Origin: Pelagibius litoralis
Lineage (GTDB): Bacteria; Pseudomonadota; Alphaproteobacteria; Kiloniellales; DSM-21159
DNA: 50,393 bases
Direction: 5' to 3'
Assembly: GCA_029287455.1 (NCBI GenBank)
Contig: JARFRB010000113.1
Location: forward strand, 1-50,393
In this document: positions 1 to 50,393 of the stretch, in pieces
Numbering within the stretch: the stretch's first letter is position 1
How the letters are laid out: each line of letters begins with the position of its first letter
Made by a program: the position numbers and the translations under genes
The notes under the pieces: generated by a model
Seen by the model: only the letters and a program-made list of their open reading frames with translations
What the model was told of the DNA's origin: nothing
Databases searched by the model: none

Positions 1-1925
<1,925 letters not shown>

Positions 1926-3140
1926 ATGGAACGACACGACCACAAGGCATTTCGCGAAGGAACGCACCGGACCATATCGCCGAGCGAGACGGTTGCCCGT
2001 GTCCGGCCCTTGATGGGGCGGATGGGCATAACGCGCATCGCGAACGTGACGGGTCTAGATCGGATTGGTATTCCGGTAGTTCTCGCCTGCCGGCCCAATT
2101 CACGATCGCTTGCTGTGTCCCAAGGCAAGGGGCTCGATCTCGACGCCGCGAAAGCCTCGGCGCTCATGGAGGCGGTCGAGGGCTTCCACGCGGAGCGCAT
2201 CCGGCTTCCGCTTCGGCTTGGAAGCTACAGCGATCTCGCCGGCGATTTGCGGCTCGCCGACGTGGAGGGACTTCCGCGTCCACGCCACAGCGGATTTCAC
2301 CTCAATGTGCAGGTTCCCTGGATAGAGGGCCACGACCTCCTTACGGACAGTTCCATTTGGCTGCCCTACGAAGTCGTTCATACCAACTACACCTTGCCTA
2401 TGGTTCAGGGCAGCGGGTGTTTCGTCGCGAGCACTAATGGCTTGGCGTCTGGCAACTCAATGCCGGAAGCGATTTCCCACGGCATTTGCGAAGTGGTGGA
2501 GCGAGATGCCATAACGTTGTGGAACTGCTTGCCGAGAGCCCGGCGCGACAAGACCAGGATCGATCTCGATACGATCGACGACAAGAACTGCTCCCATGTT
2601 CTGGAGATGTTGCGCAAAGCGGGCCTAAAGGTCGCCGTCTGGGATGTGACAACGGACGTCGGCATTCCGTCCTTTTACTGCTTGATCGTCGATGGCAAAC
2701 GCGAATTGGCTCATTCCGGAGCGGGTGCCGGTACGCATCCGGCGCGGCAAGTGGCATTGCTGCGGGCGATGACGGAAGCCGTCCAGGTGCGCACCAACTA
2801 CATCACCGGAGCAAGAGACGATTTGCTGCCGGAAGAATACGCTGATCAAGGCATCGTGGAAAAATTCGACCGGGCTCAGGAGCTCATGGCCGCCACGCCA
2901 ACGCACGATTTCAAGGAGGTGGCGACCCACGAAGCCGACAAGATCTCGCTCGATATCGACTGGATGCTGGACCGGCTGGTTGCCGTGGGGATTGAGCAGG
3001 TGCTTGTTGTCGATCTCACCCGGCCCGAGTTTGAGGTTTCTGTGGCGAGGGTCGTCATTCCAGGGCTAGAAGGCCCCGACGACCACGATGCCTTCGTCCC
3101 GGGCCCCCGCGCGCGCGCCCTTGGCGGAGGGGTGTCATGA
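1926..3140 (+). CDS. YcaO-domain protein, probable peptide thioamidation enzyme
   Basis: YcaO enzymes use ATP to phosphorylate a peptide backbone amide, giving azolines, macroamidines or, with TfuA partners, thioamides. The 404 residues contain the family's nucleotide- and magnesium-binding segments: MEAVEGFHAE at 81-90, HGICEVVERDA at 185-195 and RAMTEAVQVRTNYITGARDD at about 280-299. The N-terminus (FREGTHRTISPSETVARVRP, 9-28) is typical of stand-alone YcaO proteins. The C-terminus lacks the PxPxP ending of many azoline-forming members. No E1/ThiF-like partner or dehydrogenase is nearby. The gene overlaps the TfuA gene by four bases (ATGA), which implies co-translation. The ribosome site before the ATG is weak. 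The family call is firm; thioamidation is inferred from the TfuA partner. Confidence 0.92.
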   Translation: MERHDHKAFREGTHRTISPSETVARVRPLMGRMGITRIANVTGLDRIGIPVVLACRPNSRSLAVSQGKGLDLDAAKASALMEAVEGFHAERIRLPLRLGSYSDLAGDLRLADVEGLPRPRHSGFHLNVQVPWIEGHDLLTDSSIWLPYEVVHTNYTLPMVQGSGCFVASTNGLASGNSMPEAISHGICEVVERDAITLWNCLPRARRDKTRIDLDTIDDKNCSHVLEMLRKAGLKVAVWDVTTDVGIPSFYCLIVDGKRELAHSGAGAGTHPARQVALLRAMTEAVQVRTNYITGARDDLLPEEYADQGIVEKFDRAQELMAATPTHDFKEVATHEADKISLDIDWMLDRLVAVGIEQVLVVDLTRPEFEVSVARVVIPGLEGPDDHDAFVPGPRARALGGGVS

Positions 3141-4513
3141 ACGTCGTCGTTTTCGTGGGGCCGTCATTACCCAAGGCGCGCGCAGAGGCTGAGGGCGAAG
3201 TCGTGGTTTTGCCTCCCGCTGCCGTGGGAGATATCTATAACGCCGCGCGGCGGGGCGCCCGCGCGATTGGCCTCATCGACGGATATTTCGAGGGTGTTCC
3301 CTCGGTTTGGCACAAGGAGATCCTGTGGGCGCTCAGGGAAGGAGTCGAGGTTTTCGGCGGCTCCAGCATGGGGGCGCTGCGGGCGGCGGAACTGCACGCC
3401 TTCGGCATGCGTGGCGTTGGCCAGATCTTCGAGTGGTTCCGCGACGGTTTATTGGAGGACGACGACGAGGTTGCCGTTCTGCACGGTCCGGCGGAGACGG
3501 GCTACCTTATGCTTTCCGAGCCGATGGTGAATTTTCGCGCCACTCTTGAACGGGCCAGCAAGGAGAACTTGATCGGATCGGACACGCGCGAGGCGCTGCT
3601 TAGTGTGGCCAAGCGCGTGTTTTACCAGGAGCGGACATGGGATGCCGTGCTCGCCCACCCGGATGTCGAGGCCGTGCCGGGTGACGAGCGGGAGAGGTTG
3701 AGCGCCTGGCTGCCGGAGGGGCGGATCGACATCAAGAAATCCGACGCGCTTTCCGTCCTATCGGCGGTGAAAACCGCTGCGGGACAGCTGGGTGTGCGGA
3801 CGGGAGCCTCCACGGATTTCCACTTCGAGTGGACCACCATGTGGGACAAGGTCGTTGCTTTCTCATCTCAAGGCGCGGGTCGGGCGGACGCCTCGATGAC
3901 GGCCGAAGAGAGCGCCGTACTCGAAGAATTGCGCCTTGATGCCAAGGGCTACGAGCGGGCGCGGGACCTAGCCGTGCTGCGAAAACTTGTGGACCGGGAA
4001 GCCCTGCGCGAGGGAATGGAGGTCGACCACGCGTCCAAGGTCGCGGCAATGCAGCGGTTTCGCGAAACCAACAGCTTGTTCAGACGCGCGGAACTCGATC
4101 GGTGGCTGTCGGAGCACGAAATGGGGGTCGAGGGCTTTGAAGACCTAATGGTTCAAGAAGCGCTTCTGGATTGGATGAGAACAGCCTTCGCGGCCGAACT
4201 CGACGATTGGTTGCTTGCCGAGGCGCGTATTAACGGCTCCTACGCGAGTTTGTCGGGCCGGGCTGGGGACAAGCAGCGGTTTTTGGCGCGGGGCGACTCG
4301 CCTGGCGTGGACTCCAACGCCAACTCGCCGTTACAATTACGTGCTTGGTATTTCGAGACACGGCTCGACCGCGAAATGCCAAGCGACATGGAATCATTTG
4401 CTCGGTCACTTGGCTTCGCCGATCTTCGCGCATTCGATCGCGCCCTGGAAAAAGAGTACTATTACGTTAAAGGAGGTTCCGGTCAGGCGAAAGCCGGCAA
4501 GTCGCCCGCGTAA
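3137..4513 (+). CDS. TfuA-like protein, partner of YcaO
   Basis: TfuA-like proteins accompany YcaO in thioamide formation, on methyl-coenzyme M reductase in archaea and on thioamidated RiPPs in bacteria; they are thought to help deliver sulfide. The hallmark motif GGSSMGALRAAELHAFGM lies near residues 74-91, in an N-terminal TfuA core of about 170 residues. The protein is 458 residues long, so about 280 residues form a mostly helical, charged C-terminal extension that I cannot assign. Such long TfuA forms occur in proteobacteria, as far as I recall. It starts inside the last codon of the YcaO gene and is followed after 92 bases by the metallopeptidase gene. The name traces to the trifolitoxin locus of Rhizobium. 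Confidence 0.9.
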   Translation: MNVVVFVGPSLPKARAEAEGEVVVLPPAAVGDIYNAARRGARAIGLIDGYFEGVPSVWHKEILWALREGVEVFGGSSMGALRAAELHAFGMRGVGQIFEWFRDGLLEDDDEVAVLHGPAETGYLMLSEPMVNFRATLERASKENLIGSDTREALLSVAKRVFYQERTWDAVLAHPDVEAVPGDERERLSAWLPEGRIDIKKSDALSVLSAVKTAAGQLGVRTGASTDFHFEWTTMWDKVVAFSSQGAGRADASMTAEESAVLEELRLDAKGYERARDLAVLRKLVDREALREGMEVDHASKVAAMQRFRETNSLFRRAELDRWLSEHEMGVEGFEDLMVQEALLDWMRTAFAAELDDWLLAEARINGSYASLSGRAGDKQRFLARGDSPGVDSNANSPLQLRAWYFETRLDREMPSDMESFARSLGFADLRAFDRALEKEYYYVKGGSGQAKAGKSPA

Positions 4514-4605
4514 TTTAAACATCGCAACACGGATTACGGGCGTACCCGGAAGGTTCGTAGCGGTAGCGGTAGTGGAGGCCCAGTTCAAGATCGAGGGAGT
4601 TCCAA

Positions 4606-5886
4606 TTGACGACCGATCACGCTGGTACGAGGTTCAAGCTCTATCCTCAGCTTCCTGGCTTGGAAAGCGACGAAGGCCCGGAGACTATTTGGGTGTCGCC
4701 GCCCCCCGGGGCGATCGGCCCTGGTCCCTCCGACGACAGGATGTACGTGGTTGAGCCTATCGGCAAGCAGCAGCCCTATGGCCCCGCGCCTGGGCGATAC
4801 GGCCGGACGGGATTGTACCTTCCTCCCTGGCGGGGTCCGGTGGTGCAACCGGCCCTGCCGGACGCGAACGGGCATTTCGATTACCTGGAGCTTGGAACGC
4901 CGCAGTTCGAGATGGCTCACATTTTCGGCAGCGTCCGCTTTACGCTCGACGTCTGGGAACGCTATTTCGGGCGGTGGATCGAATGGCATTTCCGGCGCGA
5001 TTTCAGCCGGTTGGAGATCGTCCATCTCCGCTCCCTCGATAATGCTTTTGCGGGCTTCGGCTCCATAGAAGTGGGGGCCCATTTCAGCAAGGACGCGCCG
5101 CCCGTGCCTTTCAGTCTCAGCTTCGATGTGCTGGCGCACGAGGTGGGGCACCTCATCATTTACAGCATGATCGGCTTGCCCGACCCGGAGGATATGGAGA
5201 GCGAGTACCTCGGCTTTCACGAATCCGCCGCGGACATGGTGTCGCTGATCACGCTTCTGCATTTCGACTCGGCCATTGAGGAACTGCTCAACAACAGCCG
5301 CGGCAATCTCTACACAGCCAATCGGCTCAATCGCTTCGCGGAGCTTTCCAATTTCAACCAGATGCGGATGGCGAATAACACGCGCACGCTCGCGGAGTTC
5401 GCCGAGGGTTGGAGCAAGGAGCATGATCTTTCAGAGCCCCTAACCGGCGCCTTGTTCGACGTATGGGTCGACGCCTTTCATGAAAGCTTGCTGGACGGTG
5501 GCTTGATTTCCGGTGCGCTCGAGGATTTTGCGGACGAAATGGATTATCAGCCGGGCGGGGTGGAAGCAATTCAAGGGCTATTCGACGAGGCCTTCTCCAG
5601 GGATCCGGCGGGCTTCAAGGCTGCGCTGGCGGAATCGCGTGATTACATGGGCTTCGCGCTTGCCGCTGTCTTTGAGCGATTGCTGCCGGAGAATCTGATT
5701 TACGAGGACGTGCGCAATGCCCTGCTGGACATCGATCAAGAGATCAATCGGGGGCGGTATCGACGGATTATCCTCAACAATTTCAATGCCCGGGCCATTG
5801 GGCTGGTCGGCGCCGGCCCGCGTCTGGCCCCACCGGATGAAGATAGCCATGCATTCTCGGCACGTACCATCGTTCCAGCAGGTTAA
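4606..5886 (+). CDS. HExxH zinc metallopeptidase (gluzincin-like) in the YcaO/TfuA locus
   Basis: This 426-residue protein carries a zinc-peptidase signature, LAHEVGHLII, with His178, Glu179 and His182. A second motif, HESAADMV, supplies Glu206 and Asp210. The ExxxD spacing equals the thermolysin Glu166/Asp170 arrangement, so a gluzincin-type active site is likely. There is no signal peptide or membrane segment, so the protein should act in the cytoplasm, as expected for a RiPP leader or core-releasing protease. The start is TTG at 4606, after a GGGAG ribosome site; an in-frame stop at 4570 rules out longer forms. The first 90 residues are rich in proline and glycine and match no domain I know. 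It could also be a non-proteolytic relative, but the catalytic residues are intact. Confidence 0.8.
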   Translation: MTTDHAGTRFKLYPQLPGLESDEGPETIWVSPPPGAIGPGPSDDRMYVVEPIGKQQPYGPAPGRYGRTGLYLPPWRGPVVQPALPDANGHFDYLELGTPQFEMAHIFGSVRFTLDVWERYFGRWIEWHFRRDFSRLEIVHLRSLDNAFAGFGSIEVGAHFSKDAPPVPFSLSFDVLAHEVGHLIIYSMIGLPDPEDMESEYLGFHESAADMVSLITLLHFDSAIEELLNNSRGNLYTANRLNRFAELSNFNQMRMANNTRTLAEFAEGWSKEHDLSEPLTGALFDVWVDAFHESLLDGGLISGALEDFADEMDYQPGGVEAIQGLFDEAFSRDPAGFKAALAESRDYMGFALAAVFERLLPENLIYEDVRNALLDIDQEINRGRYRRIILNNFNARAIGLVGAGPRLAPPDEDSHAFSARTIVPAG

Positions 5887-6093
5887 CCGGAGTCAGAGAG
5901 CATTAACTGGTCAAGTAACGAAAATACGAGGAGGTGCAAAACAAATTAAGTATAGAATAGCTGACTATCATGCCTAGAAAATGCTGTTGACTAGTCTCAA
6001 TTGTTAGTCTGTGGATCTGGGAATGGTGGAATATAATGCATTCCCCATTCTTAAGAAGGAATTCAAAATTTTGTCCAACAGGAGGCGGGAACA
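5887..6093 (+). promoter_or_regulatory. AT-rich leader region of the repeat-precursor gene with a consensus -10 box
   Basis: This 207-base gap is clearly richer in A and T than the flanking genes. It contains a perfect TATAAT at 6032-6037, about 56 bases before the precursor start, but no good -35 hexamer at 16-18 bases upstream. A strong AGGAGG ribosome site precedes the ATG at 6094. The precursor may therefore have its own transcript as well as read-through from the YcaO operon. Short frames here lack ribosome sites. Confidence 0.35.
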
Positions 6094-6717
6094 ATGCCGG
6101 AAACGCTTTTGAGTGCCTCGGAAATAAAACTCTACGGTAGGCTGATGATTGACATACAGCTGGTGGGCGGCGTTCATTCAGCCGGTAAAAGCACTAATGA
6201 ATTTGTAAAAGGCCAATTGCGGGGTAAAGACGCCACACCTAAGAATAAGCCAGGGTTGGCTAGAATATACGGATTTAGTTATGAGGGCCGCTACTACGAT
6301 CTGGGGAGCCCGGTGATCTTCTTGGTGCACGGCCCCGGCGAAAAGGCGGGTCCTCCCGCGCCAAAGCTGCGAAGCCATGGCAGTCCGAGCCAAGCGGGGA
6401 CCCAAGCAGCGGTGGGGGCTGTTCCGCCGGGCGATACCGACCATACGGGTGTCGCCGCGAAGGATTGGGACATGATGGATGACATCTTTATGTGGGACTA
6501 CGACAGGAGCGACTACAGCATGCGGCTGGATGTCCAATCGGGGATGCTGGACCAATTGCTGCTCGCACCCTTCTTCGATGATGACGGTGGCCCGGCCTAT
6601 AGTGGCGGCAAGGCTTACAGCGGCGGCAAGGCCTACAGCGGCGGAAAAGCATATAGTGGCGGCAAGGCTTACAGCGGTGGTAAGGCCTATAGCGGTGGCA
6701 AGGCGTACGGAGACTAG
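6094..6717 (+). CDS. Candidate multi-core RiPP precursor with six AYSGGK repeats
   Basis: I do not recognise this 207-residue protein as a named family. Residues 1-85 look like a folded or recognition region, including RIYGFSYEGRYYDL at 57-70. Residues 86-120 are a linker rich in Pro, Gly and Ser. Residues 122-160 are acidic and amphipathic (DMMDDIFMWDYDRSDYSM). Residues 168-203 are six perfect AYSGGK hexapeptides, ending in AYGD. There is no cysteine, signal peptide or membrane helix. The strong AGGAGG ribosome site and the position behind YcaO, TfuA and a metallopeptidase suggest a leader plus repeated cores. The actinobacterial thiovarsolin precursor is a known parallel, with repeated cores and a YcaO-TfuA pair. 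The coding call is firm; the precursor role is inferred. A structural Gly-rich tail is the main alternative. Confidence 0.75.
   Translation: MPETLLSASEIKLYGRLMIDIQLVGGVHSAGKSTNEFVKGQLRGKDATPKNKPGLARIYGFSYEGRYYDLGSPVIFLVHGPGEKAGPPAPKLRSHGSPSQAGTQAAVGAVPPGDTDHTGVAAKDWDMMDDIFMWDYDRSDYSMRLDVQSGMLDQLLLAPFFDDDGGPAYSGGKAYSGGKAYSGGKAYSGGKAYSGGKAYSGGKAYGD
6595..6702 (+). repeat. Six in-frame 18-bp repeats encoding AYSGGK
   Basis: Six adjacent 18-base units each encode Ala-Tyr-Ser-Gly-Gly-Lys without a single amino-acid change. The DNA differs between units at third positions: GCC/GCT/GCA for Ala, TAT/TAC for Tyr, AGT/AGC for Ser, GGC/GGA/GGT for Gly and AAG/AAA for Lys. Synonymous drift with an invariant peptide points to selection on the peptide rather than very recent slippage. 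A shortened unit, AYGD, follows and ends the gene. Confidence 0.95.
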
Positions 6718-7175
6718 GCGTCCCAACGCATGTGAATTCTCGTTGCGTCGGATGAATCAAGCTTGAAGCCAAGGCGCTTGTAAAGCTTGATCGCCTTGTT
6801 GCCGCGCACCATCGAAAGCAAGAGCGGTTTTCGCTTCGCTTCCGTCGCGCGCATGATGTCGAGGATAATGCTCGAACCGATTCCGTTTCTCTGGAATGCG
6901 GGCATCAGGTGAATCTGGTCTAAGTTGACGTCGCTGTCCGTTTCCGAGACTTGCACCCAGCCTATGTCCTCTCCATCAACTTGAACGACCTTGATCTGTC
7001 GGGTGTCAAAGTAAGACGCAAATTTCGAACGTGTTTCGGCCTCGTCCCACGCGCCCAAATCTGTCAGCAATGGTTTCATGCAATTGATATAAAGACGCTG
7101 CGCAAGCTCATAATCGCCCCTATTCGCGGGGCGAAGGCAGAATTCACAAGATGTCTTTCTACGCGATTCATCCAT
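6714..7175 (-). CDS. GNAT family N-acetyltransferase
   Basis: The 153 residues form one GNAT domain, which transfers an acetyl group from acetyl-CoA to an amine. Motif A is seen as LDQIHLMPAFQRNGIGSSII, with the Q/RxxGxG/A pyrophosphate loop (QRNGIG), and motif B as NKAIKLYKRLGFK. The substrate is unknown. The gene converges on the repeat precursor, and the two stop codons share the bases CTAG. It is therefore not in the same operon, though it could still act on the same product. It sits 27 bases downstream of the cyclase gene on the same strand. No strong ribosome site was found before the ATG at 7175. Confidence 0.85.
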   Translation of the reverse strand: MDESRRKTSCEFCLRPANRGDYELAQRLYINCMKPLLTDLGAWDEAETRSKFASYFDTRQIKVVQVDGEDIGWVQVSETDSDVNLDQIHLMPAFQRNGIGSSIILDIMRATEAKRKPLLLSMVRGNKAIKLYKRLGFKLDSSDATRIHMRWDA

Positions 7176-7202
7176 GGTAGTTTCGCGATAAAGGGAAGAT
7201 GC

Positions 7203-8966
7203 TTATTTCAGTCCCGCCTTTGCCAATCCTTCGAGCAATCGCTCTCGTGGTTCAGGATTCCGGTCGGGTGGAACATCTTTCCAATGGGCCAACGTGAATT
7301 CAGGTTGCGAGCGCAGCAGCTCTTTGGCGTAGCCCCGGGCCTCGCTTATGTTCCCGAGAAGTGCGTGACTGGCGGTCAGCATGCGCAGCCCTTCCGCTTT
7401 GTCATGCATCCGACCTAGCGTCCCAACCGCAGAGTTATAGTCGCCGAGGTCAAAGTATGCCTCGCCGAGATGCCACAGATACCAGTCGGGATAATAGGGG
7501 TTTAGGCGCATCGCGCGTTTGAGAAAAGTCACTGCCCGTTCGGTTTCTCCGTAGCAACAAACCGCGTGACCCATTTCCGCCAGCACGTCGGCATCGTTCG
7601 GATTTAGTTCTATCGCGCGCTCATAGGAAGCAAGTGACTCTTCATGCTGGCGTTTGTACAGACACGCTGAGCCGAGTGCCGCGTAGCCGCGTGAATCTGA
7701 GCAGTCAATTTCCACCGCCTTCTGGGCGAGGCTCACCGCGGTCTCCAGCTCCGGCTCAGGCGGGTGGGTCCAATTGAAACGCCAAGCGCGGGAATGGTTC
7801 CTCGACATGCCGGCGTAGCTGCGCGCGTTGATCGGGTCAATCTCGGCGGCCTGCTCGAACAAGTGCCGCGCCATCGTGTTCGCTTCGCGGGCGACGTGAA
7901 TGTTGAGTTCATCGCCCCGCAAGATCAGGCCGTAAGCTTGAATGTCTGTGCGCGCTATGCTCGCCAGCTTTTGGTTCTCGGCAATGTTGATCTCGATCGA
8001 CAGCCTGGAGGCAATCATCGAAGTGACTTCATCCTGAAACTCGAAGATATCTTCGAGGTCCCCGTCATAGCGTTCCGACCAGACAATCTTCTCGTTGCCC
8101 ACGTCTTGCAGCTGGATGTGGATCCGAACCTTGCGGCCCGCCCTCTGCAGACCGCCGGTCGCAAGATAGCGAACCCCGAGGTGTTCGCCGATCTGCTTCG
8201 TGGAAGCTTCATTGTTACGGAAAAGGAACGCCGAGTTCCTGGCGATGACGAAAAGATCGCGAAAGCGGGACACGCTGGTGATCAGATCCGCCGTTATCCC
8301 ATCGCAAATATGGCTGTCCTGCGGATCGCCGGACATGTTTTGGAGCGGCAGCACCGCGATCGAGTGTTTCGTCACGACCTGCGGGATTTCCTGGGGCGGC
8401 ATTGGGAGAGGCTGGGACGGCTTTTGAGGCCCTAAGTCCTCGACCGTGAAAACTTCAATCGGATCCGGGATATTCTTCAGGGCCTTTCGCCCCATTGAAT
8501 GCACCTTGATCTCGTCGATGCCACGGGCGTTCTGGCGCACCGCGTCCGTGATGCAGGTCCCGCCCGGCGGCGCCAGGCCCTGCACACGGGAGGCGACGTT
8601 GACGTGGTGGCCTTGAACCCCCGTCTCGTCAACCGTGATCTCGCCGAGGTTGATGCCGATCCGGAATACGATCTTTTCCTCTTCCGAGGCCCAGGCGGTT
8701 TGGTTGTGAAACTCTCTTTGAATGTCGACAGCGAATTTAAGCGATTGGGATGCGTTCACGAATGTCGCCAAGACTCCGTCACCGGCAACATGGATAACTT
8801 CCCCACCGTAATCGCCAACCAAGGATTTGATCAGTTTGATTGCTTGGTTCACCCGCACACGGGTTTGCTCTTCGTTCGCGCTCATCAATCGGCTGTAGCC
8901 GCAGATGTCTGCGAAGAGAACGGCCGACAAGCGCCGCTGCGGGAGTTTCGGTGCGCCCGGTTGCAT
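7203..8966 (-). CDS. Class III adenylate/guanylate cyclase with TolB-like and TPR domains
   Basis: The protein makes a cyclic nucleotide, most likely cAMP, from ATP. The catalytic domain covers about residues 10-175 of 587. Both metal-binding aspartates are present (FADICGYS with Asp20 and AGDGVL with Asp63), as is the NVASR motif supplying the transition-state Asn and Arg, so it should be active. Residues 200-340 resemble the TolB/FlgO-like domain common in these proteins (SIAVLPLQNMSGD...). The C-terminal half is a series of tetratricopeptide repeats for protein contacts. No transmembrane helix is visible. I prefer the ATG at 8966 to a TTG two codons upstream because GGAG then sits nine bases away. 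A Crp-family regulator lies about 600 bases upstream. Confidence 0.9.
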   Translation of the reverse strand: MQPGAPKLPQRRLSAVLFADICGYSRLMSANEEQTRVRVNQAIKLIKSLVGDYGGEVIHVAGDGVLATFVNASQSLKFAVDIQREFHNQTAWASEEEKIVFRIGINLGEITVDETGVQGHHVNVASRVQGLAPPGGTCITDAVRQNARGIDEIKVHSMGRKALKNIPDPIEVFTVEDLGPQKPSQPLPMPPQEIPQVVTKHSIAVLPLQNMSGDPQDSHICDGITADLITSVSRFRDLFVIARNSAFLFRNNEASTKQIGEHLGVRYLATGGLQRAGRKVRIHIQLQDVGNEKIVWSERYDGDLEDIFEFQDEVTSMIASRLSIEINIAENQKLASIARTDIQAYGLILRGDELNIHVAREANTMARHLFEQAAEIDPINARSYAGMSRNHSRAWRFNWTHPPEPELETAVSLAQKAVEIDCSDSRGYAALGSACLYKRQHEESLASYERAIELNPNDADVLAEMGHAVCCYGETERAVTFLKRAMRLNPYYPDWYLWHLGEAYFDLGDYNSAVGTLGRMHDKAEGLRMLTASHALLGNISEARGYAKELLRSQPEFTLAHWKDVPPDRNPEPRERLLEGLAKAGLK

Positions 8967-9281
8967 ACGCAATAGCTCCAGAGGATCGAATGCGCTCTTG
9001 CGGTATCGCAGGTCTTAATTCAGTGCTCAGAAGATAAGGCGCCCGAGTGAGAATATGCAACTCTGTCGGAAGGCTATTGCGGCCGGGTGCCCGCGGTCTC
9101 CGCTCGAATTCTTGGTTTATTGGCGATTTTTTGGGCGTGCGGCTGGCCTGTCGGCGCCGAAGCGGGCAAAAAAAGGCCCGGGAATCCCGGGCCTTGAGGT
9201 TTCACTGGGGAAGGTGGCCCGCGATCTGGGGGGAGATCGCGGACCGAGGCTCTCTCAGGGACGAGAGGTGCTTCAGCGCGG
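8967..9281. other. Gap between the cyclase gene and the 37-aa membrane peptide gene
   Basis: This 315-base stretch holds the presumed cyclase promoter and the strong terminator at 9168-9195, which is read on the minus strand. Several open frames cross it, but none has a ribosome site or a recognisable protein. I see no RNA gene. Confidence 0.5.
9168..9195 (-). terminator. Rho-independent terminator after the 37-aa gene
   Basis: Bases 9173-9183 and 9185-9195 form a perfect GC-rich inverted repeat (AAGGCCCGGGA / TCCCGGGCCTT). Read on the minus strand it is followed at once by seven T residues. It would end transcripts that come from the Crp-family gene and the small membrane peptide gene, before the cyclase gene. 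Confidence 0.85.
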
Positions 9282-9395
9282 TTAGAGATAACTTGCGAAG
9301 ATCGCGACCGCGTAGATCACGGCAAGAAGGCACCACGCCGAGCGAATTGGCCGCGTGGCGCTTTCCTGATTGGCTTCGGACCGTAAGGTCGACAT
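9282..9395 (-). CDS. 37-residue single-span membrane peptide
   Basis: This short frame reads MSTLRSEANQESATRPIRSA, then one hydrophobic helix (WCLLAVIYAVAIFASYL) that runs to the C-terminus. An AGGAG ribosome site lies nine bases before the ATG, and a clear terminator follows at 9168-9195, so it is very likely translated. The basic, soluble N-terminal half and C-terminal helix suggest a small inner-membrane protein with its N-terminus in the cytoplasm. I recognise no family. It lies downstream of the Crp-family gene on the same strand, 160 bases away, so it may share that transcript. Its role is unknown. Confidence 0.65.
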   Translation of the reverse strand: MSTLRSEANQESATRPIRSAWCLLAVIYAVAIFASYL

Positions 9396-9555
9396 CTTCA
9401 AAGGCTCCTATAACCGTCAAACTGCTGATTGCCATTTGATGAAGGCATAGGTCGGCACTCTTGCGATGTGGTTTTGCCCACAAGTTGTCGTTTTCTGAGA
9501 GATTTAGCGTTCTAAATCCCCAAGAAGCCGGCGAATTCCTTGTTTTGGGGTCTGA

Positions 9556-10263
9556 TCAGTCGGATTCGGGGCCCGATACGGATTCCACGAGTTGCTTCAG
9601 CGCGGCCAAATCCTTGATCAGCAAGGAGCGCCCCTTACGCTCCACCAAGCCGTTGATGGCGAGCACGCGAAGTTCCCGGGTCACAGCCTCCCTATGGGTG
9701 CTGATCTTGCTCGCGAGTTCCGCGTGGGTCGGCGACGGCCGGAGCAAGGCGATATTCCCCCCTTGGTCTTGTTGCTGGGCGAGACGCAAGAGCTCCGCAT
9801 GGAGGCGGCTCTTTACCGCGAGCGCGCTGAACTCATAGACGCGCTCGCTGAGTTGCCGAACCATTCCGACGAGGCTCGCCAACTGACGCTCGGCTACAAT
9901 GGGCTCGTTCAGCAGCAGGGCGCGGAAGCGGTCGGCAGGCATGGCGGCAACGAAGGCGTTCGTCAACGCTTCCACACTCGCCGAGCGGGGTTGACCGTCA
10001 ATCGCCGAGAGGTCCCCGAAAAGCTCTCCGGTCGAGATGTCCCGGAATAGGATCTCCTTTCCGCCGGCTGAGTAAATATGGGCCCGGAGCGTGCCTTCGA
10101 CGACGAAGAACACATCGGTTCCTTGGTCCAAATGGCCGACCACCACCTGCTGCGGCTTGACCGACAGCCATCGGCAGTTGCCCTCGAGATATTGCAAGGT
10201 GTGCGCTGGCAAGCCTTGTAGTAAATCGACCCCGGCGAGAGATCTTATTCTTCCCGTATCCAC
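9556..10263 (-). CDS. Crp/Fnr family transcriptional regulator
   Basis: The 235 residues comprise an N-terminal cyclic-nucleotide-binding beta-barrel (about 10-125), a dimer helix and a C-terminal winged helix. The recognition region is THAELASKISTHREAVTRELR. The phosphate-binding cassette reads GELFGDLSAIDGQPRSASV, with Arg93-Ser94 at the positions that contact cAMP phosphate in E. coli CRP. Asp84 replaces the usual glutamate. There is no N-terminal cysteine cluster, so it is not an oxygen-sensing FNR. Translation starts at GTG. A cyclase gene nearby makes cAMP a reasonable ligand, but this is inferred. It probably controls genes elsewhere; no target site was identified. Confidence 0.9.
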   Translation of the reverse strand: MDTGRIRSLAGVDLLQGLPAHTLQYLEGNCRWLSVKPQQVVVGHLDQGTDVFFVVEGTLRAHIYSAGGKEILFRDISTGELFGDLSAIDGQPRSASVEALTNAFVAAMPADRFRALLLNEPIVAERQLASLVGMVRQLSERVYEFSALAVKSRLHAELLRLAQQQDQGGNIALLRPSPTHAELASKISTHREAVTRELRVLAINGLVERKGRSLLIKDLAALKQLVESVSGPESD

Positions 10264-10368
10264 GTCCCCGTTCCCCGTTTCCGACGCTAACGACTTCCAT
10301 TATGAGCGTGGAAAACCAGTCCATCTAGCGTAGACATTGAAAGAATTTACAAGAGTTTCCCTCTCAGA

Positions 10369-10857
10369 TTACTCCACGGCTCGCCTGGCTATGGTGTCGA
10401 ACACAATGTCCAAGTCCTGCGCCAGAGCCATCAGGCTGTCTCCCCCTTCGTCCATGTAGGGCGCGAAGACGGCGCTGGGGGTCCGGTAGCTCAAGGTCGC
10501 GGTTCCGTCTGGATCCTCGGTGACATAGTAGCGGATGGGCGCTTCGATCCCGGCCGCGATGGAGGCGGCGAGCATGCGGCGTGCGTAGTCGTTTCGATAG
10601 ACGCCGATGACGCGGTTCCCGGGAATGACTATCCCTTGAGCCTTCGCACCTCCCGAAGCGCTGGCTTGGGTAACCACCAACATTTTCTCCGCTTTCACCG
10701 AAGCGATAAGACGATCCACTAACTCATTATACAGAAATGATGTTTTGATCACCACCCAGCCCTCGCGCGGGGTGAGTTCCCCGGCCCGAATAGGGGTGTG
10801 AAACGCGAGCCCCAACACCAGCGTGACGATAAATGTCATGGTCAGGAAGGATTTCAC
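10369..10857 (-). CDS. DUF302 family secreted protein
   Basis: The protein has 162 residues with an N-terminal signal peptide (MKSFLTMTFIVTLVLGLAFH) that probably ends near IRA/GE. The mature part matches the DUF302 fold: a start resembling the family's conserved helix-strand, the segment KAEKMLVVTQAS, then VIGVYRNDYARRMLAASIAAGIEAPIRYYV. The family's function is not established; members often sit near redox or sulfur genes. It probably works in the periplasm. It lies downstream of the cupin gene on the same strand, 105 bases away. A GAGGAG is present but sits rather far from the ATG. Confidence 0.8.
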   Translation of the reverse strand: MKSFLTMTFIVTLVLGLAFHTPIRAGELTPREGWVVIKTSFLYNELVDRLIASVKAEKMLVVTQASASGGAKAQGIVIPGNRVIGVYRNDYARRMLAASIAAGIEAPIRYYVTEDPDGTATLSYRTPSAVFAPYMDEGGDSLMALAQDLDIVFDTIARRAVE

Positions 10858-10962
10858 CGCCCGGCGCTCCTCTTCGGTCTCACCTCTGGCCGAAGGCTAG
10901 CATGCTGATCGGGCCGCCGTGATCACTCACGCGTGATTTAGCTCTTCGATTCGGCCTGAATC

Positions 10963-11514
10963 CTATTGGGCGAAGGCGTTCGCCTCCTCGAAGCGTTTCA
11001 GGTTCCGCTCGACATTGTAGGGCTGCTCCGTGAGCGTCTCGGGGTCCCACTCGCTGCGCTGCGCGCCAAAGAAATCGCCGCCGTAAACGTGTATGGCACC
11101 GGTCAGCTTGGGGATCGGGTTGGTGACCGAATGAACGATGTCGGGACCTAGGGGAACGGCGTCTCGGTCGCACATTGCGCGCGCGCCGGCCGCCTCCACT
11201 TTGCCGGCCGCGTCACCCGGCAGGCGCCGCCAAAAGATATTGTCCTCGCGACCCCCATAGATGCCGATCACGGCCCACATATTGTGGTTGTGCGGCATCA
11301 CGGTCATGTAGGGCGGCCAAATCACGTTCAAGATCGTCAGATCCGGCGCGTGGTAGATGCGCTGAACCGCGCCTTGCCTGGGCTCCCCGAGCGCGCGCAC
11401 CACGCTCGCCGGCTCCGAAACCGCCCGTGCCACCACTTCATTGACTCCCTTGTGCGTGGGATCCTGGGCCAAGGCCGCTCGGCAGTCCGCGATGAACTGG
11501 TCCCTATCGAACAT
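10963..11514 (-). CDS. Cupin-fold protein similar to cysteine/thiol dioxygenases
   Basis: The 183 residues form a double-stranded beta-helix (cupin). The metal-site motif VMPHNHNMWAVIGIYGG supplies two histidines. A later histidine in GPDIVHSVTNP would complete a three-histidine iron site, as in cysteine dioxygenase and 3-mercaptopropionate dioxygenase. Those enzymes add oxygen to a thiol to give a sulfinate in the cytoplasm. The substrate here is unknown, and the exact subfamily cannot be set by eye. A GAGGAG ribosome site lies seven bases before the ATG. The gene is followed by the DUF302 gene and diverges from the amidohydrolase gene at 11728. Confidence 0.8.
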   Translation of the reverse strand: MFDRDQFIADCRAALAQDPTHKGVNEVVARAVSEPASVVRALGEPRQGAVQRIYHAPDLTILNVIWPPYMTVMPHNHNMWAVIGIYGGREDNIFWRRLPGDAAGKVEAAGARAMCDRDAVPLGPDIVHSVTNPIPKLTGAIHVYGGDFFGAQRSEWDPETLTEQPYNVERNLKRFEEANAFAQ

Positions 11515-11727
11515 CTGCGCGCTCCTCTAACGGTTTGAGCTCTCGAATAAGATAGCATGCATTCTCGCATGTGCTCCGCGTCCTAGTCCAAGACGATCGT
11601 GTGCTCTTTCCTTAAATGCAATCTGGTGCCTGGATGAAAGTCGGCTTAGTCTTTTTGGCAAAGGTTCCGAGGCTCGGGCGTTGCCGGCCTGGATGAAAAA
11701 CGCGCATATGAAGGAGGATCCCTGGAA

Positions 11728-13002
11728 ATGGCCAGCACGCTTTTCACCAACGTCAAAATCATCGATGGCAGCGGCGCCGCGCCGTTCGCGGGAGAGGTTC
11801 TGATCCAGGGCAACCGGATCAAGGAAATCGGCCGCGATGGGCAGGCGCTGGAGCGTGCGGACCATGAAGTTGTGGACGGCGGCGGCCAAACCTTGATGCC
11901 CGGTCTCATCGAATCCCACGCCCATATCAGCTTTTGCGATACGCCGAATCTCGAGAATCTTGGCGACATGCCTCCGGAAGAGCACACCTTGGAAACGGTG
12001 AAGTACGCCAAGAAGATGCTCGACCAGGGCTTTACCGCGCTATTCAGCGCCGCGGCCGCGAAGGCCAGGCTAGATGTGGTGATCCGCAACGCGATTGATG
12101 CCGGCGACATTCCGGGCCCGCGGATGCGTGCGGCCAGCCCCGAATTGACGGTGACAGGCGGGCTTGGAGACGTCCGAAAGGCGCACATGTATCGGGAAAC
12201 CTTCGCAATCTGCTGCGATGGGCCCGACGAGTTCCGGAAGGTCGCCCGCGAGATGTGCCGCGAGGGCGTGGACACCCTCAAGATCAACCCCTCGGGAGAC
12301 GAGTTCATCCCATTCGCGCGCGCCCACCTAACCGTGATGAACGAGGCTGAGGTCGAGGCGGTCTGCGAGGTCGGGCGCTCGCGAGGAAAGATGGTCGCCG
12401 CCCACGCGCGCTCGGCGGAAAGCGTCAAGATGTGCTTGCGCCAGGGTGCGGACGTGATCTATCACGCCACCCTTTCCGACGAAGAGGCCTTGGACATGCT
12501 CGAGGCCCGCAAGGAGGAGATTTTTGTCGGCCCCGCCATGGGCATCATGTATGCCACCGGCGAGGGGGAGGGTGCCGCTTGGGGGATTACCCGCGATAAT
12601 CCGGTTGCCGTGTATTTCCGGCGCGAGCTGGAAATGTGCATTGAGAACATGAAGGCGCTCAAGAAGCGCGGAGTTCGGGTCTTGCCGGGCGGTGACTACG
12701 GCTTCGCCTGGAACCCCATCGGCTCCAACGCCCGCGATCTAGAGCATTTCGTGAAATTGCTCGATTACACGCCCTTGGAGGCGATCAGTTCCGCCACCAA
12801 GCTGGGCGGCGAGATCATGGGGATGGACATTGGTCTGATCCGGGAAGGGTACTTGGCCGACCTGCTGTTGGTCGACGGCGACCCCGCGACCGACGTAACC
12901 CTGCTGCGCGACGCAGGCAAGCTGACCTGCATCATGAAGGACGGTGCCTTTCACAAGCGAGCTTTGGATCCCGCGAAAGCAGGGCAGGCCGCGGCCGAGT
13001 GA
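11728..13002 (+). CDS. Metal-dependent amidohydrolase (imidazolonepropionase/prolidase-like)
   Basis: The 424 residues have the amidohydrolase layout: a small beta-sandwich at both ends around a TIM barrel. The first metal motif is LIESHAHIS with His64 and His66. Further candidate ligands are in KMVAAHARSAES and DVIYHATLSDEE, and an aspartate is found in LPGGDYGFAWNP. Members cleave cyclic amides or dipeptides with zinc or iron in the cytoplasm. No signal peptide is present. A strong AAGGAGG ribosome site precedes the ATG by ten bases. The substrate is unknown and no pathway partner is adjacent. It is related to the COG1228 group, which includes imidazolonepropionase and Xaa-Pro dipeptidases. 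Confidence 0.87.
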   Translation: MASTLFTNVKIIDGSGAAPFAGEVLIQGNRIKEIGRDGQALERADHEVVDGGGQTLMPGLIESHAHISFCDTPNLENLGDMPPEEHTLETVKYAKKMLDQGFTALFSAAAAKARLDVVIRNAIDAGDIPGPRMRAASPELTVTGGLGDVRKAHMYRETFAICCDGPDEFRKVAREMCREGVDTLKINPSGDEFIPFARAHLTVMNEAEVEAVCEVGRSRGKMVAAHARSAESVKMCLRQGADVIYHATLSDEEALDMLEARKEEIFVGPAMGIMYATGEGEGAAWGITRDNPVAVYFRRELEMCIENMKALKKRGVRVLPGGDYGFAWNPIGSNARDLEHFVKLLDYTPLEAISSATKLGGEIMGMDIGLIREGYLADLLLVDGDPATDVTLLRDAGKLTCIMKDGAFHKRALDPAKAGQAAAE

Positions 13003-13109
13003 CGGCTGCGGGCCAAGGTTGGCACGGCGCCGCGCCGCGTTTTCGCTTCAAAGGCGGATAAAAAGGGCTCAAACTGCGCGCAGGGCACCCCTGTGCCGCT
13101 GGAGCCGGT

Positions 13110-13820
13110 ATGCACGGATTGAGCGCATTCCGAGTTAGGGGCCGCCAACTTCCCGTTCGCAGGGTTTTGGCCTTCGGGCTTCTCTTCGCTTTTGTCGCCG
13201 CGGGCAGCCTTGTCGGATTGCTACAGGAGACCGGCGAGGGTGCCTTGACAGGCGCCAGTATCGGGGAGTGGGTCAAGGACCTTGGCTTCTGGGGCCATCT
13301 CGCCATCGTGGCGCTGATGATTCTGCATTCCTTCGTTCCGTTTCCCGCGGAGCTGGTGGCCTTTGCCGCGGGCATGTGTTTTGGCCCGGTGGTGGGCATG
13401 ATCTCGGTGTGGATCGGCGCGATGCTTGGCGCCGCGGTTGCCTTCGGCCTTTCACGCGGCCTCGGGCGACCCTTCGTCGAAGGCGTGTTGAGCGAGAGTC
13501 AGGCCGAAAAGCTCAACCGTTGGTCCAAGGAACACAGCGTGCGGACGTTGATCGTCGTCAGGCTCATCCCGGTCATCGCGTTTAATCTCATCAACTACGC
13601 CGCCGGCTTGACGCGCGTGCGCTGGTGGACGTTCTTGTGGACGACCGGCCTTGGGATAGTGCCGCTGACCGGCGTGATGGTCTACATGGGGCACGAAATG
13701 CGGCAGCTTTCCTGGCTGCATCTCGTTTACGGGACCGGTTTTGGCCTGCTCGCGCTGTTGGTTTGGCACTTTTGGTCGAAGCGCCGCTCCGCGGCGGGCG
13801 ATCTGGGCGGGAATTCTTAG
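13110..13820 (+). CDS. TVP38/TMEM64 (DedA-like, VTT domain) membrane protein
   Basis: This 236-residue inner-membrane protein has about six hydrophobic segments. It shows the VTT/DedA core: HSFVPFPAELVAFAAGMCFG, then GAMLGAAVAFGLSRGLGRPF, and the family signature RLIPVIAFNLINYAAGLTRV. VTT-domain proteins of this type are thought to move or scramble lipids or to support envelope homeostasis; the precise substrate is not known. A GGAG ribosome site lies five bases before the ATG at 13110. The preceding amidohydrolase ends 107 bases upstream. The next gene is a PAS histidine kinase with no clear link. Confidence 0.87.
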   Translation: MHGLSAFRVRGRQLPVRRVLAFGLLFAFVAAGSLVGLLQETGEGALTGASIGEWVKDLGFWGHLAIVALMILHSFVPFPAELVAFAAGMCFGPVVGMISVWIGAMLGAAVAFGLSRGLGRPFVEGVLSESQAEKLNRWSKEHSVRTLIVVRLIPVIAFNLINYAAGLTRVRWWTFLWTTGLGIVPLTGVMVYMGHEMRQLSWLHLVYGTGFGLLALLVWHFWSKRRSAAGDLGGNS

Positions 13821-13927
13821 ACGCGCAAGGAGGGGCGGGCCCAGCTTTTGTCGTCCAACTTATCTACAGATTTTCGTGTTTATATTAATATTTGGACAAC
13901 CATCTTCCTCCTAGACTCTCCTCAACA

Positions 13928-16270
13928 ATGCGCGAAAGCAAGGCGGCGAGTATGCGGGCACTCAAGCCTGATACAGAAGATGCTGAACCCCTGCGTGGCG
14001 GAATAGCGCCGGACGCCTTGGCCTTGGCGAAGGCCTTGGCGCGTTTGCGCGACTGTGCCGAAACCGGTGTGGACTTCGTTTGGGAAGCCGATTCCGAAGG
14101 GCGGTTGACCTACGCGGTGGCCATGCGAGAGCGCGATGATTCCGTGGATGTCGACGCCTGGATCGGATTGACCCATTTCGAGATTGCGCAGGCAAACGCC
14201 GACGATCCGGTTTGGCTTGAGCATCTTGGTGCCCTTCGTGCCCGCAGGCCCTTCATGGATCTGCGCTATGGCGTACATACCTGCGCGGGCCGCACCTTAA
14301 GCCTGTCGGTCTCGGGCAAGCCGTTTTCCGACAGTGTCGGGCGTTTCGCCGGTTGGCGGGGCAGTGCGAGCGAAGTGACGCTCATGGTGGAAGCCGAGCG
14401 CCAGGCCCGTGCCGCGGAAAACCGGGGCGGCCTGGGCTACTGGCGCTACGACCTGGAAAGTGGCCAGTTATCTTGGTCGAACCAGATGTATCGCATTCAC
14501 GGCAGGGCGCCGGGAAACTATTCCCCAGAGTTCGAGCACATGCTCGAGTCTTTTTCGGAAGAGGATCGGGGTCGTTTGCGCGGCGCGTTCGAGCGGGCCT
14601 TGCAAGGGGCCGAGGCGGTCGAGGAGCGCGGCAGGCTTATCCTGCCCGATGGCAGTTTCCGCTGGGTCGAAATCACCGCTGAGTCCGAGGTGGGCTCAGA
14701 GGAAAAGCCCTTGGCGCTGTTCGGTATTCTGCGCGACGTAACGGACCCGGTGGAGCAAGAACTGGCGCTGGACTGCGTGGAGAAGATGCGCCAGCAGACG
14801 AATGCGCTGGCCGAAGGGCTGCGTCGCGCCATCGACGAGCACGCGGTCCTAGCGACCCTGGACGCCACCGGCCGCCTGGTTGACGCCAACCGGAACTTCT
14901 GCGATCTGAATGGCGTGCCGGCGGATCACGTCGTCGGTTCGATGATCGAGGAGTTCTTGGCGCCGGAGGACCCGCGCAGATCGCTGCGCGACTTGGTGTC
15001 GGGGGCCGTGTCCCGCGACCCAGCCCGGGTTGAGCTTCGCAATGCACAAAAGCTCGCGAGGCCCTATGTTCTCGACGCCACAATCATGCCCTTGCCGGGG
15101 CCGGCGGGCTGGAGCCGTAGCGTGGTTATCATCGGTACCGATGTAACCGCCGCGCGCGCTTCCGAAACCCGGCTGCGCGAGAGCGAGCAGCGCTGGCGGG
15201 AGCTGGTTCTGCGCACGCCGGCACCGCTGATGGTGTTCTCCGGCTCCGAGGTTCTCTTCGCGAACGAGGCTTTCGCGAAGATGCTGGGCTACGCCGAGGC
15301 GAAGCAGATGCTCGGGCTTACGCTCGGTGATCTCAACATCGCCGAGGATCACCCAATCGCGGCCGAACGCTTCGATGTGGCCCTTGGCGGACGCCAGGAC
15401 CTGCCGCCATGCGAGGCCCAGATGCGCTGCGCGGATGGGACAGTGAAGATCGTCGAGGTGGCCGGGACGCCGATCGAATACCGCGACCATCCGGCGGTCT
15501 TCGTACGTGCCCATGACGTGACGGAAAGGGCGGAATCGGAGCGCTTGCTGCAGGAGACTTTGGAGGTTGCCAGGCGCGCCAACCACGCCAAGACGCAATT
15601 CCTCGCCACCATGAGCCACGAACTCCGAACCCCCCTTAACGCTGTTATCGGGTTCGCCGATGTCATGGAAAGCGAAACCTTCGGACCGCTTGGGCACGAG
15701 AGGTATTGCGAGTACGTGCAAGACATCAAGAAGTCGGGCCAGCATCTTCTGGCGCTACTCAGCGACATGCTGGACCTGTCTCGCATCGAGGCGGGGCGTT
15801 ACGAAGCGACCATCCAGACACTCGATTTGGTGGCGGTTGTGCGCGACAGCCAGTCGCTGCTAAACGCGATCGCGCGTGAGCGGGGTCATCCCTTGGAGGT
15901 TGAGCTTCCCGGCGTCGCGCTTGCCCTCGGCGACTTGCGGGCCATCCGGCAAATCTTGATCAACCTGGTGAGCAACAGCGCGAAGTACAGCGAACGGCGA
16001 CAGCCGATCCGGATCAACGTCGAAGCCAAGAAGGACCAATGGGTTCTCACGGTCGTCGACCGGGGCGATGGGATCTCGATGAAAGAGATCGATCGCCTTA
16101 TGAAGCCGTTCGAGCGCAGCGGCGATGCCATGACATCGCGGGAATCGGGCGTTGGGCTGGGCTTGCCCATCTGCCGCCGCCTGGCGGAGATGCAAGGCGG
16201 CTCCCTTACCATCGAAAGCGAGATTGGGCAGGGGACGACGGTCCGTTTGCTGCTTCCCAAGGCGGGCTGA
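13928..16270 (+). CDS. Multi-PAS sensor histidine kinase
   Basis: The protein has about 780 residues and no membrane helix, so it is probably a cytoplasmic sensor. Several PAS folds lie in the first 540 residues; YWRYDLESGQLSWSNQMYRI marks one and VLATLDATGRLVDANRNF another. The dimerisation box FLATMSHELRTPLNAVIGFA carries the phospho-accepting His564. It is followed by the PleC/DivL-like signature SETFGPLGHERYCEYVQDI and an ATPase domain with N (LINLVSNSAKYS), G1 (DRGDGI) and G2 (GVGLGLPICRRLAE) boxes, all intact. The start is uncertain: I chose ATG 13928, but TTG 13892 and ATG 13952 are also possible, and none has a strong ribosome site. No response regulator is adjacent. Confidence 0.88.
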   Translation: MRESKAASMRALKPDTEDAEPLRGGIAPDALALAKALARLRDCAETGVDFVWEADSEGRLTYAVAMRERDDSVDVDAWIGLTHFEIAQANADDPVWLEHLGALRARRPFMDLRYGVHTCAGRTLSLSVSGKPFSDSVGRFAGWRGSASEVTLMVEAERQARAAENRGGLGYWRYDLESGQLSWSNQMYRIHGRAPGNYSPEFEHMLESFSEEDRGRLRGAFERALQGAEAVEERGRLILPDGSFRWVEITAESEVGSEEKPLALFGILRDVTDPVEQELALDCVEKMRQQTNALAEGLRRAIDEHAVLATLDATGRLVDANRNFCDLNGVPADHVVGSMIEEFLAPEDPRRSLRDLVSGAVSRDPARVELRNAQKLARPYVLDATIMPLPGPAGWSRSVVIIGTDVTAARASETRLRESEQRWRELVLRTPAPLMVFSGSEVLFANEAFAKMLGYAEAKQMLGLTLGDLNIAEDHPIAAERFDVALGGRQDLPPCEAQMRCADGTVKIVEVAGTPIEYRDHPAVFVRAHDVTERAESERLLQETLEVARRANHAKTQFLATMSHELRTPLNAVIGFADVMESETFGPLGHERYCEYVQDIKKSGQHLLALLSDMLDLSRIEAGRYEATIQTLDLVAVVRDSQSLLNAIARERGHPLEVELPGVALALGDLRAIRQILINLVSNSAKYSERRQPIRINVEAKKDQWVLTVVDRGDGISMKEIDRLMKPFERSGDAMTSRESGVGLGLPICRRLAEMQGGSLTIESEIGQGTTVRLLLPKAG

Positions 16271-16361
16271 GGGTCCGCGCATAACAGCGTTGCAAGGGCG
16301 CCGGTGGACGGTGGCGGCGCAACGCCCTAGCCTACGCCTCGCACAGAGCGATGGGCGTGGG

Positions 16362-17585
16362 ATGCTTCGCAGGTTTCTAGCGGTCTTCACAACGTTTCGG
16401 GAACGGGGATGGCGCTCGCCCGAAGCCATGTTGTTGCTCATGGGCGCCGCTGCGCCGCTGTCCTTTGCCACATGGATGGCCTTGCTGAACAATTTTGCCA
16501 TCGAGCGCGCCGACTTCACCGGCGCCGAGATGGGATACCTGCAGTCCCTTCGCGAAGTTCCTGGTTTCCTTGCCTTCACCGCCGTCTTCGTACTGTTGGT
16601 GATCAAGGAGCAGCGCTTTGCGTTGATCGCCTTGGCGCTTCTGGGCATCGGCACCGCGCTAACCGGGTTCTTCCCCACCGCGATAGGCCTCTATGCGACC
16701 ACTGTGCTGATGTCGGTAGGGTTCCACTACAACGAGACGGTCCAGCAATCCTTGGCGCTGCAATGGCTAGGCCGCGATCGGGCGCCGATCGTGCTAGGGC
16801 GGGTGATCGCGGCGGCTTCGCTGGCGGCGCTGGCGGCTTACGGTCTGATTTACGCCGCCTTCGATTGGGGTGGCTTGGATTACTCGGCGGTCTACCTGCT
16901 GGGCGGCGGGGCCACGGTCGCTATCGTCGTCTTCGCCTGGTTCGCCTATCCCCAGTTCCCCGAGAAGGTGGCCCAGCACAAGAAGATCATCCTGCGCAAA
17001 CGCTATTGGCTCTACTACGCCCTAGTTTTCAATTCCGGCGCGCGGCGCCAGATTTTCATCGTCTTCGCGGGCTTCATGATGGTCGAGCGGTTCGGCTATT
17101 CGGTCGCCAACATCACCTTGTTGTTCCTGATCAACTACGCCGCCAACGTTTTCCTGGCGCCTGCTATCGGCCATCTCATCAAGCGCTGGGGCGAGCGTAA
17201 GGCCCTGACCATTGAGTACTTGGGCCTGATCGTCGTTTTCACGTCCTACGCTTTTGTTGACAGCGCCATCTGGGCCGCAGCCCTCTACGTGATCGACCAC
17301 CTGTTCTTTGCCCTGGCGATCGCCATCAAGACCTATTTCCAGAAGATTGCCGATCCGCGCGACATTGCGCCCACGGCGGCGGTGAGCTTCACGATCAACC
17401 ACATCGCCGCGGTGGTGCTGCCGGCAATTTTGGGGCTGGTTTGGCTGGTCAGCCCGGCTGCCGTCTTCCTGACGGGAACCGGCTTTGCGATCGTATCGTT
17501 GATCCTGACCCAGCTTATTCCAAGCGACCCGGACGCTGGCAATGAGACGATCTTGCGGCGGCCGCTTCCCCAGCCGGCTGAATAG
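16362..17585 (+). CDS. Major facilitator superfamily transporter
   Basis: The 407 residues contain about eleven or twelve hydrophobic segments in two halves, joined by a basic loop (FPEKVAQHKKIILRKRYW), typical of an MFS permease in the inner membrane. The loop motifs are poorly conserved, so the substrate cannot be predicted. I chose ATG 16362 because the longer open frame from 16152 overlaps the kinase ATPase domain in a different frame and lacks hydrophobic character there. The ribosome site is weak (GGGCGTGGG). The gene ends tail to tail with the SDR gene, 18 bases apart. It might be an exporter, but nothing ties it to the RiPP locus. Confidence 0.82.
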   Translation: MLRRFLAVFTTFRERGWRSPEAMLLLMGAAAPLSFATWMALLNNFAIERADFTGAEMGYLQSLREVPGFLAFTAVFVLLVIKEQRFALIALALLGIGTALTGFFPTAIGLYATTVLMSVGFHYNETVQQSLALQWLGRDRAPIVLGRVIAAASLAALAAYGLIYAAFDWGGLDYSAVYLLGGGATVAIVVFAWFAYPQFPEKVAQHKKIILRKRYWLYYALVFNSGARRQIFIVFAGFMMVERFGYSVANITLLFLINYAANVFLAPAIGHLIKRWGERKALTIEYLGLIVVFTSYAFVDSAIWAAALYVIDHLFFALAIAIKTYFQKIADPRDIAPTAAVSFTINHIAAVVLPAILGLVWLVSPAAVFLTGTGFAIVSLILTQLIPSDPDAGNETILRRPLPQPAE

Positions 17586-17603
17586 AGTAGCCGGAGGGCC
17601 GGA

Positions 17604-18359
17604 TCACCCCCGCCCGATGAAGGGCATCTTGGTTGCCATGATGGTCATGAATTGGATGTTCGCGTCCAAGGGCAGGCTGGCCATATGAGCGACCGCGTCG
17701 CCCACGTGCGCGACATCCATCCGGGGTTCCACCATCATCTCGCCGTTCGGCTGGGGCACCCCCTGTTTCATGCGCTCGGTCATTTCCGTCGCCGCGTTGC
17801 CAACGTCGATCTGACAGCAAGCGATGTTGTCGGCCCGGCCATCCAGGGAGGTGGATTTCGTAAGGCCGGTAATCGCGTGCTTCGTCGCGGTGTAGGGCGC
17901 GGAGAAGGGGCGGGGGACATGGGCTGAAATCGAACCGTTGTTGATGATGCGGCCGCCTTTCGGATCTTGCGCCTTCATCATGCGGATGGCCTCTTGCGTG
18001 CAAAGAAAGGCGCCGGTCAAGTTGACGTCGACCACCGCCTGCCACTGCTCGTAGGTCAGCTCTTCCATGGGAATGGCGGGTGTGCCCATGCCGGCGTTGT
18101 TGAACAGCACGTCCAAGCGGCCAAAGGCCTCTTGTGTGGCGGCGAACAGCGCCTTTACGGAAGCCGGGTCGCCGACGTCTGTCGGAACCGCCAGCGTTCG
18201 CGCTTGCACGCCCGCCAGTTTCGCAGTCTCCTCCAGCGGCTCCACCCGCCGGCCCGCAAGCGTCACGGCATAGCCCGCTTTCGCCAGGGCGAGTGCAGCG
18301 CTGCGGCCGATACCGGTTCCAGCACCTGTTACAATGGCCACCTTATCCGCAGAGCTCAT
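17604..18359 (-). CDS. Short-chain dehydrogenase/reductase
   Basis: This cytoplasmic NAD(P)-dependent oxidoreductase has 251 residues, the usual SDR size. The cofactor motif [10 protein letters not shown] is near the N-terminus, followed by the NNAG motif (LFNNAGMG). The catalytic set includes a serine in [13 protein letters not shown] and the YTATK pair (Tyr and Lys) needed for proton transfer. The substrate is unknown. I start at ATG 18359, preceded by AAGGA at eight bases. A longer frame to 18458 adds a basic, non-conserved stretch and has no ribosome site. The gene diverges from the pirin gene with about 130 bases between them. Confidence 0.88.
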
Positions 18360-18489
18360 TCCAATCGTCCTTCCCTTTTTCCGATTTTCGCGGACGATAC
18401 ACTGGGAATTAAATTTTCGCACGGGGTTGCGCTTGGGGATGCCGCCAAGTTCGCCCATATCGTTTGGAGATCAAGGGAGGTTTCAGGAA

Positions 18490-19377
18490 ATGCAAGACGA
18501 TACCCAGGGGGCGATTCAGCACGTCGTTGTCCCCAGCGCGAAGGATCTCGGGGGCTTCGAGGTACGCCGCGCCTTGCCGGCCATCGCCAAGCAAATGGTC
18601 GGACCGTTCATCTTCTTCGATCATTTCGGCCCGGCGGAGTTTCTGACTGGCACCGGAATCGACGTGCGGCCCCATCCGCATATTGGGCTGTCGACGGTCA
18701 CCTATCTGATCGAAGGCGAGATACTGCACCGGGATAGCCTGGGCAGTGTGCAGCCAATCCGCCCGGGCGAGGTTAACTTGATGACCGCTGGCAAGGGTAT
18801 CGTGCATTCGGAACGCACCGGCGCGGAGGTGCGGGCCCAAGGACACAGGCTCTATGGCTTGCAGACTTGGCTTGCGCTCCCGCGCGAACTGGAGGAGACG
18901 GCGCCCGCCTTCGTGCACTACGGCCGCGACGTCATGCCGGTGGTGGAAGGCGAGGGCAAGGTCGTCCGCCTGATCGCCGGTAGTCTGTTCGGCACCAGCT
19001 CGCCGGTCGAAACCGCGACCGAGACGATCTATGCGGATATCTCCCTGGAGGATGGCGCACGCTTGCCGATCGCGGTGGACTACGAGGAAAGGTGCATCTA
19101 TATCCTTCAAGGCATTATCGAGATTGCCGGCGACCGCTTTGAGGCGGGACGGATGCTTATTCTTCGGCCGGGAGACACACTGACCGCCACCGCCGAGGGG
19201 GCGGCGCGGGTTATTCTGCTGGGCGGGGCAGCCATGGATGGGCCGCGTCAGATTTGGTGGAACTTCGTCTCCTCTTCGAAGGATCGCATCGAGGCCGCCA
19301 AGGCTGATTGGCGGGAAGGGCGCTTCGAGGCGGTGCCGGGCGAGACTGAGTTCATACCGCTTCCCGAAAACCGCTAA
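18490..19377 (+). CDS. Pirin family protein (cupin)
   Basis: The protein has 295 residues and two cupin halves, as in bacterial pirins such as YhhW. The metal site is in RPHPHIGLSTVTYLIEG, with further conserved residues around GKGIVHSERTG. Bacterial pirins can bind iron and some cleave quercetin; others regulate enzymes or remain undefined. The C-terminal half (EERCIYILQGIIEIAGDRFE) is less conserved, as is usual. I chose ATG 18490, which follows GGAGG, over a longer frame that extends into the intergenic region. It is followed 80 bases later by the creatinase gene, possibly in one transcript. Confidence 0.88.
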   Translation: MQDDTQGAIQHVVVPSAKDLGGFEVRRALPAIAKQMVGPFIFFDHFGPAEFLTGTGIDVRPHPHIGLSTVTYLIEGEILHRDSLGSVQPIRPGEVNLMTAGKGIVHSERTGAEVRAQGHRLYGLQTWLALPRELEETAPAFVHYGRDVMPVVEGEGKVVRLIAGSLFGTSSPVETATETIYADISLEDGARLPIAVDYEERCIYILQGIIEIAGDRFEAGRMLILRPGDTLTATAEGAARVILLGGAAMDGPRQIWWNFVSSSKDRIEAAKADWREGRFEAVPGETEFIPLPENR

Positions 19378-19457
19378 GCGAGCGGCCGCTTCCTTGCGAG
19401 AGGGACGATGCGGCCTTACTTTCGCTCGTCCGATCGCACCCTCGCGGAGAAAGCCAA

Positions 19458-20711
19458 ATGACCGACGACATGCTGCAGGTGATGCGTTGGCATAACGGCG
19501 AGAAGTCTTACTCGCCGTTTTCCGACGCGGAGATGACCCGGCGCCAGAATGCCGTAAGAGGCTGGATGGCTGAGCAGGGCGTGCACGCCTGTCTTTTCAC
19601 GTCCTACCACTGCATCAACTATTACTCGGGGTGGCTCTACTGTGCTTTCGGCCGAAAGTACGGGATGGTGATTACCGAGGACACGGCCACAACAATTTCC
19701 GCAGGCATCGACGGCGGGCAGCCTTGGCGCCGGAGCTTCGGCGATAACGTCACCTATAGCGATTGGCGTAAGGATAATTTTTTCAGAACCTTGGAGCCTC
19801 TTCTTAAAAGTGCGAAGCGAATCGGGATCGAGTTCGACAGCGTATCACTGGACCTGCGCGAGCAGTTGGGCGCAGCCTTTCCGGATGCGGAGTTCGTTGA
19901 TGTCGGCCGGGCCTCGATGTGGATGCGCACCATCAAGTCCGCCGAGGAACAAGCGGTGATCCGGGAGGGCGCCCGGATCTGTGATGAGGGCGGGTGGGCC
20001 TTGGTCGCCGCGGTGGCGGCAGGCGCGCGCGAGCACGAGATCGCCATGGCCGCAACCAACGCTATGATTCGCGAGATCGCCGGGAGCTATCCATTTGTCG
20101 AGTTGATGGATACCTGGACCTGGTTTCAATCGGGCATCAACACAGACGGCGCCCATAATCCCGTGACCAACCGGACAGTGGAGGCCGGAGATATCCTCTC
20201 GTTGAACACCTTTCCAATGATCTTCGGCTACTACACCGCACTCGAGCGCACCCTGTTCTGTGAGCGGGCATCGGACGCCCATTTGGATTTATGGGAGAAG
20301 AACGTCGCGGTGCACCGCCGCGGTCTTGAGCTGATCCGCCCGGGCAAATCCTGTGCGGAGATCGCGGCCGAGCTCAATGAGCTTTATCGCGGCTGGGACC
20401 TTCTGCGTTACCGCTCCTTCGGCTACGGCCACAGCTTCGGTGTACTCTGTCACTACTATGGCCGCGAAGCCGGCGTTGAACTTCGCGAGGACGTGGATAC
20501 CGTCCTGGAGCCCGGTATGGTGGTTTCCATGGAGCCGATGATCATGGTCCCCGAAGGCCATCCCGGCGCGGGTGGCTACAGGGAGCATGACATTCTCATC
20601 GTTGGGGAGGACGGCGCGGAAAACATCACCGGATTTCCGTTCGGCCCCGAGCACAACATCATTCCCAAAGGCGGGTTGCACCGGCCAACTGGCCAAGCCG
20701 CCGCGCCATGA
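19458..20711 (+). CDS. Creatinase (creatine amidinohydrolase)
   Basis: Creatinase hydrolyses creatine to sarcosine and urea in the cytoplasm. The 417-residue sequence closely follows the Pseudomonas enzyme as I remember it, including FTSYHCINYYSGWLYCAFGR, ISAGIDGGQPWRR, ELMDTWTWFQSGINTDGAHN and the C-terminal region DTVLEPGMVVSMEPMIMVPE. His233 sits where the Pseudomonas catalytic His232 lies. The fold is the pita-bread fold of M24 peptidases, but creatinase needs no metal. A Xaa-Pro peptidase is thus a weaker alternative. No creatininase, sarcosine oxidase or urease gene is in the window. Its stop overlaps the ATG of a ParB-like small protein by four bases. Confidence 0.93.
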   Translation: MTDDMLQVMRWHNGEKSYSPFSDAEMTRRQNAVRGWMAEQGVHACLFTSYHCINYYSGWLYCAFGRKYGMVITEDTATTISAGIDGGQPWRRSFGDNVTYSDWRKDNFFRTLEPLLKSAKRIGIEFDSVSLDLREQLGAAFPDAEFVDVGRASMWMRTIKSAEEQAVIREGARICDEGGWALVAAVAAGAREHEIAMAATNAMIREIAGSYPFVELMDTWTWFQSGINTDGAHNPVTNRTVEAGDILSLNTFPMIFGYYTALERTLFCERASDAHLDLWEKNVAVHRRGLELIRPGKSCAEIAAELNELYRGWDLLRYRSFGYGHSFGVLCHYYGREAGVELREDVDTVLEPGMVVSMEPMIMVPEGHPGAGGYREHDILIVGEDGAENITGFPFGPEHNIIPKGGLHRPTGQAAAP

Positions 20712-20953
20712 GGCCAACCTCGGTTCCTCTCGAACAAATCTATGTTCCCATAAAGCTGCGAAAGGAGTTGGAGCCCGCGAAGCTGGAATCCTTGGCCGAG
20801 GATATCCTCGAGAACGGTTTGAAGACGCCGATCCAAGTGCGTCCAGATAAGGGTCGATATGTGCTTGTGACCGGGCTCTACCGAATGAACGCTATGGCCC
20901 TTCTGGGTGAGGAAACCGTTGAGGCCTTGATCGTCCAGCCAAGGCGGTACTGA
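20708..20953 (+). CDS. Small ParB/sulfiredoxin-like domain protein
   Basis: The 81 residues read like a single ParB N-terminal (ParB/Srx) domain: IYVPIKLRKELEPAKLESLA, DILENGLKTPIQVRPDKGRY, and VTGLYRMNAMALLGEETVEA, where GLYR replaces the more usual G-x-R-R/H element. In larger proteins this domain binds CTP or is part of a nuclease or sulfiredoxin. Here no DNA-binding helix-turn-helix follows, so it is not a chromosome-partition protein. The ATG lies in the creatinase stop (ATGA), implying translational coupling. A link to creatine use is not known to me. The function is unassigned. Confidence 0.75.
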   Translation: MRPTSVPLEQIYVPIKLRKELEPAKLESLAEDILENGLKTPIQVRPDKGRYVLVTGLYRMNAMALLGEETVEALIVQPRRY

Positions 20954-21002
20954 ATGCGCTTCCTCAGGCGCTCGCAGCAAGGGTGCCCCGCGCGCCCGAT
21001 GA

Positions 21003-21342
21003 TCATTCTTGCCGGCTTCCCAAGAGCGCCTCGATATCTGGTTCGGTGAGGCTGCGGTGAGGCGGCAGACTCAAGATAACCCGCGTCCCTTCGTATTGCC
21101 GGTTTTCGATCGTGATCGAGCCGCCGTGCAGGGCCGCCAGATTCTTGCTGATCGCCAGGCTCAGGCCAGTGCCTTCGTAGCGCCTCGCCAATCCGGACTC
21201 GACCTGACGGAAGGGCTCGGCGATCCGCGATAGCTGGTCGGCCGCTATGCCGCTTCCGGTGCCGTTCCAAGATCGTGCCGGTACTCACGGCGAGGGCAAT
21301 GCAGAATGCGAGGAAGCCAAAATGCCGAACTGCGCGTGCCAT
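21003..21342 (-). pseudogene. Remnant of a sensor histidine kinase
   Basis: The last 80 or so codons encode the end of a kinase ATPase domain in one frame (SRIAEPFRQVESGLARRYEG, then TGLSLAISKNLAALHGGSIT). The G2 box is altered to GTGLSLAISK. The 5' part, from ATG 21342, encodes a hydrophobic start (MARAVRHFGFLAFCIALAVS) in a different frame. The dimerisation domain, phospho-accepting histidine and N/G1 boxes are missing. A TGA lies in the ATPase frame just upstream. This fits a kinase that lost its middle by deletion and then frameshifted. It is not expected to be active. Confidence 0.7.
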
Positions 21343-21643
21343 TAAATCCGCCTTCCCACCTCGAGATATTCAACCGTTAGCATGCAAGCGGATTGGCTTG
21401 AAAGCTAGGTTTGAGAAGTAAACTTTAAGATAGCAATGCAACTTTATCGGGAGCATTCAGGCAGATTATTAGCTGATTTGGGTGAGCTTGAGTTCCGACG
21501 GCTGAATTCTCGAAGGGGCAATCCCGTCTGTCTTAACTTATGAAAAGAGCATCGGGATGCCGGGCACGTAGACTCGTCCGCGCCGGCGGGTGAAGGTCCG
21601 GCGAAGCGGGTGTGGGCGCGGCGATGATCAGGGAGGTGACGCT
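21343..21643. other. Gap between the kinase remnant and the secreted COG3650-like gene
   Basis: This roughly 300-base stretch has an AT-rich middle (about 21410-21560). A 35-codon frame from 21435 has no ribosome site and no recognisable sequence. I see no RNA gene, repeat or clear promoter. Confidence 0.4.
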
Positions 21644-22066
21644 TTGGGTGCTGGGGCATTGTTGAGAGGGCTAGGAATCGCTCTCGTGGGCATGTGGATC
21701 GCTCAGAACGCTCATGCCGGGGATCGCCTTTCGGCCTCGTTGGTTTGCCGGGGCAACGAGCCATTTTGGAGTTTCGAGAAGGACGGGCCAAGCGCGCGCT
21801 TTACCAGACTCCAAGGCGCTGGGCAGGAACGCTTGGATTTCCAGGGCGAGGGAAGCGATCTCGGCTATCTGGACCCGCCCTGGTTCGTTTGGCGCGGAAA
21901 AGGTCGGGAAGACCCGAGCCAGACCATCGTGGTCGTTGCGAGGGTGCAAACTTGCTTGGACACCATGTCCGACGAGGGCCCGGCGTTCGATATGATGGCG
22001 GTGGTCTCTTCCCCGGAAGGCCGCTCGCTCGTGGGATGTTGCTTCTGGAAAACGGCCGGCGAGTAG
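21644..22066 (+). CDS. Small secreted protein, COG3650-like
   Basis: The 140-residue protein has a signal peptide (GALLRGLGIALVGMWIAQNA) that probably ends at AHA/GD. The mature part carries the pattern CRGNEPFWSFE near its start and CLDTMSDEGPAF plus LVGCC near its end. This matches conserved but uncharacterised periplasmic domains grouped as COG3650, in my reading. The cysteines may form disulfides. I prefer the TTG start at 21644 because GGGAGGT lies six bases upstream and the signal peptide then begins correctly; a longer GTG start at 21590 adds an unlikely basic stretch. The formate/nitrite-type channel gene follows after 38 bases. Confidence 0.7.
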   Translation: MGAGALLRGLGIALVGMWIAQNAHAGDRLSASLVCRGNEPFWSFEKDGPSARFTRLQGAGQERLDFQGEGSDLGYLDPPWFVWRGKGREDPSQTIVVVARVQTCLDTMSDEGPAFDMMAVVSSPEGRSLVGCCFWKTAGE

Positions 22067-22104
22067 GTCTTGCCCTGCGGCCAAGCCGATGGAGGGTGTC
22101 GGCG

Positions 22105-22911
22105 ATGACTCAAACTCCTTTGAACCCAACCGGCCTTGATGCTTATCAGCCAAGTGAGATCGCGCGCCGCATCGAAGAGGCGGGTGTGCGCAAGGCGCAT
22201 TTGCCATTCGTTCGGCTGATGACACTAGCGGTGCTCGCCGGGGCCTTCATTGCCTTGGGGGGTGCGTTCTATACGGTCACCATCGCGGGGGCTGATCCAA
22301 TTTCGGGGCCGGTCCGGCTGTTGGGCGGAGCGGCATTCTCCCTTGGCCTGATCCTTGTGATCGTCGGCGGCGCGGAGCTTTTCACCGGAAATGCCTTAAT
22401 CGTCATGGCCTGGGTCGACCGCCGGGTTTCCCTGCAAGAGCTGTCGCGCAATTGGGTGATCGTTTATTGCGGAAACCTAATCGGCGCGTTGATGTTGGTG
22501 GCGTTGATGGCGTTGTCGGGCCTGCCGCAAGGGGCGAGCGCCGAGGCCGCGCGGGCAATCGCGGAAGGCAAGATGGCGCTGGATCCGGTTTCGGCGTTCT
22601 TCCGGGGGGTGGCCTGCAACCTGCTGGTTTGCCTTGCGGTCTGGTTGAGCTTCGCGGCGCGCGACGCGGCTGGCAAAATTCTGGCGATCGTTTGGCCGAT
22701 CACCGCCTTCGTGGCACTGGGCTTCGAGCACTCGATCGCGAACATGTATTTGATACCGATTGGGCTGACCGCCGGGGCTTCTGGCGATTTGATGGACATT
22801 ATCGCCAATCTTCTGCCGGTGACCTTAGGCAACATCGTCGGAGGAGCAGGTGGCGTGGCCCTGGCTTATCGCCTGGCTTACGGCTCCCAAGCGGGTGGAA
22901 GCACATCGTAA
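22105..22911 (+). CDS. Formate/nitrite transporter family channel
   Basis: The 268 residues have six hydrophobic segments of the FNT (FocA/NirC) fold, which forms pentameric channels for small monovalent anions in the inner membrane. Typical segments are GGAELFTGNALIVMAW, the first half of the FNT signature, and GVACNLLVCLAVWLSFAA. GFEHSIANMYLIPIGL carries the central conserved histidine. Formate, nitrite, lactate, acetate or hydrosulfide are possible cargoes; the sequence alone does not choose between them. The phosphotransacetylase/acetate kinase operon downstream makes a short-chain acid attractive. ATG 22105 follows GGAGG by nine bases, while longer frames overlap the previous gene. Confidence 0.9.
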   Translation: MTQTPLNPTGLDAYQPSEIARRIEEAGVRKAHLPFVRLMTLAVLAGAFIALGGAFYTVTIAGADPISGPVRLLGGAAFSLGLILVIVGGAELFTGNALIVMAWVDRRVSLQELSRNWVIVYCGNLIGALMLVALMALSGLPQGASAEAARAIAEGKMALDPVSAFFRGVACNLLVCLAVWLSFAARDAAGKILAIVWPITAFVALGFEHSIANMYLIPIGLTAGASGDLMDIIANLLPVTLGNIVGGAGGVALAYRLAYGSQAGGSTS

Positions 22912-23012
22912 CCAAATCTTCGGATGCGAAGGCGCTCGGGAATCACTACATATGCTGCAGGTGCGAAATGTTTTGCCCGAGTCGCGCAACGAACTTAGGA
23001 AAGTGACGAAGC

Positions 23013-25325
23013 ATGGCCCTTGACCGCATGCCTTTTCCCTTTGTGGATCAGCCGCCAGAGATGATGAAATTCTTGCCGGACGGAGCAAGGGGGAGCGTTG
23101 AGTACGTTGTCGACGCACTGCAGCGTAACGTCTTGTTCCTCGATGCGCTGCGTCAGCGGGGCAACCAGTACCTCCAGCAAGAGGCTGAACCGGTTAAGCA
23201 CGTGCTCCGCTTTAAGTACGAACTGGTTATGAGCGGGCTCGATCTGGAGCGGCCGGTGAACTACGGATTGGTCCGAATTCTTCCGCCGGAAGGCGTCGAG
23301 ACTGATCCGGCGAGCCGCCCCTTCGTGGTGGTCGATCCCCGCGCGGGGCACGCCCCTGGGATCGGCGGATTCAAGGAAGACAGCGAGGTGGGTGTCATTC
23401 TGCGCGCTGGGCACCCTTGCTATTTCATTGGCTTCGTGTCCGATCCGGTTCCCGGCCAGACCATCGAGGATGTGCTCTACGCGGAAGCGGAGTTCATGCG
23501 CCAGGTCGCGGACCTGCATCCGGAAAGCGCCATGAAGCCCTGCATTGTGGCGAATTGCCAGGCCGGTTGGGCCATGATGATGATGGCGGCGACCGCGCCG
23601 GAGACGGCGGGGCCCATCATCATCGCTGGCGCGCCCTTGTCCTACTGGGCCGGCGTTCGCGGCAAGAACCCCATGCGCTACACCGGCGGGATGCTGGGCG
23701 GAAGCTGGATGGCGACTTTGGCTGGCGACCTCGGCAACGGCATCTTCGACGGCGCCTACCTGGTGCAGAACTTCGAGAACCTCAATCCCGCGAACACCCT
23801 TTGGTCGAAGCAGTATAACCTTTGGTCGAAGATCGACACGGAAGCCCTGCGCTATCTGGAGTTCGAGCGGTGGTGGGGCGGTCACGTCCTCATGAACGCC
23901 GAGGAGATGCAGTTCATCGCTGACGAGCTTTTCGTCGGCAATAAGCTGACCCGGGGCGAGGTGGTGACCTCCCAAGGCATGCCCGTGGACCTCAGGAATA
24001 TCCGCTCACCGATCCTCGTGTTCTGCTCGTGGGGCGACAATATCACGCCTCCGCAGCAGGCCTTGGGGTGGGTCCTGGATCTCTACGCCGACGAGACCGA
24101 ACTCATCACCTACGGCCAGACAATCGTTTATTCCTTGCATCACAGCGTCGGGCATCTAGGGATCTTCGTTTCCGGCTCTGTGGGCCGCAAGGAACACGAT
24201 CAGTTCACCCAGAACATGGACTTGGTCGATGTCTTGTCGCCCGGTCTCTACGAGGCCGTAATCCGGGAGAAGACGCCGGACGACGTGAACGCCGATTTGG
24301 CCTATGGCGACTACATCGTGTCCTTTGAGCGCCGCGGCTTCGACGATCTTCGCGCGCTGGGCGGCAACACGCCCGAAGACGACCGCAGTTTCGAGACGGT
24401 GGCTCGCGTATCCGAAATGAACCAGGGCCTTTACCAGACCCTGGCCAGCCCATGGGTTAAGCTGTGGTCGAACGAGGCGACGGCGAACCTCTTGCGCGAG
24501 ACGCACCCCTTGCGCCTGCAATACAGCCTGTTCTCGGACAAGAACCCCTTCATGGCTCCTGTCGCGAACTGGGCGGAGTGGATCAGGGGGAACCGTCAAG
24601 AAGTCAGCCCCGATAATCCTTGGCTGGCCTGGCAGTCGAAAGTCTCCGAGGGGATCGTCCAGGGGCTCGACGCCTACCGGGATTGGCGGGACTCGATGTA
24701 CGAGGCGCTCTTCTTCGGCATTTACGGCTCCGCACCCCTACAAGCGGCCATGGGCCTGCGCTCCTACGCCGCCGGGATCCGCGAGCGCCCGCGCTTCAAT
24801 CCGGAGCATGAGGCCTTTCTGCAGGAGAAGATCCGCGACCTTCGCTCCCGCATCGGACAGGGCGGCGTTCCAGAGGCCATCGCGCGCGCGATCCTCTATG
24901 TGGGCTTGCCGGAGCCACGCGTCGACGAGCGCGGATTCGCCTTGTTCAAGCATCTGCGCGAGGACATACCCGAGAACCAGCGTATGCCTTTCGATCAGCT
25001 GAAGCTGATGCTGCGTGAGCAGTTCTACATGCTGCTGATCGATGAAGAGGCGACCATGAGCAGCCTGCGCGACTTGCTGCCCGAGGACGAAGCCGCCCGC
25101 ACGGAGATTTTCGGACGGCTGGTTCGGTTGGCCCAGGCGACCGGCGCACCGGACACGGGACGCCTGGCGCGCATGCGGAGCGTGGCGGAGCGTTTCGGGC
25201 TGAGTCCCGACACTGTGCTGGGGTCGTTGGCACCGGCCTCGCTGTCGAGTGACCTGCCTCAGGGCAAACCCCGGCGCCGAGGCCCCGCGGCGAGTGCGAG
25301 GAAGCGCGTGGCCGCGAAACGTTGA
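23013..25325 (+). CDS. DUF3141 family protein (PHA-synthase-like alpha/beta hydrolase)
   Basis: This large 770-residue cytoplasmic protein matches the DUF3141 family, distantly related to polyhydroxyalkanoate synthases. The hydrolase core shows VGVILRAGHPCYFIGFVSDP, then GQTIEDVLYAEAEFMRQVAD. The nucleophile region IVANCQAGWAMMMMA has an alanine and glycine around the elbow CQAGW, and the acid/histidine regions are SWGDNITPP and HSVGHLG. The nucleophile would be a cysteine or glutamine-flanked cysteine, as in PHA synthases (GxCxG-like). The C-terminal 300 residues are helical. The gene starts a cluster with phosphotransacetylase, acetate kinase and fabI. The function is not established; storage-polymer or acyl metabolism is an inference from neighbours. 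Confidence 0.85.
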   Translation: MALDRMPFPFVDQPPEMMKFLPDGARGSVEYVVDALQRNVLFLDALRQRGNQYLQQEAEPVKHVLRFKYELVMSGLDLERPVNYGLVRILPPEGVETDPASRPFVVVDPRAGHAPGIGGFKEDSEVGVILRAGHPCYFIGFVSDPVPGQTIEDVLYAEAEFMRQVADLHPESAMKPCIVANCQAGWAMMMMAATAPETAGPIIIAGAPLSYWAGVRGKNPMRYTGGMLGGSWMATLAGDLGNGIFDGAYLVQNFENLNPANTLWSKQYNLWSKIDTEALRYLEFERWWGGHVLMNAEEMQFIADELFVGNKLTRGEVVTSQGMPVDLRNIRSPILVFCSWGDNITPPQQALGWVLDLYADETELITYGQTIVYSLHHSVGHLGIFVSGSVGRKEHDQFTQNMDLVDVLSPGLYEAVIREKTPDDVNADLAYGDYIVSFERRGFDDLRALGGNTPEDDRSFETVARVSEMNQGLYQTLASPWVKLWSNEATANLLRETHPLRLQYSLFSDKNPFMAPVANWAEWIRGNRQEVSPDNPWLAWQSKVSEGIVQGLDAYRDWRDSMYEALFFGIYGSAPLQAAMGLRSYAAGIRERPRFNPEHEAFLQEKIRDLRSRIGQGGVPEAIARAILYVGLPEPRVDERGFALFKHLREDIPENQRMPFDQLKLMLREQFYMLLIDEEATMSSLRDLLPEDEAARTEIFGRLVRLAQATGAPDTGRLARMRSVAERFGLSPDTVLGSLAPASLSSDLPQGKPRRRGPAASARKRVAAKR

Positions 25326-25344
25326 AGCGAGGGGAGGGCTTGGC

Positions 25345-26319
25345 ATGGTTGGACTTGCGGCGGCAACGCTTGGGGACGTCGAACGGGCGCGCGGCGAGAA
25401 GTATGAGCGGCTGATCGGCCGGACCAAGGAAATCCCGGCGATCAAGACGGTGGTTGTGCATCCTTGCGACGAAACCTCCTTGGAAGGCGCCACCGATGCC
25501 GCGGAGGCGGATATCATATCGCCGGTTCTCGTTGGCCCGCAGGCGCGGATCGCTGCGCTCGCGGAGCAGATGGAGATCGACATCTCCCGATATGAGATCG
25601 TCGATGCGCCCCACAGCCATGGCGCGGCCGAAATCAGCGTGCGCCTTATCCGCGAGGGCAAGGGCGAGTTGCTGATGAAGGGCAGCCTGCATACGGACGA
25701 ATTGATGCAGCAGGTGACGCGGCGCGAGAAGGGTCTCAGGACCGAGCGGCGGATCAGCCACGTCTTCATCATGGATGTGGCGAGCTATCCCAAACCGCTG
25801 TTCATCACCGACGCGGCGATCAACATCTTTCCCGACCTTGAGGATAAGCAGGACATTATCCAGAACGCGGTCGATCTTGCTCGCGCCCTTGGGCTTGAAC
25901 GGCCGCTGGTTGCCATCTTGTCGGCCGTGGAGACGGTGACGCCGAAGATCCCCTCCACCATCGAGGCGGCGGCGCTTTGCAAGATGGCCGAGCGCGGGCA
26001 GATCACGGATGCCTTGGTGGACGGGCCCTTGGCCCTCGACAACGCCATCAGCATGGAGGCCGCGAAGATCAAAGGGATCGAGTCGCCCGTGGCCGGTCAG
26101 GCGGATATCTTGGTCGTGCCGGATTTGGAGGCGGGCAACATGCTGGCCAAGAACCTCTCTTTTCTGGCGGGCGCGGACGCAGCGGGGATCGTGCTCGGCG
26201 CGCGCGTGCCGATCATCCTGACCAGTCGCGCGGATTCCTTGCGGACGCGCATGGTTTCCTGCGCCGTTGCCGCGCTCTTCGCCGAGGCGCGCAGGCGCGG
26301 CAAGGCAGTCGAAGGCTAG
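25345..26319 (+). CDS. Phosphate acetyl/butyryltransferase
   Basis: The enzyme transfers an acyl group between CoA and phosphate (acetyl-CoA + Pi = acetyl-phosphate + CoA). The 324 residues are the size of the short Pta/Ptb form. Typical segments are SPVLVGPQARI, LLMKGSLHTDELMQ, ITDAAINIFPDLEDK and VPDLEAGNMLAKNLSFLAGA, which belong to the phosphate acyltransferase family. Ptb-type enzymes and the non-hydratase half of bifunctional enoyl-CoA hydratase/Pta proteins are close relatives, so acyl length is uncertain. GGGGAGG precedes the ATG by seven bases. The gene starts 20 bases after DUF3141 and five bases before acetate kinase, so it is certainly in one operon with them. Confidence 0.9.
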   Translation: MVGLAAATLGDVERARGEKYERLIGRTKEIPAIKTVVVHPCDETSLEGATDAAEADIISPVLVGPQARIAALAEQMEIDISRYEIVDAPHSHGAAEISVRLIREGKGELLMKGSLHTDELMQQVTRREKGLRTERRISHVFIMDVASYPKPLFITDAAINIFPDLEDKQDIIQNAVDLARALGLERPLVAILSAVETVTPKIPSTIEAAALCKMAERGQITDALVDGPLALDNAISMEAAKIKGIESPVAGQADILVVPDLEAGNMLAKNLSFLAGADAAGIVLGARVPIILTSRADSLRTRMVSCAVAALFAEARRRGKAVEG

Positions 26320-26323
26320 CCTC

Positions 26324-27517
26324 ATGAGCGACACCTTGCTGGTGCTGAATACGGGCTCGTCCAGCATTAAGTTCCAGCTCTTCGCTATTTCTTCCGCGGA
26401 GCCGTCGCGGGTCTTCAAGGGCCAGATCGAGGGGATCGGGACCCAGCCCCGGATGCGGGTGGCGGACGCCGAGGGCGCGGTCATCACGGAGCGTGCTTTC
26501 GCGAGCGGCGAGGCGGGCGATGTCGCCTCGGCCATGGCGAAACTGAGGGAATGGCTGGAAGAGCATCTGGCCGGCCGGATCCCGGTGGCGGTGGGCCATA
26601 GGGTTGTGCACGGCGGTCCCGACTTCGATAAGCCAGTGCTCATCAATGAGGCCGTCCTTGCCGAACTCGAGCGCTACGTGCCCCTGGCGCCCTTGCATCA
26701 GCCCAACAACCTGGCACCGATCAAGCGCATCCGCGAGCTGCTGCCGGAGATGAAGCAGGTGGCCTGTTTCGACACGGCCTTTCATCGGGGCCATGGCGAT
26801 CTGGCGGACCGCTTCGCGATACCGGAGCGGCTCTACCAGGAGGGGGTGAGGCGCTATGGCTTTCACGGGCTCTCCTACGAGTTCATCGCGCGGCAACTGC
26901 GCGGCCTGGCGCCTAAACTGGCCGCAGGGCGCGTCGTAGTTGCCCACTTGGGCAGCGGCGCATCGATTTGCGCCCTGAAAGCGGGGCGGAGTGTTGACTC
27001 CACCATGGGCTTTACCGCCTTGGACGGACTGCCCATGGGCACGCGGCCGGGACAGATCGACCCCGGCGTCCTGCTCTATCTGATGGATGAGAAGGGGATG
27101 TCGGGCCCAGAGATCTCGGGTCTCCTTTACAAGGAATGCGGCCTCAAGGGCCTTTCGGGGATCAGCAACGACATGCGCGACCTCTTGGCGAGCGACGACC
27201 CGCGGGCAGCCCTGGCGGTGGATTTCTTCTGCTACCGGGCGGCCAAGGAAATCGCAGGGCTCGCCGCGGTGCTGGAAGGCCTGGACGGCCTGGTGTTCAC
27301 CGCGGGCATTGGCGAGCACGCGCCGGAGGTGCGCGCGAAGATCGCAGCGCGCTTGGGCTGGCTTGGCGTCGGTCTGGACGCACAGGCCAACGCGGCCGGC
27401 GGGGAGCGCGTCGATCTTGGCGGCGGTCACGATGGCGTGGCGGTCTGTGTCATCCCGACCGACGAAGAGCTGATGATCGCGAGGCACACCCTCGAGCTTC
27501 TGGAAACCGGTGCCTAA
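26324..27517 (+). CDS. ackA: Acetate kinase
   Basis: Acetate kinase interconverts acetate + ATP and acetyl-phosphate + ADP. The 397 residues have the family length and the two ASKHA-fold signatures: VLNTGSSSIKFQLF at the start and DTAFHRGHGDLADRFAIPER in the middle. The nucleotide motifs are VVAHLGSGASICALKAGRSV, then DSTMGFTALDGLPMGTRPGQ and TAGIGEHAPEVR. With the phosphotransacetylase upstream it completes the Pta-AckA pathway in the cytoplasm, either making ATP from acyl-CoA or activating acetate. A GAAGG site lies before the ATG at 26324. fabI follows after 35 bases. A propionate or butyrate kinase activity cannot be ruled out. Confidence 0.92.
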   Translation: MSDTLLVLNTGSSSIKFQLFAISSAEPSRVFKGQIEGIGTQPRMRVADAEGAVITERAFASGEAGDVASAMAKLREWLEEHLAGRIPVAVGHRVVHGGPDFDKPVLINEAVLAELERYVPLAPLHQPNNLAPIKRIRELLPEMKQVACFDTAFHRGHGDLADRFAIPERLYQEGVRRYGFHGLSYEFIARQLRGLAPKLAAGRVVVAHLGSGASICALKAGRSVDSTMGFTALDGLPMGTRPGQIDPGVLLYLMDEKGMSGPEISGLLYKECGLKGLSGISNDMRDLLASDDPRAALAVDFFCYRAAKEIAGLAAVLEGLDGLVFTAGIGEHAPEVRAKIAARLGWLGVGLDAQANAAGGERVDLGGGHDGVAVCVIPTDEELMIARHTLELLETGA

Positions 27518-27552
27518 AGGGCCTGTGACACCACCTATCGAGAAGGACGGAC

Positions 27553-28335
27553 ATGTTTGATCCAAATGCGCGCAGCCTTGCTGGCAAGAAGGGCTTGGTG
27601 GTTGGGATCGCCAACGATCAATCGATCGCTTACGGCTGTGCCCGGGCGTTCAAGTTCCTGGGCGCCGAAGACCTGGCGATTACCTATCTCAACGAAAAGG
27701 CGCGCCCGCATGTTGAGCCTTTGGCGAAGGAACTGGAGGCGGGCATCTTCCTGCCTATGGACGCGGCGGCCGAGGGTCAGATGGAGGCGGTCTTTTCCGA
27801 GATCGAAAGCCGCTGGGGCCGCTTGGACTTCTTGCTCCATTCCATCGCCTACGCGCGTAAGGAGGATTTGCACGGGCGCCTGGTGGACTGCTCGAAGGAG
27901 GGCTTCCTCGCCGCTCTGGAGATCTCCTGCTATTCCTTCATCCGGATGGCACACTTGGCCGAGCCCTTGATGACCAACGGCGGCGCCATGTTCACCATGA
28001 GCTACTACGGCGCCGACAAGGTCATCGAAAACTACAACGTAATGGGGCCGGTGAAGGCTGCGCTAGAAGCTAGCACCCGTTACATGGCCTGGGAGCTGGG
28101 ACCGAAGGGCATCAGGGTGCATGCGATTTCCCCGGGGCCGCTGGCAACCCGGGCCGCCTCCGGCCTGAAACACTTCGATCAATTGCTCGACAAGGCCGCG
28201 GCCGAGGCCCCGGCCCGCCAGCTTGTCACGATCGAGGATGTGGGCATCGCTTGCGCCAGCCTGGCGACGGACGCGGCGCGTCTGATCACCGGCGAGACGA
28301 TCTATATCGACGGCGGCCTCCACATCGTCGCCTGA
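27553..28335 (+). CDS. fabI: Enoyl-[acyl-carrier-protein] reductase, FabI type
   Basis: This NAD(P)H-dependent SDR-type enzyme reduces trans-2-enoyl-ACP in the last step of each fatty-acid elongation cycle. The 260 residues show the FabI cofactor motif GIANDQSIAYGCARAF instead of the classical SDR glycine motif. The catalytic Tyr161 and Lys168 are in YNVMGPVK with the FabI spacing of six residues, and SPGPLATRAASG follows. A main housekeeping FabI usually lies elsewhere, so this copy may serve the acyl pathway of its operon with DUF3141, phosphotransacetylase and acetate kinase. AAGGA precedes the ATG. Whether it is the only fabI in the genome cannot be seen here. Confidence 0.9.
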   Translation: MFDPNARSLAGKKGLVVGIANDQSIAYGCARAFKFLGAEDLAITYLNEKARPHVEPLAKELEAGIFLPMDAAAEGQMEAVFSEIESRWGRLDFLLHSIAYARKEDLHGRLVDCSKEGFLAALEISCYSFIRMAHLAEPLMTNGGAMFTMSYYGADKVIENYNVMGPVKAALEASTRYMAWELGPKGIRVHAISPGPLATRAASGLKHFDQLLDKAAAEAPARQLVTIEDVGIACASLATDAARLITGETIYIDGGLHIVA

Positions 28336-28411
28336 GCCACCGCCCGTCTTCAGATTTTGGAAAGGACTGATTGCTAGCGTCCGCTATCTCTCGCAGGTAG
28401 CGAAGGCGAAT

Positions 28412-29964
28412 ATGAAGGTAATCAGAGCGCGAGGCATTGGCCAGCCCGCACGTGGGCGCATCGCGGCTTACGGGCGGCTGGCAGGCTGTCTGGCGCTGCT
28501 TCTACTCATCGTTCTCGGATCGCTTTTCCTCGGCGCTCGAGCGTCTCGGGAGGAAGCCGCGCTGGCATTCGCCAAGCGCTATCTCCACACCCTTGAGAGC
28601 ACCCAGGAATTTTACGCGCACGCGATCTTCCCTCCTGGAAAGCCCACCGCGTCCCAGGTTGGATCGTTTCCGGCGCCTGCCGTCTTCGCGATCGAGCTTG
28701 GCGAATATCTGCGCGGTCACGAGGGCCGCCGTGAGAACCTCTCGTTCCGCCTTTACAGCAGCCGGCCTTTCGCCAAGCGAGAGCGCGAGACGCTTCTGCC
28801 CATCGAGGAAAAGGCGATGACGACGCTCGAAGGTGAACGGGCCAAGGCCTTTCAAGGGCGGATCACCCTGGAGGGCGAACCGCGGCTGTTCTATGCGGAG
28901 CCGGTGAGAATGTCGTCGCAGGCTTGCGTCGATTGCCATAACACGCATCCGGATTCCATGAAGACCGATTGGGCGGTCGGGGATGTACGTGGCGTACGCG
29001 CCGTCTATCTGCCGCTTGGGTCGGGCGACGGCTTCGTGCGCGCCACCCTCCTCAGGCTGGGCGTTTTGCCCTTCGCGCTCTTCTTGGCCGGGGCGGTGCG
29101 GCTGCGGCTCATGGCTGCGTGGATCGAGCGTGGGCACCGGCGGCGCATCCTTCTTGCCGCCTTGCGGGTGCGTGATGCCATGCGCCGGGAGCGTGCCCAC
29201 CGCCTTGCCGAACTCGGGCTTCCCGGGATAAGGATCTCTTCATCGCCCGGCTCTCGCACGAGCTGCGCAATCCGATTAATCTCGTCGTCGGCTTTGCGGA
29301 GCTCGTTCAGAACGAATCACCGGGCCATTCCGATGGTCCGGTGCATCGATACCTGAGAAGCATTCTCGCGGCGGAGCGGCATCTTCTCTTGCTCGTGAAC
29401 GACATCCTCGACACCCAGAAGGTGGAGTTAGGTGCCCTGGACGTTCACAAGCGCGACTCCGCCCTGCGCCCCGTCGTCGAGGATGTCATGGAGATGATGA
29501 GCCTGGGCGCGGAGCAGCAGAGCATTCGTTTGACCCACGACGTGACTGCCGAGCGTGGTTTTATTGACCCCCGCCTGCTCAAGCAGATTCTCGTGAACCT
29601 GATCAGTAACGGGATCAAGTACTCGCGGCCCAACGGCAGCGTGCATCTGTCGATCTCGATGTTGAACGCCAAAGATCTTCGGGTTGCTGTCGAGGACGAC
29701 GGCTTGGGCATGACGCCCGAAGAGGTCGAACGCGCCTTGACGCCCTACTTCCGGGTCCATGCGAAGGACCACCCCACAATCGAGGGCACGGGCTTGGGTT
29801 TGCCGCTGTGCAAGTCGATGGCCGAAGCCATGGATGGCCGCTTCACGGTGTCCAGTGAGAAAGGGGTCGGCACCAGGATCGAGATCCTCTTACCGCCCGA
29901 GCCTGAAGTCGAGTGGGTCTCAACCGGCGCGCCGCTTGTCGCGGCGCTGTCCTCGGCCGCGTAG
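28412..29964 (+). pseudogene. Heme-binding (DUF3365) sensor histidine kinase broken by a single frameshift
   Basis: The first part, from 28412, has an N-terminal membrane helix (CLALLLLIVLGSLFLGARAS). A periplasmic DUF3365-like domain follows, with a c-type heme motif CVDCH and a short PEGEP-like neighbourhood, then a second helix. In the same frame the protein then turns to nonsense after RLAELGLP and stops at 29356. Shifting frame at the G run 29216-29218 restores a normal kinase: FIARLSHELRNPINLVVGFA, LINLISNG-type N box (VNLISNGIKYS), G1 (EDDGLGM) and G2 (EGTGLGLPLCKSMAEAM), ending at 29964. Adding one G makes one continuous reading frame. The cause is a real mutation or a sequencing error. 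The gene ends three bases from convergent pcaG. Confidence 0.85.
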
Positions 29965-29967
29965 TAG

Positions 29968-30561
29968 TCAGAAATCGAAGAAGACGGTTTCGGCTGGCCC
30001 CTGAAGCCGGATGTCGAAATCGTAGACGGCGCCTTTGTCGGTTTCGCGGCGCGGCGCCACCAAGGTCCGGCGGCGCTCCTCCGGCACGGCAAGCAGCAGG
30101 GTATCGCGGGCGTTGGCGTCTTGCTCGTCGGCAAAGTAGATGCGCGTGAAGAGATGAACGAGCAAGCCCCGAGCGAAAAGCGTGACGTTGATATGCGGCG
30201 CAGAGCCGTCGCCCGCGGCGCCCGGTTTTATCGTGTCGAGGATAAAACGGGACTCCGGGTCCGTGCCCGTTCCGCAGCGGCCAAAGCCCCCGAACGGAGT
30301 GTTCGAGGCTTGCGGGTCCGCCGGGTGGGCATAGCGGCCGAATGCGTCGGCCTGCCAAAACTCCACCATGGCGTCGTTCACCGGGGTGTCCTGGCCATCC
30401 AGCACCCTCCCTTGCACACGAATACGCTCGCCATCCTCAAGGCCTTCGGGAACCATGTCGGCGCCGGCGATGGCGGAGAACGGGTAGCCGTACTGACGCG
30501 GCGTAAGGCCATAGGCGAAGTAAGGCCCGATGGTTTGCGACGGCGTTTGTTTCCGGCCCAT
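29968..30561 (-). CDS. pcaG: Protocatechuate 3,4-dioxygenase, alpha subunit
   Basis: PcaG pairs with PcaH in an intradiol dioxygenase that opens the protocatechuate ring between its hydroxyls to give 3-carboxy-cis,cis-muconate. The 197 residues show the alpha-subunit signature TPSQTIGPYFAYGL at the start, VEFWQADAFGRYAHP, and INVTLFARGLLVHLFTRIYF. As expected for alpha, the iron ligands are replaced. The alpha/beta pair forms large oligomers in the cytoplasm. The gene starts only three bases after pcaH on the minus strand, so the subunits are co-translated. It ends three bases from the convergent kinase gene. Confidence 0.95.
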   Translation of the reverse strand: MGRKQTPSQTIGPYFAYGLTPRQYGYPFSAIAGADMVPEGLEDGERIRVQGRVLDGQDTPVNDAMVEFWQADAFGRYAHPADPQASNTPFGGFGRCGTGTDPESRFILDTIKPGAAGDGSAPHINVTLFARGLLVHLFTRIYFADEQDANARDTLLLAVPEERRRTLVAPRRETDKGAVYDFDIRLQGPAETVFFDF

Positions 30562-30564
30562 GGC

Positions 30565-31263
30565 TCAACCCTCCATCGGCGTCTGGTCACGCCCGCGCAG
30601 AACCATGTCGAAAACATAGCCCAGCGCGAAATCCGGTTCCGTCACCTCTAGCGAGAAATCCGCGACGAGCCGGCGGCGCGCGGCCTCGTCGGCGGTGCTA
30701 AGGAAAATCGGGTCATAGGCCAGCAGCGGGTCGCCGGGGAAATACATCTGCGTGATCAGCCGAGTCGCGAAGGCTGGGCCGAAGAGTGAGAAATGGATAT
30801 GGTTCGGCCGCCAGGCGTTGGGATGATTTCCCCAGGGATAGGCGCCGGGCCTGATGGTGTGGAAGCGGTAGCGCCCCTCGCTGTCCGTTACGCAGCGGCC
30901 GCCGCCGAAGAAGTTCGGGTCCAGCGGTGCGTCGTGCTGGTCGACTTCATGAATGTAGCGGCCGGCGGCGTTGGCCTGCCAAATCTCGATGAGGGTGTTG
31001 GCCAACGGCCGCGCGTCTTCGTCCAGCACGCGCCCGGTGACGACAATGCGCTCGCCGAGAGGTTCCCCTTTCACGCGGCCATTGCGCGTAAGGTCGCTGT
31101 CGAGCGTGCCCAGCACCTCGCGCCCGAAAACCGGGCCTGTCAGTTCCGACAGGCTTTGCGGCGCCTTGACCAGTGGCTTCGAGGGGCCGCGCAATCCGGT
31201 TGACTTATAGCCGGCGTCTTGCAGCGGCGGCTGCGTGCTCCAGTCGCGAGGTCGATAGCTCAT
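30565..31263 (-). CDS. pcaH: Protocatechuate 3,4-dioxygenase, beta subunit
   Basis: This is the iron-carrying subunit of the intradiol dioxygenase. The 232 residues hold the four Fe(III) ligands Tyr103, Tyr142, His155 and His157. Their spacing (39, 13, 2) equals that of the Pseudomonas enzyme as I recall it (Tyr408, Tyr447, His460, His462). They lie in the segments IWQANAAGRYIH, RPGAYPWGNH and RPNHIHFSLF. I chose the start at 31263 (MSYRPRDW), the conserved N-terminus, over an upstream in-frame codon. pcaD lies 90 bases upstream on the same strand and pcaG follows directly. pcaC, often between pcaD and pcaH, is absent. Confidence 0.95.
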   Translation of the reverse strand: MSYRPRDWSTQPPLQDAGYKSTGLRGPSKPLVKAPQSLSELTGPVFGREVLGTLDSDLTRNGRVKGEPLGERIVVTGRVLDEDARPLANTLIEIWQANAAGRYIHEVDQHDAPLDPNFFGGGRCVTDSEGRYRFHTIRPGAYPWGNHPNAWRPNHIHFSLFGPAFATRLITQMYFPGDPLLAYDPIFLSTADEAARRRLVADFSLEVTEPDFALGYVFDMVLRGRDQTPMEG

Positions 31264-31353
31264 CGCGATTCCTCTCCGTTGCAGGTGGCGAAACACCCAA
31301 ACCCGATGGGTTCAGAGGGGTTCCCAACATTAAAGTCACGCTTCAGAAAGTAT

Positions 31354-32148
31354 TCAAAAATACTTGATATCCTTCAGAAACGCGAGAATTTCCTCCGTTA
31401 CCGCCTCGGGCTCCTCAATGCAGGGAAGATGGCCGGCCCCGTCAATCAGGGCGAACTGGGAGTTTGCGAGCGAATTGGCGCCTGCGCGGACCAGTTCCGG
31501 GGGCGTCGCCCCGTCCTCGCTGCCGCAGAGCCAGAGCGTGGGCAGGCGTAGCTGGGCGGTCGAATCCGATAGGTCCGTGTCGCGCAAGGCCGCGCAGGTG
31601 CCGAGATAGCCTTCCTGAGGCGTGCGCGTCAGCATGGCGCGCCAGGCGGAAAGCTCTTCCGGATGCGCGCCGCGAAACGTCTTGGAGAACCACCGCTCCA
31701 TAATGGCGTCGGCGATTCCGGCCAGGCCTTGTGCTTCGATGGCGTCCATGCGCTGGCGCCACATCTCCAGGCTGCCAATGCGCGGTGCGGTGTCGCAAAG
31801 GACCAGGCCCTGGAAAAGAGCGGGCCGGGCCGCGGCGGCGCCTTGGGCAATCAGGCCGCCGACGGAAAGCCCAACCATCGCCGCCCGGGAGATGTCCAGC
31901 CGGTTTAGTAAGCCCAGCAGGTCGCCCACATGGTCGTCGATCGTATAAGGACCGGGCGGGGCGCTGGACAGGCCATGACCGCGAGAGTCATAGCGCAGCA
32001 AGCGATAACGCGGTGCGAGCAGCGGCACAACCCGGTCCCAGATCCGAAAATCGGTCCCTATGGAGTTGGAGAAGACAACGAACGGACCTTCGGCCGGTCC
32101 GTCCAGTGTGTAGTGCAGGACAACGGAATTGACCTCGGCGGCGCGCAT
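31354..32148 (-). CDS. pcaD: 3-oxoadipate enol-lactonase
   Basis: PcaD hydrolyses 3-oxoadipate enol-lactone to 3-oxoadipate in the beta-ketoadipate pathway. The 264 residues form an alpha/beta hydrolase fold with the nucleophile elbow VGLSVGGLIAQG, an oxyanion region FSNSIGTDFRIWD, an acid in CGSEDGATPPE and the catalytic histidine in DGAGHLPCIEEP. The length fits single-domain PcaD; there is no fused PcaC domain. Its ATG overlaps the stop of the upstream ferredoxin reductase gene by one base (TGATG), so it is translated with that gene. The preceding pathway genes pcaB and pcaC are not in the window. Confidence 0.92.
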   Translation of the reverse strand: MRAAEVNSVVLHYTLDGPAEGPFVVFSNSIGTDFRIWDRVVPLLAPRYRLLRYDSRGHGLSSAPPGPYTIDDHVGDLLGLLNRLDISRAAMVGLSVGGLIAQGAAAARPALFQGLVLCDTAPRIGSLEMWRQRMDAIEAQGLAGIADAIMERWFSKTFRGAHPEELSAWRAMLTRTPQEGYLGTCAALRDTDLSDSTAQLRLPTLWLCGSEDGATPPELVRAGANSLANSQFALIDGAGHLPCIEEPEAVTEEILAFLKDIKYF

Positions 32149-33392
32149 CAAGCGGTCTCCAACGCGGTTTTGGCCCAATCCTTCAGGCGGATCGATTGAT
32201 CCCCCACGATCTCGGGACTCGGTGTCAGCCCCTCGGCGATCATCATGCGCGCGGCGATATGATCGGCGGGGGAGTCTAGGGAGTCCACCGCGGCAAGTCG
32301 GCCGCCGCGATAGTAGAACGCGGAGAATTTGTCCGCCTCCAGGCTGCCGCGCACCGCCACCGCGTCGTATCCTTGGGAGAGGCCGGCCATCTGGAGCCGC
32401 TTGCCGAACTGCTGCGTCCAGAACCAAGGCACGGCGGTGTAGTCCTCTGGTGTGCCGACCACTGCGCGTGCGATCGCCTTGGCTTGGTCGGCGGCGTTCT
32501 GGACCGACTCCAGGCGAACCCGCCCTTCGGCGTAAGGGGAGGGGAACCGCGCGCAGTCGCCAATCGCGAAGACCTCGGGATGCCCGGCGGTAAGAGTCGC
32601 GTCGACCAGAATTCCGTCCTGGCAATCGAGGCCGGCTGCGGCGGCAAGTGCCTCGCAGGGCGTGACTCCGATGCCGACAACGATCACTGACGCTTTGATC
32701 CGGCTGCCGTCGCTGAGTTCAAGGCCGGCCGCTCTGCCATCCGAGGAGAGAATGCGCGCCACACCGCTTTGAAGACGCAGATCCACACCCATGCGCGCGT
32801 GAAGGTCTTGGAAGTATTGTCCCACGACCGGCGCGGTTACCCGCCCCATAACCCGGTCTTGCATCTCGATAACCGAGACCTTGCAGCCGAGCTTCACGGC
32901 AGCGGCCGCAACCTCCAACCCAATGAAGCCGCCGCCAATTACCGCCAGGGAGCCCCCGTCCGCCAGGCGTGCCTTGAGATCTTGCGCGTCGGCATGTGTC
33001 CTTAAAGTCATGACCCCATCGAGATCGTGCCCTTCGATGGGTGGCAGCTTCGGGCTTGCTCCGGTTGCTAGCACCAGCCTATCGAAGTCCAAGCCATGAC
33101 CTGCCTTGGTCGTGGCGCGCTTTGCCCGCAAGTCGAGCGCCATGACCGGATCGCCGAGCCTGAGATCGATGCGTTGATCTTCGTAAAACGTGTTGCCGCG
33201 GAAGGGTAAGTCGTCGGGTCCTTGCTCTCCCGTCAGATAGCCCTTCGAGAGCGGCGGCCGCTGGTAGGGCGGTTCCGGCTCCTCGCTTGCCAAGATGATG
33301 GCCCCTTCGTAGCCTTCCGCCCGCAAAGACGCACAGGTTTGGTAGCCGGCCTGACCGCCGCCGATAACGAGAAGCCGGTCGGCCGCGGCCAT
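32148..33392 (-). CDS. FAD-dependent ferredoxin reductase
   Basis: The 414 residues match NAD(P)H-dependent, FAD-containing ferredoxin reductases of oxygenase systems (putidaredoxin/rhodocoxin reductase type). The FAD-binding motif is VIGGGQAGYQTCASL, the NAD motif is AVIGGGFIGLEVAAAAVKLG, and the second FAD motif is HPEVFAIGDCARFPSP. The protein passes electrons to a [2Fe-2S] ferredoxin, whose gene lies immediately upstream and shares a single base with it. Usually a cytochrome P450 or a Rieske oxygenase is the final acceptor, and neither is present here. Its placement at the head of a pca operon suggests that the missing oxygenase feeds protocatechuate metabolism. Confidence 0.9.
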   Translation of the reverse strand: MAAADRLLVIGGGQAGYQTCASLRAEGYEGAIILASEEPEPPYQRPPLSKGYLTGEQGPDDLPFRGNTFYEDQRIDLRLGDPVMALDLRAKRATTKAGHGLDFDRLVLATGASPKLPPIEGHDLDGVMTLRTHADAQDLKARLADGGSLAVIGGGFIGLEVAAAAVKLGCKVSVIEMQDRVMGRVTAPVVGQYFQDLHARMGVDLRLQSGVARILSSDGRAAGLELSDGSRIKASVIVVGIGVTPCEALAAAAGLDCQDGILVDATLTAGHPEVFAIGDCARFPSPYAEGRVRLESVQNAADQAKAIARAVVGTPEDYTAVPWFWTQQFGKRLQMAGLSQGYDAVAVRGSLEADKFSAFYYRGGRLAAVDSLDSPADHIAARMMIAEGLTPSPEIVGDQSIRLKDWAKTALETA

Positions 33393-33715
33393 CAGGTTTG
33401 CCGCTCGGGCAAGTGAACCAGCAAGCCGTCGAGTTCCGGGGTGATCAGGAGCTGACAGCTGAGGCGGCTGTTGGGCCGACGCTCGGCGATCACTTCCTCC
33501 AGCATCTCAGATTCCTCCTCGCTCGGTGAGGGCATGCGTTCGGCGAAGGTGTCGTCCACATAGACGTGGCAGGTCGCGCACATGCAGCTTCCGCCGCACT
33601 CGGCGACAATTCCTTCCACGTCGTTGCGCATCGCGCCTTCCATCACGCTCAGTCCAACAGCTACGTCGAGCGTTCGTTCCCCGCCATCCGCTGCGCGATA
33701 CGTCACCTTCGGCAT
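33392..33715 (-). CDS. [2Fe-2S] ferredoxin, adrenodoxin/putidaredoxin type
   Basis: The 107 residues have the vertebrate-type [2Fe-2S] ligand pattern C-x5-C-x2-C-x37-C at Cys40, Cys46, Cys49 and Cys87 (ECGGSCMCATCHVYV and LSCQLL). An extra Cys44 lies in the cluster loop. The acidic helix SPSEEESEMLEEV resembles the partner-docking surface of putidaredoxin-like proteins. It should carry single electrons from the reductase encoded next to it to an oxygenase. The gene is the first of the operon ferredoxin, reductase, pcaD, pcaH, pcaG on the minus strand. The promoter lies in the 210-base gap before the MltF-like gene. Confidence 0.92.
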   Translation of the reverse strand: MPKVTYRAADGGERTLDVAVGLSVMEGAMRNDVEGIVAECGGSCMCATCHVYVDDTFAERMPSPSEEESEMLEEVIAERRPNSRLSCQLLITPELDGLLVHLPERQT

Positions 33716-33925
33716 GCTTGTTTCCTTCTCCTAGTTCTCGGGACCGCGCGTGCATCGGCGGCTCGCGGAAATGGCCTAGCAGTGGCGAAGGTCGGCGTCC
33801 AGCGTCGAGCGAAGGCCTGGCGGGCTTGAACTCCCGAACGTGGCGCCGGCCTGGAAAGGTTGCACGGCTGAGCGGTGGGGCCTAACCTGATTGTAGGGGT
33901 TAAAGGGCGGGGAATTCGCGGTCTG

Positions 33926-35449
33926 ATGTCGATCCGCAACGCAGTGGCAGTGCTGCTTTTGGCGATTGCGGCCAGTCTGGTCCCGATCTTCTTGTTGGTC
34001 TTCGCCGATAGCGGCAGGACTGTCGAGGTCAATGCGAAAGACGCGGAGCGCGCGGCCAAGGAGGCACAATCGGAGCTTCTTGACCTACCCGACGATACCG
34101 TGGAGCTGGGCGATTTCGACGCGATCAAGGAACGGCGCGTGCTGCGCGTCCTGGTGCCCTACAGCAAGACCTTCTTCTTTCTGGATCACGGCCGGGCCGA
34201 AGGGATCGACGCGGAACTGGCCCGCGCGCTGGAGAACTGGCTCGATAAGCGCCATCGCGCATCGAATGCCTTGCGCTTTCACGTGCAAATGCTGCCGACC
34301 GCTCGGGACCGGCTTCTCGACAATCTGCGGGAGGGCAAGGGCGATGTCGTGATGGCCAACCTCACGGTGACTGAGGAGCGTTCCGAGCGCGTGGACTTCA
34401 CCGAACCCATGCTGAAGAATGTTTCGGAGGTTCTGGTCACCGGCCCAAGCTCACCAAGCATCACGGGGATTGAAGACCTGTCCGGAAAGGAAGTCTTCGC
34501 CCGTCCGTCAAGCAGCTATCACGCGCATCTGGAAGCGCTTAACGCGACCTTCGAGGAAGAGGGCCGTGATCCGGTCCTGCTGCGCGACGCAGCGGAAGAG
34601 CTTGAGGACGAGGATCTGCTTGAGATGGTCAACGCGGGCCTTCTGCCGGCGATCTTCATCGATGATCACAAGGCAGCGATTTGGGCGCCGGCCTTCGACC
34701 GGTTGGTGGTTCACGAAGATATCGTCTTGCACGAGGGCGGCCAAATCGCCATGGCGATCCGCAAGCGCAGCCCCTTGCTGAAGGCCGAGCTCGATGCCTT
34801 CGTCGAAGAGCACCAAATCGGCACGACCTTCGGGAACATCATGAAGCAGCGCTATATGGAGAGTGATCTTCTAGTCAAGGAGGCCTTTGGCGAGGGAGAG
34901 ATCGATCGGTTTCATGCGCTGGAAGGGCTCTTCGAGACATACGGCGACATGTACGGTATCGATCCATTGCTGCTCGCCGCCCAGGGATTTCAGGAGTCCG
35001 GTCTGGATCAAACGGCGCGTAGCCAAAGTGGTGCGGTCGGGTTGATGCAGGTCCTGCCGAGCACCGCGGCGGATCCCAAGATCGCCATCGATGGAATTGA
35101 GGACAGCACGGAGCGGAATGTGGAGGCCGGCGTCAAATACCTCAGATTCTTGATCGATCGCTATCTCGATGATCCCGAGATCGACGATATGAACAGGGTC
35201 CTGATGGGGTTTGCCGCCTATAATGCGGGGCCGAGGAATCTTCGGCGCTTCCGAGGCAGCGCCGAGAAGTCCGGCCTCGATCCGAACGTCTGGTTCGGGA
35301 ATGTCGAGCACGGCGCAGCTCAAATCGTGGGGCGCGAAACCGTGCAGTATGTTTCCAACATCTACAAATACTATATCGCGTATAAGCTGATCGCGGCCCG
35401 GGAGGCGGAGGCGGCGCGGATCCGAGAGGCCGCCGTTCCCGAAAAGTGA
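33926..35449 (+). CDS. MltF-like lytic transglycosylase with a solute-binding domain
   Basis: The 507-residue protein starts with a membrane anchor or uncleaved signal (AVAVLLLAIAASLVPIFLLV). A periplasmic solute-binding-protein-3 domain follows (RVLRVLVPYSKTFFFLDHGR to about residue 310), then an SLT domain. The SLT domain has the catalytic glutamate in AAQGFQESGLDQTARS, followed by GAVGLMQVLPSTA and AAYNAGPRNLRR. This is the MltF architecture, which cuts peptidoglycan glycan strands by forming 1,6-anhydromuramyl ends. I prefer ATG 33926 to GTG 33875 because the hydrophobic anchor then begins near the start; neither has a strong ribosome site. Confidence 0.88.
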   Translation: MSIRNAVAVLLLAIAASLVPIFLLVFADSGRTVEVNAKDAERAAKEAQSELLDLPDDTVELGDFDAIKERRVLRVLVPYSKTFFFLDHGRAEGIDAELARALENWLDKRHRASNALRFHVQMLPTARDRLLDNLREGKGDVVMANLTVTEERSERVDFTEPMLKNVSEVLVTGPSSPSITGIEDLSGKEVFARPSSSYHAHLEALNATFEEEGRDPVLLRDAAEELEDEDLLEMVNAGLLPAIFIDDHKAAIWAPAFDRLVVHEDIVLHEGGQIAMAIRKRSPLLKAELDAFVEEHQIGTTFGNIMKQRYMESDLLVKEAFGEGEIDRFHALEGLFETYGDMYGIDPLLLAAQGFQESGLDQTARSQSGAVGLMQVLPSTAADPKIAIDGIEDSTERNVEAGVKYLRFLIDRYLDDPEIDDMNRVLMGFAAYNAGPRNLRRFRGSAEKSGLDPNVWFGNVEHGAAQIVGRETVQYVSNIYKYYIAYKLIAAREAEAARIREAAVPEK

Positions 35450-35456
35450 TCCCCGA

Positions 35457-35777
35457 TCACCGGTAGAAACTTGGCGGCCGACAGAACGCGCCTCGGAAAA
35501 TACCGGCCGAATTGTTGGGCTCCAAGGAGATCACCGAAACCCGCGTGCAGCCGAATCGGCTTCGTATGGCGCGCGCCATGTCCTCTGGGCGGCCAACTCC
35601 GCCGCCACTGACCCGGACCCGGTAGATATTCGGATAGTTTCGGTTCGAGCCAATCGCGTAGGGGCGGCCGGATTCAGTTACGCTGATGTAATTCCACGGG
35701 ATGTCGGGAGGCAGGTCCTCGTTTACCGACGTGCAGGCGAGCAGCCCCATGGCGCAAACCAGGGCCGCGATGCGCAC
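35457..35777 (-). CDS. Small lipoprotein, hypothetical
   Basis: The 106-residue reading begins with RIAALVCAMGLLAC, a good lipoprotein signal with LLAC as the lipobox, so the mature protein would be lipid-anchored. The rest, with NYPNIYRVRVSGGGVGRPED and FGCTRVSVISLEPNNSAG, matches no family I recognise. It holds two more cysteines that may pair. The start at GTG 35777 is inferred from the signal and has only a weak ribosome site; the frame is open up to 35924. It ends eight bases after the convergent transglycosylase gene. The composition and codon use look like real coding sequence. Confidence 0.55.
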   Translation of the reverse strand: MRIAALVCAMGLLACTSVNEDLPPDIPWNYISVTESGRPYAIGSNRNYPNIYRVRVSGGGVGRPEDMARAIRSRFGCTRVSVISLEPNNSAGIFRGAFCRPPSFYR

Positions 35778-35934
35778 ACCCGCTCTCGGCAATAGCCTTT
35801 CCGCGCCTGGCCGAGAAACCAGCCTCTGGCGTTTGCTCCCTCTATGAATTTGAGCCGCGAGGTCCAGCAATCCCATCCGGGTGGAATACATGAGCGCGGT
35901 GGGAAAGGCCAGGCGGTCGTTCACAGGATCTCAC

Positions 35935-35963
35935 GAGGTTTTTTTACCGTTTGTAAAAAACTC
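35935..35963. promoter_or_regulatory. AT-rich inverted repeat upstream of the DUF4399 gene
   Basis: The sequence GAG-G-TTTTTTTAC, five bases, then GTAAAAAACTC forms a near-perfect hairpin or dyad. It could be an operator, a weak terminator for upstream transcripts on either strand, or part of a promoter. It stands out from the GC-rich surroundings. Confidence 0.4.
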
Positions 35964-36112
35964 GCTATAAGGGAATCGCGGTGGATTGAATGATAGAGGC
36001 GTGAATATGTGTTCAAATGACATTCCCACCGTCGAAATTCGGCCCTTGAGGCCTAAGTGATCAACAAAGCGGACGCCATTCCGGCGCCACGTTCGAAGGG
36101 AGGTAGAATTCC

Positions 36113-36534
36113 ATGATTAGAAAGTCACTCATCGCTGCCGCGTTTCTGGCCTGTGCGTCGCCGGCCTTCGCGGAAAGCCCATTCCCCGCCGATGCGGAGG
36201 TTTACTTCATTTCGCCGAGCGACGGGGATACGGTATCCTCGCCCGTTCTTGTCGTGTTTGGTCTGAAGGGCATGGGCGTGGCCCCCGCCGGGACCGAGAA
36301 AGAGAAAACCGGTCACCACCACTTGCTGATCGACGTCGAAACCCCGACGGGTGAAGACCTGCAATACGGCTTGCCGGCCGACGATAATTTCAAGCACTTC
36401 GGTAGCGGCCAGACGGAAACAATGGTCGAACTGGCGCCGGGCCGCACACCTTGCAGCTGATGGTTGGCGATGCCAATCATGTGCCCCACGACCCCCCGGT
36501 CGTGTCAGAAGTGATCACCGTCACGGTTCAGTAG
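36113..36534 (+). pseudogene. DUF4399 periplasmic protein with a single-base frameshift near its C-terminus
   Basis: The first 110 residues have a signal peptide (MIRKSLIAAAFLACASPAFA) and a DUF4399 domain with YFISPSDGDTVSSPVLVVFG, GHHHLLID and NFKHFGSGQTE. The original frame ends at 36460 after GRTPCS. In another frame the expected end HTLQLMVGDANHVPHDPP continues to 36534. Inserting one C near 36445 gives one intact gene. GGGAGGT stands nine bases before the ATG. DUF4399 proteins are small, His-rich and periplasmic; their role is unknown, though metal binding is suggested by the His cluster. It is either a late frameshift or an error in the sequence. It ends next to the convergent P-type ATPase. 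Confidence 0.85.
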
Positions 36535-39276
36535 TTAAAGGAGCGGAGCCCGCGGTTCCCCGGCAGAGCGGCCGGGGGCTCCCAATCCTTCGCGGCGGTC
36601 GCGCCAGATCAGGAAGATCTGGCCGAGGATAAGCGGGAAGAGACTGGCGCTCACCACAAGCCAGAGGCTTCGCCAATCCGGAACCTCGAGCCGAAGCAAG
36701 CCAGCAAGCGGCGGATAGGCTACCCCCAGTCCGATCAATCCGATGCAGAGAAGAACCGCCCCCCAGACCCAGGGGTTCGCCGTCACTTCGTTCAGAATCG
36801 GCCGGTCCCCTGTTTCCCGCAGATTGAAGACGTGCCAGACCTGGGCCAAGGCAAGAGTCATGAAGGACACGGTAAGGGCGTCCCGATATGGCAATTCCAG
36901 ATGCTCTAGGGCGATCCAGAAGGCGCTCAAAGTCGTTATCGTAATGAGGCATCCGTAGCCGAAAACGGCGAACCATTGCCATCGGCCGAGCAGGAGTGTT
37001 TCGGGATGGCGTGGCGGCCGGCGCATCACTTCATCCCCGCCTTCGCACAGGCCAAGCGCAAGGGCGGGAAAGACGTCTGTTACCAGGTTCAGGTAGAGAA
37101 TTTGCAGTGGCAAGAGCGGTAGGGGTAATCCGCCAAGGGTCGCCAGGCTGACCAAGAGAATTTCGCTCAAGTTGCAGGACAACAGGTAGACGGCGAACTT
37201 CCTCAAGTTATCGAAAATAATCCGGCCGTAGCGCACTGCCGCCACGATCGAGGGAAAGGCGTCGTCCAGCAAGACGATCTCGGCTGCCTCGCGCGCCACT
37301 TCCGAGCCGCGCTGGCCCATGGCGATCCCAATGTCCGCTTGGCGCAGGGCGGGGGCGTCGTTAACGCCGTCCCCGGTCATGGCCACCACGTCGCCCGCGG
37401 CCTGATGAAGCTTTATGAGGTCGAGTTTCTGGCGCGGGCTAAGCCTAGCGAAGACCTCGGCGCGCAGGAGGTCGCGCCGGGCCTCCGGGGTATCGGGCGC
37501 GTCGCGCAGATCCTGCCCTTCCAGGGCGAGAAGCGATGGATCGAAGCCGACATGGGCGGCGATGGTGCGTGCTGTTTGCAGTTGATCGCCGGTCAGCATC
37601 ACGAGCCGGATACCCGCGTCTCGGCAGGCCGCCACCGCCGGCAGCGCGTCGGCCCTTGGCGGATCGATCAAGCCAACCAAGCCAACCAGTGCCATGTCCT
37701 CATAAGGATCGCTTGTTTCGTCCTTCGCGTTTCCCTCCGCGAGCGCCAGGACCCGCAGCCCAGTCGAGGCGAGGTCCCGGTTTAGCGTCAACCAGCGCGC
37801 TTGAAGATCCTGGGAGAGGGGTTGCGCGCCGGTGGCTCCAACGATTTTCCCACAGCGGGCGATCACGACTTCCGGCGCTCCTTTGATCGCGATTCGCGGA
37901 GCGCCATCCCGCGCGTGGAAGGTGGCCATCATTTTCACGTCTTCGCGAAAGGCGACCTCTCGAATCTCGGGGAATTGCTCGAGCAAGGCCGGCCTCTCCA
38001 GCCCGTCGGCCCGCGCTGCCCGCAAGAGGCCGACTTCCATGGGATCGCCGACTGCCTGTTCTGCCTCCGCCGGTCCCTGGACCGCGTTCTTTCGCGCGAG
38101 GCTCGCGTTATTGCAGAGCGCCATGATTTCCAGCGCGTGCCGCAGCAGGTCATCGCTATCGATCCCGGTCGGGCGGCCTTCGCGAAGGAAGGCGCCTTCG
38201 GTCAAATCCACTTCGCCGTCCGGCAAGGCCAGGCGCGTCACGGTCATGCGGTTCTCGGTCAGGGTGCCGGTCTTGTCCACGCAGATAACCGTGGTGGCGC
38301 CGAGGGTCTCCACAGCGGAGAGTCGCTCCACCAAGGCATTGCGCCGGGCCATGCGCCACAGGCCCCTTGCCAGGGCCAGGGTGGCCACGACCGGCAGGCC
38401 TTCCGGCACCGCCGCGACGGCGAGCGCGATGCCGGTCTCCAGCATCAGGATCCAGTCCTTGCCGCCCAAGATGCCAGCGCCCACGATGAGCGCGATCATC
38501 GCCAGCGTCACCCAGACAAGCTGCGCGCCCAGCTTCGCAAGCCGCTGCTCCAAGGGAGAGCGCTCGGACTCTGCTTGTTCGACGAGGCGCGAGATGCGCC
38601 CAAGCTCCGAGCCCATGCCGGTGGAGACGGCCACCCCTTCGCCCGAACCTCTGGTGACCAGAGTGCCCTTGAAGGCCATGTTGGAGCGCTCGGCGACGAT
38701 GGTATCGGAGGGCAGGGGCTCCAGCGATTTGCCAACCGGTGCAGATTCCCCGGTTAGCAGGGACTCGTCACAGGAGAGGCTGGAGGCCGAAAGCAGGCGC
38801 AGGTCCGCAGGCACCTGCTCACCGGCTTCGAGCGGAACCAAGTCGCCCGGCACGATCTCCTCCGCCGGAACGCGGCGGTCCCGACCTTCCCGGCGCACGG
38901 TCGCGAAGTGCTGCCCAAGCTTCCGCAGGCTCTCGAGCGACCGGATTGCCTTATATTCCGTCGTGAAGCCGATGGCTGCGTTGAGGACCAGCACGGCCAG
39001 AATAGCAACAGCCTCGGTCACCTGACCGAAAGCGGCCGACAGCGCCGCTGCCCCAGTCAGGAGCCAGACCATGATGCTTTGGAATTGCCTGATGAGAATG
39101 CGCCAGGTGGATTCCGGCTGAGGAGGTTGAATAAGGTTGGGGCCGTATCGCGTGAGGCGCTTGCGCGCCTCCGTGTCGCTCAGGCCTAGGCGAGGATCGA
39201 CGTCCAGACGCTCCGTCACCGCGTCGCCGCCAAGGCAATGCGGTGCTTCGACCGGCGGAACCTGGGTCGCTGGCAC
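36535..39276 (-). CDS. P-type cation-transporting ATPase, class II
   Basis: This 913-residue inner-membrane pump has all hallmarks of a P2-type ATPase. They are an actuator TGES loop (DESLLTGESAPVGKS, about 170-184), the M4 motif PEGLP (291-295), the phosphorylation site DKTGTLT with Asp334, the hinge TGDGVNDAPALR, and an M6 segment NLVTDVFPALALG. The PEGLP and M6 residues resemble Ca2+ or Na+/K+-type pumps, so calcium, manganese or a monovalent cation are possible. There are no N-terminal heavy-metal domains, which argues against a copper or zinc pump. It lies 86 bases after the multicopper oxidase on the same strand, which may be chance. Confidence 0.93.
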   Translation of the reverse strand: MPATQVPPVEAPHCLGGDAVTERLDVDPRLGLSDTEARKRLTRYGPNLIQPPQPESTWRILIRQFQSIMVWLLTGAAALSAAFGQVTEAVAILAVLVLNAAIGFTTEYKAIRSLESLRKLGQHFATVRREGRDRRVPAEEIVPGDLVPLEAGEQVPADLRLLSASSLSCDESLLTGESAPVGKSLEPLPSDTIVAERSNMAFKGTLVTRGSGEGVAVSTGMGSELGRISRLVEQAESERSPLEQRLAKLGAQLVWVTLAMIALIVGAGILGGKDWILMLETGIALAVAAVPEGLPVVATLALARGLWRMARRNALVERLSAVETLGATTVICVDKTGTLTENRMTVTRLALPDGEVDLTEGAFLREGRPTGIDSDDLLRHALEIMALCNNASLARKNAVQGPAEAEQAVGDPMEVGLLRAARADGLERPALLEQFPEIREVAFREDVKMMATFHARDGAPRIAIKGAPEVVIARCGKIVGATGAQPLSQDLQARWLTLNRDLASTGLRVLALAEGNAKDETSDPYEDMALVGLVGLIDPPRADALPAVAACRDAGIRLVMLTGDQLQTARTIAAHVGFDPSLLALEGQDLRDAPDTPEARRDLLRAEVFARLSPRQKLDLIKLHQAAGDVVAMTGDGVNDAPALRQADIGIAMGQRGSEVAREAAEIVLLDDAFPSIVAAVRYGRIIFDNLRKFAVYLLSCNLSEILLVSLATLGGLPLPLLPLQILYLNLVTDVFPALALGLCEGGDEVMRRPPRHPETLLLGRWQWFAVFGYGCLITITTLSAFWIALEHLELPYRDALTVSFMTLALAQVWHVFNLRETGDRPILNEVTANPWVWGAVLLCIGLIGLGVAYPPLAGLLRLEVPDWRSLWLVVSASLFPLILGQIFLIWRDRREGLGAPGRSAGEPRAPLL

Positions 39277-39362
39277 GGCGTAGGGTTCTCCGCTGTGTAC
39301 GGAGGTATGAGGTTAGCCGGTGATGCTCGGCCCCCTCAAGCGCCTTGCCCGAAGCGCTGCTT

Positions 39363-40805
39363 TTAGCCCTTTACGTGGAACCAGGTCCCCATGCCGGCCG
39401 CTTGATGCTCCAGCATGTGGCAATGGATCATCCACTTGCCTGGGTTATCCGCCACGAAGGCCACCGCGACCTCCTCTTGCGGGTCAAGAAGGTGGGTGTC
39501 CCGCCAGGGGGTTGCTTCCCCGGGCGCAAAGACCTGCGCGTGGTGGCCATGGATATGTATTCCATGCGGCCAGGACGTCTCATTAACCATCCGCAGCACC
39601 ACCGGCCGGCCTTTCTCAACCTCGAACAGGGGTTCGGGCGTCCGCCCCGCGATGCCGTTAAAGGCCCAAGCCATCCCGTGATTGCGCGCGAGTTCCTGAA
39701 TGCCCAAAAGCTCGCCCTTGTAAACAGCGCCCGTCAGGCCGCCCATGGCTCCACCTTCCATCAAGAGCGGCACTTCCAGCGCGCCCTGCGTGTCAGTCCT
39801 TTCCGGCAGCTTTCCGGCGGGAAGCGCGATCGGCGCATCCAGAGGCTGCGATCGGACGACCTCGCTCTCATGATAGAGGAAGTGCCCGGCGACCAAGCGC
39901 CCTTGGGCGGAAACCTCAGAGATTGCCGCACTTGACCCTGGGTCAAGCTCCATGTCGATCATAAGGTCCGCGCGCTGCCCCGGTGCCAGGCGGATTTCGC
40001 CGCCCGCGAGTGGGCTTGGAGTCACCGGCTGACCGTCGAGAGCGATCAGCCAGGGGTTATGCTCCTCCAAGCGCAAGCGCATGATCCGGGCGTTCGCGGT
40101 CGAAATCAGGCGCAGCCGAATGCGCTCGCCGCTGCGCACCGGCTGTTCCCAAATGTCGGCGCCATTCAGTGTCAAGACGTTGCCGAGGCGTCCGGCATGA
40201 GCGCGGTCGTGCAAGGACCCCATGCTGGCTTCATCGATTGCGCCGGCTTCATTCAGGCGCCAATCGTCGACGACCAGCGCTATATCGCGCTCCACCTGGG
40301 GCGGGTCTGACTCCTCTACGATCAGCACGCCGTACAGGCCGCGTGCCACCTGTTCCCAACTGCGGTTATGAGGGTGGTACCAATAGGTGCCCGCGTCCGG
40401 TGCCGTGAACTCGTAGGCAAAGTCCTCTCCGGGCTTGACGCCGTTCTGAGTCAGCCCGACCACACCGTCCATGGCATTGTCGATGCGGATCCCGTGCCAA
40501 TGAATGCTGGTGTCTTGATCCAGTTCGTTCCTGAGCAGCGCCTTGACGGATTTGCCCTGGGGAACGCGCAAGATAGGGCCGGGGACCATACCCTCGTAAG
40601 CCCACACCTCCGTCGCCGGCTCCGCCTCAGGCAGCAATTGCGCACTGGCTTTGCGGGCGCGAAGCGTCGTGAAACCTGCGTCTGGGGTCGCCGCTAAGGC
40701 GGGACGGGCACCCAGGGCGAGCAGGGATGCGCCAGCCCCTTTCAAAAGAGATCGGCGGCTGAAAAATGCTTGTGGAGATCGCACGGGTTCTTTTGCCTTC
40801 CACAT
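39363..40805 (-). CDS. Multicopper oxidase with Tat signal
   Basis: This 480-residue enzyme oxidises a substrate, such as Cu(I), Fe(II) or phenols, and reduces oxygen to water. The N-terminus carries a twin-arginine signal SRRSLLKGAG at 16-25, so it is exported folded to the periplasm. Copper motifs are HWHG at 102-105, HPHN at 144-147, then HGIHIHGHH and HCHMLEHQAAGM near the C-terminus, giving complete type 1, 2 and 3 sites. The last motif ends in Met, the usual axial ligand of type 1 copper. It belongs to the CueO/SufI-like three-domain group. Next to it are a periplasmic beta-propeller gene and a P-type ATPase gene. Confidence 0.92.
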   Translation of the reverse strand: MWKAKEPVRSPQAFFSRRSLLKGAGASLLALGARPALAATPDAGFTTLRARKASAQLLPEAEPATEVWAYEGMVPGPILRVPQGKSVKALLRNELDQDTSIHWHGIRIDNAMDGVVGLTQNGVKPGEDFAYEFTAPDAGTYWYHPHNRSWEQVARGLYGVLIVEESDPPQVERDIALVVDDWRLNEAGAIDEASMGSLHDRAHAGRLGNVLTLNGADIWEQPVRSGERIRLRLISTANARIMRLRLEEHNPWLIALDGQPVTPSPLAGGEIRLAPGQRADLMIDMELDPGSSAAISEVSAQGRLVAGHFLYHESEVVRSQPLDAPIALPAGKLPERTDTQGALEVPLLMEGGAMGGLTGAVYKGELLGIQELARNHGMAWAFNGIAGRTPEPLFEVEKGRPVVLRMVNETSWPHGIHIHGHHAQVFAPGEATPWRDTHLLDPQEEVAVAFVADNPGKWMIHCHMLEHQAAGMGTWFHVKG

Positions 40806-40908
40806 TTCTGGTCACTGTGTGAAGGGCTCAAATATAGGGCCGCAAGCCAAACAGTCAGCCCCGCAGCCCGGAGATTTGCGAGGGCGCTTACAGAAGCGGC
40901 GGGACGGA

Positions 40909-40941
40909 GAGCCGCCGGGACACCGCGCGTCCCGACGGCTC
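40909..40941 (-). terminator. Hairpin after the beta-propeller gene
   Basis: GAGCCG-C-CGGGAC, seven bases, and GTCCCG-A-CGGCTC make a 12-pair stem with one C/A mismatch. It lies 18 bases after the beta-propeller stop on the minus strand. There is no T run, so termination may be weak or Rho-dependent. Partial separation from the multicopper oxidase downstream is possible. Confidence 0.5.
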
Positions 40942-40958
40942 GCGCCTCAATTCACCGC

Positions 40959-42134
40959 TCAATGACCGGCGAAACTGTTCCACTCCGGTAGCAGAACGAT
41001 CGAATTCGGATTGAATCCGGCGTTCTTCAGAGTATCCATCGAGGCTACGGCCTCGCCTTTCTTGAGATCGATGACAGTCACTGAACCGTCGTTCATCTTC
41101 GGCAGATTCAGAAGCGCGTTCTGCACGAAGCCATAGCGCTCGTCCTTGGTGATCGCCACGTGATGGGCCCCGCCACCAGTCGGGATGGTCTTTAGCAGTT
41201 CTGGCTGCCCAACTCCCTTGCTGATGTCGAAGATATGCAGGGCTCCAGGGACGGCTGTGGTGACGTATAGGCGGTCCATTGCATCGTTGAAATACATCTC
41301 CAGCGCGATGCCGGCTTCGAGCGAACCGAAGTCGAAGACCTGTGCCGCGTCGAATTCCTGGTTCGCCTCGTTCCAGGTCAGCGTCCACATGGTGCCGCCG
41401 AACATGTTCGTTACAAAGGCCACGGGCGGTGAGGCGCCGGGGGCAAACAGGATCTCGACCGGTGCCTCGCCGGACCCTTCCGGCTTCTCGGAGAGCCGGA
41501 TCTGGCCGAGGACCTCGTAGGTCGTGGCATCCACCACGCTCACGATCTCGTCCGGCGTCTTCAGGTCGCCGCTGACGGTGCTGGTGACAAGGATCCGGTT
41601 GCTGGCATCGTTCACGCCAAGCCCATGCGGATAGGTGCCGGGCAGCTTGATTTCCGCGATGACTTCGTCGGTCTCAACGCTGCCAACGAAAACGTTCGCC
41701 GAGCCCATGCAGGTCAGGAACCAGCGTTCGTTCTTCTCATCGAGAATGACGTCCTCGCCCATCACGCAGCCGGGCACGTCGATGGTTTGGATGCGATAGG
41801 GAAACCGCTCGAGGCTCATCACCTGCAGCGGCGGATTGGCCAGCGAGGTGATGTAGGCCTTGGTCATCGTGCGGTCGTAAAAGATGTGGTGCATCATCTG
41901 ATCCGGCGGCATGGGGATATCCATCAAGACACGCCCGAAAGCCGGGGACTCCGGATCCACATCGACGATGGCAATACCTTCCTTGCGCTCTTGCGGCCCC
42001 GCGAGCTTCAAGGTTTTCAAGGACTCTGGGGTCTTACTTTCATAGTTCATCATCGCCAGAATCTCTGACTTTGCCGGCGCCGCGACCAATAGCAGGCATG
42101 CGGACAGCGCGGCCGTTAGAGATCTTGTTTTCAT
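40959..42134 (-). CDS. Periplasmic beta-propeller (YVTN-like) protein
   Basis: The 391-residue protein has a signal peptide (TAALSACLLLVAAPAKSEIL). Its body has repeating blades resembling YVTN/NHL-type propellers, such as YITSLANPPLQVMSLERFPY, VSVVDATTYEVLGQIRL and GSVTVIDLKKGEAVAS. Several histidines are clustered (DQMMHHIFYD and GGGAHHVAITKDERYG). The start at ATG 42134 follows AGGAGGAGG by about nine bases, while the open frame extends to 42458 with no signal. It diverges from the cupredoxin-like gene. A substrate is unknown; partner roles with a multicopper oxidase or other periplasmic redox proteins are possible. It is not a quinoprotein by any motif I can see. Confidence 0.75.
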   Translation of the reverse strand: MKTRSLTAALSACLLLVAAPAKSEILAMMNYESKTPESLKTLKLAGPQERKEGIAIVDVDPESPAFGRVLMDIPMPPDQMMHHIFYDRTMTKAYITSLANPPLQVMSLERFPYRIQTIDVPGCVMGEDVILDEKNERWFLTCMGSANVFVGSVETDEVIAEIKLPGTYPHGLGVNDASNRILVTSTVSGDLKTPDEIVSVVDATTYEVLGQIRLSEKPEGSGEAPVEILFAPGASPPVAFVTNMFGGTMWTLTWNEANQEFDAAQVFDFGSLEAGIALEMYFNDAMDRLYVTTAVPGALHIFDISKGVGQPELLKTIPTGGGAHHVAITKDERYGFVQNALLNLPKMNDGSVTVIDLKKGEAVASMDTLKNAGFNPNSIVLLPEWNSFAGH

Positions 42135-42264
42135 TATCTGGGCCTCCTCCTTGCGCGAGATGCGCAGTCTCATTGTATGCTCATTTCTGGCCTCCGGGAA
42201 AAAGTTACCGTTCTGAAACGATTTTCTCGTGGAGGCCGGCTCGCGCGATGGGTGAGAATTGGCC

Positions 42265-42651
42265 ATGCAAAGGATGCCGAAACGCAATACATGCTGGGTC
42301 TGGCGCGGCCTGATGGGGTTGTGGCTGTTTTCGACGGTTTGGCTTTGTGTGCCGGCGACCTCTTTAGCTGAAGAGCGGCAGTTCGAACTGCGGGTCGTCG
42401 AAGGCGTTCTGCAAGGCGAGGATGTCGTGCGGGTGACGGAAGGGGACACCCTGCGCATTATGCTCGACAGCGATCGTCCGCTGACGGTGCATCTGCACGG
42501 CTATGATCTTGAGGTTTCGGCGGCGCCCGGGGCGCCAGGGGAACTGGTTTTCGAGGCCGAATTCTCCGGCCGTTTCCCGGTGGAGATTCACGCCCACGGC
42601 AGCGACGCGGATCATGGCACCTTGGCCTACGTTGAAGTTCTGCCCCGCTAG
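42265..42651 (+). CDS. Cupredoxin-fold-like periplasmic protein without a type 1 copper cysteine
   Basis: The 128-residue protein has a signal peptide (WRGLMGLWLFSTVWLCVPAT) that probably ends at SLA/EE. The mature part is a beta-sandwich of about 90 residues: VVEGVLQGEDVVRVTEGDTL and LTVHLHGYDLEVSA, then FPVEIHAHGSDADHGTLAYV at the end. The cysteine and methionine of a type 1 copper site are missing; the histidines in HLHG, HAH and DHG could bind copper or another metal. It starts at ATG 42265 after GGTGAG and ends flush with the membrane protein gene (stop followed at once by ATG), so the two are one unit. Confidence 0.75.
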   Translation: MQRMPKRNTCWVWRGLMGLWLFSTVWLCVPATSLAEERQFELRVVEGVLQGEDVVRVTEGDTLRIMLDSDRPLTVHLHGYDLEVSAAPGAPGELVFEAEFSGRFPVEIHAHGSDADHGTLAYVEVLPR

Positions 42652-44100
42652 ATGAGGGCGCTTTCCACCTTGGGAGCCTTGGCGAAGCCGGGGCTATTCG
42701 TCTTTGCAATCCTCCTCGGGCCGGGCTGCGGGCAGGCCTTTGCTCATGCATTCGGCGCGCGCTATGACCTACCGCTGCCTTTCGGGCATTACGTGGTGGG
42801 GGCATGTGCCGTTGTCGTGCTGTCGTTTCTCATTGCAGCCGCAAGCCCTCGCTTCTTGGGGCGCAAATCACTTCCCTTCCAGGTGACTTTCGGCCCCTTA
42901 AAGGGGTGCCATTGGGTAACGCATTTGTTGCGCGGCCTTGGGGTACTGGCTTTCGGGCTTATCGTGGTGGCGGGGCTTATCGGCGCCGACTCACCGACGG
43001 GAAACATCGCGCCATTGCTCGTTTGGGTGATCTGGTGGGTGGGGTTCCTCTTCTTCTGTGCCTTTGTCGCGAACCTCTGGCCGCTTCTGGATCCCTGGAG
43101 GACGATCTTCGACTGGGCCGCTTCCCGCCAGCGGGACAAACCCCGGCGTAGCTATTCCGCTCGCCTTAGCGGCTGGCCGGCCGTGGTCCTCTTCTTTCTC
43201 TTCGCCTGGATGGAGTTAGTTGGAGGCTTCGGCGAGACGCCTCGGCTCTTGGCAATCGCAATCCTTTGTTATTCGGCGCTTGCCTGGGCTGCCATGGCGA
43301 TCTTCGGCCAAGAGATGTGGCTTGAACGGATCGATCCCTTTCACCGGGTGTTTGGACTGTTCGGCCGCTTCGCGCCGATCGGGGTGGGATCGTCGGGCCG
43401 AGCCATCATCCGGCTGCCGGGGGCTGGGCTGCTGGGCGATCATCCGCGCGACCTTTCGGAGGTCGCCTTCGTGGTTTTGGTCCTGGCTACGGTGACATTC
43501 GATGGCTTTTCCGAAACGCCTATTTGGGCCGGAATTCTCGAGTGGATATCGAATAGTCAGGCATTAAGGCCTGTTTTAGTGTGGATTTCCGGACTCGGCG
43601 TGAACCTGCTCGCCACCATCACCACAGCCGGTTTGCTTTGCGCTCCGATCCTGTTTCTCGGGATTTTTCTCGTGGTTTCTTGGGCGAGCGCGCGGCTGGG
43701 CGGGGGCGTGACCTGCGGGCAGGTGTCTCGGGCTTTCGCGCTTACGCTGCTGCCCATCGCCATCGCCTATCATCTGTCGCACTATCTTTCGTATCTGCTC
43801 TTGGCGGGACAGATGCTGGCGCCGCTAGCCTCGGACCCCTTTGGGTTCGGGTGGGATCTCTTCGGCTGGGCGGATCTGCGCATCGACATTTCGATTATCG
43901 GTGCGAAGACGGTTTGGTTCGTGGCGATCTGCGCAATTGTGGCCGGGCACGTGATTTCCGTAATCTTGGCCCACATCGAGGCCTTGAGGCTGTTTCCGAC
44001 CGCTGGCCGGGCTTTCTTGAGCCAGCTTCCCATGCTGGCCCTCATGGTGGCCTTCACAGGCTGCAGCTTGTGGATTATGGCGCAGCCAGTGGTGCAATGA
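42652..44100 (+). CDS. Polytopic inner-membrane protein, partner of the cupredoxin-like protein
   Basis: The 482 residues hold about ten to twelve hydrophobic segments. The N-terminus has a signal-like helix followed by HAFGARYDLPLPFGHYVVGA, which is a characteristic start. Later segments include LVWVIWWVGFLFFCAFVANL, WPLLDPWRTIF and LLPIAIAYHLSHYLSYLLLA. Related proteins have been labelled fenitrothion hydrolase in some annotations, but I would not accept that name here. The histidines and prolines in the loops may take part in metal or redox chemistry. The gene begins directly at the stop of the cupredoxin-like gene, so it is co-translated. A terminator follows at 44112-44140. Confidence 0.75.
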   Translation: MRALSTLGALAKPGLFVFAILLGPGCGQAFAHAFGARYDLPLPFGHYVVGACAVVVLSFLIAAASPRFLGRKSLPFQVTFGPLKGCHWVTHLLRGLGVLAFGLIVVAGLIGADSPTGNIAPLLVWVIWWVGFLFFCAFVANLWPLLDPWRTIFDWAASRQRDKPRRSYSARLSGWPAVVLFFLFAWMELVGGFGETPRLLAIAILCYSALAWAAMAIFGQEMWLERIDPFHRVFGLFGRFAPIGVGSSGRAIIRLPGAGLLGDHPRDLSEVAFVVLVLATVTFDGFSETPIWAGILEWISNSQALRPVLVWISGLGVNLLATITTAGLLCAPILFLGIFLVVSWASARLGGGVTCGQVSRAFALTLLPIAIAYHLSHYLSYLLLAGQMLAPLASDPFGFGWDLFGWADLRIDISIIGAKTVWFVAICAIVAGHVISVILAHIEALRLFPTAGRAFLSQLPMLALMVAFTGCSLWIMAQPVVQ

Positions 44101-44111
44101 TACCAAGCGAG

Positions 44112-44140
44112 AACACCCCCCGAAGGCATCGGGGGGTGTT
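44112..44140. terminator. Bidirectional terminator between the membrane protein and cold-shock genes
   Basis: AACACCCCCCG (44112-44122), a seven-base loop and CGGGGGGTGTT (44130-44140) form a perfect 11-pair stem in the gap between convergent genes. The T-rich tails are short, but the stem can serve both strands. Confidence 0.75.
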
Positions 44141-44164
44141 GCCGGTTTCTGTGAAGGCTTCGAC

Positions 44165-44374
44165 TTAGTCGACCACCCGGAGGTTCTCGGCGGAGGATTT
44201 TCCGTTGCGCCCCGGCTGCAGCTCGTATTCGACCTTCTGGGCCTCGGCGAGCGCGCTAAGGCCAGCGCGCTCGACGGCGGAAATATGCACGAAGACATCC
44301 TTCTCGCCGCCTTCCGGCGTGATGAACCCATAGCCCTTAACCTGGTCGAACCACTTCACGGTACCTGTCGTCAT
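44165..44374 (-). CDS. Cold-shock domain protein
   Basis: This 69-residue protein is a single OB-fold cold-shock domain that binds single-stranded RNA or DNA in the cytoplasm. Both RNA-binding motifs are intact: RNP1-like KGYGFITPEGG and RNP2-like DVFVHISAVE. Members act as RNA chaperones or transcription antiterminators; not all respond to cold. The start ATG at 44374 is preceded by a long leader of up to about 280 bases before the divergent gene at 44660, which could fold and control translation. A convergent terminator lies 25 bases beyond its stop. Confidence 0.93.
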   Translation of the reverse strand: MTTGTVKWFDQVKGYGFITPEGGEKDVFVHISAVERAGLSALAEAQKVEYELQPGRNGKSSAENLRVVD

Positions 44375-44659
44375 TGTATCTCTAGACCTCGTAAATGGAG
44401 TTCCCGCCGATCCAAAGCGATCTGGCCGGGGCAGTCGTAACGAAATTTCGGAGAGTTGCTCGCCGTCGGCGGGGCAGACAGAGCCAAAACGGCGTCACAC
44501 ACTAGCAGGCGAGGTATGGCTGCCATCCTGAAGCAATGCAAGGCCGTTTTCGGAGTGCCACCATGCCGGAAAAGCATTCCTTCGCCGCCTTGCCGTGCTA
44601 TTAACAGCTAAAGTCGGCAGCCGTGTTCGCGCGGCGGAACAATCTTTGGGAGTCATAAT

Positions 44660-45175
44660 ATGGTAGCGCGTTTCCTTCTTGCATTGATGGCGGTGACCTT
44701 CATTACCTCAACGGCTTGGGCCCGCGGCATTGTTAGCGAGGTCCAGTACTACACCGATATCGAGGTCCTGTTTTCGGAAAGCGCCGCCAAGTGCGGGTTC
44801 AAGGACGCGGAGGACTTCAAGGCACCGATCGCGGAGCGGCTTTCCAGCCTGGATGTTCCGCAAAACCCGGATGCTCGCACACGTGTGATCCTAAACATCA
44901 CTTCCAAGGCTTCCGGCCTGTTGGACCAGCGCTGCGTCGCCTTTATGGACTTGCAGCTGCAGGCCGACCTGGCGGCTGAGTTCGTGGACGCCACGGCGAT
45001 TCAGAGCAACGATGAGATTTTCTCGATCGCATCGGAGCGCGGCTACGTCTTCCCCGTGATTTTCTATCAGACCGGCGCGCTGCTGAACGAGTTGGCGCCC
45101 TCGATGCACGAGGAGGCCCTGAAGGCGCTCGACATTCTGCTGAATAACCTGGCGGACGCGCGGAAGCTGAGGTAG
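44660..45175 (+). CDS. Hypothetical periplasmic protein
   Basis: The 171 residues start with a signal peptide (MVARFLLALMAVTFITSTAW) with a likely cleavage at AWA/RG. The remainder has two cysteines (KCGFKDAEDF and QRCVAFMDL), which may form a disulfide, and many acidic residues. I recognise no domain. GGGAG stands seven bases before the ATG, so the start is good. A long helix with LNELAPSMHEEALKALDILL closes the protein. The gene stands alone between the divergent cold-shock gene and the convergent D-2-hydroxyacid dehydrogenase. Its role is unknown. Confidence 0.7.
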   Translation: MVARFLLALMAVTFITSTAWARGIVSEVQYYTDIEVLFSESAAKCGFKDAEDFKAPIAERLSSLDVPQNPDARTRVILNITSKASGLLDQRCVAFMDLQLQADLAAEFVDATAIQSNDEIFSIASERGYVFPVIFYQTGALLNELAPSMHEEALKALDILLNNLADARKLR

Positions 45176-45200
45176 CGCCAGACCCGCGAGGCCCCAGGCC

Positions 45201-46151
45201 TTAGGGCTCGATAACTCGGATCGGTGCTCCCTTGAGAAAGGCGAGCACCGCTTCCAGGGTTTCCCGGTAGAAAACCTCGTAGGTTTCGCGCGTGACGTAG
45301 CCGATGTGGGGAGTCGCGATTAGGCCGGGCAGACCCCGGAAGGGGTGATCCTTCGGCAGGGGCTCTTGGTCGTAGACGTCGATGGCGGCGCCGGCGATGG
45401 TTCCGCGTGCCAAGGCATTGCTGAGCGCGACACGGTCGATGATTGGCCCCCGAGAGGTGTTGACCAGATAAGCGTCGGTCTTCATCCGAGCGAACTCCTC
45501 TGGCCCCATCAGCCCCCGCGTCCGGTCCGATAACCTGAGATGGATCGTGACAAAATCCGACTGCGCCAAGAGGCGCTCCTTGCCAACCAGTTCGACGCCG
45601 ACTTCGGCGGTTCGTTCGGCGGTTAGATTCTGGCTCCAAGCAATCACCTTCATGCCGAAGGCCGTGGCATAGTGCGCGACCGCCGCGCCCAGGCGGCCCA
45701 GCCCGATGATGCCGAGTGTCGCCCCTTTCAGCTCCCGGCCAACCGCGGTCTGCCAGCCATTCTGTCTTACAGATTGAAATTCCTGAGGAATTCCCCGCGC
45801 CAGCGAGAGGATCAATCCAAATGTCAATTCCGCCGTGGCGTGGCCCGGCGAGGCCGTGCCGCACACAAGCACTCCCTGATCTTGCGCGGCCTGGATGTCG
45901 ATCGATGCGTTTCGCATGCCCGTGGTGACAATCAGCTTGAGCTGAGGCAGGCGCTGGATAAGACGCGCGGGCAAGGGCGTGCGCTCCCGCATCACGCAGA
46001 GGATTTCGAATGGCGCGAGACGCGCGGCCAAGGCTTCCTCGTCCGCCAGGTGATCAGTGAAGATCGTGAGGGTTTCCGTCGCCGGCAGCCGAGACCAATC
46101 GGCGAAATCTCCGGCGACGTTCTGATAGTCGTCTAGGATCGCAATTCGCAT
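45201..46151 (-). CDS. D-2-hydroxyacid dehydrogenase family protein
   Basis: The 316-residue NAD-dependent enzyme reduces 2-keto acids to D-2-hydroxy acids or the reverse. The cofactor motif GIIGLGRLGAAVA is typical of the family. The catalytic arginine (NTSRGPIID), glutamate (VYDQEPLPKDH) and histidine (TPHIGYVT) are all present. The N-terminal half (RIAILDDYQNVAGDFADW) is the substrate domain of the glyoxylate/hydroxypyruvate/phosphoglycerate-type subgroup. The precise acid is unknown. The 3-hydroxyisobutyrate-dehydrogenase-type gene upstream on the same strand ends 139 bases before its start. The two may act on related sugar or hydroxy acids. Confidence 0.9.
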   Translation of the reverse strand: MRIAILDDYQNVAGDFADWSRLPATETLTIFTDHLADEEALAARLAPFEILCVMRERTPLPARLIQRLPQLKLIVTTGMRNASIDIQAAQDQGVLVCGTASPGHATAELTFGLILSLARGIPQEFQSVRQNGWQTAVGRELKGATLGIIGLGRLGAAVAHYATAFGMKVIAWSQNLTAERTAEVGVELVGKERLLAQSDFVTIHLRLSDRTRGLMGPEEFARMKTDAYLVNTSRGPIIDRVALSNALARGTIAGAAIDVYDQEPLPKDHPFRGLPGLIATPHIGYVTRETYEVFYRETLEAVLAFLKGAPIRVIEP

Positions 46152-46290
46152 TTGGTAGCCTCAAGCTTGAGGGCGCGCCGGAGGGTGCTCAGGCGGACCG
46201 ACTGCATAAAGCGGACCGAAGCGATCGTCCATAACCTGGAGCCACTTCGCGTTCGTCCCCATCCCCCTTTTCGCCGTGTGCAAGAGGGCA

Positions 46291-47214
46291 TTACCCGTCG
46301 CCCGGCAGTTTCAACCCCGCGGTTCGCGCGTAAAGGCGGGCGACGGAGGAATCGTCGTCGCCGCCCATCCCGGCGCTGGCCGTCATTAGAAACATCTGCA
46401 GCGCGGTGGCCGCGATTGGCGTGGGAAATCGTGTATCGCGTGAAATGTCGGACACGATCCCGAGGTCCTTGGTGAAAATGTCGACGGCACTTCGTGGCGA
46501 ATAATCACCCTCGAGGACATGAGCCATGCGATCCTCGAACATCCACGAGTTTCCAGCGGACTTCGTGATAACTTCGTAGACCATATCGAGGTCAAGGCCG
46601 AGACGCTTGGCAAAGGTCATGGCTTCACTGGCCGCGGCGATGTGCACACCAGCGAGTAACTGGTTGATAATCTTGAAGGCCGAGCCGGTGCCCGGTTCGT
46701 CTCCCAGTTCGTAGACCTTCTGAGCCATGGCATCGAGTAGGGGGCGCGCCGCCTCGAAGGTTTCTTTCGATCCGGAAGCAAGAATCGTCAAACCACCCTC
46801 CGCCGCGCGCCGGGCGCCCCCGCTGATCGGGGCGTCGAGGTAGGCCAGGCCACGTTCGGTGGCCATGTTCGCGAGCCGCCGGGCCGTCTCCGGAGCCAAG
46901 GTCGCGCACGATACGATTACGCCGCCCGGACGAAGCGTCGCCGCCGCGCCCTCGGGACCGAAGAGAACGCGCTCGGTCTGTGCCGCGTTCACGACTACCG
47001 TGACCACGGCGCTTGCGTCTCGTGCGGCTTCGGCCGGCGAAGCCGCACCGTCCCCGCCGGCTTGGGAAAAGCGTTCCACGGCCTTTTCGGAGACATCGCA
47101 GCCGGCAACGGGGAACCCGGCGCGCAGCAGCGAACTCGCCATACCAAATCCCATGGATCCAAGACCGACGATGGCGACCTTGGAAGCTTCACCAATGTTC
47201 GACTTGTCTTCCAA
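46291..47214 (-). CDS. 3-hydroxyisobutyrate dehydrogenase-family protein, possibly L-threonate dehydrogenase
   Basis: The 307 residues form a beta-hydroxyacid dehydrogenase: NAD motif VGLGSMGFGMASSLLRAG, substrate motif LDAPISGGARRAAEGG, and the catalytic lysine in GSAFKIINQLLAG. The body resembles LtnD-like L-threonate dehydrogenases, but the substrate is not certain. I start at TTG 47214 because GGGAGG lies eight bases upstream and the NAD-binding strand follows after about 15 residues. The longer frame to 47370 has a basic, non-conserved extension. Its usual partners for threonate use (a kinase and an isomerase) are not adjacent. It acts in the cytoplasm. Confidence 0.85.
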   Translation of the reverse strand: MEDKSNIGEASKVAIVGLGSMGFGMASSLLRAGFPVAGCDVSEKAVERFSQAGGDGAASPAEAARDASAVVTVVVNAAQTERVLFGPEGAAATLRPGGVIVSCATLAPETARRLANMATERGLAYLDAPISGGARRAAEGGLTILASGSKETFEAARPLLDAMAQKVYELGDEPGTGSAFKIINQLLAGVHIAAASEAMTFAKRLGLDLDMVYEVITKSAGNSWMFEDRMAHVLEGDYSPRSAVDIFTKDLGIVSDISRDTRFPTPIAATALQMFLMTASAGMGGDDDSSVARLYARTAGLKLPGDG

Positions 47215-47374
47215 GCGTTTCGCCTCCCTAGAGTTCGGTTGCTTGACCGCCCGGCACGCTCTCTCTCTCTTGGGCCGCCGCTGCTTATCCTTATTCCCTA
47301 TCATTGGGGCGGGCGTCACACCTAGCCCTATTCCCAGACTGGGGGAAACGCTAGTCCTGGCCCCCGGCATCGGG

Positions 47375-47875
47375 CTAAGTGCGAAAGGTCAGCGTCCGGT
47401 TTAGAATAAAATTAACCATGAAAATCACTAACAGGGCTATAGCCTGCGCGATTAGATAGTAAACGAAGGCAATCAGGGTGCTGAATATCAGCCAGTTCAG
47501 GAACAAACCCAAAATTGCGATAGCAAAGAACTTGGGGAAAGCCTCATGGTGATTTGCCGAGGAAGAGAAAGTGAAGTGATACTGAAGAAAGTAATTGACG
47601 CCTACGGCGATCACGAACGTGACACAGGATGCGAGAATCTTCTGCACATCGAAGATCTCCACCGCGAGGAATAGAAGAACTAGCTGGAGAAGGGCCGCGC
47701 AGGAGCCGAAGATGAAGTAGCGGACAAGCTGCACGCTCAACAGACCCTGAAGCCCGCCCGTCACGAGAGCCTGATCGAGGGAACTTGTCGGCGCGGACAG
47801 CAGCCAGTGCGACCAGTTGCTTCGGCCCGCGTAACCCCTAGCCTTAGGGATATCCCCCGCTTCACCCTCGTGCAT
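47375..47875 (-). CDS. GtrA family membrane protein
   Basis: The 166 residues contain four hydrophobic helices (about 47-165), with the family pattern VQLVRYFIFGSCAALLQLVL at the start of the domain and VNFILNRTLTFR at the end. GtrA proteins are thought to flip lipid-linked sugars, such as bactoprenol-glucose, across the inner membrane or to assist cell-surface polysaccharide synthesis. The first 45 residues are hydrophilic and less conserved, so translation may start later. The UbiA-type prenyltransferase gene lies upstream and divergent at 48299, suggesting a shared envelope-glycan role. Confidence 0.85.
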   Translation of the reverse strand: MHEGEAGDIPKARGYAGRSNWSHWLLSAPTSSLDQALVTGGLQGLLSVQLVRYFIFGSCAALLQLVLLFLAVEIFDVQKILASCVTFVIAVGVNYFLQYHFTFSSSANHHEAFPKFFAIAILGLFLNWLIFSTLIAFVYYLIAQAIALLVIFMVNFILNRTLTFRT

Positions 47876-48298
47876 ACCCGTCCCTTCGAAACCGCCGGGC
47901 GGTGTCCCTCAGGAAGACAGCCGCAAGCAAGAAACAGCTTGCCAACAAACCTGCCTCTTACCGACGGGAGTGGGCGGATTGCGAGGACTCGAGGCAATCG
48001 CGCTTCGCCGAGTGAATTGGTTATTGGCTGTGCTCTAGAGTACGCGTTTTCTTCTAGCCCGACACGCCATTTCTCAAGAAATTTTGATGGATTCCATAAT
48101 GGGTAACTCCTCCGCGCAGGTGAGATTTCACGCGGATGCTTCAATTATTATGCGACACGATAGTAGCTAAGTCGGCGTTGCCATCTGATAATCGGTGGTG
48201 TTGATAAACGCCGAGTTCCGCGCGCCTGCGATATCGCTTTTTTGAGGGCCTGGGGGGGCGCCGCGCGGTTCACCGGAAGCTTCAAGGAAGACGGATCA
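47876..48298. other. Divergent gap between the GtrA and UbiA genes
   Basis: This 423-base stretch has AT-rich patches near 48040-48220 that could hold promoters for both genes. Open frames across it have no ribosome sites or familiar motifs. I see no tRNA or other RNA gene. Confidence 0.45.
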
Positions 48299-49297
48299 GT
48301 GACCGAACACCAAACCCCGTCCGACTCTGCCCACGCTCCGCGGCAACGTCCGCCCGCGGTGTTTTCGGACTATGTCGCCATGGCGCGGCCCGACCATTGG
48401 ATCAAACATGTTTTCGTGGTTCCGGGTATTTTGGCTGCGATGGTCTTGGCGCCCCCTTCGGAGGGGTACGATCTGTGGAGGATTGTCGGCGGTTTTCTGA
48501 GCGCGATGGCGATCGCCTCGGCGAACTATGTCATCAACGAGTGGCTCGACGCAGAACAGGACGCTCAGCATCCGACAAAGTCGACGCGCCCGGCCGCCTG
48601 CAAGGCGGTGCAGCCGCACTTCATTTATCTGGAATGCGCGGTGTTGGCGGCAATCGGTCTCTTAATCGCCTGGCTGATCGGCCCGCTTTTCCTCATTGGA
48701 AGCGTTGCGTTTCTGATCAGCGGGTTGATCTACAACGTTCCGCCGCTGCGGGTGAAGGACCGGCTCTACCTGGATAGCTTGATCGAGTCGGTGAACAATC
48801 CGATCCGGATGCTTCTCGGCTGGGCGACTATCAGCACAGTCACGGCGCCGCCAGGAAGTCTGCTTTTAGCCTATTGGATGGGTGGCGCATTCTTGATGAC
48901 CGTGAAGCGTTACGCCGAGTTCCGCGAGGGATCGGCGAAATACGGCATCGAAGTTTTGGCGGAGTACCGGCAGTCCTTCGCGCGCTATACCGAACAGCGC
49001 CTGCTGCTGATGTCCTTCCTTTATGGCCAGCTCGCCGCGTTCTTCCTCGGTGTCTTCCTGATCAAGTACCGTATCGAGTATCTGCTGGCCTTGCCCTTAC
49101 TCGCCATTCTGTTCACCTACTACCTGCGCATGGCGCTCAAGGGCAGCGACGCCGCGCAGGCCCCCGAGAAGCTCATGAGGGAAGTGCCCTTGCTGGGGCT
49201 GGTGGCCTTGATTTCGGTGGTGCTGGTGGTTCTCAGCTTTGTCGACATTCCGGCCCTGCAGTACTTCATGGAGCCGCAGCTCGTCGGGGTTCACTGA
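48299..49297 (+). CDS. UbiA-family prenyltransferase, decaprenyl-phosphate phosphoribosyltransferase-like
   Basis: The 332-residue polytopic membrane enzyme has the first aspartate motif NEWLDAEQDAQHPTKSTRP, with Asn80, Asp84 and Asp88 binding the diphosphate through magnesium. A second motif region is around YLDSLIESVNNPIRML. The HPTKSTRP continuation is typical of decaprenylphosphoryl-ribose synthase-like members, which start the route to arabinofuranose-type donors. Other UbiA substrates cannot be excluded. The start is GTG 48299, with AAGGAAG nine bases upstream. A HAD-type phosphatase gene follows convergently, and the pair UbiA plus HAD is common in this pathway, with GtrA nearby. Confidence 0.85.
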   Translation: MTEHQTPSDSAHAPRQRPPAVFSDYVAMARPDHWIKHVFVVPGILAAMVLAPPSEGYDLWRIVGGFLSAMAIASANYVINEWLDAEQDAQHPTKSTRPAACKAVQPHFIYLECAVLAAIGLLIAWLIGPLFLIGSVAFLISGLIYNVPPLRVKDRLYLDSLIESVNNPIRMLLGWATISTVTAPPGSLLLAYWMGGAFLMTVKRYAEFREGSAKYGIEVLAEYRQSFARYTEQRLLLMSFLYGQLAAFFLGVFLIKYRIEYLLALPLLAILFTYYLRMALKGSDAAQAPEKLMREVPLLGLVALISVVLVVLSFVDIPALQYFMEPQLVGVH

Positions 49298-49315
49298 GCT
49301 GGCCCGAGCGAAGGC

Positions 49316-50005
49316 TCACGTGTTGGCGCTTTTCAGCGCGCTCAACAGATCGGCGTAGTTCCCAAAACTGTGGGTCTCGGGTCCGGCGCTGTCGCTTCGC
49401 AGCCAAAAGCGTACGCCAAGCTGTTGCGCGCAGGCGCCGTCGCGCTCGGGCCGATCGCCGATCATCACCGCCTGATCGGGTCCGAAACCGGAAAGCCGCA
49501 GAATCTTCTGGAGTCCGGCAGGGTCGGGCTTCAGCCGGTCAACATCCGTGTCCCGCGCGGAGACGCAGATATCGCTCCGCAAGCCCATGGCGGCGAGCTT
49601 GGATTCGGCTGGATAGTCGGAGAAAACGGCGATTGTCCGGCCGCTCTCTCTAAGGGCCTGGAAGAGGTCTTCGACCTGCTCGAAGCGATAGCGCGAAAGG
49701 TGTCGCAGCGGGCGCCGCTCAAGCCATTCGTCGGTTATCGCGGCCAGCCTATCGGATGAAAGGCCCAAAGCACTTGGGATCAGCTCGCCCTCGATTTCGG
49801 CTAGGCTTGCTCCCGGGCGCTCCGCCAGGCGGTCGCGCAGACTTCGGAACCGCTGGAGTCCGATGACACTCTTGACCTGCTTGGGGTCCTGCAAAACGGC
49901 AAGCGCCAGTTCCGCCGCCATGCGCGCGCGCAGTGGTTTTTGGCGATACAGCGTTCCGTCGACGTCGAATACCGCCAAGCGGATCGGGGACCAATCGAAT
50001 TCCAT
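49316..50005 (-). CDS. HAD-superfamily hydrolase (phosphatase)
   Basis: The 229 residues show the HAD phosphatase core. The nucleophile motif FDVDGTLYR has Asp14 and the general acid Asp16; motif II serine is in FSDYP, motif III lysine in LKPDPAG, and the acidic motif IV in MIGDRPERDG. A helical cap (about 25-110) suggests a small phosphorylated substrate. In the decaprenyl-phosphate ribose pathway a phosphatase acts after the UbiA-type transferase, so this enzyme may remove a 5-phosphate; that is inferred from the neighbour. I start at ATG 50005 after GAGG at six bases; the open frame continues to 50101 without a good site. The UbiA gene ends 18 bases away, convergent. Confidence 0.85.
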   Translation of the reverse strand: MEFDWSPIRLAVFDVDGTLYRQKPLRARMAAELALAVLQDPKQVKSVIGLQRFRSLRDRLAERPGASLAEIEGELIPSALGLSSDRLAAITDEWLERRPLRHLSRYRFEQVEDLFQALRESGRTIAVFSDYPAESKLAAMGLRSDICVSARDTDVDRLKPDPAGLQKILRLSGFGPDQAVMIGDRPERDGACAQQLGVRFWLRSDSAGPETHSFGNYADLLSALKSANT

Positions 50006-50175
50006 TCCTCGCCTCGCGAAGGCAGGCCGCCGGCTCGGCCCGAATACGATATGATTTGAGCGGTCGCGCCAGTGTGTTTGCTTGGGCGCACTTGAATGCA
50101 CGCCACTTCAACCAATTTCGCCAGCATGATAAGGTCGCCAAGGTTTCAATCCATGCCTCAAAAGAGAACTGTCCG

Positions 50176-50393
50176 GTGAGTGGGGTCCTGCGCTTGGTCC
50201 TTGGCGACCAGCTAACCCGCGATCTATGGGCCTTGGAGGATGTGGACCGGGAGAGCGATCAGGTTTTGATGGCTGAAGTCGCGGAGGAGGCCGCCTACGT
50301 ACCCCATCACAAGAAAAAGCTAGCTTTCGTTTTCTCGGCCATGCGCCATTTCGCCCGCGAGCTGAAGGGCGAGGGGCTCGCCGTCCGCTACAT
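50176..50393 (+). CDS. Photolyase-related protein (DPRP, FeS-BCP-like), 3' end outside the window
   Basis: The 72 visible residues begin VSGVLRLVLGDQLTRDLWAL and continue through DQVLMAEVAEEAAYVPHHKK. This is the N-terminus of the deoxyribodipyrimidine photolyase-related family (FeS-BCP, prokaryotic 6-4 photolyases). These repair (6-4) photoproducts in DNA with FAD, a ribolumazine antenna and a 4Fe-4S cluster; only the antenna-domain start is visible, so the cofactors cannot be checked. The start is GTG 50176. It diverges from the HAD gene. The protein should extend about 430 residues beyond the window end. Confidence 0.85.
   Translation, partial: MSGVLRLVLGDQLTRDLWALEDVDRESDQVLMAEVAEEAAYVPHHKKKLAFVFSAMRHFARELKGEGLAVRY

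Follow-up and report, generated by a model that had tools for sequence, protein, structure and literature searches.

An open reading frame (ORF) in the analysed stretch of DNA from Pelagibius litoralis (50,393 nucleotides in all, hereafter the window) ends in six exact YSGGKA hexapeptides followed by YGD, which together form the C-terminal 39 residues of its product. The peptide sequence of these repeats is under strong selection, the gene set around the ORF is conserved (Table 1), and homologous precursors carry other cores that differ from clade to clade. The explanation that we consider likely, if not secure, is that the ORF encodes a multi-core precursor, whose 168-aa leader would present the tail of six cores to the modifying enzymes. 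TfuA would supply or recruit the sulfide, and YcaO would most likely thioamidate one backbone amide in each repeat, the likeliest sites being Gly-Lys (directly ahead of the basic residue) or Gly-Gly. The thermolysin-like peptidase encoded upstream would cut between repeats, probably before Ala, and such cutting would release several identical short peptides from each precursor. These peptides may be N-acetylated by the neighboring GNAT, and their production or the response to them is probably linked to a cyclic nucleotide through a class III cyclase with TPRs.

Table 1. Features of the precursor locus in the window, and positions of a small gene that directly follows the precursor in several related loci (locus handle before the colon)
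Feature	Position	Strand	Evidence
YcaO-family ATP-dependent backbone-modifying enzyme, nearest the McrA-thioamidating type	1926..3140	+	PF02624, E 1.9e-81
TfuA partner with C-terminal extension of ~240 aa	3137..4513	+	PF07812, E 1.2e-48
Mpep, probable thermolysin-like (M4/M36) zinc metallopeptidase, candidate core-release enzyme	4606..5886	+	
Putative multi-core precursor ORF, 207 aa	6094..6717	+	translation, repeats, alignment
Leader domain, 168 aa, conserved, without known family	6094..6597	+	alignments
Six tandem YSGGKA cores, 18 nt each, then YGD	6598..6705	+	
GNAT N-acetyltransferase, convergent with the precursor	6714..7175	-	PF13508, E 2.6e-9
Class III adenylate/guanylate cyclase domain with TPR, candidate regulator/sensor	7203..8972	-	PF00211, E 7.8e-9; TPR
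Small gene	L046:9301-9783		
Small gene	L052:9980-10360		
Small gene	L056:8664-9029		
Small gene	L058:8661-9026		
Small gene	L059:8690-9085		
Small gene	L060:8970-9308		

Translation and comparison of the copies bore out the original prediction that the six hexapeptides are identical and that their codons vary at third positions, and the coordinates, strand and frame given for the ORF were correct, with 207 residues followed by a stop codon. Five different 18-mers encode the six copies, and each of the 14 deviations from the copy consensus is silent and falls at a third codon position; the array is also detected by TRF (period 18, 6.4 copies). Considering that 12 of the 51 non-stop single changes to the YSGGKA consensus are expected to be silent, the chance of 14 silent-only changes is ~1.6e-9 if changes are independent and random, or ~1.2e-7 if three deviations of two identical copies are counted once. 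When between-copy divergence was pooled over the window and 10 related loci (11 arrays), a pS of 0.771 was obtained against a pN of 0.0061, and this dN/dS-type comparison across repeats, which had been proposed with the prediction, reveals a core that is almost frozen. Slippage or conversion can also keep tandem copies alike, and the units are indeed short, tandem and variable in copy number, as expected of a functionless low-complexity repeat arising from replication slippage. However, silent divergence between copies is close to saturation, which speaks against recent homogenisation, and the silent-only divergence, the conservation across genera and the constant gene neighbors refute slippage noise as a full account, leaving it a next to negligible probability.

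The 10 related loci were identified by a pattern scan of genome contigs with the precursor and belong to Roseibium, Aminobacter, Anderseniella, Roseovarius (three loci), Roseobacter (two), Tateyamaria and a Hyphomicrobiales MAG. As GKAYSGGK is among the scan patterns, the search is biased towards loci that share the core; the whole-genome profile searches described below rest less on the core pattern. Comparison of repeat number and consensus across these relatives shows that YSGGKA is kept in all 10 loci, each with 5-7 units, and that substitutions affect one unit each in three of them, namely the first unit in L006 and L007 (HSGGKA, Tyr to His) and the last in L011 (YGGGKA, Ser to Gly). Free variation of the repeat residues among orthologues, named in advance as the outcome that would speak against selection, was thus not seen. 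Relative to the window precursor, the cores are 91-100% identical and the leaders 36-43% identical, and this difference, together with pN/pS and the silent-only divergence, upholds the claim that the peptide is under strong selection. The P. litoralis genome contains one copy of the precursor, and a profile search of 11 other genomes of the same family did not detect it.

The leader has no credible match in Pfam, NCBIfam or PDB sequences. A Pfam scan of 11 leader-family members returned three unrelated families in one member each (best E 0.069), and the precursor profile had no match among PDB sequences at E <= 1. Since the structure model built from 11 sequences is poor (pLDDT 40.5), the role proposed for the leader rests on its conservation.

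The genes next to the precursor are conserved as well. YcaO, TfuA and the peptidase are encoded beside it in 33 of the 36 precursor-first matches outside the window, a set comprising the contig pattern scan, the order, class and phylum samples, the order of genome G207 and the family of genome G213, with one false match (L024, see below) dropped. The three exceptions are two contig ends (L011 and G056) and genome G291, whose cassette is split: TfuA, the peptidase and a precursor with GMNV cores lie in L048, and YcaO and a cyclase with TPRs lie on another contig (L104). A cyclase (AC-TPR or AC-AAA-TPR) is also present in 33 of these 36 stretches, being missing from L100, the G056 contig end and G291, and it occurs in all 10 YSGGKA orthologue stretches, each of which also has a GNAT gene convergent to the precursor. 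No exporter was found among the gene clusters common to the YSGGKA loci. A Crp/Fnr-type regulator gene lies downstream of the cyclase in the window (9556-10263); it is not among the gene clusters shared with the orthologue loci.

Homologues of the peptidase were found on 134 of 72,556 plasmid records, 118 of which are from Rhizobium. Among the records read, one rhizobial group (L053-L059, L061 and L063) combines AC-AAA, YcaO, TfuA and the peptidase with a precursor that has a non-repeated PGxR tail. Three other Rhizobium loci (L051, L052 and L060) have AC-TPR, the peptidase and a precursor with SGGxxSR units; YcaO-TfuA is not adjacent to them, and YcaO was not found in searches of their plasmids. 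Therefore, modification is either not obligatory or supplied from elsewhere, and these three loci possibly represent a decoupled or decaying branch. The small gene listed in Table 1 (~110-160 aa) had no Pfam family in the three examples scanned (L046, L056 and L060) and could encode an immunity or carrier protein. Weak peptidase matches of at most 79 bits account for five of the 13 class genomes matched (L080, L081, G205, G304 and G341), and L080 and L081 have no YcaO, TfuA or precursor match. A weak peptidase match in Hymenobacter (L062, 27%), without a YcaO or TfuA match, was not counted.

Precursor profile searches of whole genomes extended the family beyond the YSGGKA core. Matches were obtained in 13 of 61 order genomes (12 after L024 was dropped), 5 of 385 genomes of the class sample and 4 of 398 of the phylum sample; the order of G207 gave 4 of 17, the family of G213 gave 7 of 248 and the order of G411 gave 1 of 43, each tally counting the window genome or the genome at the search centre. 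These tallies are lower bounds because scoring in the large samples was restricted to the best few candidates of each genome; a peptidase search of the same 385 class genomes uncovered precursors in G096 and G269 that the precursor search had missed. The dropped match (G016/L024) is a penicillin-binding protein that contains GKAYGEG by chance; it was removed from all counts.

None of the 26 precursors newly found by whole-genome profile search has the YSGGKA core; the leader is kept and the tail differs. Their tandem cores include (ASGQRVR)4, (RADM/RADL-xx)4-5, (SSRVDM)3, (VGRSDL)4, (SGARV)7-10, (SGAKV)6-7 and (GMNV)4, and the peptidase query added (SRAVMA)12 in G269. Rhizobium plasmid precursors have three or four SGGxxSR units, and the tails of some relatives have no repeats (e.g., HYSGKFTRAKKGGRHNNWSD or PGKRSPTMYASRMMMGHRGGRLGDS). 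The longest array seen is in the precursor at L078:8719-9594, where twelve RAVMAS-type repeats follow a longer acidic stretch. In total, 10 tandem core types were distinguished (YSGGKA and nine others), with units of 4, 5, 6 or 7 residues, and the precursors of the family are 149-291 aa long. A Lys or Arg followed by Ala, Val or Ser is found in nine of the 10 types, eight have exactly one Lys or Arg per unit, and in eight the basic residue is preceded by Gly, Ala or Ser, the exceptions being SGQRVRA, with Gln and Val before its basic residues, and GMNV, which lacks basic residues. In the other arrays, too, silent change outweighs replacement change, less starkly in most; the least constrained are the SGGxxSR array of L051 (pS 0.71, pN 0.47) and, second, the RADLSA array of L030 (pS 0.41, pN 0.21). 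An adhesive Tyr-Lys repeat was rejected as the role of the family, other cores being without Tyr and Lys.

Phylogenetic analysis of 48 peptidases (a quick method with SH-aLRT support only, midpoint-rooted) placed the YSGGKA loci in one clade with an SH-aLRT of 99. The tree left out L058 and L061 (identical in sequence to L057), L062, L080 and L081, as well as the loci without a peptidase (L011, L034, L036 and L104). The 16 core labels on 47 rows of this tree need 15 changes, the minimum possible, and its division at the midpoint root corresponds broadly to the two kinds of cyclase gene. Core type thus follows the peptidase tree, implying that cores are stable within a clade and different between clades; the tree is compatible with either replacement or gradual change as the origin of the between-clade difference and does not tell the two apart.

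With regard to the modification itself, the earlier statement that the protein contains no Cys was correct for all 207 residues, so a thiazoline or thiazole product of this precursor is ruled out, and none of the 13 relatives' and window tails counted contains Cys. The residue of each YSGGKA unit that could form an azol(in)e is Ser. The window YcaO scores 239.1 bits with the McrA-thioamidation model TIGR03266 against 135 bits with the SagD model TIGR03604, the McrA-model score being below the TIGR03266 equivalog cut-off of 365 bits, and its best solved relative is MJ1094 (6pe3, E 2e-35). All nine YcaO proteins scanned (the window and eight others) score higher with the McrA model than with the SagD model, all of them below 365 bits. 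The ycaO and tfuA genes are adjacent, with a start/stop overlap of 4 nt. TfuA scores 216.9 bits with NF033432, below the equivalog cut-off of 235.2, and matches 6xp8 in the PDB over residues 3-213 (E 1.2e-36); TfuA reportedly liberates sulfur from thiocarboxylated ThiS (PMC8939145). The C-terminal extension of the window TfuA has a weak TIGR04500 match at 279-362 and can be aligned in many relatives; the TfuA proteins of L047, L049 and L053 are only ~240-260 aa in all. An E1-like or ocin-ThiF azoline partner was not detected among the cassette proteins scanned (six with Pfam, six with NCBIfam). A thioamide is therefore the favoured chemical guess for the YSGGKA product, the nearest relatives of YcaO and TfuA being the McrA pair and no azoline-type partner having been detected in the cassette genes scanned.

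An alternative is that YcaO forms oxazolines at the repeat Ser with loss of water. Azoline formation from Cys, Ser and Thr is known for characterised YcaO enzymes (PMC5589413), and Ser occurs in every window unit and in most other core types. However, TfuA stands here in place of the partner family expected for azoline formation, and all nine YcaOs resemble the McrA type more than SagD. The strongest comparative argument comes from the GMNV tail, which has no Ser, Thr or Cys, so that an azoline could not form there, with the caveat that the YcaO of this precursor is not adjacent. We thus regard oxazolines as very unlikely.

For the favoured thioamide, the original prediction was more specific: from the absence of Cys and the Gly-Gly in each repeat, it proposed thioglycine at about 13 candidate glycines, a number that agrees with our count from the first repeat onward. 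A thioamide did gain support from the McrA-like YcaO and TfuA. As a rule for the family, however, thioglycine fails, because the same enzymes adjoin cores without Gly: it is absent from the consensus unit in three of the 10 types (RADLSA, SSRVDM and SRAVMA), and Gly-Gly occurs in only two (YSGGKA and SGGxxSR). Thus, the lack of Cys and the presence of Gly-Gly alone do not point to thioglycine, and conservation cannot choose among Ser, Gly and Lys, which are all nearly invariant in the YSGGKA clade. For YSGGKA itself, thio-Gly would be likely because both residues before Lys are Gly; Gly-Gly is kept in all units of the 11 YSGGKA precursors, and the nearest known enzyme to this YcaO makes the thioglycine of McrA. 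Against this, the thioamide of thiovarsolin sits at Pro-Arg (PMC6511847). Thioglycine with up to two modified Gly per repeat, which is a sub-case of the thioamide explanation and does not exclude its other forms, is given slightly less than an even chance. Our first guess for the site in YSGGKA is Gly-Lys, based on the recurrent step from Lys or Arg to Ala, Val or Ser and on analogy to the Pro-Arg site of thiovarsolin.

Release of the cores would require a peptidase. In the peptidase family, H178, E179, H182, E206 and D210, which form an HExxH...ExxxD pattern, are invariant in all 23 aligned sequences, E206 being the putative zinc ligand. The window peptidase itself has no Pfam or NCBIfam family; among 23 members, Peptidase_M4 was matched in four (best E 0.029) and Reprolysin_4 in six (best E 0.004). 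A profile of the family found weak matches only among PDB sequences, the best being angiotensin-converting enzyme (E 0.055), and a Foldseek search with the structure model (pLDDT 48, mostly helical) found nothing in the PDB at E <= 0.001. In a VIA comparison, the model matched five M36/M4 chains with Z 8.3-9.8, and the first chain outside M36/M4 reached Z 4.4. As VIA cautions that Z under ~13 may reflect a common arrangement for helical models, the thermolysin-type fold is graded as probable. Enzymes of the thermolysin type prefer Leu, Phe, Val, Met or Ala on the C-terminal side of the cleaved bond, and this would suit the Lys-Ala, Arg-Val and Arg-Ala steps of the cores. Considering how widely the basic-to-small step recurs among core types and that the peptidase gene lies directly upstream, the Lys-Ala junction, already proposed as the natural cut between units, is a plausible cleavage site.

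It is also conceivable that the tail works as a repeat domain within a modified protein that stays intact, and that no peptides are released. The ribosomal protein uL16 is modified as an intact protein, as is McrA (PMC13063428 for uL16); the N-terminal part here, at 168 aa and well conserved, does not resemble a short disposable leader, and the tails without repeats would fit such a role. On the other hand, tails that differ between clades in sequence and unit length under a conserved N-terminal part are typical of leader-core precursors, and the peptidase is present in all 45 stretches with both YcaO and TfuA, all of which were fetched via precursor or peptidase matches. We consider this intact-protein role improbable, and the release of peptides from a multi-core precursor is preferred.

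Acetylation of the released peptides is plausible by analogy with the N-acetylated thiovarsolin. L047, L098 and L026 likewise have a GNAT gene next to the cyclase gene; the GNAT model of the YSGGKA clade matched two of 38 stretches, and the GNAT of L026 was spotted by eye and confirmed with Pfam. Acetylation of Lys was rejected as the general role of these GNATs, since they also occur beside cores with Arg (L047 and L026).

The constant cyclase suggests a role in regulation or signalling. A broader idea, which we put forward as speculative and doubtful, is that these are alphaproteobacterial peptide signals: lineage-specific words of 4-7 residues, each encoded in many copies, marked with sulfur, cut by the peptidase and coupled to the cyclase, with the core as the specificity code. 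The yeast alpha-factor, which is cut from a repeat precursor, may be likened to such a reading of exchangeable words. If it were true, the sulfur mark introduced by YcaO-TfuA would guard signal peptides against proteolysis.

YcaO-TfuA clusters are very common in Proteobacteria, and the family described here is a coherent one, in which precursors can be recognised and a conserved peptidase gene and a regulator accompany them. The variety of cores found with one enzyme pair amounts to a natural experiment on site choice by YcaO-TfuA: locating the sulfur in YSGGKA, SGARV, SRAVMA and GMNV would reveal whether the choice depends on Gly, on the position before a basic residue or on the leader. No description of the precursor or the cassette was found in titles and abstract openings among the literature matches listed. 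According to a 2021 survey, all thioamidated YcaO-TfuA RiPPs then known were from Actinobacteria (PMC8120280). The same survey reports more than 500 TfuA clusters from Rhizobium, and the rhizobial branch of the precursor family is probably among them; the words "repeat" and "cyclase" are absent from the main text of the survey. For precursor calling it used RiPPER with standard settings, the default window of which is 20-120 aa, so precursors of 149-291 aa would be missed; this suggests that a whole family is hidden by the customary 120-aa limit on precursor mining.

Three known systems resemble parts of this one. Fungal repeat peptides processed by Kex2, which cuts at basic sites, belong to a eukaryotic, secretory system with another protease and no YcaO. 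They likewise yield many short peptides from one repeat precursor (PMC7329392). The family and the McrA system differ in the scores of the window YcaO and TfuA, which lie below the equivalog cut-offs. In the McrA system, a single Gly of a large metabolic enzyme is modified, with no leader and no repeats. By NCBIfam and PDB matches, the TfuA/YcaO pair of that system in methanogens (PMC5589413) is the closest to ours. The precedent for repeated cores with YcaO-TfuA is the thiovarsolin system of Streptomyces varsoviensis (VarA/VarY/VarT; PMC6511847), and the precursor family itself appears undescribed. Thiovarsolin is a very short product with a basic C-terminal residue, an acetylated N-terminus and a thioamide in place of the Pro-Arg amide; its core is APR/GPR in imperfect repeats, whereas YSGGKA has neither Pro nor Arg, and its cluster, as described, has no specific protease, unlike the present cassette with its conserved peptidase gene (PMC6511847). 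A VarO-like heme oxygenase was not detected by Pfam among the seven proteins encoded at 1926-10263. Compared with thiovarsolin, the family described here has a much larger precursor and a cyclase, and was found only in Alphaproteobacteria in our searches.
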